Shown here in pieces: positions 1 to 64,000 of a stretch of 64,000 nucleotides of DNA. Position 1 is the first letter of the stretch. Each line of letters opens with the position of its first letter. The stretch is from Shimia sp. R10_1. GTDB taxonomy: Bacteria; Pseudomonadota; Alphaproteobacteria; Rhodobacterales; Rhodobacteraceae. A model generated the notes under the pieces. That model was not told the origin of the DNA. It ran no database searches and saw only the letters and a program-made list of their open reading frames with translations. The stretch is from positions 62,001 to 126,000 of the forward strand of contig NZ_JAGHQX010000004.1 in assembly GCF_017744095.1 (NCBI RefSeq). Direction: 5' to 3'. The position numbers and the translations under genes were made by a program.

Positions 1-199
1 TCTCGTCTCCAACCCGAAGAGTTTCGACCTTCACTTCTCCTCTCCGGGTTGCGATTTCTGTGCCGCGTGTCACCAAGCTTATATCTTTGGAAGCAAGACT
101 TTCGATTTGATGCTCACAACTGCCTGTAAGGGCCTTAACGTTCTGTTCCACTTTCTGCTCTCCCATCACCAATAGACTGACCGTTTCTTCGATCAGCAT
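1..199 (-). CDS. Hint-domain-like protein, N-terminal part (cut by window start)
   Basis: An open frame runs from an ATG at 199 off the left edge of the window. The last visible residues (TRGTEIATRRGEVKVETLRVGDE, in two pieces TRGTEIATRRG and EVKVETLRVGDE) match the opening pattern of Hint (hedgehog/intein) domains, GT-x-I-x-T-x2-G-x-V-x-VE-x-L-x-VGD. The position where Hint domains usually carry the catalytic Cys appears to be Leu. About 45 residues of unassigned sequence precede it. The frame is the same as that of the upstream IalB-family gene, whose TGA lies 17 codons before this ATG, and there is no clear ribosome binding site, so translational coupling is possible. The assignment rests on a short motif only; the rest of the gene is outside the window. 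Confidence 0.45.
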   Translation of the reverse strand, partial: MLIEETVSLLVMGEQKVEQNVKALTGSCEHQIESLASKDISLVTRGTEIATRRGEVKVETLRVGDE

Positions 200-250
200 C
201 CCCGCGGTGGCAGTGTGTTCGTGGTTAAAGCCCTGGCAGAGGCTGTTTCT

Positions 251-781
251 TCAGTTGCAGCGCTTTTCTGCGTCCTCAACAGCGGCGGTGAAGCCTCTCA
301 ATGAGAACGTGTCCGCTGTTTTGGTCCCACGCGAGGATCGGGCGGTCAACGTTGCATCTGCACCGCGTTTCATCGCTGCTACGATCTTTGCGTCATCACC
401 AGAGGAGGCGGGCCAGGCCCATTCGCCTTCGGTGATCATGACAAAGCTTTGCCCATCGATGCTCACTTCAACTGTGGATCCCCCAGCAAAAGGGTAACCA
501 CCAGTAAAGCCCACCTGTGCAGAAACGCTTTCGTGCGGCAGGAAGGAAACCATCAGAAGGATATCGCTGCGTCTCACGGCAACCACCTGACCGCCGCGCG
601 TATTTACGCTCTCTTTTGCAGTGCTCACCGCCCAACATTCACGTTTGTCGCCGTCTTTGTGTTCAAAAACGCTCCAATCCGTGATGGCGTTCACTTGGTT
701 TTCGCTTGATGCTTGTGCTGAAACACTGCCACCCCAAAGTGTTGCCGCTATGCACAGCGCTGTCATCCAACGTGATGTCAT
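251..781 (-). CDS. IalB-family (invasion associated locus B) exported protein
   Basis: This 176-residue protein begins with a signal peptide (MTSRWMTALCIAATLWGG, cleavage likely after SVSAQA). The mature part has the layout of the IalB family: a Trp-containing opening, a central Lys/Arg pair with hydrophobic strands (VVAVRRSDILLMVSF), a GxxG-type turn with FTGGYPFAGGS, and a closing segment with a basic Cys near the end. Family members are periplasmic or outer-membrane associated. The name comes from Bartonella erythrocyte invasion, but in free-living Rhodobacterales the role is unknown. It is divergent from the asparaginase gene, and the Hint-like fragment follows 51 bases downstream on the same strand. 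Confidence 0.75.
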   Translation of the reverse strand: MTSRWMTALCIAATLWGGSVSAQASSENQVNAITDWSVFEHKDGDKRECWAVSTAKESVNTRGGQVVAVRRSDILLMVSFLPHESVSAQVGFTGGYPFAGGSTVEVSIDGQSFVMITEGEWAWPASSGDDAKIVAAMKRGADATLTARSSRGTKTADTFSLRGFTAAVEDAEKRCN

Positions 782-950
782 GCTCTTCTACAGCCTCCAA
801 GCTGTCTGTTGCCTCTTGTCGCCGCCCGCTGGCTTTGCACCATTTGTCTTGGGCTGACGCTTATTATACGCGATACAGTGAGCTTAGCCCATGATTGCCG
901 CGAGACGAAAGACCCGTTGGCACAAATTTGCCCATGAAAGCGAGAGATTT

Positions 951-1946
951 ATGACCAATGCCGTGCCCATGACTGAGATTTGGCGGGGAGATATTCTGGA
1001 GAGTGTCCACAGTGGGCATGCAGTGGTCTGCAACGTGGAGGGCGATATTGTAGAAGCTTGGGGAGATCCAGATGCAGTGGTGCTGCCGCGGAGCTCTTCC
1101 AAGATGATACAGGCACTGCCTTTGGTGGAAAGCGGCGCAGCGGATGCCGCAGGTCTGACAGACAAACACTTGGCGCTGTCTTGTGCCTCTCACAATGCCT
1201 CCAAAATCCACAACGATATGGTGAATGCCTGGCTTTCAGCGCAGGGGTTTTCGGATGATGATCTGATCTGTGGCCCCCAGGAGCCGCGCGATATTGGCAT
1301 TCGCGACGAGTTGATACGCTGTAATGATCCTGTGTGTCGCGTGCATAATAACTGTTCTGGAAAGCACACTGGCTTTTTGACACTCACAAAACATCTGGGC
1401 GCAGAGCGAAACTACACAGACATCGATCACCCTGTGCAAAAAGCCGTTTTGGCAGCGCATGAAGACCTTACCCAAGAAACCAGCCCAGGATACGGTATTG
1501 ATGGCTGCTCGGCGCCCAATCACGCAAGCACACTCAAAGGTATGGCGCGCGCGATGGCTTTCTTTGCTGCAGCGCGGGAAGGGCAGGGTACGCGAGAAAC
1601 AGCCGCGGCGCGTTTGCGCGATGCGATGGCGAAACATCCGGAATATGTCGCGGGCGAAGGTCGCGCTTGTACCAACCTAATGCGGGCGATGGGCCACAAG
1701 GTTGCCATCAAGACCGGCGCAGAAGCATATTTTATCGCCATTTTGCCGGAACAAAAACTTGGAGTGGCGTTGAAAATCATCGACGGGGGCACCCGCGCTT
1801 CTGAGAATGCGATTGCAGCCATTCTCGCTAAGCTTGGCGTTCTGGATCCTGCTCACCCTGAAACCGCAAAGTATTTGGATGCGCCGATCAGAAACTGGGA
1901 TGGCTTGCAAACAGGCATCATGCGGGCGTCTCCCGCGCTGCGTTAA
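951..1946 (+). CDS. L-asparaginase, Rhizobium AnsA type (asparaginase II family)
   Basis: It hydrolyses L-asparagine to aspartate and ammonia. The 331-residue product belongs to the family of the inducible, thermolabile Rhizobium etli enzyme, which is unrelated to E. coli AnsA/AnsB. Visible active-site features are the RSSSK motif (Ser48, Lys51), SCASHN (Ser80) and NNCSGKH (Cys135, Lys138), at the same numbering as the Ser-Lys tandems and zinc-binding Cys/Lys of the R. etli enzyme, plus a later conserved Cys in GIDGCS. I chose the ATG at 951 over the upstream one at 891 because a GAGAG box lies just before it and homologues start near MTEIWRG. No partner gene is adjacent, and a perfect hairpin follows. 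Confidence 0.85.
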   Translation: MTNAVPMTEIWRGDILESVHSGHAVVCNVEGDIVEAWGDPDAVVLPRSSSKMIQALPLVESGAADAAGLTDKHLALSCASHNASKIHNDMVNAWLSAQGFSDDDLICGPQEPRDIGIRDELIRCNDPVCRVHNNCSGKHTGFLTLTKHLGAERNYTDIDHPVQKAVLAAHEDLTQETSPGYGIDGCSAPNHASTLKGMARAMAFFAAAREGQGTRETAAARLRDAMAKHPEYVAGEGRACTNLMRAMGHKVAIKTGAEAYFIAILPEQKLGVALKIIDGGTRASENAIAAILAKLGVLDPAHPETAKYLDAPIRNWDGLQTGIMRASPALR

Positions 1947-1969
1947 AGTCTTTGTGTGATAGCCATCAG

Positions 1970-1996
1970 GCTGGAGCCTATAAACTAGGCTCCAGC
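1970..1996. terminator. Perfect inverted repeat between convergent genes
   Basis: GCTGGAGCCTA and TAGGCTCCAGC form an 11-base-pair stem around the five-base loop TAAAC. It sits between the ends of the convergent asparaginase and exporter genes, so it probably ends transcription from both sides. There is no long T run on either strand, so this is a hairpin rather than a textbook intrinsic terminator. Confidence 0.6.
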
Positions 1997-2010
1997 AATT
2001 GTGTCTGCGC

Positions 2011-2769
2011 CTACAGCGCGTCCCAAAGTAGTTTCAGAGCAAGCGCAACCGAGGTCACAACCAAGAGAGGACGGATCAATTTCGCGCCTTTGGCCATCGC
2101 AACCTTTGCGCCGAGCCGCGCACCAAGGATTTGCATGGCCCCCATTGCCAAGCCAATCGCCCAAAGTGGGTTTGCCACGAGTATAAAGCCAGCCAGCCCA
2201 CCGACATTTGATGCGAAGTTCAAGAGCTTTGTATGCGCAGTGGCCTTCAAAATCCCGTAGCCCCCCAAAGCTACGAAGGCGATCATGTAAAAACTACCTG
2301 CCCCCGGTCCGAGAATTCCGTCGTAGAATGCCACCAAAGGAACAGCAGACAGCGAAAAGGCAACCGGTTTGAGCCGTGCTGTTCTGTCCATCTCCCCGGG
2401 ATCCTTGCGAAGTGCAAAGAACAGTGCGATGCCGATCAGCAATACTGGCAAGACAAGCCGTATCCAGTCTGTTGGCAGGAAAGAGACCGCCAACGCACCG
2501 ATAAGCGAGGCAAAGAACGCCACAAGCGCTGGCACGGCTTGCGATTTAAGATCTACAAGTCCGCTTTTTGCATATGCGTAGGCGGCTGTACCTGAGCCAA
2601 ACATGCCTTGAATCTTGTTGGTGGCCAATGCTTGCACCGGTGGAACACCTGCGATGATAAGTGCCGGAACCGTGATCAACCCACCACCGCCAGCGATAGC
2701 GTCTACAAAGCCCGCAAAGAACCCTGCTGCCAACAAGAGCAGCAGCCCTTCAATCCCAAATTCAAGCAT
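2011..2769 (-). CDS. TauE/SafE (TSUP) family membrane exporter
   Basis: This 252-residue integral membrane protein has about eight hydrophobic segments. The N-terminal signature AGFFAGFVDAIAGGGGLITVPALI is typical of the TauE/SafE family (formerly DUF81), repeated in weaker form in the second half (GILGPGAGSFYMIAFVALGG). Known members move sulfite, sulfoacetate or other small organic anions across the inner membrane. The gene ends 3 bases after the serB stop region and is transcribed in the same direction as serB, so the two probably share a transcript. Nothing in the context fixes its substrate. Confidence 0.85.
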   Translation of the reverse strand: MLEFGIEGLLLLLAAGFFAGFVDAIAGGGGLITVPALIIAGVPPVQALATNKIQGMFGSGTAAYAYAKSGLVDLKSQAVPALVAFFASLIGALAVSFLPTDWIRLVLPVLLIGIALFFALRKDPGEMDRTARLKPVAFSLSAVPLVAFYDGILGPGAGSFYMIAFVALGGYGILKATAHTKLLNFASNVGGLAGFILVANPLWAIGLAMGAMQILGARLGAKVAMAKGAKLIRPLLVVTSVALALKLLWDAL

Positions 2770-2772
2770 AGA

Positions 2773-3651
2773 TCAGAGGCCTACAAAATCGGACTTAGCA
2801 TAGCCTTGGATATAAAGCAGGGCCGTCAGATCGCCATGATTGATACGAATGTCGCATTCTGCTGCGACAGAGGGTTTGGCGTGCAGTGCTACGCCGGCGC
2901 CAGCAAGCCCAAGCATGCCAAGGTCATTGGCGCCGTCGCCCACTGCCAAAACGTCTTCATGCGCCAAGCCTAAACGCGCTGTGATTTCTTTCAGTGCCTG
3001 TACTTTGGCTTCACGACCCAAGATGGGATAGCCCACCGCGCCGGTCAGTTTTTCATTCTCCACCAATAAGGTGTTGGCGCGGTTCTCGTCAAAGCCAAGT
3101 TCAGACGCCACTTTTGCAGTGAACGCTGTAAAGCCCCCTGATACCAACGCGGCATAAGCGCCATTGGCTTTCATCGTTGCCAAAAGCGCTTTGCCGCCGG
3201 GCATGAAGGTGATGCGCTCTGCCAGCACTCTGGAGATCACGCTCTCATCCAGGCCTTTCAGAAGACCAACACGTTCTGTCAAAGCCCCTTCAAAATCGAG
3301 CTCGCCATTCATAGCCCGCGCCGTGATGTCTTTGACGCGTTCGCCAACACCGGCCTCATCAGCCAGCTCGTCAATGCACTCCTGTTCGATCATGGTGCTG
3401 TCCATATCCGCGAGCAGCATCTTTTTGCGACGTCCCTCGGTGGGTTGCAGAACCAGATCCACGTGCGCTTTCTGAAGATCCTCCCACACTGTCCAAAGCG
3501 TGTCGGGTTTGATCGCAAGAGGAAACTCGGCGGCTTCGCCTTCTGCGAGCCAATGCGCCTCGCCGCCGCCCCAGGCATTTCGCAGAGACTCCACAAGCGC
3601 GCGATCCAGGTTTGGCGCGGCAGGGTTGGTCAAAAGCGTGGCGGTGAACAT
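2773..3651 (-). CDS. serB: Phosphoserine phosphatase
   Basis: It catalyses the last step of serine synthesis, phosphoserine to serine. The 292-residue protein is a HAD-superfamily phosphatase. The nucleophile motif DMDST is at residues 82-86 (Asp82 nucleophile, Asp84 acid/base), followed by the helical cap, the SGGFTAF motif and the metal-binding VGDGANDLGML. The first 75 residues form the small N-terminal domain seen in E. coli SerB. I chose the ATG at 3651 because GAGGT lies 5-9 bases before it; an upstream in-frame start at 3690 has no such box. It is divergent from serC, which together with serA completes the phosphorylated pathway in one locus. Confidence 0.93.
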   Translation of the reverse strand: MFTATLLTNPAAPNLDRALVESLRNAWGGGEAHWLAEGEAAEFPLAIKPDTLWTVWEDLQKAHVDLVLQPTEGRRKKMLLADMDSTMIEQECIDELADEAGVGERVKDITARAMNGELDFEGALTERVGLLKGLDESVISRVLAERITFMPGGKALLATMKANGAYAALVSGGFTAFTAKVASELGFDENRANTLLVENEKLTGAVGYPILGREAKVQALKEITARLGLAHEDVLAVGDGANDLGMLGLAGAGVALHAKPSVAAECDIRINHGDLTALLYIQGYAKSDFVGL

Positions 3652-3839
3652 CGGCGACCTCAACAGATTTGGAATGTGGATGAGCGTCATAGAGCATGGC
3701 AGAGCCGGTGATTCCAGTACCAGATTTTGGTGCGGATAAGGTTTTCTTCACCAGAATCTGCACGCCCCACCTCCCTGAGCGCTTCAGGTACAGGTGTTTC
3801 CGATAGTGGTCATTTTGCGTCGCTTTTACCGCACAAAAA

Positions 3840-3945
3840 GTCGCTGTTGTCTTTTTACCTGTTGTCGACCGCCATCAATCCGCCTAAGCCGGTCCGTGGG
3901 ACACCTCTCCCCAACGAGAGGCATTTATCTGGAAGGATAGCATTT
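3840..3945 (+). promoter_or_regulatory. Structured serC leader (serC-motif RNA candidate)
   Basis: The untranslated region before serC contains a hairpin with stem CCTCTC (3904-3909), loop CCCAAC and stem GAGAGG (3916-3921). It is preceded by a GC-rich stretch GCCGGTCCGTGGGAC and followed 24 bases later by the start codon. A conserved RNA called the serC motif is known upstream of serC in Alphaproteobacteria, and the position and short paired elements fit it. The ligand or mechanism of that motif is not established. The exact boundaries here are my estimate. Confidence 0.55.
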
Positions 3946-5094
3946 ATGGCTACTCAGCAACCGGCGGTTCGCCCGGCGAATCCGCGTTTCTCCTCTGGCC
4001 CTTGTGCCAAACCCCCCACATTTGATGTCACCAAGCTCGCCGATGCCGCTCTCGGCCGCAGCCACCGTGCCGCCATCGGCAAGGACAAGCTGAAGGCCGC
4101 GATTGAAGGCACGCGCGAAATTCTGGGCATCCCCGCAGACTACCGCATCGGCATTGTGCCCGCATCTGACACTGGCGCGGTTGAAATGGCGCTTTGGTCG
4201 CTTCTTGGTACGCGCAAAGTTGAAATGCTCGCATGGGAGAGCTTTGGCGCTGGCTGGGTCACCGATGTGGTGAAGCAGCTTAAAATCGACGCTGAAGTCA
4301 AAACTGCCGAGTACGGTGAGATCGTAGATCTGGCGGCCGTAGATACTAAGAACAACGATGTGGTTTTCACGTGGAACGGCACCACCTCCGGCGTGCGTGT
4401 GCCAAATGCAGACTGGATTGCGGATGATCGCGAAGGGCTGACCATCTGTGATGCCACCTCCGCCGCATTTGCAATGGATCTGCCGTGGGACAAGCTGGAT
4501 GTAACCACTTTCTCCTGGCAGAAAGTGCTGGGTGGAGAGGCTGCGCATGGCGTTATCGTCCTGAGCCCACGTGCTGTTGAGCGTTTGGAAAACTATACGC
4601 CTGCATGGCCGCTGCCCAAAATTTTCCGTCTGACGAAAGGCGGCAAACTGATCGAGGGCATCTTCACTGGCGCCACCATCAACACACCCTCCATGCTGGC
4701 CGTCGAAGACTACCTTTTCGCGCTGGATTGGGCCCGTTCTGTAGGTGGCCTGAAAGGACTTATCGCGCGTGCTGATGCCAATGCCAAAGCGGTGTTTGAT
4801 TTCTGTGAGGCAAATGACTGGATCGAAAATCTTGCAGAAGACACAGGCACACGCTCGAACACATCTGTTTGCCTGAAATTCACTGATGCCCGCATTCAAG
4901 ACGGTGCAGCCTTTGCCAAAGCAGTGGCCAAACGTCTCGAAGCCGAAAACATCGCGCTCGACATCGGCGCGTATCGCGACGCCCCTGCAGGTCTTCGTAT
5001 CTGGTGTGGTGGCACCGTAGAGACATCCGATCTGGAGGCGATGTTGCCATGGCTCACCTGGGCTTTTGAAGCAGAAATCGCAGCGCAAGTTTAA
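3946..5094 (+). CDS. serC: Phosphoserine aminotransferase
   Basis: It converts 3-phosphohydroxypyruvate and glutamate to phosphoserine and 2-oxoglutarate, and may also serve the PLP (vitamin B6) pathway. The 382-residue protein is of the alphaproteobacterial SerC type, opening with [12 protein letters not shown], a phosphate/cofactor loop [13 protein letters not shown] near residues 72-84 and the PLP-binding lysine in [10 protein letters not shown] (Lys193). An in-frame upstream start at 3727 would add 73 residues translated through the leader hairpin. The ATG at 3946 has AAGGAT before it and gives the family's usual N-terminus. serA follows 86 bases downstream on the same strand. Confidence 0.95.
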
Positions 5095-5115
5095 GAGCTG
5101 CGCCCCAAGGGCAAA

Positions 5116-5146
5116 CCCTACGTAGGGTGCGCAATCTCTGCGCACC
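5116..5146. repeat. Nested palindrome pair between serC and serA
   Basis: A perfect 12-base palindrome CCCTACGTAGGG (5116-5127) overlaps a hairpin made of GGTGCGCA (5126-5133), loop ATCTC and TGCGCACC (5139-5146). The two can fold alternatively because they share GG. No T run follows, so it may stabilise or process the serC-serA message rather than end it. The compact shape recalls dispersed intergenic palindromes, but no second copy was noticed in this window. Confidence 0.6.
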
Positions 5147-5180
5147 TTCCCTGACCTAGATTTTCCAAAGGACGCTCAAA

Positions 5181-6776
5181 ATGGCTCCCAAAGTACTCGT
5201 ATCAGACAAGCTTAGCGAAACCGCTGTTCAAATCTTTCGCGACCGCGGCATCGACGTGGATTTCATGCCTGACCTTGGCAAAGACAAAGAAAAACTTGCC
5301 GAAGTGATTGGCCAATACGATGGTCTGGCGATCCGTTCTGCCACCAAAGTGACCCCCACGATTCTGGAAGCTGCAACCAACCTGAAGGTTGTTGGCCGCG
5401 CAGGGATTGGCACCGATAACGTCGACAAAGAGGCGGCCTCCAAAAAAGGTGTGATCGTCATGAACACGCCTTTTGGAAACATGATCACCACCGCTGAACA
5501 TGCCATTGCAATGATGTTTGCTGTGGCACGTCAGATTCCTGAGGCGTCTGAATCCACGCACGCCGGTAAGTGGGAAAAATCCAAGTTTATGGGTGTTGAG
5601 CTCACCAACAAAACGCTGGGTGTGATCGGTGCTGGCAACATCGGCGGTATCGTTTGCGACCGCGCCCGTGGCCTGAAAATGAAAGTGGTCGCATATGATC
5701 CGTTTTTGTCTGCTGAAAAAGCTGACAAAATGGGCGTGGAAAAGGTTGAGTTGGATGATCTGCTGGCGCGCGCCGACTTTATCACTCTGCACGTCCCCTT
5801 CACGGAAGCCACTGCAAATATCCTGAGCCGTGAAAACCTTGAGAAAACCAAAAAGGGTGTCCGCATCATCAACTGCGCGCGTGGCGGTTTGGTCGATGAA
5901 GAAGCTCTGGCAGAACTTCTCAAGTCTGGCCATGTCGCTGGAGCAGCTTTCGATGTGTTCTCCGAGGAGCCAGCGAAAGAAAACGCGCTTTTCAATCTTC
6001 CAAATGTTGTTTGCACCCCGCATCTTGGCGCAGCCACCACGGAAGCACAAGAAAACGTAGCGCTGCAAGTCGCTGAGCAGATGGCCAACTATCTACTGAC
6101 TGGTGCTGTGGAAAATGCCCTCAACATGCCGTCTGTGACTGCAGAAGAAGCTAAAGTTATGGGCCCGTGGATCAAGCTCGCGGATCACCTTGGCGCTTTC
6201 TCAGGTCAGATGACCGACGAGCCGATAAAGGCCATCAATATCCTGTATGATGGTGTGGCGGCTGAGATGAACTTGGCTGCTTTGAACTGTTCTGTTGTTG
6301 CCGGGATCATGAAAAAGGCCAACCCAGATGTGAACATGGTTTCAGCGCCTGTTGTCGCCAAAGAGCGCGGTATTCAGATTTCTACCACCAATCAGGACAA
6401 GTCCGGTGCATTTGATGGCTACATAAAGGTGACCGTCGTGACCGATAAACGTGAGCGTTCGATTGCTGGCACGGTGTTCTCTGATGGCAAGCCGCGTTTC
6501 ATCCAGATCAAAGGTATCAACATTGATGCCGAGATTGGCGCAAACATGCTCTATACAACTAACGAAGATGTGCCTGGCATTATTGGCGCATTGGGGCAGA
6601 CTTTGGGAGACGAGGGCGTGAATATCGCGAACTTTACCCTTGGTCGGGCAGATGTCGGCGGAGAGGCGATCGCGTTGCTTTACGTTGATGAGCCGGTTCC
6701 AGCTGAGGCACGAGCGAAGCTGGCAGAAACGGATATGTTCCGCCAGATCAAACCATTGGCGTTTGATGTCGCTTAA
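5181..6776 (+). CDS. serA: D-3-phosphoglycerate dehydrogenase
   Basis: It catalyses the committed step of serine synthesis, 3-phosphoglycerate to 3-phosphohydroxypyruvate with NAD. The 531-residue protein has the long (type I) layout: substrate domain, NAD-binding GAGNIGG at about residues 150-156, catalytic Arg in NCARGG, Glu in the EEPAKEN region and His in TPHLGAATTEA, then an intervening (ASB) domain and a C-terminal ACT domain (EDVPGIIGALGQTLGDEGVNIANF), which usually mediates serine feedback. A hairpin terminator follows at 6800. Confidence 0.96.
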   Translation: MAPKVLVSDKLSETAVQIFRDRGIDVDFMPDLGKDKEKLAEVIGQYDGLAIRSATKVTPTILEAATNLKVVGRAGIGTDNVDKEAASKKGVIVMNTPFGNMITTAEHAIAMMFAVARQIPEASESTHAGKWEKSKFMGVELTNKTLGVIGAGNIGGIVCDRARGLKMKVVAYDPFLSAEKADKMGVEKVELDDLLARADFITLHVPFTEATANILSRENLEKTKKGVRIINCARGGLVDEEALAELLKSGHVAGAAFDVFSEEPAKENALFNLPNVVCTPHLGAATTEAQENVALQVAEQMANYLLTGAVENALNMPSVTAEEAKVMGPWIKLADHLGAFSGQMTDEPIKAINILYDGVAAEMNLAALNCSVVAGIMKKANPDVNMVSAPVVAKERGIQISTTNQDKSGAFDGYIKVTVVTDKRERSIAGTVFSDGKPRFIQIKGINIDAEIGANMLYTTNEDVPGIIGALGQTLGDEGVNIANFTLGRADVGGEAIALLYVDEPVPAEARAKLAETDMFRQIKPLAFDVA

Positions 6777-6799
6777 GCTCGAAGCATTCAAAATAGAAA

Positions 6800-6833
6800 G
6801 GCGCTGCTATTTGGCAGCGCCACTTTTGTTTTT
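6800..6833 (+). terminator. Intrinsic terminator after serA
   Basis: GGCGCTGC and GCAGCGCC form an 8-base-pair stem around TATTTG, followed by the T-rich ACTTTTGTTTTT. It lies 23 bases after the serA stop. The rest of the gap to 6993 shows nothing further that I can assign. Confidence 0.85.
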
Positions 6834-6993
6834 ATGCGGGGCAGTTTCTTTGCTTGTGGTTCAATGATCTTCAATCAAAAGTGGCTGCGCGAATTGAGGG
6901 GCTGAACATGAAGCGTCTGCTTCCAAATTGAGTTGGTGCGTTGAAGCGCTGCGCATCGCATTTTTTGACCAACAATATCGAAGAAGAATACTG

Positions 6994-7737
6994 ATGACAG
7001 ATCCAATCTACGCCATCGGGGACGTTCATGGCCAACTCGAAAAACTCCTTGAGGTTATTGCACGGATCGAAGCCGATGGTGGGCCGACCGCCAATATTGT
7101 CTTTCTAGGCGATCTTGTAGATCGCGGTCCGGACAGTTCAGGTGTGATCGAATTGGTTATAAACGCCCGTCAACTGGGGAAAAACTGGCAAGTCGTGAAG
7201 GGCAATCATGACCGCATGTTCCAGTACTTCATGGAAGACACACCCAGACACGACACCCGGTTGCGGGCAGAGCTTTCTTGGATGCACCCGCGATTGGGTG
7301 GCCGGGAAACGCTCGCAAGCTATGGCGTTGATGTACACCCTGATCGCACTGAACAGGATTTACACGCCGAAGCGCGTGCCAAGGTACCACAATCACACAT
7401 GGCCTTTATCGAAAGTCTGCCCTTCTTTCATCAAGTTGACAATCTCCTGTTTGTCCATGCAGGCATCCGACCTGGGATTGCTTTGCCGAAACAGTCAGAA
7501 GACGATTTATGTTGGATCAGAGATGACTTTTTGAATTATCCTCGCCAGCACCCCTGGCTTGTCGTCCATGGTCATACCGTGGTGCCTGCTGTCGAACACA
7601 GGGGGAACCGTGTGAATTTGGATACTGGTGCTGGTTACGGAAATCCGATTTCAGCAGTGGTGTTTGAAGGGGACCAAGTTTGGCGTTTGGGTCCAAATGG
7701 GCGTGAACTTCTTACACCCGCAGCAATCCAGATCTAG
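6994..7737 (+). CDS. PPP-family serine/threonine-type phosphatase (metallophosphoesterase)
   Basis: The 247-residue protein has the full metal-binding signature set of the bacterial PPP/ApaH group: GDVHG (near residue 9), GDLVDRG, GNHD, VHAG and VHGH. Such proteins dephosphorylate phosphoproteins or cleave dinucleoside tetraphosphates, and sequence alone does not decide between them. At this length and with this motif spacing it resembles small Ser/Thr phosphatases such as PrpA more than ApaH. I chose the ATG at 6994 because it gives the family N-terminus (MTDPIYAIGDVHG); the earlier in-frame start at 6928 lies in non-conserved sequence. It stands alone, ending just before the tRNA gene. Confidence 0.85.
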   Translation: MTDPIYAIGDVHGQLEKLLEVIARIEADGGPTANIVFLGDLVDRGPDSSGVIELVINARQLGKNWQVVKGNHDRMFQYFMEDTPRHDTRLRAELSWMHPRLGGRETLASYGVDVHPDRTEQDLHAEARAKVPQSHMAFIESLPFFHQVDNLLFVHAGIRPGIALPKQSEDDLCWIRDDFLNYPRQHPWLVVHGHTVVPAVEHRGNRVNLDTGAGYGNPISAVVFEGDQVWRLGPNGRELLTPAAIQI

Positions 7738-7749
7738 CTTTGGAAAAGC

Positions 7750-7825
7750 TGGTGCCTCAAGAGGGACTCGAACCCCCGACCTTGTCCTTACGAAGGACCT
7801 GCTCTACCAGCTGAGCTATTGAGGC
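7750..7825 (-). tRNA. tRNA-Thr (anticodon CGT)
   Basis: Read on the minus strand, the acceptor stem GCCTCAA pairs with TTGAGGC, the D arm is GCTCAGCTGGTAGAGC, the anticodon loop is TTCGTAA (anticodon CGT, threonine ACG codons), and the T arm contains GGTTCGAGTCC. The CCA tail is encoded (7750-7752). The anticodon stem has one mismatch at its base. There is no integrase or flanking direct repeat to suggest use as an attachment site. Confidence 0.96.
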
Positions 7826-8041
7826 ACTCAGGCAGCTCGTTTAAACGCTCGTGCTTTGGCGCGCAAGAGTATCCAGCGATACGGTTGTACGTTTTCTCCC
7901 CGTTTTTGTGAGGTGCTATCGTGCGAATTCAACAATTCTGAGCCAGTTGGCAGGCAATACCGGCCTCAATTAGATGCTTATCTTGCCGAGACGGTCAAAA
8001 ACCGTTATCGCGCGAGCGATATATGGACGAAGGATTAAGAC

Positions 8042-9265
8042 ATGTCGGCTCCGAAGAAAGTTGTGCTCGCCTATTCCGGTGGCCTGGATACCTCGATCAT
8101 CCTGAAATGGCTGCAAACCGAATATGGTTGCGAAGTGGTGACCTTTACCGCGGATCTGGGTCAGGGCGAAGAGCTGGAACCCGCGCGCCAAAAGGCCGAG
8201 CTGCTGGGGATCAAACCCGAAAACATCTACATCGAAGATGTGCGCGAAGAGTTCGTGCGCGATTTTGTTTTCCCGATGTTCCGCGCCAATGCGGTCTATG
8301 AAGGGCTTTATCTGCTTGGCACGTCCATCGCCCGCCCCCTGATTTCAAAGCGTCTGATTGAGATTGCTGAGGAAACCGGCGCAGATGCGGTGGCGCACGG
8401 CGCAACCGGCAAAGGCAATGATCAGGTCCGTTTTGAACTGGCGGCCTATGCATTGAACCCGGACATCAAAGTGATTGCGCCTTGGCGCGAATGGGATCTG
8501 TCTTCCCGTACCAAGTTGATCGACTTTGCTGAACAGCACCAAATTCCAATCGCAAAAGACAAACGCGGCGAAGCCCCGTTCTCTGTGGATGCAAACCTTC
8601 TGCACACGTCTTCCGAAGGCAAAGTGCTTGAAGATCCTGCCGTTGCCGCGCCAGACTATGTGTACCAGCGCACGGTGCATCCTGAAGACGCGCCAAACGA
8701 GCCAGAATTCATTGAGATCGGTTTTGAAAAGGGCGATGCCGTCAGCATCAATGGCGAAGCGATGAGCCCTGCGACCATCCTCACCAAATTGAACGAATAT
8801 GGTGGCAAGCACGGCATTGGCCGCTTGGATCTGGTGGAAGGCCGTTTCGTGGGTATGAAATCTCGCGGCATCTATGAGACGCCAGGTGGTACGGTGCTTC
8901 TGGAAGCGCACCGTGGCATCGAGTCAATCACCATGGACCGTGGCGCGATGCACCTCAAAGACGAATTGATGCCAAAATATGCTGAGCTGATCTATAATGG
9001 CTTCTGGTATTCGCCAGAGCGTGAGATGCTGCAGGCGGCGATCGACAAATCTCAAGAGCATGTCACCGGTACAGTTCGTGTGAAGCTCTACAAGGGCAGC
9101 GCAACCACTGTGGGCCGTTGGTCCGATTATTCGCTCTATTCTGAAGAGCACGTGACATTTGAAGATGATGCCGGTGCCTACGATCAGAAAGACGCAGCTG
9201 GCTTCATTCAGTTGCAAGCGTTGCGCCTGAAACTTATCGCAATGCGCAACAAGCGTAACAGCTGA
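8042..9265 (+). CDS. argG: Argininosuccinate synthase
   Basis: It joins citrulline and aspartate using ATP to make argininosuccinate, the penultimate step of arginine synthesis. The 407-residue length is standard. The ATP-binding motif AYSGGLDTS is at residues 10-18, with the further conserved segments [25 protein letters not shown] and YETPGGT. The gene is monocistronic: 216 bases with no feature I can assign precede it, and a strong terminator follows. Confidence 0.97.
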
Positions 9266-9287
9266 TTGTCTTATATTTGAAACGCTG

Positions 9288-9315
9288 AAAACCCGCCCTT
9301 TGGGCGGGTTTTTTG
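9288..9315 (+). terminator. Intrinsic terminator after argG
   Basis: AAACCCGCCC and GGGCGGGTTT form a strong GC-rich stem with the loop TTT between them, followed directly by a T run (GGGTTTTTTG). It is positioned 23 bases after the argG stop codon. Confidence 0.93.
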
Positions 9316-9351
9316 TGCCTGCAAAACACAAAAGTTTCGACGTGTATTCGT

Positions 9352-9534
9352 TCAGTGGTGAGCGACATAAAAATGCGCCGATTCCATTTTGTGTACCGGA
9401 TCCTGTGATTTCTGCGGCTTACAAGTCAGCGGGTAGGTTGTGTTACTGTCGCATCCAGTGATGGGGTAAGTTCCGGTGTGCGAACACGCGGAAACGGCGG
9501 TAGCCAGGCAAGTAACAAGGATCAGTGAGCGCAT
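9352..9534 (-). CDS. Small putative lipoprotein
   Basis: The 60-residue product starts MRSLILVTCLATAVSAC, a lipoprotein signal peptide with a lipobox AVSAC ending at Cys17. The short mature part (SHTGTYPITGCDSNTTYPLT) has two further cysteines and no domain that I recognise. I chose the ATG at 9534 because AAGGAG lies six bases upstream (seen on the minus strand); the longer frame from 9576 has no signal at its N-terminus. It is convergent with argG. Function unknown. Confidence 0.7.
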   Translation of the reverse strand: MRSLILVTCLATAVSACSHTGTYPITGCDSNTTYPLTCKPQKSQDPVHKMESAHFYVAHH

Positions 9535-9782
9535 TGGGGTCTCCTTAAGAAGTGACATATTGGTTTTGCGCGGCACTAACGCTTATCAGCCGGCCAAAAC
9601 ATGTCGGGACGGGCCATCTGTTTGATACTTTCGGCCAGAGCGTTGAAATGCGCTGTACGTCATCGATTATCCCTTTGCTTTTGACTACTTAACGTTGGGG
9701 TAACCAGTGTCACGTAACTCTTGCGACATAGCATTGAGACTGCGATTGAGTGCTAAGATTTAACCGTTTTTTGGGAGGACAC

Positions 9783-10064
9783 ATGCTGGAAGAGATTGCC
9801 GCGCAGATGCGCGAAGGGCTGAAAGACAAAGCGTTTGACAGCACGCTCAAATTTGATTGTGGTGACGCCGGGGTACTGGTGTTGGCAGATGGCACAGCGT
9901 CTGTCGAAGATCGAGAAACTGATTGCACAATCAAAATCTCTGCTGACAATCTGATCAAGCTTTTGGCGGGTGACCTAAAGCCAACAACGGCATTGATGTT
10001 GGGTAAGCTCAAAGTCTCCGGTGATATGGGGGTTGCGATGAAGATGGGTCAACTTCTGGCGTAA
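9783..10064 (+). CDS. SCP2 sterol-transfer-domain protein
   Basis: This 93-residue single-domain protein matches the SCP2 (sterol carrier protein 2) fold: an amphipathic N-terminal helix, a strand pair with alternating charge (DCTIKISADNLIKLLAGDL) and the closing GKLKVSGDMGVAMKMGQLL. Such proteins bind hydrophobic ligands, and bacterial roles are mostly unproven. The start is set by GGGAGGAC immediately before ATG 9783. It appears to be monocistronic. Confidence 0.85.
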   Translation: MLEEIAAQMREGLKDKAFDSTLKFDCGDAGVLVLADGTASVEDRETDCTIKISADNLIKLLAGDLKPTTALMLGKLKVSGDMGVAMKMGQLLA

Positions 10065-10086
10065 GCACTCTTATTGTTTTTTGAGG

Positions 10087-10104
10087 AGGCAGGAGGACCT
10101 GCCT
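10087..10104. repeat. Hairpin after the SCP2 gene
   Basis: AGGCAGG and CCTGCCT form a perfect 7-base-pair stem around AGGA, 23 bases after the SCP2 stop. No T run follows on the plus strand, so its role as a terminator is uncertain. Confidence 0.45.
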
Positions 10105-10237
10105 TCACCCAAAAGCTTTTGTAATTTGTAGGCTTTCATTTTCAGAAGGCGATTTTTGTTCACGCAAAGAACTGGAAAGCTGACAAGCGATCTGTTCCGG
10201 CGTACCTAGTAAACTCCTGAAACATGTTCACACGTCG

Positions 10238-11173
10238 ATGGACGTTTCCTTGCCACAGTTGGCAACTTGCGGTGAAAAATCATTGGGGGCACCACGAGTG
10301 ACGCGCACAAATGACAATGACTTTGCCGCCTCGAGTGATCCAAAGTCTTTGCTTATTCTTGGTGGAACTGGGAAACTCGCCCGCCTGATGCGCGCTACAA
10401 AGCAACAGGATAATTCTTTGTTGCCCGATTGGCTGCCAATTTGGGCGGGACGCAAAGCTGACGATGGCGTTGACTTCACCTTTACAGAGACAACGACCGA
10501 GTTTCCAAGGGCAGATGCCGTCCTGGCGCTTTGGGGCATAATTCCAGGCGGCGGCGATCTTTCGCAGAATGCGCGATTGGCGACGCGCGCTGTAGATGTT
10601 GCAATCTCTTGTGGTGCCGACAAGGTCATCCATTGTTCGAGCAGTGCGGTTTATGGCCCCGGTCAGATGCTCTCTGAAACGTCAAGTCTCCTTCCTTTGA
10701 ACGCTTATGGTGAAGCAAAAGTCGCTATGGAAGAGGTGGCGCTTCAGTCTCTTGGAGCGAATGAAACATCTCCCAGATCATTTATTTTGCGCCTATCGAA
10801 TGTTGTGGGCGCTGATAGCCTGTTTGGTTCGATCGAACGCGGCGGGCAATTGACGCTTGATCGTTTTGCAGATGGAGAGAGCCCAAAGCGCAGCTATGCC
10901 ACACCCAGAATTGTCTGGGCAGCGGTGGAGGCTGTCCTGAGCGGCCAAACGTTGCCAGATGTGCTCAATGTGGCTGCATCTGCACCTGTGGCCATGCACA
11001 GTTTACTTGAGGCAGCCAATCATCCGTTTGAATGGAAAGCCGCGCCGGAAAGCGCAATAGCGGAGGTCTCTTTGGATGTTTCAGAGCTTCAACGGTTGAC
11101 CCCAACAGATCTGCGTGTGACAGCACCGCAAATGATTGAGGAATGGCGCGCAGTGCGCAAGGCTTTGGCATGA
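10238..11173 (+). CDS. NAD(P)-dependent sugar epimerase/dehydratase family protein
   Basis: The 311-residue protein is of the extended short-chain dehydrogenase type. A nucleotide-binding LGGTGKLARL is near residues 41-50, the active-site Ser region is HCSSSAVYGPG, and the catalytic pair is in the NAYGEAK motif. About 35 residues precede the Rossmann motif and look unconserved, so the true start may lie further in. A weak ribosome binding site leaves this open. Its stop overlaps the start of the sugar transferase gene (ATGA), which indicates translational coupling and a joint role in building a nucleotide-sugar-derived surface polysaccharide. The substrate cannot be read from sequence. Confidence 0.75.
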   Translation: MDVSLPQLATCGEKSLGAPRVTRTNDNDFAASSDPKSLLILGGTGKLARLMRATKQQDNSLLPDWLPIWAGRKADDGVDFTFTETTTEFPRADAVLALWGIIPGGGDLSQNARLATRAVDVAISCGADKVIHCSSSAVYGPGQMLSETSSLLPLNAYGEAKVAMEEVALQSLGANETSPRSFILRLSNVVGADSLFGSIERGGQLTLDRFADGESPKRSYATPRIVWAAVEAVLSGQTLPDVLNVAASAPVAMHSLLEAANHPFEWKAAPESAIAEVSLDVSELQRLTPTDLRVTAPQMIEEWRAVRKALA

Positions 11174-11817
11174 CAGGCAGCGGAACGACGTTGGGCCGGC
11201 GGCTCATGGATTTGGTTTGGGTGTTGCTTCTGCTCGTGCTTTTATGGCCTGTGATGCTCCTCATTGGATTGTTAATCCTGATCCAAGACGGGCGACCTGT
11301 GTTTTATGTGTCTGAACGCATGAAAACGCCTGAGCAAGGTTTTCAGCTTCTCAAATTCCGCACAATGACCAACGTTGATGCAGACAGCGGCGTATCTGGT
11401 GGGGACAAAGCCCATCGGATTACACAAATTGGTGCATTTCTGCGCAAATACCGGTTGGATGAGCTACCACAGCTCCTCAACATTTTGCGTGGTGACATTA
11501 GCTTTGTAGGTCCGCGACCGCCTTTACGTCGGTATGTTGAGAGGTTTCCGGACCTTTATACAGAAGTGCTGAAGGACCGACCAGGCGTGACCGGATTGGC
11601 CACTCTGATCTATCATCGCACCGAAGAGCGCTTGCTGGCGCAGTGTGAGACCGCTGAGGAGACGGAGGCAGTTTACGAGCGCCGCTGCGTGCCGCGCAAG
11701 GCGCGACTCGATGTGCTTTATGCAAAGAAACGGACGTTGTGCAGCGATCAGAGACTGACGGTGGCAACAGTGTTTCGTCGGGTTTCGCCTGTTTATAGAA
11801 ACCGCGATCAGGGCTGA
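11170..11817 (+). CDS. Bacterial sugar transferase (initiating glycosyl-1-phosphate transferase type)
   Basis: The 215-residue product has one strong hydrophobic segment (about residues 15-38) and the conserved cytoplasmic catalytic domain of the WcaJ/ExoY/PglC group: KFRTM at 62-66, RKYRLDELPQLLNIL, the SFVGPRPPL signature and RPGVTGL. These enzymes attach the first sugar phosphate to undecaprenyl phosphate in exopolysaccharide or lipopolysaccharide synthesis. The short form with a single membrane segment suits the PglC-like subset. It overlaps the upstream epimerase gene by the sequence ATGA. No flippase, polymerase or further glycosyltransferase is nearby. Confidence 0.87.
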   Translation: MTGSGTTLGRRLMDLVWVLLLLVLLWPVMLLIGLLILIQDGRPVFYVSERMKTPEQGFQLLKFRTMTNVDADSGVSGGDKAHRITQIGAFLRKYRLDELPQLLNILRGDISFVGPRPPLRRYVERFPDLYTEVLKDRPGVTGLATLIYHRTEERLLAQCETAEETEAVYERRCVPRKARLDVLYAKKRTLCSDQRLTVATVFRRVSPVYRNRDQG

Positions 11818-11929
11818 TCGAACGCGCGTCTTTGCTTTCAACAAGCTTCACCTTGGTGTGACAACACGTTTCATGGGATTGAGACTCTTTGCCCGGCACA
11901 GCAGGATCGGGACAGCAAGGAGTTGTCCG

Positions 11930-12592
11930 ATGAAAAAATTGCAAAATCTGAAAACAGCAGCCCTTTCAGCTTTTATTGTTCTGGGAACGCTGGCACACGG
12001 AGATCGCGCCCATGCGATGAATAGCGAAACGCTGATTGTCGCCGGTGGGTGTTTCTGGTGCGTGGAGAGCGATTTTGAAAGCGTTCAGGGCGTTAAAGAA
12101 GCGCGATCAGGCTTTATTGGCGGTTCTACTGCAAATCCAAGCTACAAGCAGGTAACCAAAGGTGGCACCGGACACTACGAAGCGGTGGAAATCACTTTTG
12201 ATCCGGCAAAAGTTTCACGTGAAACGCTTCTGGATTTGTTTTTCCGCTCTGTAGACCCTACGGATGCCGGCGGACAGTTTTGTGATCGGGGCGACAGCTA
12301 TCGCACCGCCATATTTGTTTCCAACACAAGTGAACAAACAAAAGCTGAAGCGGCAAAAGTAAAGGCCCAAGCGCAGTTGGGGCAGACGATCGTGACGCCT
12401 ATTTTGTCCGCTGGACCCTTTTATGAGGCAGAAGCGTACCATCAGGACTACTACAAAGGCAGCAAGATCGTTCTCACCCGTTTTGGTCCCAAAAAGCAGA
12501 GTGAAGCGTACAAACGTTATCGCAAAGCCTGTGGTCGGGATGCACGCGTGAAAGCCCTGTGGGGAGACGCTGCACCATTTGTTGGGCACTAG
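11930..12592 (+). CDS. msrA: Peptide methionine (S)-S-oxide reductase, exported
   Basis: It reduces the S form of methionine sulfoxide in oxidised proteins. The 220-residue protein has the catalytic GGCFWC motif at residues 39-44 (Cys41) and later conserved segments GGTGHYEAVEI, DPTDAGGQFCDRGDSYR and EAYHQDYY. A positively charged start and hydrophobic stretch ending AHA before residue 30 form a signal peptide, so it probably acts in the periplasm, unlike the usual cytoplasmic MsrA. I chose the ATG at 11930 because AAGGAG lies 7 bases before it. A resolving Cys may be the one in KACGRD near the end. Confidence 0.93.
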   Translation: MKKLQNLKTAALSAFIVLGTLAHGDRAHAMNSETLIVAGGCFWCVESDFESVQGVKEARSGFIGGSTANPSYKQVTKGGTGHYEAVEITFDPAKVSRETLLDLFFRSVDPTDAGGQFCDRGDSYRTAIFVSNTSEQTKAEAAKVKAQAQLGQTIVTPILSAGPFYEAEAYHQDYYKGSKIVLTRFGPKKQSEAYKRYRKACGRDARVKALWGDAAPFVGH

Positions 12593-12606
12593 ATGCGTTA
12601 GCGGCG

Positions 12607-12626
12607 GGCGCGCTTAGAAGCGCGCC
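12607..12626. terminator. Tight hairpin between convergent msrA and PfkB kinase genes
   Basis: GGCGCGCTT and AAGCGCGCC are perfectly complementary with only two bases between them, and the repeat includes the stop codon of the minus-strand kinase gene. It could end transcription from both sides, though no T run is present. Confidence 0.4.
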
Positions 12627-13483
12627 TCATCCACTTCTTTGAGATCAGGGATAACATCTGCCGTGCCTTGGCGGGTCACCATCAGCGCCGCTGCGCGCAT
12701 GGCGAGTGCAATGGCCTGCTCCATTGGCAACTTACGGTCCCTGGCTGCCAATACATAGCCAGTAAAGGTGTCGCCCGCGCCAGTGGTATCCACTGGAGTA
12801 ACGGGCATTGAGGGAAAATCGCGTCCAACACCGTTGTGCAGCCAGCGCGCGCCCTTAGCGCCAAGCGTGATGACGACATCGGTAACGCCAAGATCGGCTG
12901 GCGATTGTCCTGTGGCGCTCTCAAGTTGTTTTGCCTCGACTTCATTGAGGATCAAGAAGTCAAGAAAAGGCAGTACAGCGGCCACTGCCTCGGCATCGAA
13001 AGGAGCGGCTGCATAGGCGACATAAAGTCCAAGCTCACGCGCAATTTTAGCAGATTCCGGCTGATTTAGTGTCTCATTCTGGATCAGAAAGGTGTCGCCT
13101 GTACTGGCCTCAGACAGTGCAGCAGAGATGGTTTCATTGGGGATGTTGTGGTTGGCGCCTTGAAACAGAACGATGCTGTTTTCGCCGCCTTCATCGACAT
13201 AGATATGAGCTTGCCCATTTGGGGTGTCGGGCAATTTTGCAATATGGCGCGTGTCGACACCAAATTCCATCATGCGATCAGCAGCCCAAATTCCATCATG
13301 CCCCACTGCGCCCACGTGTATGGTATGGGCACCTGCTCGCGCTGCAGCGACACTCATGTTTGCCCCTTTGCCACCGAGACCACGGGTGAGTTTCGTTGCT
13401 GCAAGGGTTTCCCCCGGACCGGGGAGGTGAGGGACATGATAAAAAAAATCAGCGTTTATTGAGCCGAGGTTGTAAATCGCCAT
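12614..13483 (-). CDS. Ribokinase-like PfkB-family sugar kinase
   Basis: This 289-residue kinase has the two PfkB signatures, GLGGKGANMSVAAARAGA near residues 35-52 and PVDTTGAGDTFTGYVLAA in the C-terminal third, where the Asp of GAGD is the catalytic base. It also has the substrate region NLGSINADFFYHV at the start. It is nearest in style to ribokinase (RbsK), phosphorylating ribose or a related sugar with ATP. No ribose transporter or regulator lies beside it, so the substrate is an inference. Confidence 0.82.
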   Translation of the reverse strand: MAIYNLGSINADFFYHVPHLPGPGETLAATKLTRGLGGKGANMSVAAARAGAHTIHVGAVGHDGIWAADRMMEFGVDTRHIAKLPDTPNGQAHIYVDEGGENSIVLFQGANHNIPNETISAALSEASTGDTFLIQNETLNQPESAKIARELGLYVAYAAAPFDAEAVAAVLPFLDFLILNEVEAKQLESATGQSPADLGVTDVVITLGAKGARWLHNGVGRDFPSMPVTPVDTTGAGDTFTGYVLAARDRKLPMEQAIALAMRAAALMVTRQGTADVIPDLKEVDEARF

Positions 13484-13633
13484 AAGGATACGCCGCCGTT
13501 CTGTTTCCGTGTGGGTTCGACCAAAAAAATGCCTGCTTGTCCATTCGCAATGACATTACCCGAGGTTTTGCGCTTTTCCATAGGGACCGAGGTTTGCTAT
13601 CTGAGGAGAACCAAACCTTAGGGGGTCTGAGCA

Positions 13634-16279
13634 GTGAAGGGCGACAAGCCGAGCGTCACGCCAATGATGGCGCAATATCTGGATATCAAAGCGCAGTATC
13701 AGGATGCGCTCTTGTTTTACCGGATGGGTGATTTTTATGAGATGTTTTTTGACGACGCAGTCGCGGCGGCAGAAGCTCTTGATATTGCGCTGACCAAAAG
13801 AGGCAAACATGAAGGCAACGAGATCCCAATGTGTGGGGTGCCACACCATGCGGCAGAAGGCTATTTTCTGACGCTCATTCGCAAGGGATTTCGTGTCGCT
13901 GTCTGTGAACAGCTTGAAAGCCCGGCAGAGGCCAAAAAGCGCGGCTACAAAGCGGTTGTGAAGCGCGATGTCGTGCGCTTGGTCACACCTGGCACTTTGA
14001 CAGAAGACAGTTTGCTAGATGCGCGGCGGCACAACTTTCTGGCAGCTTACGCTGTTGTGCGTGATGAGGCTGCGTTGGCTTGGGCAGATATCTCCACAGG
14101 AGCGCTGCATGTGATGCCGTTGGCGCCGGTGCGATTGGGGCCGGAACTTGCCCGTCTGGCGCCGAGCGAACTTCTGGTGGCAGAAGGGTCCGAAACTGAC
14201 CTTGGGCCGGTTGTTGACGATATGGGCGTGCCACTGACATCGGTATCACGCGGAAGTTTCGACTCTGTTTCAGCGGAAAAGCGGGTTTCAGCACTGTTTA
14301 AAGCGTCTTCTCTGGAAGCTTTCGGTATGTTTTCTCGCCCCGAAGCTGGGGCGCTTGGAGCGATTGTCGACTATTTGGAGCTGACTCAAAAAGGCAAGCT
14401 TCCATTGTTGCAGCCGCCGGTCCGCGAAGCAACGCAGGGCGTGATGCAAATAGATGCTGCGACACGACGGAATTTGGAGCTGACAGCCAGCCTCTCCGGC
14501 GGTCGCGCTGGATCTCTGCTTGCAACAATAGACCGGACAGTGACTGCCGGTGGTGCGCGTCTTCTGGAGCAGCGTTTGTCGTCGCCATCGATGCGACTGT
14601 CGGCGATACGTGGGCGCTTGGATGCCGTGACATTTATGGCAGAGCAGCGCGCCGAGGCAGGTGATCTGCGTGAAACACTGCGAAAGGTTCCGGACTTGGA
14701 TCGGGCATTGTCGCGTTTGGCTTTGGATCGCGGCGGGCCGCGGGATCTGGCTGCCATTCGAAATGGGTTGGGCCAAGCGCATTTGCTCGCTGAAAAAGAG
14801 TTCGAAAATGAGTTGCCGGACGATTTGGCCACTGCGCAACGGGCGTTGCAAGGTCACGATGAGTTGCTTGACCTTCTTGAGGAGGCGCTGATTGCAGAGC
14901 CTCCGTTGTTGGCGCGCGATGGTGGATTCATTGCGCCGGGCTTTGACGAAGACCTTGATGAGAGCCGTGAGCTGCGTGACCAAGGTCGTGGTGTGATCGC
15001 CGGGATGCAGGCGCAATATTCAGAGCAAACCGGAATTACCGCTCTGAAGATCAAGCATAACAATGTGCTGGGCTATTTCATCGAAACCACGGCCAAGCAC
15101 GCGGATGCGATGATGTCGCCACCGCTTTCTGAAACCTTTATTCATCGACAGACCACCGCCAATCAGGTGCGTTTCACCACGGTAGAGCTGAGTGAAATGG
15201 AAACCAAGATTTTGAATGCTGGAAACCGGGCACTCGAGATCGAAAAACGGCTCTATGACACTTTAAAGTCTGCAATTTTGCAGCGTTCTGCCGAGGTTTC
15301 TGCGACCTCTAGGGCGCTGGCAGAATTCGATCTTTCTGCGGCTTTGGCTGAACTTGCTGCAAATGAGAACTGGACGCGCCCTGAGGTCAATGAAAGCCGT
15401 GACTTCTTCATCGAAGGCGGTCGGCACCCAGTTGTCGAAGCGGCCTTGCGCAAAACGGGCAATCCGTTTGTTGCCAATGATTGTGATCTTTCCGGAGGCG
15501 AGGCCGCAAGCATTTGGCTGCTGACTGGTCCAAACATGGCAGGTAAATCGACCTTTTTGCGCCAGAACGCTTTGATTGCGTTGCTTGCGCAGATGGGAAG
15601 CTTTGTCCCAGCAGACAGTGCGCGCATTGGTTTGGTCAGTCAGCTTTTCAGCCGTGTTGGCGCAAGCGATGATCTCGCACGCGGACGGTCTACATTTATG
15701 GTGGAAATGGTGGAAACCGCGGCCATCCTCAATCAGGCAGATGACCGGGCTTTGGTCATTCTGGATGAGATTGGGCGCGGGACCGCAACTTATGACGGGC
15801 TTTCCATTGCTTGGGCAACGCTGGAGCACTTGCATGATGTGAATAAGTCCCGCGCGCTGTTTGCGACGCACTACCATGAGATGACGCAGTTGGCCGGGAA
15901 AATGGCTGGTGTGGACAACGCAACAGTTGCGGTGCGTGAATGGGAAGGAGAAGTGATTTTCCTCCACGAAGTTACTCAGGGTGCGGCAGATCGGTCTTAT
16001 GGTGTGCAGGTTGCGCAGCTTGCGGGTTTGCCAGCTGCGGTGGTTGCGCGCGCGCGCGTCGTTCTGGATGCCCTGGAGCAAGGGGAAAGGGAAGGACAGG
16101 CCCAAAAAGCTTTGATCGACGACTTGCCTTTGTTTGCTGCAAGCCCGGCACCCATCGCAGCGGAGCCTGTTGGTCCAACACCTCTTCAGGAAAAACTGGC
16201 GGATGTTCACCCAGACAGTTTGAGCCCGCGCGATGCATTGAACTTGATTTACGAGTTGAAGGATCTGGCAGAAGCGTGA
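13634..16279 (+). CDS. mutS: DNA mismatch repair protein MutS
   Basis: It recognises mismatches and small loops in DNA. The 881-residue protein has the mismatch-binding FYE motif at residues 34-36 (in MGDFYEMFF), connector, core and clamp domains, then the ABC-type ATPase with Walker A TGPNMAGKST near 632-641 and Walker B LVILDEIGRGTATYDG, and a C-terminal tail with the dimer helix. The start is a GTG at 13634; an internal in-frame ATG at 13664 would remove the first ten residues. A G-rich run (13621-13625) serves poorly as a ribosome binding site. No mutL is nearby. Confidence 0.96.
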   Translation: MKGDKPSVTPMMAQYLDIKAQYQDALLFYRMGDFYEMFFDDAVAAAEALDIALTKRGKHEGNEIPMCGVPHHAAEGYFLTLIRKGFRVAVCEQLESPAEAKKRGYKAVVKRDVVRLVTPGTLTEDSLLDARRHNFLAAYAVVRDEAALAWADISTGALHVMPLAPVRLGPELARLAPSELLVAEGSETDLGPVVDDMGVPLTSVSRGSFDSVSAEKRVSALFKASSLEAFGMFSRPEAGALGAIVDYLELTQKGKLPLLQPPVREATQGVMQIDAATRRNLELTASLSGGRAGSLLATIDRTVTAGGARLLEQRLSSPSMRLSAIRGRLDAVTFMAEQRAEAGDLRETLRKVPDLDRALSRLALDRGGPRDLAAIRNGLGQAHLLAEKEFENELPDDLATAQRALQGHDELLDLLEEALIAEPPLLARDGGFIAPGFDEDLDESRELRDQGRGVIAGMQAQYSEQTGITALKIKHNNVLGYFIETTAKHADAMMSPPLSETFIHRQTTANQVRFTTVELSEMETKILNAGNRALEIEKRLYDTLKSAILQRSAEVSATSRALAEFDLSAALAELAANENWTRPEVNESRDFFIEGGRHPVVEAALRKTGNPFVANDCDLSGGEAASIWLLTGPNMAGKSTFLRQNALIALLAQMGSFVPADSARIGLVSQLFSRVGASDDLARGRSTFMVEMVETAAILNQADDRALVILDEIGRGTATYDGLSIAWATLEHLHDVNKSRALFATHYHEMTQLAGKMAGVDNATVAVREWEGEVIFLHEVTQGAADRSYGVQVAQLAGLPAAVVARARVVLDALEQGEREGQAQKALIDDLPLFAASPAPIAAEPVGPTPLQEKLADVHPDSLSPRDALNLIYELKDLAEA

Positions 16280-16386
16280 TTGCAGCGCGCGAAAGCTCGG
16301 TTCTTTACCCTAAATCTGGCAATGTTTGCAAAACGCCCTAAATGGTGTATCTGCACCGCTTAAATTCCCAGATGAGTCCCAGAGCC

Positions 16387-17580
16387 ATGAGTACCTCCGC
16401 GCCAATCACGCAGGACGTGATGACCATTCCTCGCAAGCTGCCCGAAGGTGGCAAAATCAATCTGGTTGGATTGACGCGTGATCAGATGCGCGATGTGCTG
16501 ATTGCAAATGGCACGAAGGAAAAGCAGGCCAAGATGCGCGTTGGCCAGATCTGGCAGTGGATCTATCAATGGGGCGTGCGTGACTTTCATGAGATGACCA
16601 ACCTGTCCAAAGCCTATCGCGCTGAATTGGATGAGGTGTTTGAGATCGCCATTCCAGAAGTGATCACCAAACAGGTGTCTGAGGATGGCACACGCAAATA
16701 TCTGGTGCGCATCGCCGGGGGCCATGAGGTTGAGGTGGTCTACATCCCCGAGGACGATCGCGGCACACTTTGTATCTCCTCACAGGTCGGCTGCACGCTG
16801 ACTTGCTCGTTCTGTCACACCGGCACTCAGAAACTGGTGCGCAATCTCACTGCCGCTGAAATCATCGGCCAGCTCATGATGGCACGTGACGATCTGAACG
16901 AATGGCCTGTGCCCGGTGCGCCAAAGGATGAAACGCGTCTTCTGTCCAATATCGTCCTGATGGGCATGGGCGAGCCACTCTATAACTTCGATAATGTGCG
17001 CGATGCGATGAAGATCGCCATGGACCCCGAAGGGATCTCTTTGTCCCGCCGCCGTATCACGTTGTCTACCTCTGGCGTGGTGCCGGAAATTGCGCGCACA
17101 GCCGAAGAAATCGGATGCCTGTTGGCGATCTCTTTCCATGCAACCACCGATGATGTGCGCGATGTTCTGGTGCCGATCAACAAACGCTGGAAAATTGACG
17201 AACTGCTGCAGGCGCTTGCGGACTACCCCAAAGTGTCCAACTCAGAACGCATCACGTTTGAATATGTGATGCTGGATGGCGTGAATGACACCGACGAAGA
17301 CGCCCACCGCCTGATCGACCATATCAAGCGCTACAACATTCCGGCGAAGATCAATCTGATCCCGTTCAACGAATGGCCCGGCGCGCCGTACAAGCGCAGC
17401 TCTAACAACCGCATCCGGGCGTTTGCCAACATCATCTATCAAGCGGGTTATGCGTCTCCGATCCGTAAAACACGCGGAGAAGACATTATGGCGGCGTGTG
17501 GTCAGCTTAAGTCTGCCACCGAGCGCGCGCGCAAGTCGCGTAAGCAGATTGAGGCAGAAGCGGGCGTGGCAAGAGGCTGA
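16387..17580 (+). CDS. rlmN: Dual-specificity RNA methyltransferase RlmN
   Basis: A radical SAM enzyme that makes 2-methyladenosine at 23S rRNA position A2503 and at A37 of some tRNAs. The iron-sulfur cluster motif CTLTCSFC has its cysteines at residues 136, 140 and 143. SAM-contact segments MGMGEPL and [13 protein letters not shown] follow, and the C-terminal resolving Cys is in [10 protein letters not shown] chose the ATG at 16387 ([10 protein letters not shown]) because family members begin this way; upstream in-frame ATGs at 16342 and 16372 add unconserved residues. Confidence 0.95.
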
Positions 17581-17651
17581 TCACGCAACAGCTTGGATCG
17601 ACAAAAGAAATTCGCTAACCTTAGGACGATTTCTATTTGGAGAGGCATCCT

Positions 17652-18041
17652 ATGCCAAAGTTTGTTTTGTCTTCCGCCGCCCATCTGATTGCCAATGCCA
17701 TTGGATTGGTGTTGGCAAGCCTTTTATTGCCGGGCTTTTCGATTGGTTTGCTTGGCGGCGTTATTGTGGTTCTGGTGTTCACAGTTGTGTCGGTTGTGCT
17801 GCTGCCAATCATTCGGAAGGTTTCCGAAAAGAAGATCCCCGAATTGCTTGGCGGGATCTCTCTGGTTGTCACTTTCGCAGGCCTGTTGATCACAGAACTC
17901 TTGGTGAGTGATTTTGCAATCGGGGGCGTCGCCAACCTTTTGGCGGCGACATTGATTGTCTGGCTTGGTGCGTTGGTGGCGGGCGTTCTGTTGCCGAAAT
18001 ATCTTTTCCCATCTTTGGCGCAACCAAAGCCCAAGCCGTAA
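17652..18041 (+). CDS. Small four-helix membrane protein (phage holin 4-2/DUF360 style)
   Basis: This 129-residue protein consists almost wholly of four hydrophobic helices, separated by short polar turns with EKKIPELLGG in the middle and a Lys/Pro-rich end. The layout matches the family named after a phage holin superfamily but found widely on bacterial chromosomes with no known function. GGAGAGG lies 8 bases before ATG 17652, which decides against the upstream in-frame ATG at 17637. No phage genes are near. Confidence 0.6.
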   Translation: MPKFVLSSAAHLIANAIGLVLASLLLPGFSIGLLGGVIVVLVFTVVSVVLLPIIRKVSEKKIPELLGGISLVVTFAGLLITELLVSDFAIGGVANLLAATLIVWLGALVAGVLLPKYLFPSLAQPKPKP

Positions 18042-18070
18042 CCGGATCAACGTTCTAAAATCATTGGTGA

Positions 18071-18103
18071 GGCGCACCGCGTATGACGCTGCGCCTTTTG
18101 CTT
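18071..18103. terminator. Probable terminator between convergent genes
   Basis: GGCGCA and TGCGCC form a 6-base-pair stem around a 13-base loop, followed by TTTTGCTTTTATTT on the plus strand. It lies between the ends of the small membrane protein gene and the LOG gene. Confidence 0.6.
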
Positions 18104-18108
18104 TTATT

Positions 18109-18942
18109 TCAGCGACCCGGAATTTGATCTCTTCTGGAGTAGTCTTTCCAGTTGTTGAGCACATCCACAGCTTCTTCTGCGGTTTCTACAAACTGAAAAA
18201 GCTCAAGATCATCGGCAGAGATGGTGCCCGCGTCTGACAACGCGTCCCAATTGATGATTTTTTCCCAGAACGCACGACCAAACAGCAGGAATGGAACGCG
18301 TTGCATGCGACCAGTCTGGATAAGCGTAAGCGCTTCAAACAATTCATCCAGTGTACCAAATCCACCCGGGAAGACACAGATCGCACGGGCGCGCATCAGG
18401 AAATGCATCTTGCGGATCGCGAAATAGTGGAAGTTGAAGCACAGATCGGGTGACACATATTCGTTTGGCGCCTGCTCATGTGGCAACACTATGTTGAGAC
18501 CAATCGAACGCCCGCCCGCATCCATTGCGCCGCGGTTGCCCGCTTCCATAACGCCCGGGCCACCACCCGTCACAATCACGTTTTTGCGTCCGTCGCTGGC
18601 CTTGGTCACGATTTCTGCGAATTTGCGCGCTTCGTCATAAAAGGAGGACAAATCCGCCAGCGTCTGCGTGCGCGCGGTGTCTTTTTTTGCAGGTTCTGGA
18701 ATGCGGGCACCCCCAAATAGAACAACCGTGCTTTCGATCCCATGCGCATCAAGCGCCAGCTCTGGCTTCAGCAATTCGAGCTGCAGGCGAACAGGGCGTA
18801 ACTCGTCCCGGCAGAGGAAATCTTCATCTGCAAATGCCAACCTATAAGAAGGGGCACGGGTTTGCGGTGTATCAGGAACATGAGCGGCCGTTTCACGATC
18901 TGAATGTGCATCGGAAAGGGGATGGGGGCGATCGTCGTGCAT
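18109..18942 (-). CDS. LOG-family (cytokinin riboside phosphoribohydrolase-like) protein
   Basis: The 277-residue protein carries the LOG signatures: GGGPGVMEAGNRGAMDAGG and the catalytic PGGFGTLDELFE, with Arg in MRARAICVF just before it. Members cleave nucleoside 5'-monophosphates to base and ribose phosphate; in bacteria they may degrade AMP or related nucleotides. An N-terminal extension of some 60 residues (His/Asp-rich start) makes it longer than plant LOG but normal for the large bacterial form. It is divergent from the threonine dehydratase gene, with 76 bases between them. Confidence 0.85.
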   Translation of the reverse strand: MHDDRPHPLSDAHSDRETAAHVPDTPQTRAPSYRLAFADEDFLCRDELRPVRLQLELLKPELALDAHGIESTVVLFGGARIPEPAKKDTARTQTLADLSSFYDEARKFAEIVTKASDGRKNVIVTGGGPGVMEAGNRGAMDAGGRSIGLNIVLPHEQAPNEYVSPDLCFNFHYFAIRKMHFLMRARAICVFPGGFGTLDELFEALTLIQTGRMQRVPFLLFGRAFWEKIINWDALSDAGTISADDLELFQFVETAEEAVDVLNNWKDYSRRDQIPGR

Positions 18943-19018
18943 GTGTCGGTCCTTACTTGCGCGTGTATCTCAGACCTATAGGGTTCGCGTTAACAAAGCC
19001 AGTAACAGGGACGCTAAA

Positions 19019-19942
19019 ATGGATTGGACTGCTGAAATCAAAGCTGCTGCGGCGCGCATACAAGGGCATGTTGTGCGCACACCTGTGATGAAGGTGGACC
19101 GCTCTTTTGGCGCCGATCATAGCATTGAATTGAAGTTGGAGCATATCCAGCACACGGGCACCTTCAAAGCACGCGGGGCCTTTAACACATTGCTGTCCCA
19201 AAAGGTCCCCACTGCCGGGTTGGTGGCGGCCTCAGGTGGAAATCACGGAGCAGCCGTGGCCTATGCGGCTCATCAGCTTGGGCACAAGGCACGTATCTAT
19301 GTTCCAGAGATGGCTGGCCCGGCCAAAGTGTCCCTCATTCGTGAAGCCGGGGCGGATTTGGTGGTTGTGCCTGGGGCGTATTCGGACGCTTTGGAGCAGG
19401 CGCTCGCCTACGAAACGGAGACAGGTGCCATGCAGATCCATGCCTATGATGCTTCGGGGACAGTTGCTGGGCAAGGCACGGTGGCGCTGGAGTGGGAAGA
19501 GCAGGGGCTTGAGGCTGACACAGTGCTGATTGCCGTCGGAGGGGGCGGTCTGATTGCCGGTGCCATGGCGTGGTTTGACGGGCGCCGTCGGGTGATCGCG
19601 GTGGAGCCTGAAACCTCTTGCGCGCTCAATGCCGCCATCGCTTCTAGTGCGCCGGTTGATGTGGATGTGTCGGGCGTTGCAGCAAACGCACTGGGCGCCA
19701 AACGTATTGGCCAGATTTGCTATGATTTGGCGGTTTCAACCGGTACAGAGTCTGTTCTGGTCACGGATGAGGCCATCACACGCGCGCAGAGAGCGCTCTG
19801 GCAGGAGCGCCGCCAGCTTGTTGAGCCTGCCGGAGCCACCGCGCTCGCGGCACTCATGTCAGGCGCCTACGTGCCTGCACCAGGCGAAAAAGTGGCGGTG
19901 CTGCTCTGTGGTGCCAATATCGCGCCCGATCCGATGCAATAA
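19019..19942 (+). CDS. Threonine/serine dehydratase, PLP-dependent
   Basis: The 307-residue fold-type II PLP enzyme has the cofactor lysine in HTGTFKARGAFN (Lys50), the SGGNHGAAVAYAA asparagine loop and the glycine-rich GGGGLIAG phosphate-binding loop. It lacks the C-terminal regulatory ACT domain of biosynthetic IlvA, so a catabolic or housekeeping role (deaminating threonine or serine to a 2-oxo acid) is more likely. Racemase activity is a possible alternative in this group. I chose the ATG at 19019 with CAGGGA before it over an upstream in-frame ATG at 18941, which would overlap the divergent LOG gene. Confidence 0.88.
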   Translation: MDWTAEIKAAAARIQGHVVRTPVMKVDRSFGADHSIELKLEHIQHTGTFKARGAFNTLLSQKVPTAGLVAASGGNHGAAVAYAAHQLGHKARIYVPEMAGPAKVSLIREAGADLVVVPGAYSDALEQALAYETETGAMQIHAYDASGTVAGQGTVALEWEEQGLEADTVLIAVGGGGLIAGAMAWFDGRRRVIAVEPETSCALNAAIASSAPVDVDVSGVAANALGAKRIGQICYDLAVSTGTESVLVTDEAITRAQRALWQERRQLVEPAGATALAALMSGAYVPAPGEKVAVLLCGANIAPDPMQ

Positions 19943-20020
19943 TGGTCGCAAAGAGGAGGTGACGGCTGCCTCCGATCTCGTTAAGTAAATGTGAACTCAA
20001 GACACCCGGAGCCTAAAGAC

Positions 20021-20848
20021 ATGTCCAATGCCCAACTGGAACAAGCCATCGAAGCCGCATGGGATGCGCGCGACACAATCACCTCTGCCACCACTGGCGA
20101 AACCCGCGAAGCCATCGAAGACACGTTGAATGCGCTGGACAGCGGCAGTCTGCGCGTCGCGGAAAAGCTGGAAAGCGGTGACTGGCATGTGAACCAATGG
20201 GCTAAGAAAGCTGTCCTGCTGGGGTTCCGCATCAAAGACATGGAGCTGCAAGAGGGTGGCCCACAAGGTTCCGGTTGGTGGGACAAAGTCGACAGCAAGT
20301 TCAAAGGCTGGGGCGAAACCCAATGGCAGGCGGCTGGCTTCCGTGCTGTTCCCAACTGCGTTGTGCGCAAATCTGCTTATATCGCGCCAGGTGTGGTGCT
20401 GATGCCGTCTTTTGTGAACCTGGGCGCCTATGTTGACGAAGGCACTATGGTTGATACTTGGGCCACCGTTGGATCCTGCGCGCAGATCGGCAAAAACGTG
20501 CACCTTTCCGGTGGCGTTGGTATCGGCGGCGTACTGGAGCCAATGCAGGCAGGCCCAACCATCATCGAAGACAACTGCTTCATCGGCGCACGCTCTGAGG
20601 TTGTCGAAGGCTGTATTGTACGCGAAGGCTCAGTACTGGGCATGGGTGTCTTCATCGGCCAGTCCACCAAAATTGTGGATCGCGAAACTGGCGAAGTGAT
20701 GTATGGCGAAGTGCCCCCTTATTCGGTGGTTGTAGCAGGTTCTATGCCCTCCAAAAACGGCGTGAGCCTGTATTGCGCGGTGATCGTGAAGCGCGTTGAT
20801 GAGAAAACGCGTTCCAAAACGGGCATCAATGAGTTGCTTCGCGACTAA
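20021..20848 (+). CDS. dapD: Tetrahydrodipicolinate N-succinyltransferase
   Basis: It transfers succinyl from succinyl-CoA to tetrahydrodipicolinate in lysine and diaminopimelate synthesis. The 275-residue protein has an alpha-helical N-terminal third and a left-handed beta-helix of hexapeptide repeats ([33 protein letters not shown]), ending with the usual C-terminal region. GGAG lies about 10 bases before the ATG at 20021. A strong terminator follows, so it is not cotranscribed with dapE, which lies 3.7 kb on, beyond a small unknown gene and two Hint genes. Confidence 0.95.
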
Positions 20849-20879
20849 GTGGCACTGTGCTTGGATCTTAAAAACTCAA

Positions 20880-20909
20880 AAGGCGCTCGAAGGTTCGAGC
20901 GCCTTTTTT
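20880..20909 (+). terminator. Intrinsic terminator after dapD
   Basis: AAGGCGCTCGAA and TTCGAGCGCCTT form a 12-base-pair stem with loop GG, followed by a run of Ts. The remaining 200 bases to the next gene hold nothing I can assign. Confidence 0.93.
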
Positions 20910-21108
20910 GTTGTGGGTGTTGCCTAGGTTTCTTTCGGTCACTGAGCAAAGCTGCCAATGGATTTTAGCCACGCATCAGCGCTTAAAGCCGCTTTGACCG
21001 CTCAAATACCCGTAACAGAGGGCTATAGATGCGCGTTAAAGCTGGCTGAGCGGTTGACCGGCTGCACAGGGTCAGGCTAAGGCCGGACCAAGCAGAGAAG
21101 GCGACGTC

Positions 21109-21474
21109 ATGACCCAGGACAAGAAAAAGAAAACGCGGCAACAAGTCTATACCCTGTTGGTTCAGGTTGGTCGCAAGGACGGGGATGGATTGCCTGAAGA
21201 TGCGACAGGCGGCGCGCTGATGATTTATGCCAGCGGCATCGACGAGGCTGAGGCGGTCCGTGAAACCGTCGCAATTCTGAAACAAGCCGATCTCAACCCT
21301 CTGGATGTTACAGGCTATGGAACGGTTGAAGAGCGCGAAGCTCAAGGGCATGAAATTGACGGTCATGAGCGCGGACTGATGCAGCGTGCGCTAGAAGAGA
21401 ACTCTGTTGTGGTGGCCCAGATGACTCCGTTCTTTCATGGTGAAGAAAGTGAGGGAGAGGGGACAGAGCACTAG
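21109..21474 (+). CDS. Conserved-looking small acidic protein of unknown function
   Basis: The 121-residue protein begins with a basic run (DKKKKTRQQ) followed by alternating strand and helix segments (VYTLLVQVGRK, GGALMIYASGIDEAEAVRETVAILKQADLNPLDVTGYGTVEE) and an acidic tail. The pattern suggests a small alpha/beta domain, possibly ACT- or ferredoxin-like, but no motif identifies it. It sits between dapD and the Hint-domain pair, convergent with the latter. AAGG lies before its ATG. Codon use looks normal for the window. Confidence 0.65.
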   Translation: MTQDKKKKTRQQVYTLLVQVGRKDGDGLPEDATGGALMIYASGIDEAEAVRETVAILKQADLNPLDVTGYGTVEEREAQGHEIDGHERGLMQRALEENSVVVAQMTPFFHGEESEGEGTEH

Positions 21475-21491
21475 TTCTGAACCGTCTTTTT

Positions 21492-22598
21492 CTATGCTGC
21501 GCGCTGTTCTGCTAAAGTAAGTGCATCAAATTCTCGCAGCACAGGATAGGCCGACTGCGAATGTTCTGGCAGCTTCGCTTTTGGGTAAGCAGAAAGCATG
21601 CTGGCTTTCAGAAGGTCAGGCTTTCGGCGAATGCGACCAATATCCAAGCTTTCAAGGAAAGTATCAGCAACCATAACTGCATCATGGTTTGGCAACAGAA
21701 GCTGGCAGTATGTCGCCAATGGAACTTCAGGCAGGTGTGTTGCTGCGTTCCCATGAAGCAGATGCCCTGCCGGGATCAGCACATGCTCGGTGCCGAACAT
21801 GTATTCTACGCGGCTTCCTCCAAGCACGAGATTTTGGGTGTGACTGGTCACAATGTCTTGGCTCAGCCCCAAAAATGGTGCGCGGAGTCTGACGGGCGCG
21901 AAAAGACCTGCCGCCGGGACAGTGCGTATGATGTTTGCGAGCACAGGAACGAGCATACCAGTTGCGGTTTTAACAACGTCGCCGCGCTTGAGACTACCAG
22001 CCGAGCGGTAGCCGCGATCTGTCATTACAGGGGTTTGAAGGGACAGGCTCGGCATTGGTCCGATCGGCTCAATGCGGTCGGACACCGCAACATAAGAGAC
22101 CTCCTCCGCCAAAACGTGTGTTTCGGGGTGTTTGGTGCAGATCTGCAAATCGCTATGTCGCAAACCGACAGGTGTACTGATCGCGCGCTGGGCCATTCGA
22201 AAAGTTCCCGGTTGCTCTACGGAAAGACGCCCAAGCCTTGCTTTGAGATCCCAGGAGTAGGTGATGCGCAGAACGTCTGATCGCCCGAGTGTGTCTAGAT
22301 TGATTGCTGCATGGCAAGTGTGCTGCCCACGATTGATCACTAGGATCACGCCACCGCCCGGAACGGCCTGCAGTGATACTTGAAGGCCGTTGGACTCACC
22401 CGTACGAAGCGCAAACATGGTTTGTGGTTGCTCACACTCCGCGCTCTGCATCTCAAGGACCAAGCTGCCTCTTGGCATTTCCAGTTCAACACTTTTTGCA
22501 GATAAAGTTGCGCTGGCGCTGGCCATTTGATGGGACTTTGCGAGGCCAGCGCGACTATACAGCGCACGACTGTGATCAAGGAGGCTGACCCAACTCAT
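21492..22598 (-). CDS. Hint-domain protein lacking the catalytic Cys
   Basis: The 368-residue protein has an N-terminal region of about 175 residues rich in beta strands, possibly a lectin-like or LamG-like fold, and a C-terminal Hint-like domain from about residue 184. The domain opening aligns with that of the neighbouring Hint protein around T-x3-T-x2-G and LKRGDVVKT (here) against LKVGDAVET (neighbour), and it keeps the DIVTSHTQNLVL and EYMFGTEHVLIPAG style of the second half. The expected N-terminal Cys is Ser at residue 184. There is no signal peptide. It follows the larger Hint gene by 62 bases, probably in one transcript. Confidence 0.7.
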   Translation of the reverse strand: MSWVSLLDHSRALYSRAGLAKSHQMASASATLSAKSVELEMPRGSLVLEMQSAECEQPQTMFALRTGESNGLQVSLQAVPGGGVILVINRGQHTCHAAINLDTLGRSDVLRITYSWDLKARLGRLSVEQPGTFRMAQRAISTPVGLRHSDLQICTKHPETHVLAEEVSYVAVSDRIEPIGPMPSLSLQTPVMTDRGYRSAGSLKRGDVVKTATGMLVPVLANIIRTVPAAGLFAPVRLRAPFLGLSQDIVTSHTQNLVLGGSRVEYMFGTEHVLIPAGHLLHGNAATHLPEVPLATYCQLLLPNHDAVMVADTFLESLDIGRIRRKPDLLKASMLSAYPKAKLPEHSQSAYPVLREFDALTLAEQRAA

Positions 22599-22660
22599 CT
22601 AGCAGCCCTTTCAAAATGCGGCTGGTGTGCCGAAGTTTGCCACTCTTGTCGCATGTTGGC

Positions 22661-24226
22661 TCACTCCGCTGCCAAATGGGCCATGGCAGCCGCCTCATAG
22701 CTGCGCAGTCCACGTCGTGCCATTGGGCCATAGCCTTCGCCAGACTCCCGATCGATTTCCGGAAAAATCGTGCAAATCTCATCCACGATTTCGGCCTCAA
22801 AACTCGAAGCAGTTTGTGGTCCCGGCAAAAAACTTTCTGTCGGAAGGTTTTCCGAAAAAACGATCTGATGTTCATCAAAAAGGATATGCACGTATTCCAC
22901 GGTGCCCCCAGGCACGCGCCGCACTGAGTGATCGTTTACCAAATCGCGCGCAGCCACCAAAACCTGCTCTTCTCCAAACAGTAGCTCGGCCCAGGCGTTC
23001 TGCATTAGAACGCGGTGCAGCGGCGACAGCTTAAGGCTGCGGTGTTTTCCAAAGGTGTTTGCCGCAATGTGAATGGGCGCCAAATTCCCTTCCGCCAGGA
23101 CTTCGCGGCGCCCGATCCAGCGAATGGGTTGCGCCCCATTGTCCAGTGTTTCAACGGCGTCACCTACCTTAAGGCACTCAACGGGTACGTCCCCTTGCGG
23201 AGTGCGGATAAAGGTGCCAGCTGTAAAACAGGGAGCCTGATTGACGGTTACAAACCCCACGTCTGTGGTGCCGTTGCCATCGTCCACTGTGTAGGAAAAG
23301 TTGACCTGTTCCTCTTCACCGTCGCCTTCAAGTGTCAGGGTTCCATCTGCGTTGACGAGTATCTTCTGTCCACTCGGCAAAGTGATGGTGCTGCCTGCTG
23401 AAACAGGCTGCCCTGAGATATGCGTGATGGTGAGTGAATTGCCGGTGTTGTTCACATCATTGGCCAAAACATCGACGGTGCGCGTTCCGTCAATCGGCAG
23501 GTTCACCGTGTCAGCATTGGCAATCAGCGAAGTCTGAAGCGAGTCTGCTGCAATCAAAAGCGAGCTGTCATAGCTGCTGTCAGATACATCTGCAATTACG
23601 ATGCGAATGGTGTTCAAACCGGGCGTGATGTTGAACTTTAGGGTCATGGTCTGGGTAAACCCATCCATCTCCGTGTTGAAGGTGCTGCCGGTGTTGTCGA
23701 CAAACAGACTTTCATTGCTGCCGCTGTTGATGTTGCGCGGGTCAACGTCCCCATCGCCAATCGCCAAAGGAACATAGGTGCCGTTGACAGAAACAGCGAC
23801 AAAGTCTTGATATACTGAGTTTGTGAACTCGGGATATTCCTCAGAAGCAAAGACAAACTGCATGGTCATTTGGCTTGCTTCAGTTGCGGTAAAAGAGACG
23901 TCCAGATAGGCGGCATCAAATGTCGAAGCGCCTGCAATCGCATTGAACTCAGGGTTGTTGTCTTCGCCGTTTGTATCGCTGGAGCGGTTGCCGCGCTGGT
24001 TGAATGCACCAAACCTGTTGGTAAAGTTGCTCGCCCGACCGGTCGAGAGGATCACTCCGGTGTCGCTTGGCGTAACACCGCCCGAAATGGCGTCGCCATC
24101 AGAGTAGATCCCTGAAGAAGAGCCTTGTCCACTGTACGATGCTGATTCAATCGTGACATCATCACCAAAGATGGTCTGAGCCATATCAAGTGCAGATGCG
24201 CCCGTGTTTATTGGCAATTTTGGCAT
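22661..24226 (-). CDS. Choice-of-anchor L / Hint-domain cell-surface or secreted protein
   Basis: The 521-residue protein has three parts. Residues 10-225 carry a choice-of-anchor L domain, recognised by FVFASEEYPEF near residues 124-134 and Asp-rich strands. Residues 235-330 form a bacterial Ig/cadherin-like module (VDVLANDVNNTGNSL, FSYTVDDGNGTTDV). A Hint domain from Cys333 to about 480 has CFTAGTFIRTPQGDVPVE, LKVGDAVET, a conserved His in LSPLHRVLM and closing FDEHQIVFSENLPTESF. Such proteins in Rhodobacterales are often exported by type I secretion, and no N-terminal signal is seen here. I chose the ATG at 24226 because it starts the conserved part and has AGGGAC nearby. It lies between dapD and dapE. 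Confidence 0.82.
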   Translation of the reverse strand: MPKLPINTGASALDMAQTIFGDDVTIESASYSGQGSSSGIYSDGDAISGGVTPSDTGVILSTGRASNFTNRFGAFNQRGNRSSDTNGEDNNPEFNAIAGASTFDAAYLDVSFTATEASQMTMQFVFASEEYPEFTNSVYQDFVAVSVNGTYVPLAIGDGDVDPRNINSGSNESLFVDNTGSTFNTEMDGFTQTMTLKFNITPGLNTIRIVIADVSDSSYDSSLLIAADSLQTSLIANADTVNLPIDGTRTVDVLANDVNNTGNSLTITHISGQPVSAGSTITLPSGQKILVNADGTLTLEGDGEEEQVNFSYTVDDGNGTTDVGFVTVNQAPCFTAGTFIRTPQGDVPVECLKVGDAVETLDNGAQPIRWIGRREVLAEGNLAPIHIAANTFGKHRSLKLSPLHRVLMQNAWAELLFGEEQVLVAARDLVNDHSVRRVPGGTVEYVHILFDEHQIVFSENLPTESFLPGPQTASSFEAEIVDEICTIFPEIDRESGEGYGPMARRGLRSYEAAAMAHLAAE

Positions 24227-24515
24227 GTCGCTTGTCCCTGCTTCGCACAGACATGCCACACATCAGCGCCCGGATGGCTCCGGGTGATTGTAAATCCTCA
24301 TGTTTCAACTTTGTGTTGATTTTCAATGAGGGTGGCTTTGCGCCGAACTGCTGGTGACCTGCCTCGGTCGATTTTTTGTTATCTTTCAGGTAACTGCATA
24401 ATTTACGGTTTGTTAAGTGTCTGGTGGTGCTCCCCGCTAATTTGTGACCAAAATGTGGCTTTCCGGTCCTTGCTGCCTGTGCGACAAGTCGGAGAAAGCA
24501 ACAAAGGAAGCTCAA

Positions 24516-25661
24516 ATGACCGCGATAGACGCTGCCAAACTGACCGCCGATCTGATTCGGTGCCCCTCGGTAACGCCGGAGGAAGGGGGCGCATTGGTGC
24601 TTTTGGAAGCGTTGTTGTCTGATGCCGGGTTTAGCTGCACCCGGGTTGATCGCGGCGGGATCAGCAATCTATTCGCCCGATGGGGAGAAAAAGGTCATGC
24701 TCAAACCTTCGGCTTTAACGGGCACACCGATGTTGTGCCGGTTGGGGACGAAGCCGCATGGTCTGTAGATCCATTTGGTGCAGAAGAAAAAGACGGCATC
24801 CTTTTTGGTCGCGGCGCCACAGATATGAAATCAGGTGTCGCGGCCTTTGCCGCAGCCGCCATCGATTTTGTCACCAACACGCCTCCAGACGGTGCCATTG
24901 TCCTGACCATCACGGGTGATGAAGAGGGCGACGCCTTAGATGGCACCACCGCGCTCTTGGAGTATATGGACCAAGAAAATGAGCAAATGGCGGTTTGTTT
25001 GGTTGGTGAACCCACCTGCCCCAATGAGATGGGGGAGATGATGAAAATCGGTCGACGTGGCTCGCTCACCGCGTATTTCACTTTCACCGGTGTTCAAGGT
25101 CATTCCGCCTATCCGCATCGCGCCAACAATCCGGTGCCTGTGATGGCACGGCTTATGGATCAATTCGCAAGCCACACCCTTGATGACGGAACAGACCATT
25201 TTGATGCCTCCACGCTCGCCGTTGTCACGATGGATACAGGCAACCCGGCGACCAATGTGATTCCTGCAGAATGCCGCGCGACACTCAATATCCGTTTCAA
25301 TGATGCGCACTCTGGCGCTTCTTTGACGGAATGGATGCGGCAAACAGCGGACCAACTGTCGGATCAGACTGGTGTTGGTATTGATATGGATGTGAAAGTA
25401 TCAGGTGAGAGCTTTATCACACCTCCCGGCCCCTTGTCTGATCTGGTCGCTGCAGCGGTAGAGGCGGAAACAGGGCGCAAGCCAGAGCTGTCTACATCCG
25501 GGGGCACATCAGATGCTCGTTTCGTACAGCACCATTGCCCAGTGGTCGAATTTGGTCTTGTTGGCAAAACCATGCATCAGGTGGACGAGCAGGTGCCGGT
25601 TGCACAGATCCATCAACTCAAAGACATCTATAGCCGGATTTTGCGTGACTACTTCAGCTAA
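24516..25661 (+). CDS. dapE: Succinyl-diaminopimelate desuccinylase
   Basis: It removes succinate from N-succinyl-LL-diaminopimelate, a later step of the pathway that uses DapD. The 381-residue zinc peptidase-family protein has metal ligands His70 and Asp72 in [12 protein letters not shown], the bridging Asp in [10 protein letters not shown], the catalytic Glu pair in [12 protein letters not shown], and the dimerisation domain with [19 protein letters not shown] before ATG 24516 decides the start against an upstream in-frame ATG at 24444. Its end overlaps the start of the next gene by 17 bases. Confidence 0.95.
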
Positions 25662-26253
25662 AACTGGCCCAGTTTGGCACCAGCGCCTCATTGTGATGCT
25701 CAAAGAGCCAAAGCCTGGCCGCGTGAAAACGCGCTTGGGCCGCGACATCGGTATGACAGCCTCTGCATGGTGGTTCCGGCACCAATCTTCGGCCCTCTTG
25801 AAGCGACTGGAAGATCCACGCTGGGATCTCCTCCTTGCCGTGGCGCCAGATCGCGCTGGGCTGACCTCTCGTGTTTGGCCGAGCCACCTTCCCCGCATCC
25901 CTCAGGGTCAAGGCGATCTCGGCGCGCGTATGGCGCGCCAGTTTTATTCCATGCCTCCTGGACCTGTTTGTATCATCGGCGCTGACATTCCGGGGATCAC
26001 GCCAGCGCGTATCAATGAGGCGTTTCGTGCGCTGGGCAATCATGATGCGGTTTTCGGGCCAGCGCCGGATGGCGGCTTTTGGCTGGTTGGCTTGAAGCGC
26101 AATGCGCCGCCGCCTCCGTCGCTGTTTGAAAATGTACGCTGGTCAACCGAACACGCATTGGCCGACAGCCGTGCAACACTGCCGGATGCGAAGATTGACA
26201 CGGTTGCGACGCTTGCGGATGTGGACACAGCCGCAGATCTGGCGCGCGTGTAG
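25645..26253 (+). CDS. DUF2064 / TIGR04282-type glycosyltransferase
   Basis: The 202-residue product has the GT-A-like opening of the family, [21 protein letters not shown], the [18 protein letters not shown] metal-binding region and [13 protein letters not shown]. Family members are annotated as arsenosugar biosynthesis transferases or nucleotidyltransferases; the substrate of this copy is unknown. The only sensible start is a GTG at 25645 inside the 3' end of dapE, so translation may be coupled to dapE; upstream in-frame codons encode residues with no family likeness. No arsenic genes are near. Confidence 0.78.
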
Positions 26254-26365
26254 TTTCTCACTCTGCAAGTATCCCGGCGATGAACGGAGCCGCAGGCCCA
26301 GGAGGGGGCTGAGCCTTTGATTTCTTCGCGTAGACCTCTCCGCCCGGCCGTGTTAGGCCAGCGTC

Positions 26366-28627
26366 ATGCCTATGCCCTCCAAAGAGGAAGTTCTTGAGTG
26401 GATTTCCGAAAACCCGACCCTCACCTCTAAACGTGACATCGCCAAAGCCTTTGGCATCAAAGGTGCTGCGCGTATTGATCTGAAGCGGCTTCTGAAAGAG
26501 CTTGAAGCAGAGGGTCACCTGCAAAAACGGCGCAAGACCTATCGTGATCCCGATACGTTGCCCCCGGTTTCCGTGTTGCAAATTACAGGCCCCAATGATG
26601 ACGGAGATCTCTTTGCCCGGCCATTGGAATGGCATGGCGAGGGAGAGGCACCTATCGTGTTGGTGCTCCCGCGTGCGTCCGACCCTGCTCTGGGGCAGGG
26701 GGATCGTATCTTGGGTCGTTTGACTGAGGTATCCGAAGAGAGTTTCCAATATGAAGCCCGGCTCATTCGCCGGATCGGCACCAATCCGCGCCGTGTCTTG
26801 GGGGTTTTCCGCAAGACCGCTGAAGGCGGGCGTATTGTCCCAATTGATAAGGGGGACGGCAAAGAGTGGTCCGTTGCCAGTGATCAAGCGGCGGGCGCAA
26901 AAGAAGGCGAGCTTGTTGAGGCGGAACAGATTGGCCCACGGGGGCGCCTTGGCTTGCCTCGCGCACGTATTGTCAGCCGTCTTGGTGATCCAAGCGCGCC
27001 CAAATCTGTTTCTCTGATCGCCATCCATCAGCATGGGATCCCTGACACCTTTCCTGATGACGTCGTTGCGGAGGCGGATAAAGCCAAACCTGCCCCGCTT
27101 GGGAAACGTGATGATTTGCGCGATATGCCATTTGTCACGATTGACCCTGCCGATGCACGCGATCACGATGATGCCTGTTGGGCCCATGCGGATGACGATC
27201 CCAAAAACGCGGGTGGACATGTGCTGTGGGTGGCGATTGCCGATGTGGCGCAATACGTGACGCCAGACACTGCGCTGGATCGCGAAGCGCGTAAACGTGG
27301 CAACTCCTCCTATTTCCCCGATCGCGTGGTGCCAATGTTGCCCGATCGCCTGTCTGGGGATCTTTGCTCTCTGCACGAAGGTGTGCCTCGCGCCGTTATT
27401 GCGCTGCGTATTCAGATTGACGCGCATGGCAAAAAGATCGGCCATCGTTTCTGTCGAGCGATGATCCGCTCCGTGGCGTCGCTGCATTATGGCGAGGTGC
27501 AGCAGGCCCAAGATGGGCATCCAAATGAGCGTTGCGCACCCCTTATGGAAAGCGTGATCACCCCGCTATATGCCGCTTATGCTGCGCTCACCAAAGCGCG
27601 CGAGGCGCGCCAGCCTCTGGCGCTGGATCTGCCAGAGCGCAAGATCGAGCTGTCTGACAAAGGCGATGTGCTTTCGGTAAATTTCCGGGATCGCTTTGAC
27701 GCCCATAAGCTGATCGAAGAGTTCATGGTGCTTGCCAATGTCTGCGCCGCCGAAACGTTGATTGCGAAGGCCTCTCCACTTCTATTCCGCGTGCACGAAG
27801 AGCCAAGCCCCGAAAAACTCAATTCATTGCGCGACACGGCGCAAGCGGCCGGACTTACGCTGGCAAAAGGGCAAGTGCTGCAGACCCGGCATCTGAACCA
27901 ACTCCTCGACGCTGCAGCAGGTACGGAACAGGCTGAGCTGATCAACCTGTCCACGCTGCGGTCGATGACGCAGGCCTATTATACCCCACAGAACTTTGGT
28001 CACTTTGGCCTAGCGCTGCGGGCCTATGCCCATTTCACCTCGCCGATCCGGCGTTATGCCGATCTGATCGTGCACCGGGCGCTGATCTCCGCGCATGGCT
28101 GGGGGGATGATGGCCTGACGCCGGAAACCATCGAGCGGCTTGAAAACACGGCAACCCATATTTCCGACACCGAGCGCCGCTCCATGCTGGCGGAGCGTGA
28201 CACCACGGATCGATATCTCGCCGCCTATATGTCAGAGCGGATCGGCAATGAGTTCACTGGCCGGATCAGCGGAATTGCACGTTTTGGCGTCTTTGTGAAA
28301 CTCGATGAAACCGGCGCCGATGGTCTGATCCCCATGCGTGAGCTAGGGCGGGAATATTTCCATTTTGATGCGGAAACCAATACGCTGACTGGCTCTGATA
28401 CGGGGATCGTGATTGGTCTGGGCCAGCGCGTAACCACACGTTTAACCGAAGCTGCCCCAGTGACAGGGGGCATCGCACTGGAACTGATTTCGCTGGATGG
28501 CGAATTGGTGAAACGTGCGGGACGTGGCGGAAAAAACCGGCGCGGTGGTCCACCACGGCGCAAGGCCGCCAAGGCAAAGCACAAGGCGGCCAAGACCAAA
28601 CGCAAGGTCACTCGGCGGCGGAAGTGA
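26366..28627 (+). CDS. rnr: Ribonuclease R
   Basis: A processive 3'-5' exoribonuclease that degrades structured RNA. The 753-residue protein has an N-terminal winged-helix region (SKEEVLEWISENPTL), cold-shock domains, the RNB catalytic domain with acidic cluster TIDPADARDHDDA and the HFTSPIRRYADLIVHR segment, a C-terminal S1 domain (FTGRISGIARFGVFVKL), and a Lys/Arg-rich tail. Its last 20 bases overlap the end of the convergent GST gene. Confidence 0.95.
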   Translation: MPMPSKEEVLEWISENPTLTSKRDIAKAFGIKGAARIDLKRLLKELEAEGHLQKRRKTYRDPDTLPPVSVLQITGPNDDGDLFARPLEWHGEGEAPIVLVLPRASDPALGQGDRILGRLTEVSEESFQYEARLIRRIGTNPRRVLGVFRKTAEGGRIVPIDKGDGKEWSVASDQAAGAKEGELVEAEQIGPRGRLGLPRARIVSRLGDPSAPKSVSLIAIHQHGIPDTFPDDVVAEADKAKPAPLGKRDDLRDMPFVTIDPADARDHDDACWAHADDDPKNAGGHVLWVAIADVAQYVTPDTALDREARKRGNSSYFPDRVVPMLPDRLSGDLCSLHEGVPRAVIALRIQIDAHGKKIGHRFCRAMIRSVASLHYGEVQQAQDGHPNERCAPLMESVITPLYAAYAALTKAREARQPLALDLPERKIELSDKGDVLSVNFRDRFDAHKLIEEFMVLANVCAAETLIAKASPLLFRVHEEPSPEKLNSLRDTAQAAGLTLAKGQVLQTRHLNQLLDAAAGTEQAELINLSTLRSMTQAYYTPQNFGHFGLALRAYAHFTSPIRRYADLIVHRALISAHGWGDDGLTPETIERLENTATHISDTERRSMLAERDTTDRYLAAYMSERIGNEFTGRISGIARFGVFVKLDETGADGLIPMRELGREYFHFDAETNTLTGSDTGIVIGLGQRVTTRLTEAAPVTGGIALELISLDGELVKRAGRGGKNRRGGPPRRKAAKAKHKAAKTKRKVTRRRK

Positions 28628-29342
28628 GCACCGGACGGTGGCGTGACATGTCTGGGTAGATGCTGGCGCGCACCCGATCAACATAGGGTTTGAAACGGGT
28701 GTTAGCCATCACCGCACGGCGCAAATCCGTGTCCGCGGGCAGGCGTTGGATCATGTCCAGAACCGGCGCAATCGTGGCGTCCGCTGCTGTGGGATGTGCG
28801 CCAAACAGAAAAGGCTGCCCCCCCAGTGTTGCGTCCAGTGCGGCAAGATCCTTGTCAAATCGCGCCTGTCTGTCTTCGGCAGAGAAACGTGCAATGCCCT
28901 GCGCCATAAGCGCCGACCGCACGCTTTCTTGTGCTTGATCTGCGAGCGTGTCTCTCAAATCGCTTGGCGCTTCGGCAAAGAAGGCTTCTCGCATGATTGG
29001 CCAAACGTCTGGATGCAACCAGCGATCATGCACCATGCCCAGAACAAGGCTATGTTCAACCATCGACTTCAGTGCATGCGCTTGGCAGATCTGTGTGTGT
29101 GACAAACCTGGGTAAAAGTCAGCGCCGCGCTCTGTCAGAAAATCCTCAATGTTGGAGCTATCCGGGATCAGACGCTCCTCATATCGCAAGAAAGGCAGCT
29201 TCCCGAGCGGCCCCTCGGTTACGTCGGTTGTGTACTCGGGTTGCCAGTCTTCTCCAGCCATTTCCAACAGGCACAGGGCTTTCAGACAAAATGGCGAATA
29301 AGTTGGCATGGCGGTATCGCCGGGGAACATAACGAGGTGCAT
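28608..29342 (-). CDS. Glutathione S-transferase family protein (metaxin-like N-domain)
   Basis: The 244-residue protein opens with a thioredoxin-like N-domain (PTYSPFCLKALCLLEMAG) and has an all-helical C-domain with the TAADATIAPVLDMI capping motif. The N-domain style is that of the metaxin/Faxc branch rather than classical GSTs, so glutathione transfer activity is not assured. I chose the ATG at 29342 because the conserved strand begins there. It is divergent from a WYL regulator, with 83 bases between them, which suggests that the regulator may control it. Confidence 0.8.
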   Translation of the reverse strand: MHLVMFPGDTAMPTYSPFCLKALCLLEMAGEDWQPEYTTDVTEGPLGKLPFLRYEERLIPDSSNIEDFLTERGADFYPGLSHTQICQAHALKSMVEHSLVLGMVHDRWLHPDVWPIMREAFFAEAPSDLRDTLADQAQESVRSALMAQGIARFSAEDRQARFDKDLAALDATLGGQPFLFGAHPTAADATIAPVLDMIQRLPADTDLRRAVMANTRFKPYVDRVRASIYPDMSRHRPVLTSAAE

Positions 29343-29425
29343 GTCTTTCTCCTTGGTCAAATGCTGTGCAAGGAGTAACCGGGCCTCTTGTCAGTTTTTG
29401 TCAGTTGGGTGCAGTATCAGAAATT

Positions 29426-30118
29426 ATGAGCCGTACCGATCGACTGTTCCAACTCATGCAAGCCTTACGGGATTTGCCGTCACCCGCCACAGCACACATC
29501 CTTGCGCAGGAAACGGGTGTTTCAGAGCGCACCATCTATCGTGATATCGACAGTCTGCGTGCGCTGGGGGCTGTGATTGATGGCGAGGCTGGGTTTGGCT
29601 TCACGCTGGTAGAAGATGCCACGCTGCCCCCTCTCGGGTTCTTGCCAGAAGAAATCGAAGCCTTGGTGGTCGGTTTAAACGAAGTGAGAGAAGTTGGTGA
29701 TCCCGCACTTGCGGCCGCTGCACGGTCAGCTCTCAACAAACTGAAGTCTCGGCTTCCAGAGGGCCAATCTCATCGCCTTCAACACGCAGTTTTATCGGCA
29801 CGTCGGTTTGAAAAACCGCCTGCGCCGGGCATTGACGCAAGTGTGTTGCGACAGGCAGCCTGGGAAGAGCGGACGGTGGGGTTTGACTATGCCGACGCAC
29901 AGGGTGCTTACACAACACGCACCGCTGATCCTCTTTCGATTGTCTTCATGAAAACCGCACATTGTCTGTTGGCTTTCTGTCATCTGCGGAATGATTTCCG
30001 TGCGTTTCGTTTGGATCGCATGTCCAACCTGTTGGTAACTGAGCGTTCATTTCGGCCAAATCGTATCCCGATGTTGCGGGAATTTAAGCAGCGTTTGCAC
30101 ACAGAAAATACCAGATAG
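29426..30118 (+). CDS. HTH-WYL transcriptional regulator (YafY type)
   Basis: The 230-residue protein has an N-terminal winged helix-turn-helix (RLFQLMQALRDL, TSVSERTIYRDIDSLRALGA-like region in residues 5-55) followed by a WYL sensor domain in which FDYADAQGAYTTRTADPLSI and the Arg-rich FRAFRLDRMSNL can be seen. Family members sense small ligands or nucleic acid and regulate neighbours. The divergent GST is the likely target; this is inference from position. I chose the ATG at 29426 because the helix-turn-helix begins directly after it. Confidence 0.85.
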   Translation: MSRTDRLFQLMQALRDLPSPATAHILAQETGVSERTIYRDIDSLRALGAVIDGEAGFGFTLVEDATLPPLGFLPEEIEALVVGLNEVREVGDPALAAAARSALNKLKSRLPEGQSHRLQHAVLSARRFEKPPAPGIDASVLRQAAWEERTVGFDYADAQGAYTTRTADPLSIVFMKTAHCLLAFCHLRNDFRAFRLDRMSNLLVTERSFRPNRIPMLREFKQRLHTENTR

Positions 30119-30203
30119 GCAAATCCTCGCGCTTGTTCTGTTGCGCGCTTTGTTGTTTTGCCGCAGCGCTGTACACTTTGGAAAACAGGCGAGGAGCGGT
30201 GCC

Positions 30204-31475
30204 ATGTTGGCAAAAAAACGATGGGCAATCGGAATGATCTGCGCTGCAATGGCGACAGCGGCTTGGGCAAATCCACCCTCGCATTCTCTCCGCCCCGTTC
30301 TGCGCACAGTTGAGCCCAACCTTGCTGCATCAAACACTGTATCTGTTTCAGTCAGCGACAAAGGATTTTCCCGTTGGCTGAACAGCTATCGCAGCCGAGC
30401 GGTTCGTGCCGGGATCAGTGCGGCTGTTTTTGATCAGGCGTTTTCTGGAGTTCAGTACAACGCAGACGTGATCAAAAGAGATCGCAACCAAAGTGAGTTC
30501 ACCAAAACCATTTGGGAATATCTCGACAGTGCGGTTTCGGATGCGCGCGTGAAAAATGGCAAAGCAGCCTTGCGCGAATACAGCGATACACTTCAGCGCA
30601 TCGAAGCGCGGTATGGCGTGGACAAAGAGGTGGTTGTCGCGGTCTGGGGGCTGGAAAGCAATTATGGCACCTATCGTGGTAAAACGCCGATCATCGAAGC
30701 CTTGGCCACGCTTGCTTATGACGGTCGCCGAGGTGAGTTCTTTGAACAGCAGCTGACGGCAGCCTTGACGATTCTGCAAAACGGCGATGTTTCTGCACAG
30801 AACATGACTGGAAGTTGGGCGGGGGCTATGGGGCACACGCAGTTTATCCCGACTTCCTATCAGACATTTGCGGTGGATTTCACTGGCGATGGCAAGCGTG
30901 ACATTTGGTCAGACGATCCCACGGATGCTCTTGCCTCTACGGCTGCTTATCTCAACAGATCTGGCTGGGTGTCGGGACAGCCCTGGGGGGTAGAGGTGAA
31001 GATTCCGCGTGATTTTGATTACGCCCTTGCCAGCCGTCAGATTCAGAAGCAGCCCTCAGAATGGGCGCGCCTTGGTGTGGTTGATATGCAGGGTCGGTCG
31101 GTTCAAAATCACGGTAAGGCTTCTCTGCTACTGCCTGCAGGCGGAAAGGGCGCTGCCTTTCTTATCTTCGAAAATTTCGCCGTGATTGAACGCTACAATA
31201 CCGCTGATGCGTATGTGATCGGGGTCGGGCATCTGAGCGATCGCATTCAGGGCGGCCCCCCCATTCTCGGAAAGTGGCCGCGCGAAGATCGCGCTCTGAC
31301 TTTCAATGAACGAAAAGAGTTGCAGCAACGTCTTTCTAAGGCGGGATTTGATACACAAAAGATAGACGGAAAGATCGGCCCATTGACCATTGAAGCGGTG
31401 CGTAAGTATCAGGATTCGGTTGGGCTTGACCCAGATGGATATGCGTCTCTGACACTGCTTAAAACGCTGCGCTGA
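30204..31475 (+). CDS. Lytic murein transglycosylase (MltB-type) with peptidoglycan-binding domain
   Basis: It cleaves peptidoglycan glycan strands in the periplasm. The 423-residue protein starts with a signal peptide (KKRWAIGMICAAMATAAWA), has an SLT_2 catalytic domain with the Glu in VWGLESNYGTYRG, continues through MGHTQFIPTSYQTFAVDF, and ends with a PG_binding_1 module (LSKAGFDTQKIDGKIGPLT). The start has GAGGAGCGG before ATG 30204. A strong bidirectional terminator follows. Confidence 0.93.
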   Translation: MLAKKRWAIGMICAAMATAAWANPPSHSLRPVLRTVEPNLAASNTVSVSVSDKGFSRWLNSYRSRAVRAGISAAVFDQAFSGVQYNADVIKRDRNQSEFTKTIWEYLDSAVSDARVKNGKAALREYSDTLQRIEARYGVDKEVVVAVWGLESNYGTYRGKTPIIEALATLAYDGRRGEFFEQQLTAALTILQNGDVSAQNMTGSWAGAMGHTQFIPTSYQTFAVDFTGDGKRDIWSDDPTDALASTAAYLNRSGWVSGQPWGVEVKIPRDFDYALASRQIQKQPSEWARLGVVDMQGRSVQNHGKASLLLPAGGKGAAFLIFENFAVIERYNTADAYVIGVGHLSDRIQGGPPILGKWPREDRALTFNERKELQQRLSKAGFDTQKIDGKIGPLTIEAVRKYQDSVGLDPDGYASLTLLKTLR

Positions 31476-31495
31476 TCTCTCCCAATCCTAAGAAA

Positions 31496-31530
31496 AAGGC
31501 GGCCTCTGATCCCAGAGGCCGCCTTCTTTA
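31496..31530. terminator. Bidirectional terminator
   Basis: AAGGCGGCCTCTG and CAGAGGCCGCCTT form a 13-base-pair stem with loop ATCC, with an A run before and a T-rich stretch after, so it can act on both strands. It lies between the transglycosylase and the convergent permease gene. Confidence 0.92.
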
Positions 31531-31547
31531 TCTGCTTTGTCTACCGT

Positions 31548-32402
31548 TTAGGAGGGCGACATGCCCCGCAGGCGCTCTGAACGCCGGCGCAGAAGCTCCA
31601 CCGTGGTCAAAAGCGCGATAGAGATCGCAACCAAGATGGTCGCCACGGCCAGAATGGTCGGGCTGATTTGTTCGCGCAGGCCGGTGAACATCTGCCATGG
31701 CAAGGTCTGTTGCTTGGCTGAGCCCACAAAGATCACCACCACAACCTCGTCAAAAGAAGTGATGAAGGCAAACAGCGCGCCGGAGATCACGCCGGGCAGG
31801 ATCAGAGGCATCTGTATGCGATAGAATGTGGTGACAGGGTTGGCGCCCATGCTGGCCGCAGCACGAGTAAGAGAATGGTCAAAGCCAACCAGCGTTGCGG
31901 TCACGGTGATGATCACAAAGGGAATTCCAAGCGCTGCGTGCGCCAGAACCACACCCCAGTAGGTGCCTGCAAGCCCCATCCGAGAGTAGAAGAAATACAT
32001 GCCGGCTGCAGAGATAATCAGGGGCACGATCATCGGAGAGATCATCGTGGCCATGATGGCGCGGCGGAAAGGCACATGCGGTTGGCTGAGGCCGATGGCG
32101 GCCAATGTGCCCAGCGACACAGAGATCAACGTGGCCGCTGGTGCGATTTTCACCGAGTTCCAGAGGGCATCTTGCCAGTCGGGATTGCCGAAGAAATCCC
32201 GATAGTGTTTGAGCGAATAGCCTTCTGGATCAAAGCTCAGCATTTCCTTGGTGAAGGTGAAGAAGTCCTGTGCGTTAAAGCTCAGGGGGATCACCACCAT
32301 GATGGGCGCGATCAGGAAGAAAAAGATCAGGCCACAGATGACACGGAAAGAGTAATACCAGGCACGCTGGCCGGTGGTTGCATATGGTGGAAGTGCGCTC
32401 AT
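31548..32402 (-). CDS. Polyamine-type ABC transporter permease (PotC-like)
   Basis: The 284-residue inner-membrane protein has six hydrophobic segments and the permease EAA loop LTRAAASMGANPVTTFYRIQMPLILPG, as in PotC/PotI. It pairs with the permease encoded just upstream (gap of 5 bases) to form the channel of a spermidine/putrescine-type importer. It is the last gene of the order ATPase, binding protein, permease, permease. Its ligand is inferred from the family and from the neighbouring aminotransferase and oxidase. Confidence 0.85.
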   Translation of the reverse strand: MSALPPYATTGQRAWYYSFRVICGLIFFFLIAPIMVVIPLSFNAQDFFTFTKEMLSFDPEGYSLKHYRDFFGNPDWQDALWNSVKIAPAATLISVSLGTLAAIGLSQPHVPFRRAIMATMISPMIVPLIISAAGMYFFYSRMGLAGTYWGVVLAHAALGIPFVIITVTATLVGFDHSLTRAAASMGANPVTTFYRIQMPLILPGVISGALFAFITSFDEVVVVIFVGSAKQQTLPWQMFTGLREQISPTILAVATILVAISIALLTTVELLRRRSERLRGMSPS

Positions 32403-32407
32403 GTCCG

Positions 32408-33682
32408 TTACCCCAGCTTCACGTTGTCGATGCCGACGATCTTGTCATAGGCCCAATAGAGCACCAGAACGACCGCCAGAAGGATGGCCCCAAGCGCTGA
32501 GGCAAGACCCCAGTTGAGCGAGGTCGAGATGTGGAAGGCAATCTGGTTGGAGATGAAAGTGCCTTTGGTGCCGCCCACAAGCGCAGGCGTGATGTAATAG
32601 CCGATGGCAAGGATGAACACGAGGATCGACCCGGCGCCAATACCCGGCACGGTCTGCGGGAAATAGACCCGCCAGAAAGCTGTCCAATCAGTTGCGCCCA
32701 GAGATTTGGCCGCGCGCAGATAGGACGGGTTGATGGTTTGCATCACGGAATACATCGGCAGGATCATGAACGGCAGCAGGATGTGGGTCATGGCCACGAT
32801 GGTGCCGAACTGGTTGTTGATGATCACAAGGCGGCTGTCATCGGCCACAAGTCCAACATAGACCAGGATGTCGTTGATCACCCCCTGTTGTTGCAGCAGG
32901 ATTTTCCAGGCGGAGGTCCGCACCAGAAGCGATGTCCAGAACGGCAGCAACACCAGGATCATCAAGATGTTGGCCTTGCGCGCAGGGAGGTTGGCCAAAA
33001 GCCACGCCACCGGATAGGCCAACAGGATACAGCAAGATGTGATCGCCAGCGACATCCAGAGGGTGCGGCCCAACAGCTTCATGTAGATCTGCTCATCTTC
33101 CGGCCGCATTTCAGGACCGTCCGTACCGACCCGCATATCAACAGCATTGAGGAAGTAGCCGGATGTGATGGTGGGGGAATAGGTCTGGATTGTGCGCCAA
33201 TTGTCGTGCTCGCCCCAGCCCTTGTTGATGTCGATCAGCTCTTCTTTCCAAGGGCCGCCTGCTTCAAGATCAAATTTCTTGGCTTTCCGGCCGGTCTTGC
33301 GGAACATGGAAGACATGCCGGGGTTTTCATAGTTCAGCCGCGTGCCGACCTTGGTGTGGATCTTGGCTTCGGCGGCTTCTTTGAGATCGGCGGCCAAAGC
33401 GGCATAGACCACCTCATCGGGCAACTCGCCTGTGCTTGCGTCCCAATCAGCGAGGGCTTCCACCGTGCGGGGAAGCGTGTTGGTCACGATGCCATTCTGT
33501 ACCGAGCGATAGAGCATATCCACCACAGGCAGGATGAAGCTCACGAGAATGAAGATCAGCAGAGGGGCGATCAGCAGCAGCGCCCGGAGTTTCTGTCGCC
33601 GGAGTGCCCGCGCGAGACTGCGCTTGAGGGGCGTCCCGTCTGCGGCCAGAACCGGGCCGGCGGTATCGGTCATATCGCTCAT
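32408..33682 (-). CDS. Polyamine-type ABC permease (PotB-like) with large periplasmic insert
   Basis: The 424-residue protein has the six-helix PotB/PotH core with the EAA loop LRAAKSLGATDWTAFWRVYFPQT. Between the first helix (about residues 33-55) and the second (about 205-228) lies a hydrophilic stretch of about 145 residues, against about 55 in the PotH-like protein of the other importer in this island. This loop should face the periplasm beside the binding protein. An intercistronic hairpin separates the gene from the binding-protein gene upstream. Confidence 0.85.
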   Translation of the reverse strand: MSDMTDTAGPVLAADGTPLKRSLARALRRQKLRALLLIAPLLIFILVSFILPVVDMLYRSVQNGIVTNTLPRTVEALADWDASTGELPDEVVYAALAADLKEAAEAKIHTKVGTRLNYENPGMSSMFRKTGRKAKKFDLEAGGPWKEELIDINKGWGEHDNWRTIQTYSPTITSGYFLNAVDMRVGTDGPEMRPEDEQIYMKLLGRTLWMSLAITSCCILLAYPVAWLLANLPARKANILMILVLLPFWTSLLVRTSAWKILLQQQGVINDILVYVGLVADDSRLVIINNQFGTIVAMTHILLPFMILPMYSVMQTINPSYLRAAKSLGATDWTAFWRVYFPQTVPGIGAGSILVFILAIGYYITPALVGGTKGTFISNQIAFHISTSLNWGLASALGAILLAVVLVLYWAYDKIVGIDNVKLG

Positions 33683-33769
33683 AGTATCCCTGTCGGCTAT
33701 TGCCGTTTGTGCGTTGCAAGTCTGCTTTGGCGCAGACGAACACCTATTTTTAGGTTGTTCTTATTTTGG

Positions 33770-33797
33770 AGGAGGGGGCCAGCTGTGGCCCCTTCCT
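33770..33797. repeat. Intercistronic hairpin after the binding-protein gene
   Basis: A 12-base-pair stem (AGGAGGGGGCCA against TGGCCCCTTCCT, with one G-T pair) encloses GCTG. It lies 24 bases past the stop of the binding-protein gene and before the permease genes. On the minus strand no T run follows, so it more likely protects the upstream message, giving excess binding protein over permease, than ends transcription. Confidence 0.65.
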
Positions 33798-33821
33798 AAA
33801 TTTTGTCAGCTTAGGCTGGGA

Positions 33822-34928
33822 TTATTTCGCCAGCCACGCTTCGAATTTCGCGTTCAGGTCATCGCGGTTGTCGGCCCACCATTCGTAGTCATAGATGTGT
33901 ACGTTGGTTGCGTTGGCCGGATCGGTTGGCATGTGTGGTGCCATGTCGATGCCCAGTTCAGCGTGAGTGCCAACCAGCGGCGCAGAAGAGGCGCGGGCCG
34001 GACCGTAGGAGATGTACTTCGCCTGATCGGCCAGACGCTGGGTGTCGGTGGCGAACTTCAGGAAGTCCATCACACGCGCTTTGCGGTCTGCTGGCAGGCC
34101 TTCTGGAACAATCCAACCGTCCAGGTCAAAGGACTGCATGTCCCAGAGCATGCCAATTGGCTGGTTCTGCTCTGCGATGGCAGAGAACAGGCGGCCGTTG
34201 AAGGTGGAGCCCATCACAACTTCGCCGTCTGCCAGCAGCTGTGGGGTTTCTGCACCTGCGGTCCACCAGACAACCTGATCCTTGATGGTGTCGAGCTTGG
34301 CCAGCGCCTGGCTCACACCTTCGTCGGTGCCCAGCGTGTCATAGATGTCTTCTTTGGCCACACCGTCACAGAACAGCGCCCATTCCATGTTGTCGATTGG
34401 GCGTTTCTGCAAGGAACGCTTGCCTGGATACGCCTCCAAGTCGAACACATCACAAACAGACGTTGGCGCTGTGTCACCCACCAGGTCTGTGCGGTAGCCG
34501 AAGGTGGTGGAGTAAACGATCTGAGGGACAAAACACTCAGACACGAGCAGATCACCAAAGTCGTCTTCGGCAGAGGTGCCATCAGGCGCAGCTGCAAGAT
34601 CGGCCGATGGGTCAATCTCTACAGCGAGACCTTCGTCGCACAGACGCATCGAGTCAGAGGCCACAACGTCGACCAGATCCCAGGTGACGTTGCCTGCTTC
34701 GTTCATGGCGCGCAGTTTGGCCACCGCTTCGGCAGAGCTTTCATCCCAGGTGACTTTCACTTCTGGGTGCATTTCCAGATAGGGCTCTACATAGGCTTTG
34801 ATCTGGCTGGACTGGTAAGCACCGCCCCAAGACACCAGGGTCATTTCATTTGCCATTTCCTGGGCAAATGCTGCCGGGGCGCAAAGTGCGGTCGTTGCCG
34901 CCAGTGCTGCAAGTTTGGTGAGTTTCAT
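33822..34928 (-). CDS. Polyamine-type ABC transporter periplasmic binding protein
   Basis: The 368-residue protein has a signal peptide (MKLTKLAALAATTALCAPAAFA, cleaved before QEMAN) and a PotD/PotF-type two-lobe binding fold, with ITLVSWGGAY-like first strand (MTLVSWGGAYQ), IVYSTTFGYRTD, and ADGEVVMGSTFNGRLF. It lacks the NWSDYI opening of the second binding protein in this island, so the ligands may differ, for example spermidine here against putrescine there. It is the second gene of the minus-strand operon. Confidence 0.85.
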   Translation of the reverse strand: MKLTKLAALAATTALCAPAAFAQEMANEMTLVSWGGAYQSSQIKAYVEPYLEMHPEVKVTWDESSAEAVAKLRAMNEAGNVTWDLVDVVASDSMRLCDEGLAVEIDPSADLAAAPDGTSAEDDFGDLLVSECFVPQIVYSTTFGYRTDLVGDTAPTSVCDVFDLEAYPGKRSLQKRPIDNMEWALFCDGVAKEDIYDTLGTDEGVSQALAKLDTIKDQVVWWTAGAETPQLLADGEVVMGSTFNGRLFSAIAEQNQPIGMLWDMQSFDLDGWIVPEGLPADRKARVMDFLKFATDTQRLADQAKYISYGPARASSAPLVGTHAELGIDMAPHMPTDPANATNVHIYDYEWWADNRDDLNAKFEAWLAK

Positions 34929-35013
34929 AGAACACTCTCTCCTTGTTGGTTTTCTTTAATTTGTTTCTCTTGTCCCCCGGTCAATTTGGCGCCGGGGGTT
35001 TAAATCACATTTG

Positions 35014-36162
35014 TCAGGCGTCCAGCGCGCGACAATCTTGTGGCAGCCAGCCAATTTCGATTTGTTGCCCGGGCTGCAAACGTTCCACATCCGGCGCGTT
35101 CCGGGTTTTGATGACAAACTCATCATTGCCAGCCACCGATAGGCGCGTGCGGAAGATGTCACCCATATAGATGAACTCTTTCACTTCGGCTTTCAGCGTA
35201 TGCGCGCCTTCTTGGATACGATCTTTGTTATATTCCACACGCTCTGGACGGATCGATACACGTGTGCGTGCGCCAGGTTTCACACTGTCGTGGACCGGCA
35301 TCGCGTCAATCAATTCACCATCGTCGAGTTGGATCAACGCCAAACCGTTGTTGATTTCTTTGACGGTGCCTTCGAGCGTGTTGTTTTCACCGATGAACTG
35401 CGCAACGAAGCTGTTTTGTGGTGCTTCATACAGTGTGTCAGGTGGATCAAGCTGTTGAATACGGCCGTCATCAAATACGGCCACGCGATCAGACATCGTC
35501 AATGCTTCGGTCTGATCGTGGGTCACATAAACCGTTGTGATACCGAGGTTGTGTGCAAGGTTTGTGATTTCAAACTGCATCTTTTCGCGCAGCTGTTTAT
35601 CCAGCGCGCCCAGCGGCTCATCCATCAGCACCAGCTCTGGTTCGAAAACCAGCGCACGTGCCAGCGCAACACGCTGCTGCTGACCACCGGAAAGCTGCGA
35701 TGGACGACGACCACCAAAGGCCCCCATTTCCACCATGTCCAGCGCGCGCTTGATCTTCTCTTCGCGCTCTGTCTTGCCCATCTTGCGCACTTCCAGAGGG
35801 AAGCTCAGGTTCTCCGCAATCGTCATGTGCGGGAACAGGGCATAGTTCTGGAACACCATGCCGATGCCCCGCTTATGCGGTGGAATGTTGTTGATGGATG
35901 TACCACCGAGGCGTATGTCGCCATGTGTTGCGGTTTCAAAGCCTGCCAACATCATCAGACAAGTTGTCTTGCCCGATCCTGATGGTCCCAACATGGTGAG
36001 AAATTCGCCTCTCGGCAGGCTCAAGTTCAGATCTTTGACGACGAGTGTCTCACCATCATAGCTCTTTTGCACGCGGTCGAATTCGACAAACGCGCCGTTA
36101 GATGCACTATCAGCCAAAATAGGCTCCCTGTGTTTTTCAGTCGGCAGATTGTCTCTGCTCAT
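35014..36162 (-). CDS. Polyamine-type ABC transporter ATP-binding protein (PotA-like)
   Basis: The 382-residue ATPase has Walker A LGPSGSGKTT, the Q-loop, the signature LSGGQQQRVALARAL, Walker B LVLMDEPLGALDK and the H-loop VTHDQTEA, then a C-terminal TOBE regulatory domain (IRPERVEYNKDRI). It is the first gene of the operon and lies 85 bases before the binding-protein gene. A second hairpin (CCCCCGG/CCGGGGG, 34974-34998) is in that gap. The promoter should lie in 36163-36367, an AT-rich region with no other feature that I can name. Confidence 0.9.
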   Translation of the reverse strand: MSRDNLPTEKHREPILADSASNGAFVEFDRVQKSYDGETLVVKDLNLSLPRGEFLTMLGPSGSGKTTCLMMLAGFETATHGDIRLGGTSINNIPPHKRGIGMVFQNYALFPHMTIAENLSFPLEVRKMGKTEREEKIKRALDMVEMGAFGGRRPSQLSGGQQQRVALARALVFEPELVLMDEPLGALDKQLREKMQFEITNLAHNLGITTVYVTHDQTEALTMSDRVAVFDDGRIQQLDPPDTLYEAPQNSFVAQFIGENNTLEGTVKEINNGLALIQLDDGELIDAMPVHDSVKPGARTRVSIRPERVEYNKDRIQEGAHTLKAEVKEFIYMGDIFRTRLSVAGNDEFVIKTRNAPDVERLQPGQQIEIGWLPQDCRALDA

Positions 36163-36367
36163 CTATTTCAAGTGTAACCACACCTGCGTCTCAATGCGCA
36201 ACACCGCAGTTCACTAAGGAAAGTCTGCCAGTCAATCGTGACCAACAAGGTCGGTTTGCGACGCATTGCGGATGATTTTCGCCAAAAACCGAGAGAGGTA
36301 AACCCGTAAAGCCAAAAATATTTTTTATATTCGGCTTTGAGTTGAACGTCTTTTTTCGGATGGGACG

Positions 36368-36397
36368 CAAAAAATCCCCGGAACGATGTCCCGGGGA
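36368..36397 (-). terminator. Intrinsic terminator of the aminotransferase gene
   Basis: On the minus strand TCCCCGG and CCGGGGA form a 7-base-pair stem with a 9-base loop, followed by six Ts. It lies 27 bases past the aminotransferase stop, separating that gene from the PotA-like operon downstream. Confidence 0.85.
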
Positions 36398-36423
36398 GGC
36401 AGGTTTGATCAAAACTTGGGCGG

Positions 36424-37812
36424 TTATTGAAACAGCCCTTCGGCCTTGATCTGATCAAATGTCTGGTCAAGCGCGCGTCTGGCGCGTTCGATCAGAACAT
36501 CTACGTCGGAAGGTTTCATGACGAGGGGGGGCGAAATGATCATGCGATCGCCGACATGGCGCATCACCAGATTGTTGGCAAAGCAGTGTTCGCGGCACTT
36601 ATAACCAACCGTGCCTGTCTCTGCTGCAAATGGCGCGCGAGTTTCTTTGTTCGGTGTCAGCGCAATGGACCCCATCATTCCGACAATTTTGGCTTCCCCA
36701 ACCAGCGGGTGATCTGCCAGCGCTTCCCACTTCTCTTTCAGATAGGGGGCAACGTCTTTCCGCACATGCTCAAGGATGTTTTCCTCTTCGAGGATACGCA
36801 GGTTCTCCAAAGCCACGGCACAAGCTACAGGATGGCCCGAGTAGGTGTAGCCGTGGTTGAATTCAGTTGCGCCGACAACGTTTGCCACCTCGTCACAAAC
36901 GATGGATCCCCCAATAGGTGCATAGCCAGAGGATAGGCCCTTGGCGATCGACATGATGTGAGGGCGGATTCCCACCGTCTGACTGCCAAACCAATTTCCT
37001 GTGCGCCCAAATCCACAGATCACCTCATCAGCAATCAGCAGGATTTCGTACTTGTCGCAGATCCGCTGAATTTCGGGCCAATAGGTTTCCGGCGGCACAA
37101 TCACGCCGCCAGCGCCTTGGATCGGCTCTGCGATGAAGGCCGCGACGCGGTCTTCGCCAAGCTCAAGAATAGCTTCTTCGAGTTCTTGCGCACGTTGGAG
37201 GCCAAATTCTTCTGGCGACAGGTCCCCGCCTTCTGCCCACCAGTTTGGTTGGTTGATGTGATGCACATCTGGGATAGGCAGGCTGCCTTGCTGGTGCATC
37301 GGCACCATACCGCCAAGGCTCGCACCAGCCATTGTTGAACCGTGATAGGCGTTCTTGCGGCTGATAAACACGGTCTTGCTTGGCTTGCCTTTCGCTGACC
37401 AGTAGTGGCGCACAAGCCGCATGTTTGTGTCATTGGCCTCAGAGCCTGACCCGGCAAAGAAGACGTGGTTGAGATCACCGGGCGCGAGCTCTGCCAATTT
37501 TTTGGAAAGGGCAATCACCGGCACATGGGTGGTTTTGAAAAACGTGTTATAATACGGCAGTTCGCGCATCTGGCGTGCTGCGGCTTCTGCCAGTTCTTCG
37601 CGCCCATAGCCAATGTTCACGCACCAGAGGCCGGCCATGGCATCGAGGATTTGCTCACCTTCACTGTCGGTAAGTGTCACACCCTGTGCCTGTGTGATGA
37701 CACGGGCCCCTGCTTGATCAAAATCCGCCTGCGTAGAAAACGGGTGCATGTGATGCGCTGCATCCAGCGCCTGAAGCTCTGCCGTGGGCAGGTGATTTGT
37801 GATCATATTCAT
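36424..37812 (-). CDS. Class III aminotransferase (putrescine/omega-amino acid type)
   Basis: The 462-residue PLP enzyme has the cofactor lysine in SIAKGLSSGYAPIGG and the usual class III segments GLWCVNIGYGREEL, FFAGSGSEANDTNMRL and EPIQGAGGVIVPPETYW. It resembles SpuC-type putrescine:pyruvate aminotransferases, and the surrounding polyamine transport genes favour this over taurine or beta-alanine as substrate. I chose the ATG at 37812 with GCGAGGAC before it, because the longer form from 37869 adds unconserved residues. It lies downstream of and codirectional with the GntR gene. Confidence 0.85.
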   Translation of the reverse strand: MNMITNHLPTAELQALDAAHHMHPFSTQADFDQAGARVITQAQGVTLTDSEGEQILDAMAGLWCVNIGYGREELAEAAARQMRELPYYNTFFKTTHVPVIALSKKLAELAPGDLNHVFFAGSGSEANDTNMRLVRHYWSAKGKPSKTVFISRKNAYHGSTMAGASLGGMVPMHQQGSLPIPDVHHINQPNWWAEGGDLSPEEFGLQRAQELEEAILELGEDRVAAFIAEPIQGAGGVIVPPETYWPEIQRICDKYEILLIADEVICGFGRTGNWFGSQTVGIRPHIMSIAKGLSSGYAPIGGSIVCDEVANVVGATEFNHGYTYSGHPVACAVALENLRILEEENILEHVRKDVAPYLKEKWEALADHPLVGEAKIVGMMGSIALTPNKETRAPFAAETGTVGYKCREHCFANNLVMRHVGDRMIISPPLVMKPSDVDVLIERARRALDQTFDQIKAEGLFQ

Positions 37813-37884
37813 GTCAGTCCTCGCAGAGAAAATGGGCAGAAAGAATGCGGACAAACCCGCTTCATACATCTACACTCAAAAATA

Positions 37885-37894
37885 TGATCAAATT
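37885..37894. promoter_or_regulatory. Candidate GntR operator before the aminotransferase gene
   Basis: TGATCAAATT, containing the palindrome TGATCA, lies 73 bases upstream of the aminotransferase start and just past the GntR stop. The same ten bases occur at 38701-38710 in the other arm of the locus. Each copy is preceded by a run of four or five As. Confidence 0.5.
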
Positions 37895-37898
37895 TTGA

Positions 37899-38633
37899 TT
37901 AGTCAATCACCTCGGCAAAACCGGTGCCTTCCAAAAGGGCTTCGCGGATCTGCTCCATCCCCTGAGTGACGTCTTGTCTGATGGCTTCCCCAGCAGCTTT
38001 TGCATCTTTTTTGTGCAGCGCTTCCAGAGCTGTTTTGTGGTTGTCAGGCAGGTTTTGCGTCCCCATCCGTCCACAAACCACACGCATTGATGGCCCAAAC
38101 CTCAGCCACACACTGTTGGCCACATCCAGCAGAATCGGTGCAGCAGCGGCGTCGTAAAGCAATGCATGGAAATCGTAGTTGCGTCGTAGATATGCCGGCA
38201 CATCACCGCGGGTTATGGCCTCGTCCAAACGCGTATCGATGGCCTCCAGCTGCGCGATCTGAGCGGCGGAAATACGAGCCGCAGCCAGTTCAGAAAGACG
38301 CGTTTCCACTGATTCTCTCAAGAAAATCAGATCGTCGATCGCATCCAATGTCATTAACGGGACCACAACACGCCGATTCCCCTGAAACTCCAGCGCCCCC
38401 TCACTGGTCAGGCGGCGAATGGCTTCGCGGATTGGCGTCATGCCCGCACCTGTGCGTTCAATCAATCCCTGAATGGTGACAGCTTGTCCCGGCGCAAGCT
38501 CGCCAAAAAGCACAGCATCTCGCAACTGCGCATAGACTTGCTGATGCACCGGCACGCGTGCGCTTTGCGCTTCTGTTTGTTCGATGGCTTGGGTCAAAAC
38601 TTGCTTGCCTTCCATTTGTGCAATTCGTTGCAA
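37899..38633 (-). CDS. GntR-family (FCD domain) transcriptional regulator
   Basis: The 244-residue protein has an N-terminal winged helix-turn-helix (VYAQLRDAVLFGELAPGQAV, GAGMTPIREAIRRLTSEGAL) and a helical FCD ligand-binding domain with the expected metal/acid-binding His and Asp (RNYDFHALLYDAA). It is transcribed away from the potFGHI-like operon and toward the aminotransferase gene, so control of both is likely. Ligand unknown. A second in-frame ATG at 38615 is possible. Confidence 0.88.
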   Translation of the reverse strand: MQRIAQMEGKQVLTQAIEQTEAQSARVPVHQQVYAQLRDAVLFGELAPGQAVTIQGLIERTGAGMTPIREAIRRLTSEGALEFQGNRRVVVPLMTLDAIDDLIFLRESVETRLSELAAARISAAQIAQLEAIDTRLDEAITRGDVPAYLRRNYDFHALLYDAAAAPILLDVANSVWLRFGPSMRVVCGRMGTQNLPDNHKTALEALHKKDAKAAGEAIRQDVTQGMEQIREALLEGTGFAEVID

Positions 38634-38700
38634 AACCTTTGTTCGAACGGCGCCTTCAAAGTGGCACTTTGAACAAGGATATTGCCATAACGGAAAAACT

Positions 38701-38710
38701 TGATCAAATT
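38701..38710. promoter_or_regulatory. Candidate GntR operator in the gntR/potF-like divergent region
   Basis: A second copy of TGATCAAATT lies 53 bases before the start of the periplasmic binding-protein gene and 68 bases before the GntR start, where a regulator of the divergent pair would be expected to bind. It is exact over ten bases to the copy at 37885. Confidence 0.5.
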
Positions 38711-38762
38711 AATCTCACATAAGTGACCGGGCTTTGAACTCGGCATCCAACGGGAGATCCTC

Positions 38763-39845
38763 ATGAAGACACCCTTTATCACTCTTACTGCGACACTCGC
38801 GCTTACCACAGCTGCGCTGGCCGAAGAAGTCCGGGTCTACAACTGGTCCGACTATATTGATGAGGCATTGCTGGAGAAATTTGAATCCGAAACCGGCATC
38901 AAGCTGATCTACGACGTGTTTGACAGCAATGATGTGCTTGAAACGAAAATGCTCGCGGGCAACTCTGGCTATGACATCGTTGTGCCAACCGGTGCCTTTC
39001 TGCAGCGCCAGATTGCAGCAGGCGTGTTCCAGAAGCTCGACAAAGGCAAGCTGAGCAATATTGGCAACATGTGGGATGTGGTGGAGCAGCGCACCGCCAA
39101 CTACGATCCCGGCAATGCCTATTCCATCAACTACATGTGGGGCACCACCGGCATCGGTGTGAACCTGAACAAGGTTAAGGAAGTGCTGGGGGAAGACGCT
39201 CCCATCGGTTCTCTGGACCTGATCTTCAATCCTGAAAACATGGAAAAGCTCGCCTCATGTGGTGTGCACATGCTGGACGCCTCTGATGAGATGATCCCAG
39301 CAGCTCTGGCCTACATCGGCGAAGACCCCACCAGTCAAGACAAAGACGTAATTGCCAAGGTGGAGCCAATCTTCACAGCGATTGCGCCCTACGTTCAGAA
39401 GTTCCACAGCTCAGAATACATCAATGGGCTCGCAAATGGTGATATTTGCGTGGCGATGGGCTGGTCGGGCGATATTCTTCAGGCGCGTGATCGTGCATGG
39501 GAAGCAGAGAACGGGGTAGAGATTGCCTACAATGCACCTTCCGAAGGCGCGTTGATGTGGTTTGACCAAATGGCCATTCCGGCGGATGCACCAAATCCAG
39601 AAGCTGCGCATAAATTCCTGAACTTTATCATGGAAGCGCAGAACATGGCGGATGCGTCTAACTATGTTTACTACGCAAACGGCAACCTCGCGTCTCAGGA
39701 ACTGCTCGCTGAAGATGTGATTGGCGATCCGGCCATCTATCCAGACGAGGCGACGCTTGCAAATCTCTACACGGTCTCTCCTTACCCACCAAAGGTGCAG
39801 CGTGTCGTGACGCGTCTTTGGACGAAGATCAAATCCGGCATCTAA
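38763..39845 (+). CDS. potF: Putrescine-type ABC transporter periplasmic binding protein (PotF-like)
   Basis: The 360-residue protein has a signal peptide (MKTPFITLTATLALTTAALA) and opens the mature part with VRVYNWSDYIDEALLEKFE, the PotF signature that contributes ligand-binding Trp and Ser. Later segments YDIVVPTGAFLQRQIAAGVF, NYMWGTTGIGVN and NGDICVAMGWSGDILQA agree. It is the first gene of a five-gene plus-strand operon, and the GntR gene is divergent. Confidence 0.9.
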   Translation: MKTPFITLTATLALTTAALAEEVRVYNWSDYIDEALLEKFESETGIKLIYDVFDSNDVLETKMLAGNSGYDIVVPTGAFLQRQIAAGVFQKLDKGKLSNIGNMWDVVEQRTANYDPGNAYSINYMWGTTGIGVNLNKVKEVLGEDAPIGSLDLIFNPENMEKLASCGVHMLDASDEMIPAALAYIGEDPTSQDKDVIAKVEPIFTAIAPYVQKFHSSEYINGLANGDICVAMGWSGDILQARDRAWEAENGVEIAYNAPSEGALMWFDQMAIPADAPNPEAAHKFLNFIMEAQNMADASNYVYYANGNLASQELLAEDVIGDPAIYPDEATLANLYTVSPYPPKVQRVVTRLWTKIKSGI

Positions 39846-39934
39846 TGCTGTGACGCCCATAGGCTCGCGCGATCAAAGCGCGGGCCTTCTTGCCGCACTC
39901 GTGAGCTTGCTCCCGCCCATCTTCGGAGACCACC

Positions 39935-41059
39935 ATGGCGCTTGATGCCTTTGCCCCTTGGGAAGACCCAACCGCGAAACCCCTGATTCAGTTTCAGAAT
40001 GTTACGAAACGGTTTGGCGATTTCACTGCGATTGACACTCTGAACATCGACATTTTCGAACGAGAGTTCTTTGCGCTTCTTGGGCCCTCGGGCTGTGGCA
40101 AAACCACGATGATGCGTATGCTTGCCGGTTTTGAAACACCCACAGAAGGCAGTATCTTGCTGGCTGGTCAAGATATTGCCCCTGTGCCGCCAAATAAGCG
40201 TGCGGTGAATATGATGTTTCAGTCTTACGCACTGTTCCCGCACCTGAGTATCTGGGAAAACATCGCCTTTGGCTTGCGCCGCGATCGTCTGCCCAAAGAT
40301 CAGATCGCCGCTCGTGTCGAAGAAATGTTGCGTTTGACCCGACTGGAGAAATTTGCCAGTCGCAAACCGCACCAAATTTCCGGTGGTCAGCGCCAGCGCG
40401 TGGCGCTTGCACGGTCTTTGGCAAAGGCGCCGAAACTGCTCCTGCTTGATGAACCCCTTGGCGCGCTCGACAAAAAACTGCGCCAAGAAACGCAGTTCGA
40501 ATTGATGGACATTCAGGAAAAAACCGGCACGACTTTTGTGATTGTTACCCACGATCAAGAAGAAGCGATGACAGTCGCAAGCCGCGTCGCCGTAATGGAT
40601 CACGGGCAGATCATTCAAGTTGCAACACCTGATGTGATCTACGAAGCGCCAAACTCCACATATGTTGCCGACTTCATCGGAGAGGTAAATCTGATCACGG
40701 GCAAGGCGGATCCAAAAGGTGACGCTCTGCACATGCATTGGGCGGAGGCGCAGCCTGCCATCGTGGGCGCACCGCTCGAAGGTGCACAGGCCGGGCAAGA
40801 GCTGCATTACGCAATACGGCCTGAAAAAGTCTCTATTTCAGCGGAAAAACCGACAGATGCGGCAAACGCTGTGCAAGGTAAGGTGCTCGACATAGCGTAC
40901 CTTGGCAACATTTCCACCTATCATGTGGAGCTCGCTGGCGGACAGATCATCAAAGCACAAGCCGCCAACAGCCGGCGCATTTCTCGGCGAGCGTTCACTT
41001 GGGAAGACGACGTATGGCTCAGCTGGACCGCCACCGCTGGCGTCTTCCTGGAGCGTTAA
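39935..41059 (+). CDS. potG: Putrescine-type ABC transporter ATP-binding protein (PotG-like)
   Basis: The 374-residue ATPase has Walker A LGPSGCGKTT, signature ISGGQRQRVALARSL, Walker B LLLLDEPLGALDK and the H-loop VTHDQEEA, plus a TOBE domain (IRPEKVSISAEKP). It lies 89 bases after the binding-protein gene, and the next permease begins 3 bases after its stop. Its sequence differs clearly from the PotA-like ATPase at 35014, so the two importers are not recent duplicates. Confidence 0.92.
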   Translation: MALDAFAPWEDPTAKPLIQFQNVTKRFGDFTAIDTLNIDIFEREFFALLGPSGCGKTTMMRMLAGFETPTEGSILLAGQDIAPVPPNKRAVNMMFQSYALFPHLSIWENIAFGLRRDRLPKDQIAARVEEMLRLTRLEKFASRKPHQISGGQRQRVALARSLAKAPKLLLLDEPLGALDKKLRQETQFELMDIQEKTGTTFVIVTHDQEEAMTVASRVAVMDHGQIIQVATPDVIYEAPNSTYVADFIGEVNLITGKADPKGDALHMHWAEAQPAIVGAPLEGAQAGQELHYAIRPEKVSISAEKPTDAANAVQGKVLDIAYLGNISTYHVELAGGQIIKAQAANSRRISRRAFTWEDDVWLSWTATAGVFLER

Positions 41060-41062
41060 AAG

Positions 41063-41950
41063 ATGCGTCGCCTCCTGATCGTCATTCCCTATGTCTGGTT
41101 GCTGGCGCTTTTCATTGTGCCGTTCCTGATCGTTTTCAAAATTTCGCTGTCCGACACCGCAATCGCCATTCCACCGTATACGCCCACACTGGACGTTTCA
41201 GCGGGTTTTGGCGCGATTAGAGACTTCTTTTTGGAGTTGGACTGGGAAAACTATATTTGGCTGACCGAAGATGATCTTTATTGGAAAGCCTATCTCTCCA
41301 GCTTAAAGATCGCGCTGATATCGACATTTCTGACGCTGCTTGTTGGTTATCCGATTGCCTATGGGATGGCGCGCGCTCCCGAAGAATGGCGCGCTATGTT
41401 GTTTATGCTGGTGATCCTACCGTTTTGGACAAGTTTCCTGATCCGGGTCTATTCGTGGATGGGGATCCTCAGTCAGGAGGGCTATCTCAACCAATTCCTG
41501 CTCAGCATCGGCGTCATCAGCGAACCTTTGGTGATCTTGAACACCAACATCGCTGTCTACATCGGCATTGTGTATACCTATCTGCCGTTCATGATCCTTC
41601 CGATTTACGCAGCGTTGGAAAAGCTCGATATAAGCCTTCTGGAGGCTGCCGAAGATCTCGGGTGTTCACGCTTTTCCGCGTTTTGGTTGATCACGGTACC
41701 GCTCTCCAAACAGGGGATCATCGCGGGCAGTTTCCTTGTCTTCATCCCAACCATCGGCGAATTTGTGATCCCTTCTTTGCTTGGCGGCTCACGCACTCTG
41801 ATGATCGGGAAGGTTCTGTGGGAGGAGTTCTTCTCCAACCGCGACTGGCCGGTTGCCAGCGCAGTGGCTGTCGTACTTCTACTGATTTTGATCATTCCCA
41901 TCGTGCTTTTCCAACGCAATGAGCAAAAACAGAGGGAGGCAGGCAAATGA
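41063..41950 (+). CDS. potH: Putrescine-type ABC permease (PotH-like)
   Basis: The 295-residue protein has six hydrophobic segments and the EAA loop LLEAAEDLGCSRFSAFWLITVPLS. The loop after the first helix is of ordinary length, about 55 residues. Its stop overlaps the start of the next permease by ATGA (41947-41950), so the two are translationally coupled. Confidence 0.92.
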   Translation: MRRLLIVIPYVWLLALFIVPFLIVFKISLSDTAIAIPPYTPTLDVSAGFGAIRDFFLELDWENYIWLTEDDLYWKAYLSSLKIALISTFLTLLVGYPIAYGMARAPEEWRAMLFMLVILPFWTSFLIRVYSWMGILSQEGYLNQFLLSIGVISEPLVILNTNIAVYIGIVYTYLPFMILPIYAALEKLDISLLEAAEDLGCSRFSAFWLITVPLSKQGIIAGSFLVFIPTIGEFVIPSLLGGSRTLMIGKVLWEEFFSNRDWPVASAVAVVLLLILIIPIVLFQRNEQKQREAGK

Positions 41951-42765
41951 GGCAGATGTCCTGGTTCAACGTCACCTCACTTACGCTGGGGTTCGCGTTT
42001 CTCTATCTTCCTATGCTGATCCTCATGATCTTCAGCTTCAATGAAAGCAAACTCGTCACTGTTTGGGCTGGATTCAGCACAAAATGGTACGTTGAGTTGA
42101 TCAACAATCGCGCGTTTTTGGATGCGGCTTGGGTGACTTTGAAGGTTGCTTTCATCAGCTCCACACTGGCGACGGTGCTGGGCACGATGGCGGCGATCGT
42201 GATGGTGCGCGCAGGTCGCTTTCGCGGGCGCACACTGTTCTCCGGCATGATCTACGCCCCTATGGTGATGCCCGAAGTGATCACCGGCCTTTCGCTGCTA
42301 TTGCTGTTCATCAGTCTGGGCATGGATCGCGGGGTATTCACCATCGTGCTAGCGCACACAACGTTTTCTATGTGCTATGTCTCTGTTGTCGTGAGTTCCC
42401 GCTTGGTGAGCTTTGATCAATCTCTCGAAGAAGCTGCGCTTGATTTGGGATCGACACCGTTTGAAGCTTTCCGCCTTGTGACACTTCCCATCATCGCCCC
42501 ATCTGTCGTCTCCGGATGGCTTTTGGCGTTCACACTTTCGCTGGATGATTTGGTGATCGCCTCCTTCACCTCCGGTCCTTCCGCAACCACCTTGCCGATG
42601 AAAATCTGGTCGTCTGTTCGCCTTGGCGTCAGTCCGGAAATCAACGCGCTTTCCACCATCATGATCCTTGTGGTCGCGGTGGGTGTGGTCACTGCGTCGC
42701 TCATCAACAAACGCAACGTACTGCGCCAAAGACGCGAAGAAGCCGCCGCTGCCAAGCTCGCATGA
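41947..42765 (+). CDS. potI: Putrescine-type ABC permease (PotI-like)
   Basis: The 272-residue six-helix protein carries the EAA loop LEEAALDLGSTPFEAFRLVTLPI and the PotI-like SLDDLVIASF segment. It overlaps the upstream permease gene and the downstream oxidase gene, each by ATGA, which ties transport and catabolism in one translational chain. Confidence 0.92.
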   Translation: MRQMSWFNVTSLTLGFAFLYLPMLILMIFSFNESKLVTVWAGFSTKWYVELINNRAFLDAAWVTLKVAFISSTLATVLGTMAAIVMVRAGRFRGRTLFSGMIYAPMVMPEVITGLSLLLLFISLGMDRGVFTIVLAHTTFSMCYVSVVVSSRLVSFDQSLEEAALDLGSTPFEAFRLVTLPIIAPSVVSGWLLAFTLSLDDLVIASFTSGPSATTLPMKIWSSVRLGVSPEINALSTIMILVVAVGVVTASLINKRNVLRQRREEAAAAKLA

Positions 42766-44087
42766 CCGGGATTTGTGACCCATTCGCTTATGGCGAAGGT
42801 CCGCTTGAAAGCTGCTTTTGGGCCGAAACAGTCTCGATTCAAAACAGGCCCTCTCTTTCCGGCCATGCAGAAAGGGAGGTTGCCGTTGTCGGCGCTGGGG
42901 TAACAGGGCTGAATACAGCGCTTCAACTGGCGAAGGCGGGCGTCTCGGTTGCTGTAGTCGATGCAAAACAGGTGGGGTGGGGCGCTTCAGGACGCAATGG
43001 CGGCTTTTGTTGCTTGGGTGGCGCAAAAGCTTCGCACACCAGTTTGAGAAAGCGATTTGGCCAGGAGGCACTGTCTGATTACCTCCAGACAGAGCGCGCC
43101 GCCGTAGACCATGTGGAGCAGCTCTTGTCACAGCATGCATGGCAAGTGGACCGTCATTCTCAAGGCGAAACGCTGCTGGCCCACAACACGCGCGTCGCGG
43201 CCACATTGCCAGCTGAAGCCGCAGAGTTTGAGCGCACCTATGGCCTTAAAGCGCAGGTGATTGACGCGTCAGACCTTGCTGGGCACGGGTTGGGCGCCAC
43301 TTTTTACGGCGCGCTTACGCTGCCAATTGGTTTTGCGCTCAACCCGCGCAAGTACTTAAAAGGACTGGCAGACGCGGCGGAAGCTGCTGGCGCGGAGGTG
43401 TATTGCGACACCAAAGTGTCAGAAATTACGCAGGTTGCGGGGCGTTGGCAGCTGCGCACCCCGCAAGGAAACCTCAGTGCCAAAAAACTTGTAATCGCAA
43501 CCAATGGCTATTCTAGCGAGCATATTCCGGCTTGGTTGGCTGGGCGTTATTTGCCCGCTCAATCCAGTGTGATTGTCACGCGCGTGCTCACAAGGTCCGA
43601 GCAGCAGTTGCAAAACTGGACCTCCGCTCAGATGGCGTACGACAGTCGCAATTTGCTCCACTACTTCCGCCTTATGCCAGACGGTCGTTTCCTCTTTGGC
43701 ATGCGCGGCGGATTGGCAACAACCCGCCGTGCACACAGCGCCATAAAGCAGCAAATCAAACAAGACTTTGCGCGACTGTTCCCTGCCTGGTCTGCTGTTG
43801 AAACGCCCCACTTCTGGAGTGGTTTTGTGTGCTACAGCCGTGCGCTCACCCCATTTGCAGGGGCCGTTCCTGGCGCGGAAGGTCTGTATGCCGCTTTCGC
43901 GTATCACGGCAATGGTCTGGCAATGGGAAGCTATGCTGGCGCGCTTTTGGCTCAAGACATATTGGGAGGATGCGCGCTACGCCATCCCGACATTATGCGC
44001 GCTACACCAGGTCGTTTTCCTCTTGGTCGGGCCCGCCGCCTGTTGATGTATCCGGCCTATCTTTTCTACAAACTCAAGGATCTTTGA
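42762..44087 (+). CDS. puuB: FAD-dependent amine oxidase of the gamma-glutamylputrescine oxidase (PuuB) type
   Basis: The 441-residue protein is a DAO-family flavoenzyme with dinucleotide-binding VAVVGAGVTGLNTAL (Gly44, Gly46, Gly49) and the ASGRNGGFCCLGG loop usual for PuuB and related amino-group oxidases. In E. coli PuuB oxidises gamma-glutamylputrescine. PuuA, PuuC and PuuD are not in this window, so the substrate here could be gamma-glutamylputrescine or a free polyamine. Its 3' end overlaps the convergent kinase gene by 22 bases. Confidence 0.8.
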   Translation: MTGICDPFAYGEGPLESCFWAETVSIQNRPSLSGHAEREVAVVGAGVTGLNTALQLAKAGVSVAVVDAKQVGWGASGRNGGFCCLGGAKASHTSLRKRFGQEALSDYLQTERAAVDHVEQLLSQHAWQVDRHSQGETLLAHNTRVAATLPAEAAEFERTYGLKAQVIDASDLAGHGLGATFYGALTLPIGFALNPRKYLKGLADAAEAAGAEVYCDTKVSEITQVAGRWQLRTPQGNLSAKKLVIATNGYSSEHIPAWLAGRYLPAQSSVIVTRVLTRSEQQLQNWTSAQMAYDSRNLLHYFRLMPDGRFLFGMRGGLATTRRAHSAIKQQIKQDFARLFPAWSAVETPHFWSGFVCYSRALTPFAGAVPGAEGLYAAFAYHGNGLAMGSYAGALLAQDILGGCALRHPDIMRATPGRFPLGRARRLLMYPAYLFYKLKDL

Positions 44088-44935
44088 AGCGCCTCGCATT
44101 CAAGCGTTACGCCCGTGGCATAGTCAGGTTGCCCATTTTCTGATTGCCACTGGCAATACGCTGCCATGCGTGCGTGGTAAAACGGCGCGAGAGCCCGATA
44201 CCGTTCCGCGGATTCTCTATCCGCGTAACGCGCCAAAAACGTCTCTGTTTCAGCTAAACTCAGCGGTTTTTTACGATACAACATCTGCATTGCCGGGGAC
44301 AAGAAAACAGCGATATCCTCGCATGGATCACCCGCTGCAGGGCATTGCCAGTCTATCAGGTGCAGACCTGAATCGTTCTTGATGAGATTTCCGGGCACAA
44401 TGTCACTGTGCAAAAGCACGGTCTTTCCAGATCGTGAAATTCTTTGGGTCGGCAATCGACGCAAAGCGTCCGGGGTTTGCAAGCAGCGGTGCAGGATTTC
44501 TTCGATTTGTGTGCAAAGCTCATCTGACCCATCCGCTATTTTTCGCAAGCCGGCAGGCGGTGCGATCTGATGCAAAGTGTGCATCAGATGGGCAACTGCG
44601 CCAGTATCAGAATGCCAGGTTTCTCCGGGAATATGTTCATAGACGTTGCAATGGCCATCTTCCGTCTCGAAAGAACCACAAGCTTTTGGTGTCAGGTTCA
44701 AATCTTCCAGAAGGTCCAACAATCGCGCTTCCGCGAGAGGGTCATTGGGAAACAGGGGGTTTTGCGCTGCGCCGCGATAGAGTTTCAAAACCACATCTGG
44801 TCGATCGCAACAGATCCCGCGCCAAGCCACGTTTGTACGTCCACCGTAGAGCGCCTCCCAAGATATAGCAGGCGAAGTATGCGGCAGAGCACGGGCAAAC
44901 GCCGCGATCACCGATAGAGGCGGGGAGGGGGGCAA
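44066..44935 (-). CDS. APH/choline kinase-like phosphotransferase
   Basis: The 289-residue protein has the catalytic Brenner motif LLHSDIVPGNLI and the metal-binding LHLIDWQCPAAGDP of the aminoglycoside phosphotransferase superfamily, whose members also phosphorylate choline, homoserine or other small molecules. The N-terminal ATP-binding part is short. No ATG is available: TTG at 44935 gives this frame, while a CTG at 44944 has AAGGA about 8 bases before it and may be the real start. It follows flgD on the minus strand, 68 bases on, and overlaps the end of the convergent oxidase gene. Substrate unknown. Confidence 0.72.
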   Translation of the reverse strand: MPPSPPLSVIAAFARALPHTSPAISWEALYGGRTNVAWRGICCDRPDVVLKLYRGAAQNPLFPNDPLAEARLLDLLEDLNLTPKACGSFETEDGHCNVYEHIPGETWHSDTGAVAHLMHTLHQIAPPAGLRKIADGSDELCTQIEEILHRCLQTPDALRRLPTQRISRSGKTVLLHSDIVPGNLIKNDSGLHLIDWQCPAAGDPCEDIAVFLSPAMQMLYRKKPLSLAETETFLARYADRESAERYRALAPFYHARMAAYCQWQSENGQPDYATGVTLECEALQRSLSL

Positions 44936-45003
44936 TTTTTGCAGCGCGGCGTTCCTTCAAAGAGCGCCGCGACGCTAATTCACACTCGCGTCAGGGGCAA
45001 GCC

Positions 45004-45684
45004 TCAGCTTGGCTGACGCAGTGAAAGCACCTTGTCAGAGCCAAATTCAACGCCACCAGGTGCAACGAGAACCACGCCATCCGTGCCGGTGCGCGCTTCT
45101 GTGACACGCGTATAGACATCCGCATGCACACGATCCAGAAGTTCGTCCTTCGCGTAGCTTTCGGTCTCAAAACTATAGAGACCATTGGCAAACTTGCTGC
45201 CTGAATCGTTTACCCCGACCCAGTCCAGTGTTTTGGCTTCAGGATCAATTGAGAACCTTTGAACCTCAGTGCCATTTTCGTCTTTGACGATCAGATACGC
45301 TTTGTCGGCTTTCGAATTGGTGTTTGGCACCACTTCAATTGGGCTGCCAGAGAAATGTGCCGGAGCGCTGACACGTGCATCCATGCCAACCCAGTTTGTC
45401 AAACTGCTCAGTCCCATTGTGGTCAGCTGCGTACCCAGGTTGGTCAGCAATGTGTTTGTCAGTGTTTGTTGCTCTACAGTCGAGAATTGCGCCAGCTGAG
45501 TCGCGAACTCTGTTGAATCCTGCGGGTTCAGCGGGTCTTGGTTCTGCATCTGTACGGACAACATTTTCAGAAACGTCTCAAAATCAGACGAGAGCGCGGC
45601 CTCATTCTGATTTGCTGCCGCGGCCTGTGAAGCGGTTGCAGAGCGCGACGTGGTCGCAGTTGTTGAAGGGGTTACGGCGTCCAT
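45004..45684 (-). CDS. flgD: Flagellar hook assembly (scaffolding) protein FlgD
   Basis: It caps the growing hook and lets hook subunits assemble. The 226-residue protein has a low-complexity Ser/Thr/Ala-rich start, the conserved FLKMLSVQMQNQDPLNPQDSTEFATQLAQFSTVEQ segment (given here as a motif region, residues about 35-70), and a C-terminal FlgD Ig-like domain. AGGAGATCCCG precedes the ATG. It lies 9 bases after fliK in one operon. Confidence 0.93.
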   Translation of the reverse strand: MDAVTPSTTATTSRSATASQAAAANQNEAALSSDFETFLKMLSVQMQNQDPLNPQDSTEFATQLAQFSTVEQQTLTNTLLTNLGTQLTTMGLSSLTNWVGMDARVSAPAHFSGSPIEVVPNTNSKADKAYLIVKDENGTEVQRFSIDPEAKTLDWVGVNDSGSKFANGLYSFETESYAKDELLDRVHADVYTRVTEARTGTDGVVLVAPGGVEFGSDKVLSLRQPS

Positions 45685-45693
45685 CGGGATCTC

Positions 45694-47115
45694 CTAAAGG
45701 CGGATGTCAACGCCGCTGCTTGCGGCGGAAAGTTGTGAGTTTTGTTGCGCTGCCAATGTGATGGAGGCGTCTGCTTGGGCAGAGTCACCGCGCGACGAAT
45801 CGCCTTGCCCACCGTCACCCTGACCAAACTCATTGTCCATTTGGGCCTGTTTGCTGGAGCCATCGCTGCCGCCTTGTTCAAAAGAGAACGAGACATCCTG
45901 ATAGCCCATCTCCATGAAGTCTTTGCGCAGCAAATCCATGTGACGACGCATCAGTTCGGTTGTCGCTTGGCTATCTGCGCTGATGGTCACCGCCATCACC
46001 CCGCCGGTCTCAGCCAAAGACATACGCACTTTGCCAAGTTCGGGCGGATCCATTGTGAGCTCGATCAGATTTTTGTCGCTGGTTTTGACCGCGTCGGCAA
46101 TCTGGCGCACCACATAGGCGGGATTAGGTGCGTTGTTGGCCAGCCGCGCCTGAGATGCCGCTTCTTGCGTGTTCATGATTCCGCGTGCGCTCATGCTGCT
46201 TTCTTCCAATGCAGCAGTCAAAACAGCTTCCGCAGCCTGAACTGGGGGTGTTTCGCTCTTTGTTAAAGCAGAGGGTGAGCCAGCGTGCACCTGCTCCATG
46301 ATGGCGCGGGCCTGCATTTGCTGTGTGGTCGAAATGGTTGGCGTGGACGGAGCTTCCGACTTGGACGTTTGTGTTTGCGCATCAGCATCCGCGTCGACCT
46401 CGATTCGCGCGCTCCTTTGCGGGGAGCTTTCCTGCGCCAGCTGATCAACCATCGCTTTTTGTGCGGCAGTGGCTGTGGGCGCGATTGTTTGCGCCTGTTG
46501 GCCACTTTTGTTGCGCACCTGCACCTGCATCGGATCAAGCCCTTCAGGGGCTTCGGCAGCCAATTGTGCGGATTTGCCGTCTGCAGTCTGTGCTGCTTCA
46601 GCGGCCTTCGCTGCCGCTGCCGCTGCCGCTGCCGCTGCGGCTTGCGACTCGCCTGACGCTTGTTTCGCCAGTGCCGCGGTGTTTTGGGGTTGGGCAACAG
46701 TCACCTCAGTTGTCGCCTTTTCACCCTGCGCCTGCGTCGCCATACGCATCATGGCAGCGGTCTCCGTTGCGTTTAGCGCTGCACGTTTGTCAGTGCCCCG
46801 CAAAGGCGCCTCAGCCTCCGCATCAGCGTGATCTGGCGCTTCCGTCGCTGCAAAATCGGCCTCTTCCGAAGTTTCTTTTTCAGAAGAAGGCTTGCTCTTT
46901 TGGGGAGCCGAATCGCCTTCGACGGGCGCATCTTCTGCGCGGTCGCTCTTCGTTTCTGCTGTGTTGGGAAGATCGTCAGACGGGCGGTCTTTCGCACCGT
47001 CCATATCCTCATAAACATCAGAAAAACCGCTGTTTTCCTGATTTGCATTCGTCTGTTTCTTAGATGCGGCGGCTGCCGGTTGGGCGGGCTGCGGCGCAAG
47101 TACAGGCATGTTCAT
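45694..47115 (-). CDS. fliK: Flagellar hook-length control protein FliK
   Basis: The 473-residue protein has a long disordered Ala/Gln/Glu-rich N-terminal part and the conserved C-terminal Flg_hook domain, seen in IELTMDPPELGKVRMSLAETGG and MRRHMDLLRKDFMEMGYQDVSF. It senses hook length and switches export specificity through FlhB. An Ala run near residues 155-170 is coded by about five tandem GCTGCC units (46610-46639). GGAGG lies 6 bases before the ATG at 47115. Confidence 0.9.
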   Translation of the reverse strand: MNMPVLAPQPAQPAAAASKKQTNANQENSGFSDVYEDMDGAKDRPSDDLPNTAETKSDRAEDAPVEGDSAPQKSKPSSEKETSEEADFAATEAPDHADAEAEAPLRGTDKRAALNATETAAMMRMATQAQGEKATTEVTVAQPQNTAALAKQASGESQAAAAAAAAAAAKAAEAAQTADGKSAQLAAEAPEGLDPMQVQVRNKSGQQAQTIAPTATAAQKAMVDQLAQESSPQRSARIEVDADADAQTQTSKSEAPSTPTISTTQQMQARAIMEQVHAGSPSALTKSETPPVQAAEAVLTAALEESSMSARGIMNTQEAASQARLANNAPNPAYVVRQIADAVKTSDKNLIELTMDPPELGKVRMSLAETGGVMAVTISADSQATTELMRRHMDLLRKDFMEMGYQDVSFSFEQGGSDGSSKQAQMDNEFGQGDGGQGDSSRGDSAQADASITLAAQQNSQLSAASSGVDIRL

Positions 47116-47228
47116 CCTAGGGCCTCCGGGAATTCTTCCACCGGGATCTCCCTAGCGCACCTTTCCTTACCACTTCTTTACCGTCCTCGGTCACAACGGA
47201 AAAACATGTGTAACCCGCGAGGCAAGAA

Positions 47229-47534
47229 ATGCTCCACAATACGGCCCCAGTCGCGGTCCCGGTTGCGCCCAGTGCTCAGCCGGTCCGTCCGCTACCCACT
47301 GCTCAGGAGGAAGCGCTGCGCAGCGCTGCCAATGAGCTTGAAGTCACCTTTCTGGCTGAAATGCTAAAATCTGCCGGTCTCGGCAAAACCAGCGAATCCT
47401 TTGGCGGGGGGGCAGGCGAAGATCAGTTTTCCTCTTTCCTGCGTCAGGAACAGGCCCGCGCCATGGTCGACTCTGGGGGCATCGGCCTCTCCGAATCGTT
47501 TTTCAATGCCTTAAAGGAGCGTGCCAATGTCTGA
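47229..47534 (+). CDS. Flagellar rod-binding protein, FlgJ N-terminal domain only
   Basis: The 101-residue protein corresponds to the rod-binding half of FlgJ (LEVTFLAEMLKSAGLG, FSSFLRQEQARAMVDSGGIGLSESFF) and lacks the C-terminal muramidase of enterobacterial FlgJ, as is common in Alphaproteobacteria. It caps rod assembly in the periplasm; the separate SLT enzyme at 61601 may supply peptidoglycan cleavage. It overlaps the next gene by 8 bases. Confidence 0.9.
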   Translation: MLHNTAPVAVPVAPSAQPVRPLPTAQEEALRSAANELEVTFLAEMLKSAGLGKTSESFGGGAGEDQFSSFLRQEQARAMVDSGGIGLSESFFNALKERANV

Positions 47535-47895
47535 AGACACCACTGTTGATCTCGTCGAATCGCTGACAACTCTCTTGGAAGAAGAGCGCAGCATCCTGAT
47601 TGAGGGAAAGCTTGATGCGCTCGAAGCGCTGCTTGCCCGCAAAGAAGCCCTCTTTGAAGAGCTTGAGGAGCTGCAAGAAGAAGATCCCATTGATCTTGAT
47701 ACACTTGCGCCCCTGCAAGATCTCTTCCGCCGCAATCACGCTTTGTTGGAATCGACTCAGAGCGGACTGCGCGCAACTCAGGAGCGTATGGGCACAATGC
47801 GTCGCGTGCGCACCTCTTTGGAAACCTACACCAACACAGGTCAACGTCAGGCTGTTCAAATGAGCGCCGGTCAACGTGTTGAAAAGAGAGCATAA
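47527..47895 (+). CDS. FlgN-like flagellar export chaperone
   Basis: The 122-residue acidic, fully helical protein begins EDTTVDLVESLTTLLEEERS with heptad-like leucines, as in FlgN chaperones that guard hook-filament junction proteins FlgK and FlgL. There is no sharp motif, so the call rests on size, helix pattern and position between the rod-binding gene and flagellin. Its ATG lies within the rod-binding gene, overlapping it. Confidence 0.65.
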   Translation: MSEDTTVDLVESLTTLLEEERSILIEGKLDALEALLARKEALFEELEELQEEDPIDLDTLAPLQDLFRRNHALLESTQSGLRATQERMGTMRRVRTSLETYTNTGQRQAVQMSAGQRVEKRA

Positions 47896-47979
47896 TTTCA
47901 ACTCTCGCAAGTTTAGTTAAAATGCCAGTGATTGCGGGGTTCGTGTTTAGGAAAGCGTTAGCACTTATCCCGCCATGTT

Positions 47980-48119
47980 GAACCCGCACTCCACAGAGGG
48001 TGGCACCGAGCCGGACAACCGGCGGTACATGTCAGAATGACGTTCAGGAGCGTTCCCACGAAGGGACGCAAAATACAAACCGGCGCAAAAGCGCCATATA
48101 TATTAGGTATAGGAAAGCC
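47980..48119 (+). promoter_or_regulatory. Hairpin-rich flagellin mRNA leader
   Basis: Three inverted repeats precede the flagellin ATG: GCCGG-ACAA-CCGGC (48010-48023), GCGTTCCC...GGGACGC (48050-48069) and GGCGC-AAAA-GCGCC (48082-48095). The last ends 24 bases before the start codon. In Caulobacter FlbT acts on the flagellin mRNA leader, and flbT lies just downstream of this gene, so the leader is a candidate target. The transcript start was not located. Confidence 0.5.
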
Positions 48120-49352
48120 ATGACCAGCCTTCTGACAAACAACGGCGCAATGGTTGCGCTGCAAACCCTGAAATCTGTAAACTCCAGCCTGTCTGAAACT
48201 CAGGGTCAAATCTCCACTGGTAAGAAAGTGGACAATGCCAAGCAGAACGCGTCTGTTTGGGCGATCTCCAAGACCATGGAATCTGACGTAAACGGCTTCA
48301 AATCCGTGCAGGAAAGCCTTGCGCTCGGTGAATCCACTGTTGCAGTTGCCCGTCAGGCCACTGAAACTGTGACCGAGCTGTTGGGCCAGGTAAAAGAGCG
48401 TATCGTTTCCGCACAGGGCGACAACGTTGACACCGGTAAACTGCAGAAAGAGATTGAATCGCTGACAGGCCAGATTGAATCTGTTGTTGGCGCGGCGCAG
48501 TTCAACGGCCTGAACCTCGTGGACGGCAACACCACATCCACAGATGTTCTGTCGTCTCTTGATCGTGCGTCTGATGGCAGCGTGTCTTCGTCTAGCATCA
48601 CCGTGTCTGGTGCAAACCTGTCGACAGGTGGTTATACCGCGAAAAACGTTTTTGGTGCCACCACTGGTGTAACTTCTGACGGTGACGTGGCAGGTTTCGG
48701 TCTTGATAAAACTGGTGGTACTGATGACCTGGTCATCGACAGCTCGGGTGCTGCTTTTGCTGCCGGTGATACCATCAGTGTGACCATCAACGATCAAGTC
48801 GCTTCTTACACAGTAAGTGCGGATGACATCGATGCAACCTACACTGCAGCAAACACCGATGCTCTGGTCGCGGCTGGACTGAAGGCGGCGATTGACGATC
48901 TGGGCATCACCGGCCTGACTGCCAGCTTCGATGGTTCCGGTACGTTGGCTCTCGCAACTGGCGCTGGCACACCAGCAGATCCAGCAGCTGACACCGACCT
49001 TGTGATTTCCGCGCAGTTTGAAAATGCGGGTTCTGGTGGTCTTGGCCTGTTGTCTGACATCGACGTCGAAAATGATCCAGCAACAGCACTTGCCAACATC
49101 GAAGGCATGATTACTCGTGCCATCGACGCAACTGCTGCATTTGGTACTGTTGAGAACCGTATCAGCATTCAGAAAGACTTTGTGTCTAACCTGTCTGACT
49201 CTGTGAAATCCGGTATCGGCTCTCTGGTCGATGCGGATATGGAAGAAACTTCTGCACGTCTGCAGGCGCTTCAGGTTCAGCAACAGCTGGCGACCCAGTC
49301 GCTGTCTATCGCGAACCAGGGCCCACAGCAGCTGCTGTCCCTCTTCCGTTAA
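48120..49352 (+). CDS. fliC: Flagellin
   Basis: Filament subunit exported by the flagellar secretion system. The 410-residue protein has the conserved helical N-terminal end (TSLLTNNGAMVALQTLKSVNSSLSETQ, residues 1-28) and C-terminal end (LQALQVQQQLATQSLSIANQ), with a Gly/Ser/Asp-rich variable middle (about 145-325). I chose the ATG at 48120 because homologues begin here; the frame upstream belongs to the leader. A perfect hairpin and then flaF follow. Confidence 0.95.
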   Translation: MTSLLTNNGAMVALQTLKSVNSSLSETQGQISTGKKVDNAKQNASVWAISKTMESDVNGFKSVQESLALGESTVAVARQATETVTELLGQVKERIVSAQGDNVDTGKLQKEIESLTGQIESVVGAAQFNGLNLVDGNTTSTDVLSSLDRASDGSVSSSSITVSGANLSTGGYTAKNVFGATTGVTSDGDVAGFGLDKTGGTDDLVIDSSGAAFAAGDTISVTINDQVASYTVSADDIDATYTAANTDALVAAGLKAAIDDLGITGLTASFDGSGTLALATGAGTPADPAADTDLVISAQFENAGSGGLGLLSDIDVENDPATALANIEGMITRAIDATAAFGTVENRISIQKDFVSNLSDSVKSGIGSLVDADMEETSARLQALQVQQQLATQSLSIANQGPQQLLSLFR

Positions 49353-49362
49353 TGGATCTGGG

Positions 49363-49385
49363 TGGGGGCGCCACGCGCGCCCCCA
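49363..49385 (+). terminator. Hairpin between flagellin and flaF
   Basis: TGGGGGCGC and GCGCCCCCA form a perfect 9-base-pair stem around CACGC just past the flagellin stop. There is no T run, so it may stabilise the abundant flagellin message or reduce read-through into flaF. Confidence 0.6.
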
Positions 49386-49434
49386 TTCCATCCATTAAAT
49401 CGCCCTTCCGCACCACTATTCAGGGAATTCTGAC

Positions 49435-49815
49435 GTGACCCCAAACGCGCTTGCCAAAAAGGCATACAGTCAAGCTTCTGCACCAACCAGAACAGCGGGG
49501 AAACTCGAATACGATGTGATCGCACGCATTACCCATAAGTTGAAAGAAGCGGCCAAAAAGGGCAAAAAACGCGGATTTCCGGCATTAGTGGAAGCTATCC
49601 ACGAAAATCGCCAGCTTTGGACACTGCTTGCCACTATGGTGGCAGATAAAGACAACGAACTGCCCAAAGAGCTGCGCGCTCAGATTTTCTACCTTGCCGA
49701 GTTTACAAATCATCATAGCACCAAGGTGCTGGCGGGCGACGCCAATGTACGCCCCCTTCTTGAAGTCAATACCGCCATTTTGCGCGGTCTTCGAAGCGGA
49801 GCAGCAGCAGCATGA
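49435..49815 (+). CDS. flaF: Flagellar biosynthesis regulator FlaF
   Basis: The 126-residue helical protein is FlaF by its opening ALAKKAYSQ and the conserved LWTLLATMVADKDNELPKELRAQIFYLAEFT block (residues about 59-89). With FlbT it governs flagellin synthesis and export in Alphaproteobacteria. The start is a GTG at 49435 with AGGGA before it. Its stop overlaps the flbT start by ATGA. Confidence 0.93.
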   Translation: MTPNALAKKAYSQASAPTRTAGKLEYDVIARITHKLKEAAKKGKKRGFPALVEAIHENRQLWTLLATMVADKDNELPKELRAQIFYLAEFTNHHSTKVLAGDANVRPLLEVNTAILRGLRSGAAAA

Positions 49816-50216
49816 GCGGCCTTGTTCTTAAATTGAGCCCGAAAGAGCGGGTTCTGGTCAATGGAGCAGTGATTGAAAACGGCGACCGCCGGTCTCGTCT
49901 CTCCATCATGACCCCAAATGCCAACATCCTGCGCCTGCGGGATGCCATCCACCCTGAAGAGGCGAACACTCCGGTGCGCCGCGCCTGCTACTCCTTGCAG
50001 CTTGTGCTGTCCGGTGACGCGGACTCCGACGATCTGGAACGTACGTTGCTGCGTCACATCGAGGATCTCAGCCAGGTGTTTACCGATCATGACAGCCGTC
50101 GCCAAATTGCCATGGCAACCGAAGCTGTGATTGGCGGGCGGCACTATCAGGGCCTCAAGGCGCTGCGGTCCCTCTTGCCACGTGAAGAGCGTTTGATGGC
50201 GGTGGCACGTCAATGA
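49812..50216 (+). CDS. flbT: Flagellin post-transcriptional repressor FlbT
   Basis: The 134-residue protein shows the FlbT opening LVLKLSPKERVLVNGAVIENGD and the YSLQLVLSGD and ALRSLLPREERL segments. FlbT binds flagellin mRNA and controls its stability in Caulobacter; the structured flagellin leader upstream is its likely target here. It is coupled by overlaps to flaF and to the DUF1217 gene. Confidence 0.93.
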   Translation: MSGLVLKLSPKERVLVNGAVIENGDRRSRLSIMTPNANILRLRDAIHPEEANTPVRRACYSLQLVLSGDADSDDLERTLLRHIEDLSQVFTDHDSRRQIAMATEAVIGGRHYQGLKALRSLLPREERLMAVARQ

Positions 50217-51001
50217 CCTATCAGCCGATTGTCGTTGGAACAGGTCTCGTTGCATGGGGTTTCATGCAACGAACCATGGAGACTCAAACCGAAGCGTTTG
50301 AAAACTCTTTTGTGGTCAAACGCGATCTCGACTACTTTGCCGAAAACATCGGCAAAATTGAGAACGCCGAAGATCTGGTCAACGATCGTCAGCTTCTAAG
50401 TGTCGCGCTGGGCGCCTTTGGCCTTGAGGACGACATCAACAGTAAGTTTTTCGTCAAGACCATTCTGGAAGAAGGGTCACAGGCAGACGACGCGCTTGCA
50501 AACCGGCTGGCGGATACGCGGTACCGCGAATTCGCAGAGGCGTTCGGTTTTGGGGATCTTGGCGGTCCATGGCACAAAACGCCAGGATTTGCCGAAGAAA
50601 TTCGTGAGGGTTATGTTGCGCGACAGTTTGAGAAAGCTGTTGGTGAACAAGATGAAAACCTACGTTTTGCAATGAACACCATTCGCGAGCTTGACGACAT
50701 CGCTGTGTCTGGCAACAGCGACAACACCAACTGGTTCACAGTGATGGGCAACCCGCCGCTGCGCAAGGTGTTCGAAACAGCCTTTGGCCTTCCGACAGAA
50801 TTCGGGTCACAAGATCTGGATACGCAGCTGAACACGTTTCGTGAGCGACTGAAGGATCTGACAGGTGACGGAGAGATTTCTCAGTTTGTCTCCACAACGT
50901 CTCGCGATGAGCTTGTGCAGCGATTTTTGCTCATGTCAGAAATCAACAATGTGTCGGTCGCCAGCTCTGGTCAGATCGCGCTGACATTGCTTTCTTATTG
51001 A
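50213..51001 (+). CDS. DUF1217 flagellar-locus protein
   Basis: The 262-residue protein is mostly helical, with FVVKRDLDYFAENIGKIENAEDLVNDRQLL and a second similar half later, typical of the DUF1217 family, which occurs with flagellar genes in Rhodobacterales and rhizobia. Its function is unknown. It begins in an ATGA overlap with flbT, so it belongs to the flaF-flbT unit. A bidirectional terminator and a small tandem repeat follow. Confidence 0.8.
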   Translation: MTYQPIVVGTGLVAWGFMQRTMETQTEAFENSFVVKRDLDYFAENIGKIENAEDLVNDRQLLSVALGAFGLEDDINSKFFVKTILEEGSQADDALANRLADTRYREFAEAFGFGDLGGPWHKTPGFAEEIREGYVARQFEKAVGEQDENLRFAMNTIRELDDIAVSGNSDNTNWFTVMGNPPLRKVFETAFGLPTEFGSQDLDTQLNTFRERLKDLTGDGEISQFVSTTSRDELVQRFLLMSEINNVSVASSGQIALTLLSY

Positions 51002-51027
51002 GCAAGCACATACCGACTTTGCACTGT

Positions 51028-51071
51028 CGCAATACAGTCGCGTTACCGACGCAATACAGATGCTATACCGA
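51028..51071. repeat. Two-copy 22-base tandem repeat
   Basis: Two adjacent 22-base units begin with CGCAATACAG and end with TACCGA (51028-51049 and 51050-51071), differing at four inner positions. An isolated TACCGAC also occurs at 51011. It lies between the DUF1217 gene and the terminator. Confidence 0.7.
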
Positions 51072-51087
51072 CGTTGGTTTTAAGAGA

Positions 51088-51117
51088 AAAAGGCGCGCTT
51101 TCCAGCGCGCCTTTTCT
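51088..51117. terminator. Bidirectional terminator between DUF1217 gene and fliI
   Basis: AAGGCGCGCT and AGCGCGCCTT form a 10-base-pair stem with loop TTCC, with an A run before it and Ts after it, so it can serve both convergent genes. Confidence 0.88.
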
Positions 51118-51121
51118 ATAT

Positions 51122-52456
51122 TTAGACACCACGTGCCCCTGCACGTCTCAGCAGCAAAGTCAGCTTGGCAAAGGCGTTGTCTATGGAGGCGCTCTGCCCA
51201 TCTGCGAGGTAGGTATCAAGCTCTGGCCAGGCCGTAATCGCCACATCCAAATTAGGGTCTGATCCAGCGGCATAGAGCCCCGCACGGATCATTGTGGCGG
51301 ACTGCTCATAAGCCCCCAAAAGCTTGCGAGCCTCTGAAATCACAGCGTTTTCTGTCTGAGTCGCACAATGCGGCAAGCTGCGAGAAACAGAGCGCAGCAG
51401 GTCGACCGCTGGGTAGCGCCCTCGCTCTGCAATCTTGCGATCCAGCACCACATGCCCATCCAAAACACCGCGCAGAATGTCTGCAATCGGCTCATCCATA
51501 TCCGACCCCGCCACCAGAACGCTGAAAATCCCGGTAATGTCACCTTGGCTGTCCAGCCCTGGCCCCGCGCGTTCACAAAGTGACATGATCATATGCGACG
51601 TAGACGGCGGATAGCCTCGCAGCGCTGGCATTTCTCCGGCAGCAACGGCCACTTCACGGTGTGCTTCAGCGAATCGTGTGATCGAATCCGCCATAAAAAT
51701 CACGTGTTTACCCTGATCGCGGAAGTGTTCTGCAACGCTCATTGCTGCCAGTGCGCAACGCCTGCGTACGAGCGGCGATTGATCAGATGTTGCGGCCACA
51801 ACGATGGAGCGTTTTAGCCCCTCAGGGCCCAAAACGTGCTCCACAAATTCACGCAGCTCTCGCCCACGTTCACCAATCAAGGCGATGACCGCAATGTCAC
51901 CCGTCATGTGGCGCGCGAACTGCCCCATCAGGCTCGACTTCCCGACGCCTGAACCTGCAAACAAACCAATGCGTTGCCCCCTCACGATCGGCAGCATCGT
52001 GTTGAACACCGCCATCCCGGTCTCAAGCCGCTCTCCGAGTGCACGACGGGCAGCTGGCGGGGGAGGGCTGTTTTTGAGTGGGCGCATCTCTGGTCCACGC
52101 AACAAAGGCTTTCCATCCAATGGGTTACCATAAGGGTCAATGATACGGCCAATCCACGCATCCGAGGGGGCGATTCCGATTTGATCTCTCAGAGACACGC
52201 GATCTCCGATGGACACGCCATCGGGCGCTGCATCAGGTAACATCGTGATATCTTTGCTGTGCAACTGGATGACTTCGCCTGAGATTTTACGCTCATCTTG
52301 AAGTGTCACCTCAAGCAGATCACCGATTCGGGCGACCGAATTGAGGGCACGTACCCTTAGTAGGTTGCCTTCTACCGCGCAAACCCGGCCTATATCTTTG
52401 ATTGGGCGCACTCTTTTAAGTTCTGCGCTCAGGCTTTCTAGCCCTTTTGTGTCCAT
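51122..52456 (-). CDS. fliI: Flagellar export ATPase FliI
   Basis: It powers and orders export of flagellar subunits. The 444-residue protein resembles the F1 beta subunit, with Walker A GSGVGKSS at residues 168-175 and the export-ATPase motifs ALIGERGRELREF, VVAATSDQSPLVRR and DSITRFAEAHRE. I chose the ATG at 52456, with GGAG six bases before it, over a TTG four codons earlier. It stands alone on the minus strand, divergent from flgB. No fliH-like gene is beside it in the window. Confidence 0.95.
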   Translation of the reverse strand: MDTKGLESLSAELKRVRPIKDIGRVCAVEGNLLRVRALNSVARIGDLLEVTLQDERKISGEVIQLHSKDITMLPDAAPDGVSIGDRVSLRDQIGIAPSDAWIGRIIDPYGNPLDGKPLLRGPEMRPLKNSPPPPAARRALGERLETGMAVFNTMLPIVRGQRIGLFAGSGVGKSSLMGQFARHMTGDIAVIALIGERGRELREFVEHVLGPEGLKRSIVVAATSDQSPLVRRRCALAAMSVAEHFRDQGKHVIFMADSITRFAEAHREVAVAAGEMPALRGYPPSTSHMIMSLCERAGPGLDSQGDITGIFSVLVAGSDMDEPIADILRGVLDGHVVLDRKIAERGRYPAVDLLRSVSRSLPHCATQTENAVISEARKLLGAYEQSATMIRAGLYAAGSDPNLDVAITAWPELDTYLADGQSASIDNAFAKLTLLLRRAGARGV

Positions 52457-52540
52457 TGGATTCTCCAAAGCTCGTACGAAACACTTTCTAAAGGAATCAG
52501 GGTTAAGCCTTGCTTTAAGTTGTTCGAGGGAGAAGCCCCG

Positions 52541-52924
52541 ATGTTCAAATCATTGGACGTTTTTAAAGCCGCCCATGCGATGGGTAAACATGCTGCCGCA
52601 CGACAGGCTGTCGTTGCGCAGAACATGGCGAATGCGGATACGCCTGGGTACCAGGCCCGTGATATCAAACCTTTCAAAGAGCTTTATCAGAATGACTCGG
52701 GTGTTGGTAGCATGCGCGCCACACGTGCAGGTCATCATGGAAGCAGCCTTGAGTCATCAGGCATGGCACCAGGTCTCGCAACTGCTGAAGTTTCTCCCAA
52801 TGGCAATAGCGTCTCCGTCGAAGAAGAGATGCTGAAGGCGGTCGATGTCAAGCGACAGCATGATCGTTCGGTTGCCATCTACAAATCAGCATTGACTGTC
52901 TTGCGCGCAGCAGCAGCGCGCTAA
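52541..52924 (+). CDS. flgB: Flagellar basal-body rod protein FlgB
   Basis: The 127-residue proximal rod subunit shows the rod-family N-terminal signature AAARQAVVAQNMANADTPGYQARD and a helical C-terminal end (MLKAVDVKRQHDRSVAIYKS). I chose the ATG at 52541 because GGGAG precedes it and the family N-terminus starts there. It is the first gene of a nine-gene plus-strand run. Confidence 0.93.
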   Translation: MFKSLDVFKAAHAMGKHAAARQAVVAQNMANADTPGYQARDIKPFKELYQNDSGVGSMRATRAGHHGSSLESSGMAPGLATAEVSPNGNSVSVEEEMLKAVDVKRQHDRSVAIYKSALTVLRAAAAR

Positions 52925-52942
52925 CGAAAAGGTTTTGGATTT

Positions 52943-53329
52943 ATGAGCGATTTTGGCACCGCACTCAGCGTTACATCCTCTGGCTTGCGCGCGCAGGCGG
53001 CGCGTTTGCGGCATGTTTCAGAAAACATCGCAAACGCTGATACCCCTGGATACCAACGTAAGACCGTGAGCTTTGAAGCCGATACGGCGTCTGGGGACGG
53101 GCGCGTAACCGTGAGCCCCGTGCAACTCGATCGCACTGAAGGACAGCAGATCTATGATCCAAGCCATCCAATGGCAGACGCGACGGGCAATTATCTGAGT
53201 TCTAACGTTGATATGATCATCGAAATAGCTGACGCGCGCGAAGCGCAGCGCAGCTACGAGGCCAATCTCAAAATGTTTGACCAAACCCGACAGATGTCAT
53301 CCTCGCTGATGGAACTATTGAGAAAATAA
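52943..53329 (+). CDS. flgC: Flagellar basal-body rod protein FlgC
   Basis: The 128-residue protein has the rod signature RLRHVSENIANADTPGYQRKTV and the closing NVDMIIEIADAREAQRSYEANLKMFD typical of FlgC. It follows flgB by 18 bases and forms the proximal rod with FlgB and FlgF. Confidence 0.93.
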   Translation: MSDFGTALSVTSSGLRAQAARLRHVSENIANADTPGYQRKTVSFEADTASGDGRVTVSPVQLDRTEGQQIYDPSHPMADATGNYLSSNVDMIIEIADAREAQRSYEANLKMFDQTRQMSSSLMELLRK

Positions 53330-53351
53330 CACTTGAATAAGGAGAGCCAGA

Positions 53352-53639
53352 ATGGATGTCCGTACAGTACTCGCCGCACAGAAATACACCGCTTCAAAGC
53401 CTGCAACTGGGCCGGCTGAAAATGGCCAAGGCGGCAATGTCCTTGTCGGGATGGCCAAAGACTTTGCCGCAACGCTTCAAGAAAGCGAGCAGGTGTCGAT
53501 GCAGGCCATGACTGGCAAAGCAGATCCGCACACCTTGGTGCAGGCTTTGGCCCAGACGGAACTTGCGGTCGAAACCGCTGTTACCGTGCGAAATAAGGTT
53601 GTTGAAGCCTATCAAGAAATCCTGCGCATGCCTGTCTGA
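53352..53639 (+). CDS. fliE: Flagellar hook-basal body complex protein FliE
   Basis: The 95-residue helical protein ends with the FliE pattern LAQTELAVETAVTVRNKVVEAYQEILRMPV. It joins the MS ring to the rod. Its TGA stop shares a base with the fliQ ATG (TGATG), so the two are coupled. Confidence 0.9.
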   Translation: MDVRTVLAAQKYTASKPATGPAENGQGGNVLVGMAKDFAATLQESEQVSMQAMTGKADPHTLVQALAQTELAVETAVTVRNKVVEAYQEILRMPV

Positions 53640-53908
53640 TGCTGGAGCAGGCCATCTTCTTTGACACTCTGCGCCAAGGGCTTTGGGTCGCAGTTCTGAT
53701 CTCCACGCCAATTTTGGCAGTGGCGTTGGTTTCTGGTGTGGTCGTTGGCTTGTTTCAAGCGCTTACGTCAATTCAGGAAATGACGCTGACGTTTGTGCCC
53801 AAGGTCTTGTGCATCGTCATTATCTTCTGGGCGACCATGGGCTTTATGGTTCAGACGCTGGTGTCGTTTTTTCAATCTCAAATTATCCCGCTTGTTGTCG
53901 GAGGCTGA
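53639..53908 (+). CDS. fliQ: Flagellar export gate protein FliQ
   Basis: The 89-residue protein has two hydrophobic helices and the SP-ring family pattern LISTPILAVALVSGVVVGLFQALTSIQEMTLTFVPK (residues about 20-55). It forms part of the FliPQR export channel; fliR is encoded at 58740, and fliP is not seen in this window. Confidence 0.93.
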   Translation: MLEQAIFFDTLRQGLWVAVLISTPILAVALVSGVVVGLFQALTSIQEMTLTFVPKVLCIVIIFWATMGFMVQTLVSFFQSQIIPLVVGG

Positions 53909-53910
53909 CT

Positions 53911-54624
53911 ATGGATAACGCTGGCTACACAACCCTGACCCGTCAATCTGGCTTGAAACGCGAGATGACGGTGCTCGCCAACAATATTGCCAATGCTGCG
54001 ACCACCGGGTACCGCGCCGAAGGGGTCACATTCTCCGAGTTTATTAAGTCTGCACCGGGTACGGAAAGTATTTCGATGGCGGCAGCGAACGTGCAAACCA
54101 CCTCTCTGGAGCAAGGCGCCCTTAAAAGAACCGGTGGGGATTTTGACTTTGCCATTGAAGGCACCGGCTTTTTTCTCATCCAGACCCCAGAGGGTGAACG
54201 CCTGACTCGCGCTGGGGCTTTCACACCCAATGAAAATGGCGATCTGGTGACTATGGATGGGAACTTGGTCTTGGATGCCGGCGGCGCGCCCGTATTCATC
54301 CCACCAGATGCAAAAGGTGTTGAGGTGTCCTCAGACGGGACTGTCAGCGTAGATGGCGAGCCTCTTGGGCAGATTGGTTTGTATCGTCCGATCAATCCGC
54401 TGGATCTTAAGCGCGAGTCTGGTGTGCTGTTTGATGCACCTGATGGTTATGAGCCGATCGAAGAAGGGCGCATGCTTCAGGGCTTTCTTGAGAATTCCAA
54501 CGTGAACCCGATCACTCAGATTTCGCGCATGATCGAGGTGCAGCGGGCCTATGAAATGGGTCAGACCTTCCTTGACAACGAACACAACCGCATTCGCGAC
54601 GCGGTGAAAAACCTCATCAAGTAA
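53911..54624 (+). CDS. flgF: Flagellar basal-body rod protein FlgF
   Basis: The 237-residue proximal rod protein has the N-terminal signature MTVLANNIANAATTGYRAEGV, the central GDFDFAIEGTGFFLIQTPEGERLTRAGAF, and the C-terminal YEMGQTFLDNEHNRIRDAV. I chose the ATG at 53911 with GAGGC before it; an open frame reaching back to 53683 is overlap with fliQ. flgG follows 15 bases on. Confidence 0.92.
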   Translation: MDNAGYTTLTRQSGLKREMTVLANNIANAATTGYRAEGVTFSEFIKSAPGTESISMAAANVQTTSLEQGALKRTGGDFDFAIEGTGFFLIQTPEGERLTRAGAFTPNENGDLVTMDGNLVLDAGGAPVFIPPDAKGVEVSSDGTVSVDGEPLGQIGLYRPINPLDLKRESGVLFDAPDGYEPIEEGRMLQGFLENSNVNPITQISRMIEVQRAYEMGQTFLDNEHNRIRDAVKNLIK

Positions 54625-54639
54625 CCAAAGGATTTTGCC

Positions 54640-55425
54640 ATGCGAGCCCTTACGATTGCAGCCACAGGCATGAGCGCACAGCAGCTGCGTGTCGAAACCA
54701 TTTCAAACAACCTCGCAAACATGTCGACCACAGGTTACAACGCACGGCGCGCTGAATTTGCCGACTTGCATTATCAGCAAGTGTCGCGTGCGGGTGCGAT
54801 CAGTGCTTCTGACGGATCGATTTTGCCAACAGGTGTTCAAGTTGGTTTGGGTGTTCGGCCTTCCGCGATTTCTGTCCAGTTGGAACAAGGTTCGCTGTCC
54901 AATACAGGCGGTGACTTGGATATCGCGATCGAAGGCAAAGGCTATCTGGAAGTGCAACTGCCTTCCGGGCAATCTGCATATACACGAGACGGTGGGCTGA
55001 AGCGCAGTGCGGATGGTCTCATCGTCACGTCTGATGGCTTCCCGGTCGCGCCTCAGATTACCATTCCTGAAGATGCGCGCAGCATCTCGATCAATGCCGA
55101 TGGTGAGGTCTATGCGTACTTCAATGATGCCCCTGAAGCGGAGCTTTTGGGCAGCTTTACCTTGGCGAATTTTTCCAACGCCAAGGGTCTGGAAGCGATT
55201 GGCAGCAACCTCTTTTTAGAAACCGAAGCTTCCGGTGCTCCGGCTGTTTCTGATCCTGGTCAAGATGGACTTGGCACTCTGCGTCAAGGGTATCTCGAAG
55301 ACAGCTCTGTTGATGCCGTTCGCGAAGTGACCGAGCTGATCGAAGCACAGCGCGGGTACGAAATGAACGCCAAGGTTATCACAGCGGCTGACCAGATGAT
55401 GGCTGCCACATCGCAGGTGAGATAA
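54640..55425 (+). CDS. flgG: Flagellar basal-body distal rod protein FlgG
   Basis: The 261-residue distal rod protein begins MRALTIAATGMSAQQLRVETISNNLANMSTTGYNARRAEF as a motif region (residues 1-40), has the central GDLDIAIEGKGYLEVQLPSG and ends YEMNAKVITAADQMMAATSQVR, the FlgG C-terminus. flgA starts one base after its stop. Confidence 0.95.
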   Translation: MRALTIAATGMSAQQLRVETISNNLANMSTTGYNARRAEFADLHYQQVSRAGAISASDGSILPTGVQVGLGVRPSAISVQLEQGSLSNTGGDLDIAIEGKGYLEVQLPSGQSAYTRDGGLKRSADGLIVTSDGFPVAPQITIPEDARSISINADGEVYAYFNDAPEAELLGSFTLANFSNAKGLEAIGSNLFLETEASGAPAVSDPGQDGLGTLRQGYLEDSSVDAVREVTELIEAQRGYEMNAKVITAADQMMAATSQVR

Positions 55426-55426
55426 G

Positions 55427-55846
55427 ATGAAACGCATCCTAACAGCTGTCCTTTTGATGAGTGCTGGTTCGGTTTCGGCGGAGATCGTCGTGGCGACCCA
55501 AACCATTCGCGCGAATACGATCGTCACCGCTGACGTTGTTGGCGTGAAAAAAGGTGATGTGGCCGGGGTGCATTCTGATCTGGAAGCCGTCATCGGCCAA
55601 GAAGCGCGCAAAGCAATTTATCCGGGTCGTCCTATTCGGCTTGGAGATATTGGTGCGCCAGCTCTTGTTGAGCGCAATCAAGTTGTAAACCTTCGCTACA
55701 ACGCGGGTGGCTTGGCTATTTCTACCGAAGGCCGTTCACTGGCGCGGGCAGGAGCTGGAGAGTCCCTGCGTGTAATGAATATCGGATCTCGTTCGACTGT
55801 GACCGGTATCGTGATGCCAGACGGCAGTGTCCATGTGTCTAACTAA
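55427..55846 (+). CDS. flgA: Flagellar P-ring assembly chaperone FlgA
   Basis: The 139-residue protein has a signal peptide (MKRILTAVLLMSAGSVSA) and a SAF domain: IVVATQTIRANTIVTADVV, GRPIRLGDIGAPALVERNQVVNL and VTGIVMPDGSVHV. It assists FlgI assembly in the periplasm. flgI itself is not in the window. Confidence 0.9.
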   Translation: MKRILTAVLLMSAGSVSAEIVVATQTIRANTIVTADVVGVKKGDVAGVHSDLEAVIGQEARKAIYPGRPIRLGDIGAPALVERNQVVNLRYNAGGLAISTEGRSLARAGAGESLRVMNIGSRSTVTGIVMPDGSVHVSN

Positions 55847-55862
55847 TCAAAGGAAGAGAGTC

Positions 55863-56594
55863 GTGCGTCTTTTTTCAGCAATCCTCATGATTTCAGCGCT
55901 GGCTGTTTCCGCATGTGCCCGCATGGATCATATCGGTAAAGCCCCGACATTTTCGCCCACCACCAATACGCAAGAGCACTATGCGATGATGAATCCACCG
56001 TTGCCGGTGCAAACAAATGTGTCGCGAAGATCAGACAGCGCCTCGCTCTGGAGCGGTAACAAACAGTCTTTGCTAGGCGACCGTCGCGCAGCACAGCGTG
56101 GCGACATTTTGACGGTTGTGATTGAAGTTGATGAAGAAGCAGAAATCGACAACGAAACAGAGCGCAACCGTAGTGGCACCGAAAGCCTAAGCGTACCGCA
56201 GCTGATCGGTATTCCTCAACGTGTGAATGGCCGTCTTCCCGAAGGTGCGACCACAGACCCACTTGTTGATCTGACATCTTCTAGCAAAAGCAGTGGTGAC
56301 GGCTCCGTTAAGCGTAGCGAAAAGCTGACATTGCGTGTGGCTGCCACGATCACGGATGTGCTTCCCAACGGCGTTCTCGCTATCCAAGGAACCCAGGAGC
56401 TTCGTGTGAATTTTGAACTGAGAGAGCTTCTTGTATCGGGCTATGTAAGACCGGCAGATATCTCACGGAAGAACGAAATTACCTTTGATAAAATCGCGTC
56501 AGCTCGGGTCTCATATGGTGGCCGTGGACAAATCACCGACGTGCAACAACCAAGAATTGGGCAGCAAGTTCTGGATGCTGTGCTCCCATTCTGA
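55863..56594 (+). CDS. flgH: Flagellar L-ring lipoprotein FlgH
   Basis: The 243-residue protein has a lipoprotein signal (VRLFSAILMISALAVSAC, lipobox Cys at residue 18) and FlgH segments SLLGDRRAAQRGDILTVVIEVDE and QELRVNFELRELLVSGYVRP. It forms the outer-membrane L ring. The start is a GTG at 55863 with AGGAAGAG before it; a longer frame from 55827 overlaps flgA and has no signal peptide at its start. Confidence 0.93.
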   Translation: MRLFSAILMISALAVSACARMDHIGKAPTFSPTTNTQEHYAMMNPPLPVQTNVSRRSDSASLWSGNKQSLLGDRRAAQRGDILTVVIEVDEEAEIDNETERNRSGTESLSVPQLIGIPQRVNGRLPEGATTDPLVDLTSSSKSSGDGSVKRSEKLTLRVAATITDVLPNGVLAIQGTQELRVNFELRELLVSGYVRPADISRKNEITFDKIASARVSYGGRGQITDVQQPRIGQQVLDAVLPF

Positions 56595-56606
56595 TCGGGG
56601 ACGACT

Positions 56607-57125
56607 ATGAAGAAACTTCTTCCAATCATTATGTTGCTAGTAGGTGTCGGGGCTGGTGTCGGAGCAGGCATTGCCCTGCGCCCGGCACCTGAGCCTCCTG
56701 TCATGGACGCTGAAATGGCCGAAGGTGCAGAGCATTCTGACGAACACGCCATGAAGAAAGAGCCTAAGAAAGAAGAAAAGGCAGAGGGTGTCCCAACCGG
56801 GCGTGAATACGTTGAGCTGGTTGATCAGTTCATTATTCCCGTTGTGAACGACAGCTCTGTTACGTCGCTTATCCTGATCACATTGACCCTAGAAGTGGAT
56901 GCCGGAACGACTGAAAGCGTGTTCCAGGCGGAGCCACGCATTCGTGGTGCTCTACTGCAAGCGATGTTTGATCACGCCAATATCGGAGGCTTCAATGGCG
57001 CCTTCACGAATTCCAGCAAACTGGAACCGCTTCGCCAGACTTTCGTAGATGTTGCGCAGAACGTTTATGGGGACGAAATCTCCGATGTGCTGATTGTTCA
57101 AATCACGCGCCAGGACGTATCCTAA
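56607..57125 (+). CDS. fliL: Flagellar basal body-associated protein FliL
   Basis: The 172-residue protein has a single N-terminal membrane helix (MKKLLPIIMLLVGVGAGVGAGIAL, cytoplasm to periplasm), a charged linker and the FliL periplasmic domain (YVELVDQFIIPVVNDSSVTSLILITLTLEVD). It stabilises stators near the motor. It is the last gene of the flgB operon, and a terminator follows. Confidence 0.9.
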   Translation: MKKLLPIIMLLVGVGAGVGAGIALRPAPEPPVMDAEMAEGAEHSDEHAMKKEPKKEEKAEGVPTGREYVELVDQFIIPVVNDSSVTSLILITLTLEVDAGTTESVFQAEPRIRGALLQAMFDHANIGGFNGAFTNSSKLEPLRQTFVDVAQNVYGDEISDVLIVQITRQDVS

Positions 57126-57164
57126 AGGAACTCGTCGCACGCATTTGCGTGTTAGGCCAAATAG

Positions 57165-57198
57165 AAAACGCGCTGGGCGAAGGTCTGGCGCGTTTTTC
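57165..57198. terminator. Bidirectional terminator after fliL
   Basis: AACGCGC and GCGCGTT form a 7-base-pair stem with a 14-base loop, with A and T runs either side. It lies between convergent fliL and the coiled-coil gene. A second small hairpin, CACGCA-TT-TGCGTG, is at 57138-57151. Confidence 0.8.
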
Positions 57199-57244
57199 TT
57201 TGCGTTTCAGATAGATTGGTGAGTTTGACAGCGATGTTGGGATT

Positions 57245-57655
57245 TTATCCGCAACTCAGCTTCGTCTCCATCACCGACTCGATCAATGCCATTTGGCGCA
57301 ATTGGCGACGTTTGAATTCGGCATCTTCCAGTAAGTTTTGCATTACGTCCGCTTTGCCGAAGTGATTTTGCAGCTCTCGGTAGGCCATCTCTTTACGCAC
57401 CAACACGTTTGCAAGCTGGTGATTGAGAATTTTTCTGTTCCGGCCAATCCAGTTATTCCATGCCAAGTCGCCACCCGTCATGCTCATCATACTGTCGCTG
57501 CGCATGCTTTCGCGGCCGGCTTTTTCCTGTTCTGTCAGGTCATTGAGCAAGCCGCGAAGCTTGTTTTCCTCTGCCTGTACCGCTTGCATCGCCGATTGGG
57601 CTTTTTGGTAGCGCGCTTGAGTAATCACATGCAGGTCATTTAGGTCTTCGCTCAT
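57245..57655 (-). CDS. Coiled-coil protein, possible FliJ
   Basis: The 136-residue protein is almost all helix and charged, with heptad-like leucines (LHVITQARYQKAQSAMQAVQ, AEENKLRGLLNDLTEQEK) and Met-rich centre. Size, coiled-coil content and position at the end of the flhA-fliR-flhB operon suggest FliJ, the export stalk partner of FliI, but FliJ is poorly conserved and no diagnostic motif is seen. It overlaps flhB by ATGA. Confidence 0.5.
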   Translation of the reverse strand: MSEDLNDLHVITQARYQKAQSAMQAVQAEENKLRGLLNDLTEQEKAGRESMRSDSMMSMTGGDLAWNNWIGRNRKILNHQLANVLVRKEMAYRELQNHFGKADVMQNLLEDAEFKRRQLRQMALIESVMETKLSCG

Positions 57656-58743
57656 ACGCGGCCTTTCGCTCGGGCACGCATCGCATCCGCAAAGCGGATG
57701 GCTGCTGCGACGGCTTGATATTGTTCTTCTGGAATTTCTTGACCGATCTCCACGATCGCATGCAGCGCGCGCGCGGTTGGAGGATCACGGTGAATTGGAA
57801 TGGCAGCTTCTTGCGCCTTTTCTCTGATGCGTGCGGCGATTTCGTCAACACCCTTGGCAACGCAGATTGGCGCTGCGCCAGGTAGACGGGACCATTTGAG
57901 TGCGACGGCGTAGTGCGTGGGGTTCACGATGATCACATCTGCTTCCGGCACATCCGCCAGCATCTGGTTCATCGCGATTTCTTGTCCCTTTTGACGGCGC
58001 TGCTGCTTCATATGTGGATCGCCCTCGGATTCCTTTTGTTCGTCTGTCATTTCCTTGCGCGTCATCATGTTCTTGCGAATATGCTCAGCGCGTTGCCAGA
58101 AATAGTCGACAACCGCGATAGAGGCGGCGACAACAATGACGATCATGAGAAACTCAAGCATCAGTCGCCCTAAAAGCGCGGGCACCATAATGGGATCGAG
58201 CTGAATGGAGGATGCCATTTCCGGCATTCTGATGTTTAGAAAAATGCCCAGGCAAAGCGAATAAATCGTGAGTTTGACAAAGCTCTTTGCAAACTCAAAC
58301 AGGCCGTTGCGCCCAAACTTATTCTTTGCGTTAGAAATAGGACTGATTTTTGAGAGCTTTGGTTGAATTTTCGAAGGTGTAAACAGAAAGGCGTTCTGAG
58401 CGATGATGCTCAGGATAACTGCGATCATCGGGATGAAAAACCAGGGTGCGATAGACCAAATGGTTTCCATCATGATACCGCCAATTGGGGCGGACGGGCT
58501 GCCTTCGAAAACGAGGGGAGCTATGGATTCAGCCTGATCCAGGAGGACCATCAGCCCGTTGCCCGCAGCTTTGATTGTGCCGGCGCCTATAGCCAAAAAT
58601 GCCAATGTGATGCCCAGATAACCCGCGGCAACTGAAACATCAGCAGACTTTGCGATTTCACCCTTTTTTCGTGCCTGCTCCAGTTTCTGCTGGGTCGGCT
58701 CAAAGGACTTTTCGCTGTCATCGTCCTGACCGCCTCCGCTCAT
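57652..58743 (-). CDS. flhB: Flagellar export switch protein FlhB
   Basis: The 363-residue protein has four membrane helices in its first half and a cytoplasmic domain with the self-cleavage motif NPTH near residue 272 (IIVNPTHYAVALKW). Cleavage switches export from rod/hook to filament subunits, in response to FliK. A signature charged linker lies at residues 225-255. It overlaps fliR by 4 bases. Confidence 0.95.
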   Translation of the reverse strand: MSGGGQDDDSEKSFEPTQQKLEQARKKGEIAKSADVSVAAGYLGITLAFLAIGAGTIKAAGNGLMVLLDQAESIAPLVFEGSPSAPIGGIMMETIWSIAPWFFIPMIAVILSIIAQNAFLFTPSKIQPKLSKISPISNAKNKFGRNGLFEFAKSFVKLTIYSLCLGIFLNIRMPEMASSIQLDPIMVPALLGRLMLEFLMIVIVVAASIAVVDYFWQRAEHIRKNMMTRKEMTDEQKESEGDPHMKQQRRQKGQEIAMNQMLADVPEADVIIVNPTHYAVALKWSRLPGAAPICVAKGVDEIAARIREKAQEAAIPIHRDPPTARALHAIVEIGQEIPEEQYQAVAAAIRFADAMRARAKGRV

Positions 58744-59516
58744 CTCAGGCCCTCAATCGGGTTGATCATGAAGCCCTGCAACGCGCCCCACCAAAGTGTC
58801 AAAAGCGCGGGTGCCACGAGGAACAGGAGGAACAACCCGCCAGCCGTAATAAGAGGCGCGCCAACAAACGCCACCATCAACTGAGTCATAGCGCGGTTGA
58901 TGACGCCTAGCATCAGGTTGTAGATTGCAGAAATAATCACAAATGGCGCCGCCAGGCGGAACGCCATGCCAAAGGCTGAGGAAACCTGTGGTACACCCCA
59001 CTCTGTCATAATCTCTCTCGCTGGGAAAACTCCGGCTGGGAATAGCATGTAGGACCCGATCAGATAGCGGGCGAGATAGACGTGCAGCCCCATTGTTACG
59101 GCAAGCGCGAAGCCGCCAAGAACCAGAACGTTGCCGATCGCTGGCAGTGGTTCACCAGATGCACCGCCCAGCAATTGTGCGAGTGATGTGGACTGGCCGG
59201 CGATGGTGCCTGCGGTCTGGAGTGCAAAAATGAACATGCGCACAGAAATGCCAATCAAAAGGCCAATCAATCCTTCCGTCACCGTGTAGCGCGCGACTGC
59301 GCCCATGCTTGGAGGAACCGATTCAAAAACAGGTACGGCTGGCGCGACAATCGCTGTGAAGGCAAGTGCGACGCCAAGTTTGATCCGGGGAGGCACGCTC
59401 TGTTCACCAAATGCAGGAAAGACAGAAACCGCTGCACCAATGCGCAAAAACACAAGGAAGCCATGCCAAAGCATAGCCTCCGTTATGTTTAGAACCGCCA
59501 GCGCATTCTCCATCAT
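58740..59516 (-). CDS. fliR: Flagellar export gate protein FliR
   Basis: The 258-residue protein has six predicted hydrophobic segments and the FliR pattern FLVFLRIGAAVSVFPAFGEQSVPPRIKLGVALA (residues about 19-51) and LIGISVRMFIFALQTAGTI. It forms the export channel with FliP and FliQ. It overlaps both flhB and flhA by 4 bases. Confidence 0.95.
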   Translation of the reverse strand: MMENALAVLNITEAMLWHGFLVFLRIGAAVSVFPAFGEQSVPPRIKLGVALAFTAIVAPAVPVFESVPPSMGAVARYTVTEGLIGLLIGISVRMFIFALQTAGTIAGQSTSLAQLLGGASGEPLPAIGNVLVLGGFALAVTMGLHVYLARYLIGSYMLFPAGVFPAREIMTEWGVPQVSSAFGMAFRLAAPFVIISAIYNLMLGVINRAMTQLMVAFVGAPLITAGGLFLLFLVAPALLTLWWGALQGFMINPIEGLR

Positions 59517-61597
59517 GCGGCCACAACCCCCACAAGTGCTGGCCGGGCGTCTAGTCCGATTTCCTCAAATGAAAGCACCGGGTTTGAGATACCTTTGGCG
59601 CTCAAAACGGTTCTTAGGAAACGCCTGCGTCGTGTTGAGGTAACGAGGGCTGCGAAGATGCCACTGTTTCCGGCCTCATTCATGCGATCGGCGATCGATT
59701 GTGCGAGTGAATTGAACACATCAGGAGGCAACGCGACATCCATATTTCCTGCCTCTCCGTCCACTTGATAGGTGGCAAATGTATCTTCCCATTCTGGTGC
59801 GAGCTGCACGAGTGGGATTGTGCCGTCTTCGCGCTTGAGTTCGGAAATCAATTGGAACCCAAGTCGTTGGCGCACGTTTTCGCAAATGGCATCTGGCATA
59901 ACGCTGACATGTCGTGCTTCGGCGATGCCCTCCAGTATGAGAGGCATATTTCGGATAGAGACTTGTTCGTCCAGCAGCATACGCAAGATGCGGTGCAAGA
60001 GATCAAGTGGAACTTTATCCGGAACGAACTCGTCCATCATACGGCGGTTGGCTTCCGCACGTACAGGATCTGAAAGATTGACCATCTCATCCAAGATCCG
60101 CCGCAGCGCCTTAAACGTCAGAAGGCGACCGAAGTTGGTCTTGATGGTTTCCAGCAGATGTGTCGCCAGCACTTCGCCGGGCGTCACGATGGTAATGCCA
60201 GACAGCGCTGCGGCTTCCTGCGCTTTACTGTCAATCCAGCGCGCAGGTGCACCATAGACCGGCTCCGACACATCTTCGCCCGGAGGCAGCGCGTCTGGCG
60301 TGTCACCAGCAAGGGCTAGCACCTTCTCTGGCTCTAGCCTGTCACGCACCTGCTCCACACCCTGAATGCGGATGGTGTAAGTGCCATTGGGCAAAGAAGG
60401 TTCATCCGTCAAACGAATTTCAGGAAGGATCAGGCCGAAAGTCGAAGCAACGTGAGTCCGCATATTGGTGATCCGGGCATCCAGACCAGCACCAGGGTCG
60501 AGCACCATGTTGACCAGATCTGTTGCAAATTCCACGTGGATGTCATCCAGATCCAAGACGTCGCCGATCGGCTTGTCGCGTGGTAGTACGGGCGCCTCTT
60601 CTTCGACCGCTGCCTCTTCTTCTTGTTCTTTGTTTTTGTAGAGGTAGTAGGCTGCTCCGCCCAAAACCGCACCACCAAACAGGAATGGCAAGAAAGGAAG
60701 GCCCGGTACCAGAGCAAAGAGCACCATGAGCACAGCCACAGTTGCAAGCGCTGGGGGGTAGTTGCCGAGTTGTTTTACCAGCGTGAGGTCGGTCGACCCT
60801 GTGGTCCCTCCGCGTGCCAGCAACAGCGCTGATGCGATCGAAATGATCACGGCTGGGATCTGGGTGACCAGACCGTCGCCAACAGTCAGGATCGCATAGG
60901 TTTCGAAGGCCTGGCCGATGGGCATGCCGTGAATGGCAACCCCCATGATCAGGCCCATCACCAGATTAAGCAGGGTGATCAAAAGGCCAGCGACAGCATC
61001 CCCTTTTACGAATTTTGAGGCACCGTCGAGTGAGCCAAAGAAAGTTGTTTCTTGCTGTTCGCGCTCGCGGCGTGCCTTGGCTTCGGCGTGGTCAATGGCG
61101 CCTGCGGACATGTCGCTGTCGATGGCAAGCTGTTTACCTGGCATCCCGTCCAGCGCAAAACGCGCACCGACTTCGGCCATTCGTGTTGCACCTTTGTTGA
61201 TCACCATGAAGTTCACAATCAACAGGACGCAGAACACGACCAAGCCAAGGAAGACACTGCCGCCCATAACAAAGTTGGCGAAGCCTTCGATCACGTCGCC
61301 TGCAGCGCCGGTTCCCGTGTGACCCTGGCCGATAATCAGCTTGGTTGAAGATACGTTGAGCGAAAGGCGCAGCATCAGGGATGCGAGCAGGATCGTCGGG
61401 AAGGCGGAAAAATCCAGAGGCCGCTCAATAAAGAGTGTGACCGTAAAGATCAAAATGGCCAAAGCAAAGGATGCGGCCAGACCGATATCCAAGACCCAGG
61501 ACGGCATTGGCAGGATCATCATGACAATAATCGCCATGAGGGCCAGAGCCAAAAGGATGGTGGGACTGAATAGTGTTTTGAGCGTTTGCGGGTTCAC
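59513..61597 (-). CDS. flhA: Flagellar export gate protein FlhA
   Basis: The 694-residue protein has eight membrane helices in its first 330 residues, the FHIPEP signature region (ARFALDGMPGKQLAIDSDMSAG), an acidic linker (EEEAAVEEEAPV), and a C-terminal cytoplasmic domain that docks chaperone-substrate complexes. It drives proton-motive export. It lies 3 bases after the SLT gene on the minus strand. Confidence 0.96.
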   Translation of the reverse strand: MNPQTLKTLFSPTILLALALMAIIVMMILPMPSWVLDIGLAASFALAILIFTVTLFIERPLDFSAFPTILLASLMLRLSLNVSSTKLIIGQGHTGTGAAGDVIEGFANFVMGGSVFLGLVVFCVLLIVNFMVINKGATRMAEVGARFALDGMPGKQLAIDSDMSAGAIDHAEAKARREREQQETTFFGSLDGASKFVKGDAVAGLLITLLNLVMGLIMGVAIHGMPIGQAFETYAILTVGDGLVTQIPAVIISIASALLLARGGTTGSTDLTLVKQLGNYPPALATVAVLMVLFALVPGLPFLPFLFGGAVLGGAAYYLYKNKEQEEEAAVEEEAPVLPRDKPIGDVLDLDDIHVEFATDLVNMVLDPGAGLDARITNMRTHVASTFGLILPEIRLTDEPSLPNGTYTIRIQGVEQVRDRLEPEKVLALAGDTPDALPPGEDVSEPVYGAPARWIDSKAQEAAALSGITIVTPGEVLATHLLETIKTNFGRLLTFKALRRILDEMVNLSDPVRAEANRRMMDEFVPDKVPLDLLHRILRMLLDEQVSIRNMPLILEGIAEARHVSVMPDAICENVRQRLGFQLISELKREDGTIPLVQLAPEWEDTFATYQVDGEAGNMDVALPPDVFNSLAQSIADRMNEAGNSGIFAALVTSTRRRRFLRTVLSAKGISNPVLSFEEIGLDARPALVGVVAA

Positions 61598-61600
61598 AGA

Positions 61601-62371
61601 TCAGCCTCCAGAGCCGAGAAATGGACGGACGGAGCCTGTGCTGCCTGGGAAGAGAGAACCCATCGCACCATTGCTGCTCCCTCTTTTGAGCAGAGGAAAA
61701 TTGTTCTCTCTCACGACAGTGGCCGTTTGAATCAGTGGCTTGGATTGCTTTTGAGGGGAGAGTGGCATCGAGTCAGGATCTGGCAAGTTGGCCATAATGC
61801 GCTTAAAGCGCGCTTTGTATTTTTCGGCATATTTAGGTGTTCGGGAGTGATACGCAGCAGCGGCATCATCCCAATTCTGCATTTCAACGTATAGACGAGA
61901 GAGAAAATCAGCTGCGTAGCGGGCGTTGGCGACTGGATCGAACATATGGGTCACATCGGTGAAATGTTGGCCATGCCAGCGATAGTTCAGCTGAAAGCAG
62001 CCTACGTCGAAGCTTCGCGCCCCAGCTGCAAAGTGTTTTTGAACATAGGCGAGAGCTTCATGCTGGGACTCAAACCAGACCCCTTTGCCTTCCATGTTGA
62101 CGGTCCATGGCCAAGGCGAGAGCACTCCGTTTTTGGCGCGGCCTGTTTCTGTTCGAGTGATGGCACGCAAAACATCGAGTGGCACACCTGTTTCGCTGGC
62201 AACAATGCGTGCAACGCGATCGCAGGTTTCGGCCTCTTGAGTGCTGGCATGTGCGACCCGAATCCCTTGCATGAAAGGATTCCACAAGGTGACAAGCGCA
62301 CCTAAGCCAAAAATCAAAAGCGAGTCGCGAGACCCTCGCAACAATGCTTTGAAAACATTCTGTTTTTTCAT
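61601..62371 (-). CDS. SLT-domain lytic transglycosylase of the flagellar locus
   Basis: The 256-residue protein has an N-terminal signal or membrane segment (residues 15-42) and an SLT domain with the catalytic Glu in AITRTETGR, followed by DVGCFQLNYRWHG and AARYAADFLSRLY-type sequence (ARYAADFLSRLYVEM). It probably opens peptidoglycan for the rod, since the FlgJ here lacks a muramidase domain; SltF in Rhodobacter does this. It lies 3 bases before flhA in the operon. Confidence 0.82.
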   Translation of the reverse strand: MKKQNVFKALLRGSRDSLLIFGLGALVTLWNPFMQGIRVAHASTQEAETCDRVARIVASETGVPLDVLRAITRTETGRAKNGVLSPWPWTVNMEGKGVWFESQHEALAYVQKHFAAGARSFDVGCFQLNYRWHGQHFTDVTHMFDPVANARYAADFLSRLYVEMQNWDDAAAAYHSRTPKYAEKYKARFKRIMANLPDPDSMPLSPQKQSKPLIQTATVVRENNFPLLKRGSSNGAMGSLFPGSTGSVRPFLGSGG

Positions 62372-62438
62372 ACCGATAGCTTTCTGCCCCAGTTTGAGGC
62401 CAAGCTATCGGTCGTTTATTTACATTTGGTAAGCGTGG

Positions 62439-64000
62439 TTAAGAAGAAGGCTCTGTAAGGCGGTGCCAATTCAACAAATCGTCCAGGAGCTTTCTGCTCT
62501 CGGCGCTGTTTTCAAGTAGCCCACGGTTGCGCGCAAGAATCCCTTGGGGGCTTGCATCTTCTTCAGAGTTTCCTGCCACCGAGTTTGCAATGAGATCGCT
62601 TGTTTGTCGGTAGACTTCTGTTTCGGAGCCAGAGAGCGCATCCAGATTTCCACCAAGCCAGTTTTGCTCTTCTGCGCTTTGAGTGTCTCCTAGGTCTGAC
62701 AGCATTTTTGCCGCCATTTCGTGGTCTCCGACCAGTGACCGCGCCTCTGCACGCACACGCTCTGCTTCGGGCGAGGTCATTCCTAACAGCTCTGCCTCAG
62801 CTCTGCGGGGCAAAGACTCTGCCAGAGCGATACGCGCTTTAAGAAGGCGTTTGGCATCATTCTTATGCGTGTTTTGTGCCGTCTGAAGCAGGCGTTTTGT
62901 TTCACCAACAAATCCCAACTCAAACATCTTCTGCGCCAGCGCGAGTGCTGTGTCTGGGCTGATTTTCCCAGGGTCAGCCAGGCTCTCCGACAGCGTGAAC
63001 GACACAATGTCAAAGTCTTGTGCATGGTTGATCACGGCATTGGTTAGGCGGCTTCGTACCTCAACCGCAGCTGTAACACCGTCTCTTTCTTCGATCTCAC
63101 CGATAATTTCAAACGCAGGTTCAAACTCACCAACGAGCATCCGCGCCAAAGCATGTGCGCGTCGCAGTGGGGGGCCCATCGCGCCAACTTTGTGCTCTAC
63201 AGCGAGGGCACCAACCAGTGAGATGGTGTCGTGAGACGGCGGCAAGTCTTGTTTCACGTGAGAATCGATCAGCTCTACCACCGCATGAGTCGCCAGATCC
63301 GTGTTTTGGGTGGCGATGTCTTCCAAAGTGGAATCTGCCTGGTCGGTGTTGCCCATCTCGGCGTCTAAGTTCGCCTGCGCAAAATCAAAACTCGTCCCTG
63401 GCTGCGGGTTAGACCGTTCGATACCGTTCAAGACAAGTGTGGCTGCCTCGGTTTCACCCTGGTTTACGAGTGCATTGCTCAACTTCGGCCCGAGATACTC
63501 TCTCAGATGACGTGGCAAAGTGTTGAGCCCATCCATTGCGCCGTTAATCGCACTTTCGCCTGTCAAACGTTCGCCGGATAATGCAGCCCAAAGGGCGACA
63601 TGCCCAGAGCAGTGGCCTTGCTGTGCAAAGACGTTGTCGTCACCGACAGGAACTTCTCCATCCACGATATGTGACATTGCACTGAGAACACGGGTCTCGC
63701 CGGTATTGGGAAGAAGCTGCAGAGCTTGCAGAGCTTCTGCGCCAAATGTGTAGTGCACGTATAGCTGCACAAGTTTCTTGATAGCTTTTTCATCTGTGCG
63801 ATCGAATTCGCCAACGAGGGTCCTGCGTATTTTTGCAAGTTCTTCCACAAAGCTTTTGTCGCCGCTCCACTCTGCGATGTTGACCGCTGAGTCAGGCATG
63901 CAGGTTCCGACGCCCACTTTACCATTTAGAAGTGCGGCAATGTCGCGCCCAACTTCATCAATCACGTTGTAGGCGGCTATGTTGAGGTTCTCGCCGTCCA
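62439..64000 (-). CDS. Helical repeat protein of the flagellar locus (5' end outside window)
   Basis: The open frame runs off the right edge; over 520 residues are visible and no start codon is needed within the window, since codons before the GTG at 63965 are also open. The sequence is a chain of Ala/Leu-rich helices (ALALAQKMFELGFVGETKRLL, KRLLKARIALAESLPRRAEAEL) in a pattern like TPR or SEL1 repeats, with a Gln/Trp-rich break (EEQNWLGGNLDAL). No family can be named. It lies just upstream of and codirectional with the SLT and export genes, so a role in flagellar assembly or motor function is inferred from place only. Confidence 0.6.
   Translation of the reverse strand, partial: DGENLNIAAYNVIDEVGRDIAALLNGKVGVGTCMPDSAVNIAEWSGDKSFVEELAKIRRTLVGEFDRTDEKAIKKLVQLYVHYTFGAEALQALQLLPNTGETRVLSAMSHIVDGEVPVGDDNVFAQQGHCSGHVALWAALSGERLTGESAINGAMDGLNTLPRHLREYLGPKLSNALVNQGETEAATLVLNGIERSNPQPGTSFDFAQANLDAEMGNTDQADSTLEDIATQNTDLATHAVVELIDSHVKQDLPPSHDTISLVGALAVEHKVGAMGPPLRRAHALARMLVGEFEPAFEIIGEIEERDGVTAAVEVRSRLTNAVINHAQDFDIVSFTLSESLADPGKISPDTALALAQKMFELGFVGETKRLLQTAQNTHKNDAKRLLKARIALAESLPRRAEAELLGMTSPEAERVRAEARSLVGDHEMAAKMLSDLGDTQSAEEQNWLGGNLDALSGSETEVYRQTSDLIANSVAGNSEEDASPQGILARNRGLLENSAESRKLLDDLLNWHRLTEPSS

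Follow-up and report, generated by a model that had tools for sequence, protein, structure and literature searches.

A conserved, putatively non-catalytic Hint_2 subfamily coupled to a catalytic-type Hint protein beside dapE in Rhodobacteraceae

The HINT superfamily, which includes inteins and hedgehog proteins, is characterised by a horseshoe beta fold. Self-processing Hint domains have a block-B His together with a Cys or Ser at position 1, while a C-terminal His-Asn is needed for C-cleavage or splicing in inteins and type A BIL domains. In hedgehog proteins the nucleophile is supplied by the adduct recognition region. Type B BIL domains cleave without splicing, as described in the accessible part of PMC4031507, and in hedgehog proteins as well as in type B BIL domains the N-terminal part is freed or given to a nucleophile (accessible parts of PMC4031507 and PMC7664689). 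Hint and RTX domains were reported to be overrepresented in Rhodobacteraceae with a strong response in bloom experiments (PMC12487129, accessible part). No paper on Hint_2 chemistry in this family was found in the literature searched, which covered few subscription journals.

We analysed a 64,000 nt window (the whole stretch of DNA under study) of Shimia sp. R10_1, positions 62,001-126,000 of NZ_JAGHQX010000004.1 (assembly GCF_017744095.1). The two adjoining Hint reading frames that the initial annotation had placed within the dap locus were both recovered there. They make up a two-gene minus-strand unit located between a conserved 121-aa gene, which stands behind dapD, and the divergent dapE. 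We call the upstream gene CALhint and the downstream one psHint. The features of the locus are as follows:

20021..20848, plus strand: dapD (TIGR00965)
21109..21474, plus strand: gene for a conserved hypothetical protein of 121 aa; it flanks the unit on the left and converges with psHint
21492..22598, minus strand: psHint gene, 368 aa, jelly-roll domain and putatively catalytically lost Hint_2
21639..22049, minus strand: pseudo-Hint_2 domain, psHint residues 184-320 (profile match and fold)
21834..21836, minus strand: Gln255 codon of psHint, at the catalytic His column
22047..22049, minus strand: Ser184 codon of psHint, intein position 1; S/T/G/A in relatives
22050..22598, minus strand: psHint N-terminal domain, residues 1-183, a concanavalin A-like jelly roll whose fold resembles CBM40 / LamG structures
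22661..24226, minus strand: CALhint gene, 521 aa, choice-of-anchor L, Big_9, Hint_2 and a 52-aa tail; start chosen at MPKLPINTG
22664..22819, minus strand: CALhint tail behind Hint_2, residues 470-521 (tail profile)
22820..23233, minus strand: Hint_2 domain with Cys333 and His404, CALhint residues 332-469 (profile, conservation, fold)
23228..23230, minus strand: Cys333 codon, predicted nucleophile of CALhint
23240..23524, minus strand: Big_9 domain, CALhint residues 235-329 (profile match; fold near RTX-adhesin fragments)
23537..24184, minus strand: choice-of-anchor L domain, CALhint residues 15-230 (NF038133, 141.1 bits)
24516..25661, plus strand: dapE (NF009557), divergent from the Hint unit

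Scanning of 21400-24600 for promoters and terminators returned 0 and 4 sites, respectively, with no excess over shuffled sequences.

The Pfam search suggested by the initial annotation places both proteins in Hint_2 (PF13403) above the cut-off of 28.4 bits. CALhint scores 170.2 bits at residues 332-469. In psHint this is the single Pfam match (76.3 bits at 186-320), and Hint_2 was matched in 53/53 psHint rows at E <= 0.1. The Hint_2 domain of CALhint holds Cys333, the LK-x-GD-x-V-x-T core and an SPLHR motif with His404; the Cys and the block-B Ser-Pro-x-His pattern are those of Hint domains that cleave at the N side. It is preceded by a choice-of-anchor L domain (NF038133 cut-off 27 bits) and Big_9, so the expected Cys, the His in SPLHR and the surface-type modules in front are all present as predicted. 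psHint keeps the core as LKRGDVVKT and has Ser184 where CALhint has its Cys, in agreement with the earlier description of a Cys to Ser change in a retained core. It also has an SHTQN motif with Gln255 in place of the block-B His, a loss that the initial annotation had overlooked.

The AlphaFold2 model of psHint (pLDDT 92.3, pTM 0.90) was built from an alignment of 53 of the 81 available rows; the CALhint model (42 of 67 available rows) is weaker, with pLDDT 79.5 and pTM 0.64. In the predicted models, psHint residues 184-318 align with the intein 6riy_A (Z 14.2, 114 aligned, rmsd 2.4), residue 184 falling on intein position 1, and the same part gives Z 13.9 to a BIL domain and Z 11.4 to hedgehog 1at0. 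The initial annotation had made its proposal depend on a Hint fold in psHint, and the model has one. The Hint part of the CALhint model aligns with the BIL domain 2lwy (Z 14.5, 117 aligned, rmsd 2.2) with Cys333 at position 1, and with 1at0 (Z 12.6), where Cys333 is paired with residue 258. The predicted Big_9 domain resembles the FrhA fragment 9ybq_A (Z 11.3, 94 aligned, rmsd 2.1) and the MpAFP fragment 5k8g (Z 10.8), the matches being parts of solved RTX-adhesin fragments. The N-terminal part of psHint (about 1-183) has no Pfam match in any of the 53 rows; its residues 1-181 resemble CBM40 6er3_B (Z 10.8, 141 aligned, rmsd 3.6, 9% identity) and further concanavalin A-like modules, at Z about 10.8. 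Foldseek found no one solved structure covering either whole protein well. A sequence search of solved structures gave weak Hint matches (BIL 2lwy, E 0.026; gp41-1 intein, E 0.21); designed beta-trefoils scoring above 2lwy there were taken as chance.

Catalytic residues were compared in two sets of relatives. The first comprises the best 80 of 261 psHint loci, with the window added to the psHint rows. The second comprises 40 loci chosen from psHint matches, 30 of them top-ranking and 10 from further down, and may overlap the first. A truncated psHint (L161) counts as a gap in the residue counts and was left out of the invariant-residue count; the 41-row set includes two runaway reading frames (L049, L085). 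In CALhint (window and 66 loci, from the best 80 of 261) Cys is kept in 66/67 rows and His in 67/67. The nucleophile column of psHint contains S 27, T 24, G 18, A 11 and C 0 in 80 readable rows (window and 79 of the best 80 of 261), and the block-B His column is Gln in all 80. Since the CALhint genes of the same loci show Cys in 66/67 rows, this way of reading residues is able to detect it. The 41 psHint rows of the second set (window and 40 loci) again have no Cys; their His column is Gln in 37, His in 3 and Leu in 1. The rows with His or Leu belong to the more divergent ones, and the three that still have His speak against inactivity of psHint. Two still more divergent psHint-like neighbours (L094, L097) have Gly at the Cys place, judged by eye.

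The loss extends beyond what had been noted. The Cys to Ser replacement was right, but the counterparts of His404 and Asp451 (Pro in 52/53 rows) are lost too, and mostly those of His447 (Gln in 41/53) and Ser401 (Ala in 36/53). psHint has its own kept residues, Gln255, Arg322 and His346 in 80/80 rows and Pro303 in 79/80 (best 80 of 261 loci). A Cys at another alignment position, which would have spoken against the proposal, was sought as well: psHint has no conserved Cys column, the best being residue 298 with Cys in 23/80 rows (best 80 of 261). The contrast between one Hint gene with an intact catalytic set and a neighbour without it is borne out by these counts, as CALhint has Cys at position 1 and the block-B His in its sequence while psHint has neither. 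Since Cys, His and other core residues are lost throughout the relatives examined, psHint is most likely non-cleaving. Loss of Cys by itself is no proof of inactivity, as class 2 and class 3 inteins lack it (accessible part of PMC4031507).

CALhint lacks the C-terminal His-Asn. No Asn was found among the nearly invariant polar residues of 330-471 in 67 CALhint rows, and Glu464-Ser465 stands at the end of Hint_2, a positional equivalence inferred from alignment ends. As there is no conserved Asn at the domain end, CALhint is expected to act without splicing, its N-terminal part being released or transferred. Pro332 precedes Cys333 in 42/42 CALhint rows, which speaks against cleavage; Pro before the nucleophile slows N-cleavage in engineered inteins.

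Selection was assessed across 12 sequences, those of the window and of 11 close relatives. Median dN/dS is 0.13 for psHint (48/66 pairs defined), 0.09 for CALhint (63/66) and 0.06 for dapE (62/66); these values are rough, as synonymous sites are almost saturated. Purifying selection acts on psHint, which is an old, conserved pseudo-Hint rather than a decaying copy. Judged by its sequence, it represents a conserved and putatively catalytically lost Hint subfamily with rewired residues, coupled to a catalytic-type Hint.

CALhint is located directly before psHint on the same strand in 66/80 loci (best 80 of 261). The junctions of these pairs range from -4 to +105 bp, 58/66 lying between -4 and +14 bp, and seven of the 58 close pairs overlap; the 62 bp junction of the window is longer than most. 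A Hint gene adjoins dapE in all of the best 80 of 261 loci, at up to 510 bp in 79 and at 1259 bp in the remaining one, with a dapE-CALhint gap of 261-378 bp in the 66 paired loci. psHint occupies the same place in 40/40 loci of the second set and 80/80 of the first. The pairing is not strict, since 14/80 loci (best 80 of 261) and 15/40 loci of the second set lack an adjacent CALhint; psHint then starts 179-507 bp from dapE in 13 of the 14 and 1259 bp from it in one, and is still beside dapE in the 15. The paired arrangement seen by the initial annotation therefore holds as a conserved pair, but not as a strict one.

In a sample of the family, psHint lies up to 1.5 kb downstream in 71 of the best 87 CALhint rows. 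Five further rows above 500 bits were left out of this list, four of them second copies of genomes included; next to the fifth (G009), psHint adjoins by coordinates. Among 104 long psHint rows (>230 residues), 65 neighbour one of the best 87 CALhint rows and 39 do not. We inspected 14 of the 16 unpaired CALhint rows and found nine still beside dapE: two of these have a diverged psHint-like gene (L094, L097) and one (L099) has a psHint outside the coordinate rule. In several places CALhint occurs without a recognisable psHint. The idea of psHint as an obligate mate of CALhint is weakened by such cases and by the unpaired psHint genes (14/80 of the best 80 of 261, 15/40 and 39/104). The 21 genomes with at most four Hint_2 matches (our own reading) contain no long psHint row, which shared descent could explain.

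Comparison of the dapD-dapE interval across relatives, as had been suggested, shows that the Hint unit recurs beside dapE. In outgroup alphaproteobacterial families dapD lies within 200 bp of dapE in 23/28 loci. Among the Hint_2-less genomes of the family (20 of 29 examined), dapD or the 121-aa gene is found within about 350 bp of dapE in 11/20 (our own reading). These two observations make it most likely that the unit entered between dapD and dapE early in Rhodobacteraceae and was then inherited or lost. Of 289 genomes sampled across the class, nearly all from other families, three have psHint at E <= 1e-25, and these three are Rhodobacteraceae. The order dapD, 121-aa gene, psHint, CALhint and dapE, or the same less one member, recurs, and a recent mobile insertion was rejected on this ground. 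The insertion into the lysine locus proposed by the initial annotation is thus retained as an old event inherited in place, not as a recent one.

Hint_2 itself is ordinary in this genome and family. The genome of the window has 15 such domains, each of 25 genomes from the genus has between 10 and 18, and 219/248 family genomes have Hint_2 in a survey that scored up to 15 candidates per genome. All 15 copies are near the C-terminal end of their proteins. Cys is kept in 12 of them, one (L015) with an extra residue behind it. It is absent from position 1 in psHint, L013 and L011, the last having a Cys two residues earlier; L013, like psHint, has lost both Cys and His. A shared tail was found behind 10 of the 15 copies. 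A profile of eight such tails gave 11 matches in the genome at E <= 10, of which 10 are directly behind Hint_2 (eight being the profile's own rows) and the remaining one (E 0.5) is not. The profile does not match the C terminus of psHint, nor that of four further Hint_2 copies in this genome. By eye, the psHint C terminus (LR-x-FDA-x-x-L) resembles the tail.

A crude hydropathy scan, which included one control, showed no Sec-like N terminus in 80 psHint and 66 CALhint proteins (best 80 of 261 loci). Type I secretion uses an ABC exporter and a C-terminal signal on the substrate, and such export may be possible for the unit's products. Where they share a contig with Hint_2 domains, the HlyD-type matches of the genome lie at least 20 kb from them.

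The best explanation, which we put forward tentatively, is that CALhint self-cleaves at Cys333, while the non-cleaving psHint serves in the same export or surface pathway as a module for binding or targeting. It builds on the anatomy of the two genes, their pairing, the residue loss and the selection, and adds to these a presumed cleavage, export route and binding role. Both products would be surface-type proteins without Sec-like N termini. Going by family knowledge, Cys333, aided by His404, would attack the preceding carbonyl, and the bond before it would break through a thioester. The adhesin-like N-terminal part could then be freed or handed over to a small nucleophile, the course taken by hedgehog and type B BIL proteins. 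The lectin-like jelly-roll domain of psHint is expected to stay fused to the pseudo-Hint, since chemistry by the known rules is impossible there and no substitute Cys is conserved; the pseudo-Hint would most likely serve as the binding or targeting module. psHint would be made in step with CALhint and might act with other Hint_2 proteins too. The distance of HlyD-type genes from Hint_2, the failure of the tail profile to match psHint, the rather long junction in the window (62 bp) and the unpaired loci (14/80 of the best 80 of 261) speak against this explanation.

More doubtful is the idea of the initial annotation that psHint is a dedicated partner of CALhint, which either restrains cleavage by binding the Hint domain or its thioester, or accepts the cleaved N-terminal part. 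The conserved pairing of the two genes in one direction, with junctions that overlap or nearly do so, is consistent with it. So are evolutionary distances, which correlate between psHint and CALhint beyond dapE (partial r 0.76, 62 loci; 0.80 versus 0.26 for the dapD control, 43 loci). However, the neighbouring rnr correlates nearly as well: given dapE, 46 loci yield 0.67 for psHint-rnr versus 0.77 for psHint-CALhint, and the latter is 0.64 given rnr. Besides, psHint lacks an adjacent CALhint at the frequencies given above, and CALhint can stand alone. We regard direct action on CALhint as plausible but do not favour it, because the genes are separable and the mirror-tree signal is little above that of rnr.

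Hint_2 could also be kept for fold, secretion or stability, with cleavage not being its main role and catalytic residues being dispensable. The loss of both residues in psHint and L013 and of Cys at position 1 in L011 fits this, as do the C-terminal placement of the 15 copies and the tail shared by 10 of them. We nevertheless consider it unlikely, as CALhint and most paralogs (12/15) retain Cys and CALhint retains His, which suggests selection for chemistry. Still less probable, and close to speculation, is a bacterial hedgehog-like system, where CALhint would cut off its adhesin-like N-terminal part and transfer it to a surface acceptor, and psHint with its lectin-like domain would be the non-cleaving receiver or guide that sets the site of this transfer, also for other Hint_2 proteins.

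Catalysis by psHint with a different nucleophile, in the manner of class 2 or class 3 inteins, is very unlikely. Cys298 of the window psHint is near the block F position, judged from sequence, but it occurs in 23/80 rows (best 80 of 261) and no Cys column is conserved, so a class 3-like Cys298 was ruled out. Furthermore, the Ser184 position varies between S, T, G and A, and the His column is Gln in 80/80 rows (best 80 of 261). That psHint is a decaying duplicate is highly improbable despite its lost catalytic residues, the truncated L161 and its absence or replacement at some CALhint places, as purifying selection and invariant new residues rule out a pseudogene and it holds the same place throughout both sets of loci.

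A natural pair of a catalytic-type and a non-catalytic Hint offers a ready test of whether the domain cuts, ligates or binds. In a superfamily known for processing itself, psHint would stand out as a clear pseudoenzyme branch, and it belongs to a domain family that is abundant in a main marine bacterial family and reported as overrepresented among fast responders (PMC12487129, accessible part). The literature searched, in which few subscription journals are covered, yielded no description of a psHint-type subfamily paired with a catalytic-type Hint at dapE.

Both predicted models have the fold of the HINT superfamily. CALhint resembles type B BIL proteins in its Hint fold (Z 14.5 to 2lwy), Cys at position 1 and block-B His. 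Hint_2, however, is a Pfam family of its own, the likeness being one of fold and residues, and psHint differs by lacking both Cys and His. With hedgehog Hog, CALhint shares a C-terminal Hint behind a passenger, the absence of a conserved end Asn, an extra tail and the pairing of Cys333 with residue 258 of 1at0 (Z 12.6). Its passenger, in contrast, is bacterial and adhesin-like, and its tail was recognised as a Hint_2-specific sequence. The predicted jelly-roll fold of psHint residues 1-183 resembles CBM40 / LamG (Z 10.8), at 9% identity and with no Pfam match in this part. CALhint and psHint are both members of the PF13403 Hint_2 proteins of Rhodobacteraceae, among which the psHint subfamily is distinguished by being Cys-less and His-less and paired with a catalytic-type Hint at dapE.

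The interval between dapD and the gene of a conserved 121-aa protein holds a gene coding for choice-of-anchor L and Hint_2 domains in 8 of the 40 loci chosen from psHint matches (L048, L058, L062, L069, L071, L072, L077, and L081). The products are 43-50% identical to CALhint, and in six of these loci the gene is a second copy. Therefore, the dap locus accumulates Hint genes. In L086, which lacks psHint, the place of this gene is taken by a 360-aa ORF (7464-8559), judged by eye from its sequence to be solute-binding or channel-like.

Three further features belong to the window:
21109-21474, plus strand, the 121-aa protein gene
about 1-250, minus strand (C34:61666-62070), left window edge, L013, a third Hint_2 gene of the contig
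22664-22819, minus strand, 50-aa tail of CALhint

Pfam and NCBIfam profile searches gave no match for the 121-aa protein. Its relatives (54-87% identity) are located close to dapD or dapE in many Rhodobacteraceae genomes, including some without Hint genes.

Comparison of the Hint_2 copies of the genome has shown that L013, like psHint, lacks both the Cys (SLVTRGT there) and the block-B His (APNTR).

The tail, with its motifs EI..IFPEL and LR..EA, also occurs in nine other places of the genome. Ten of the 11 genome matches of the tail model (E <= 10) lie directly C-terminal of Hint_2, eight of these ten being rows from which the model was built. This position corresponds to that of the adduct recognition region in hedgehog.
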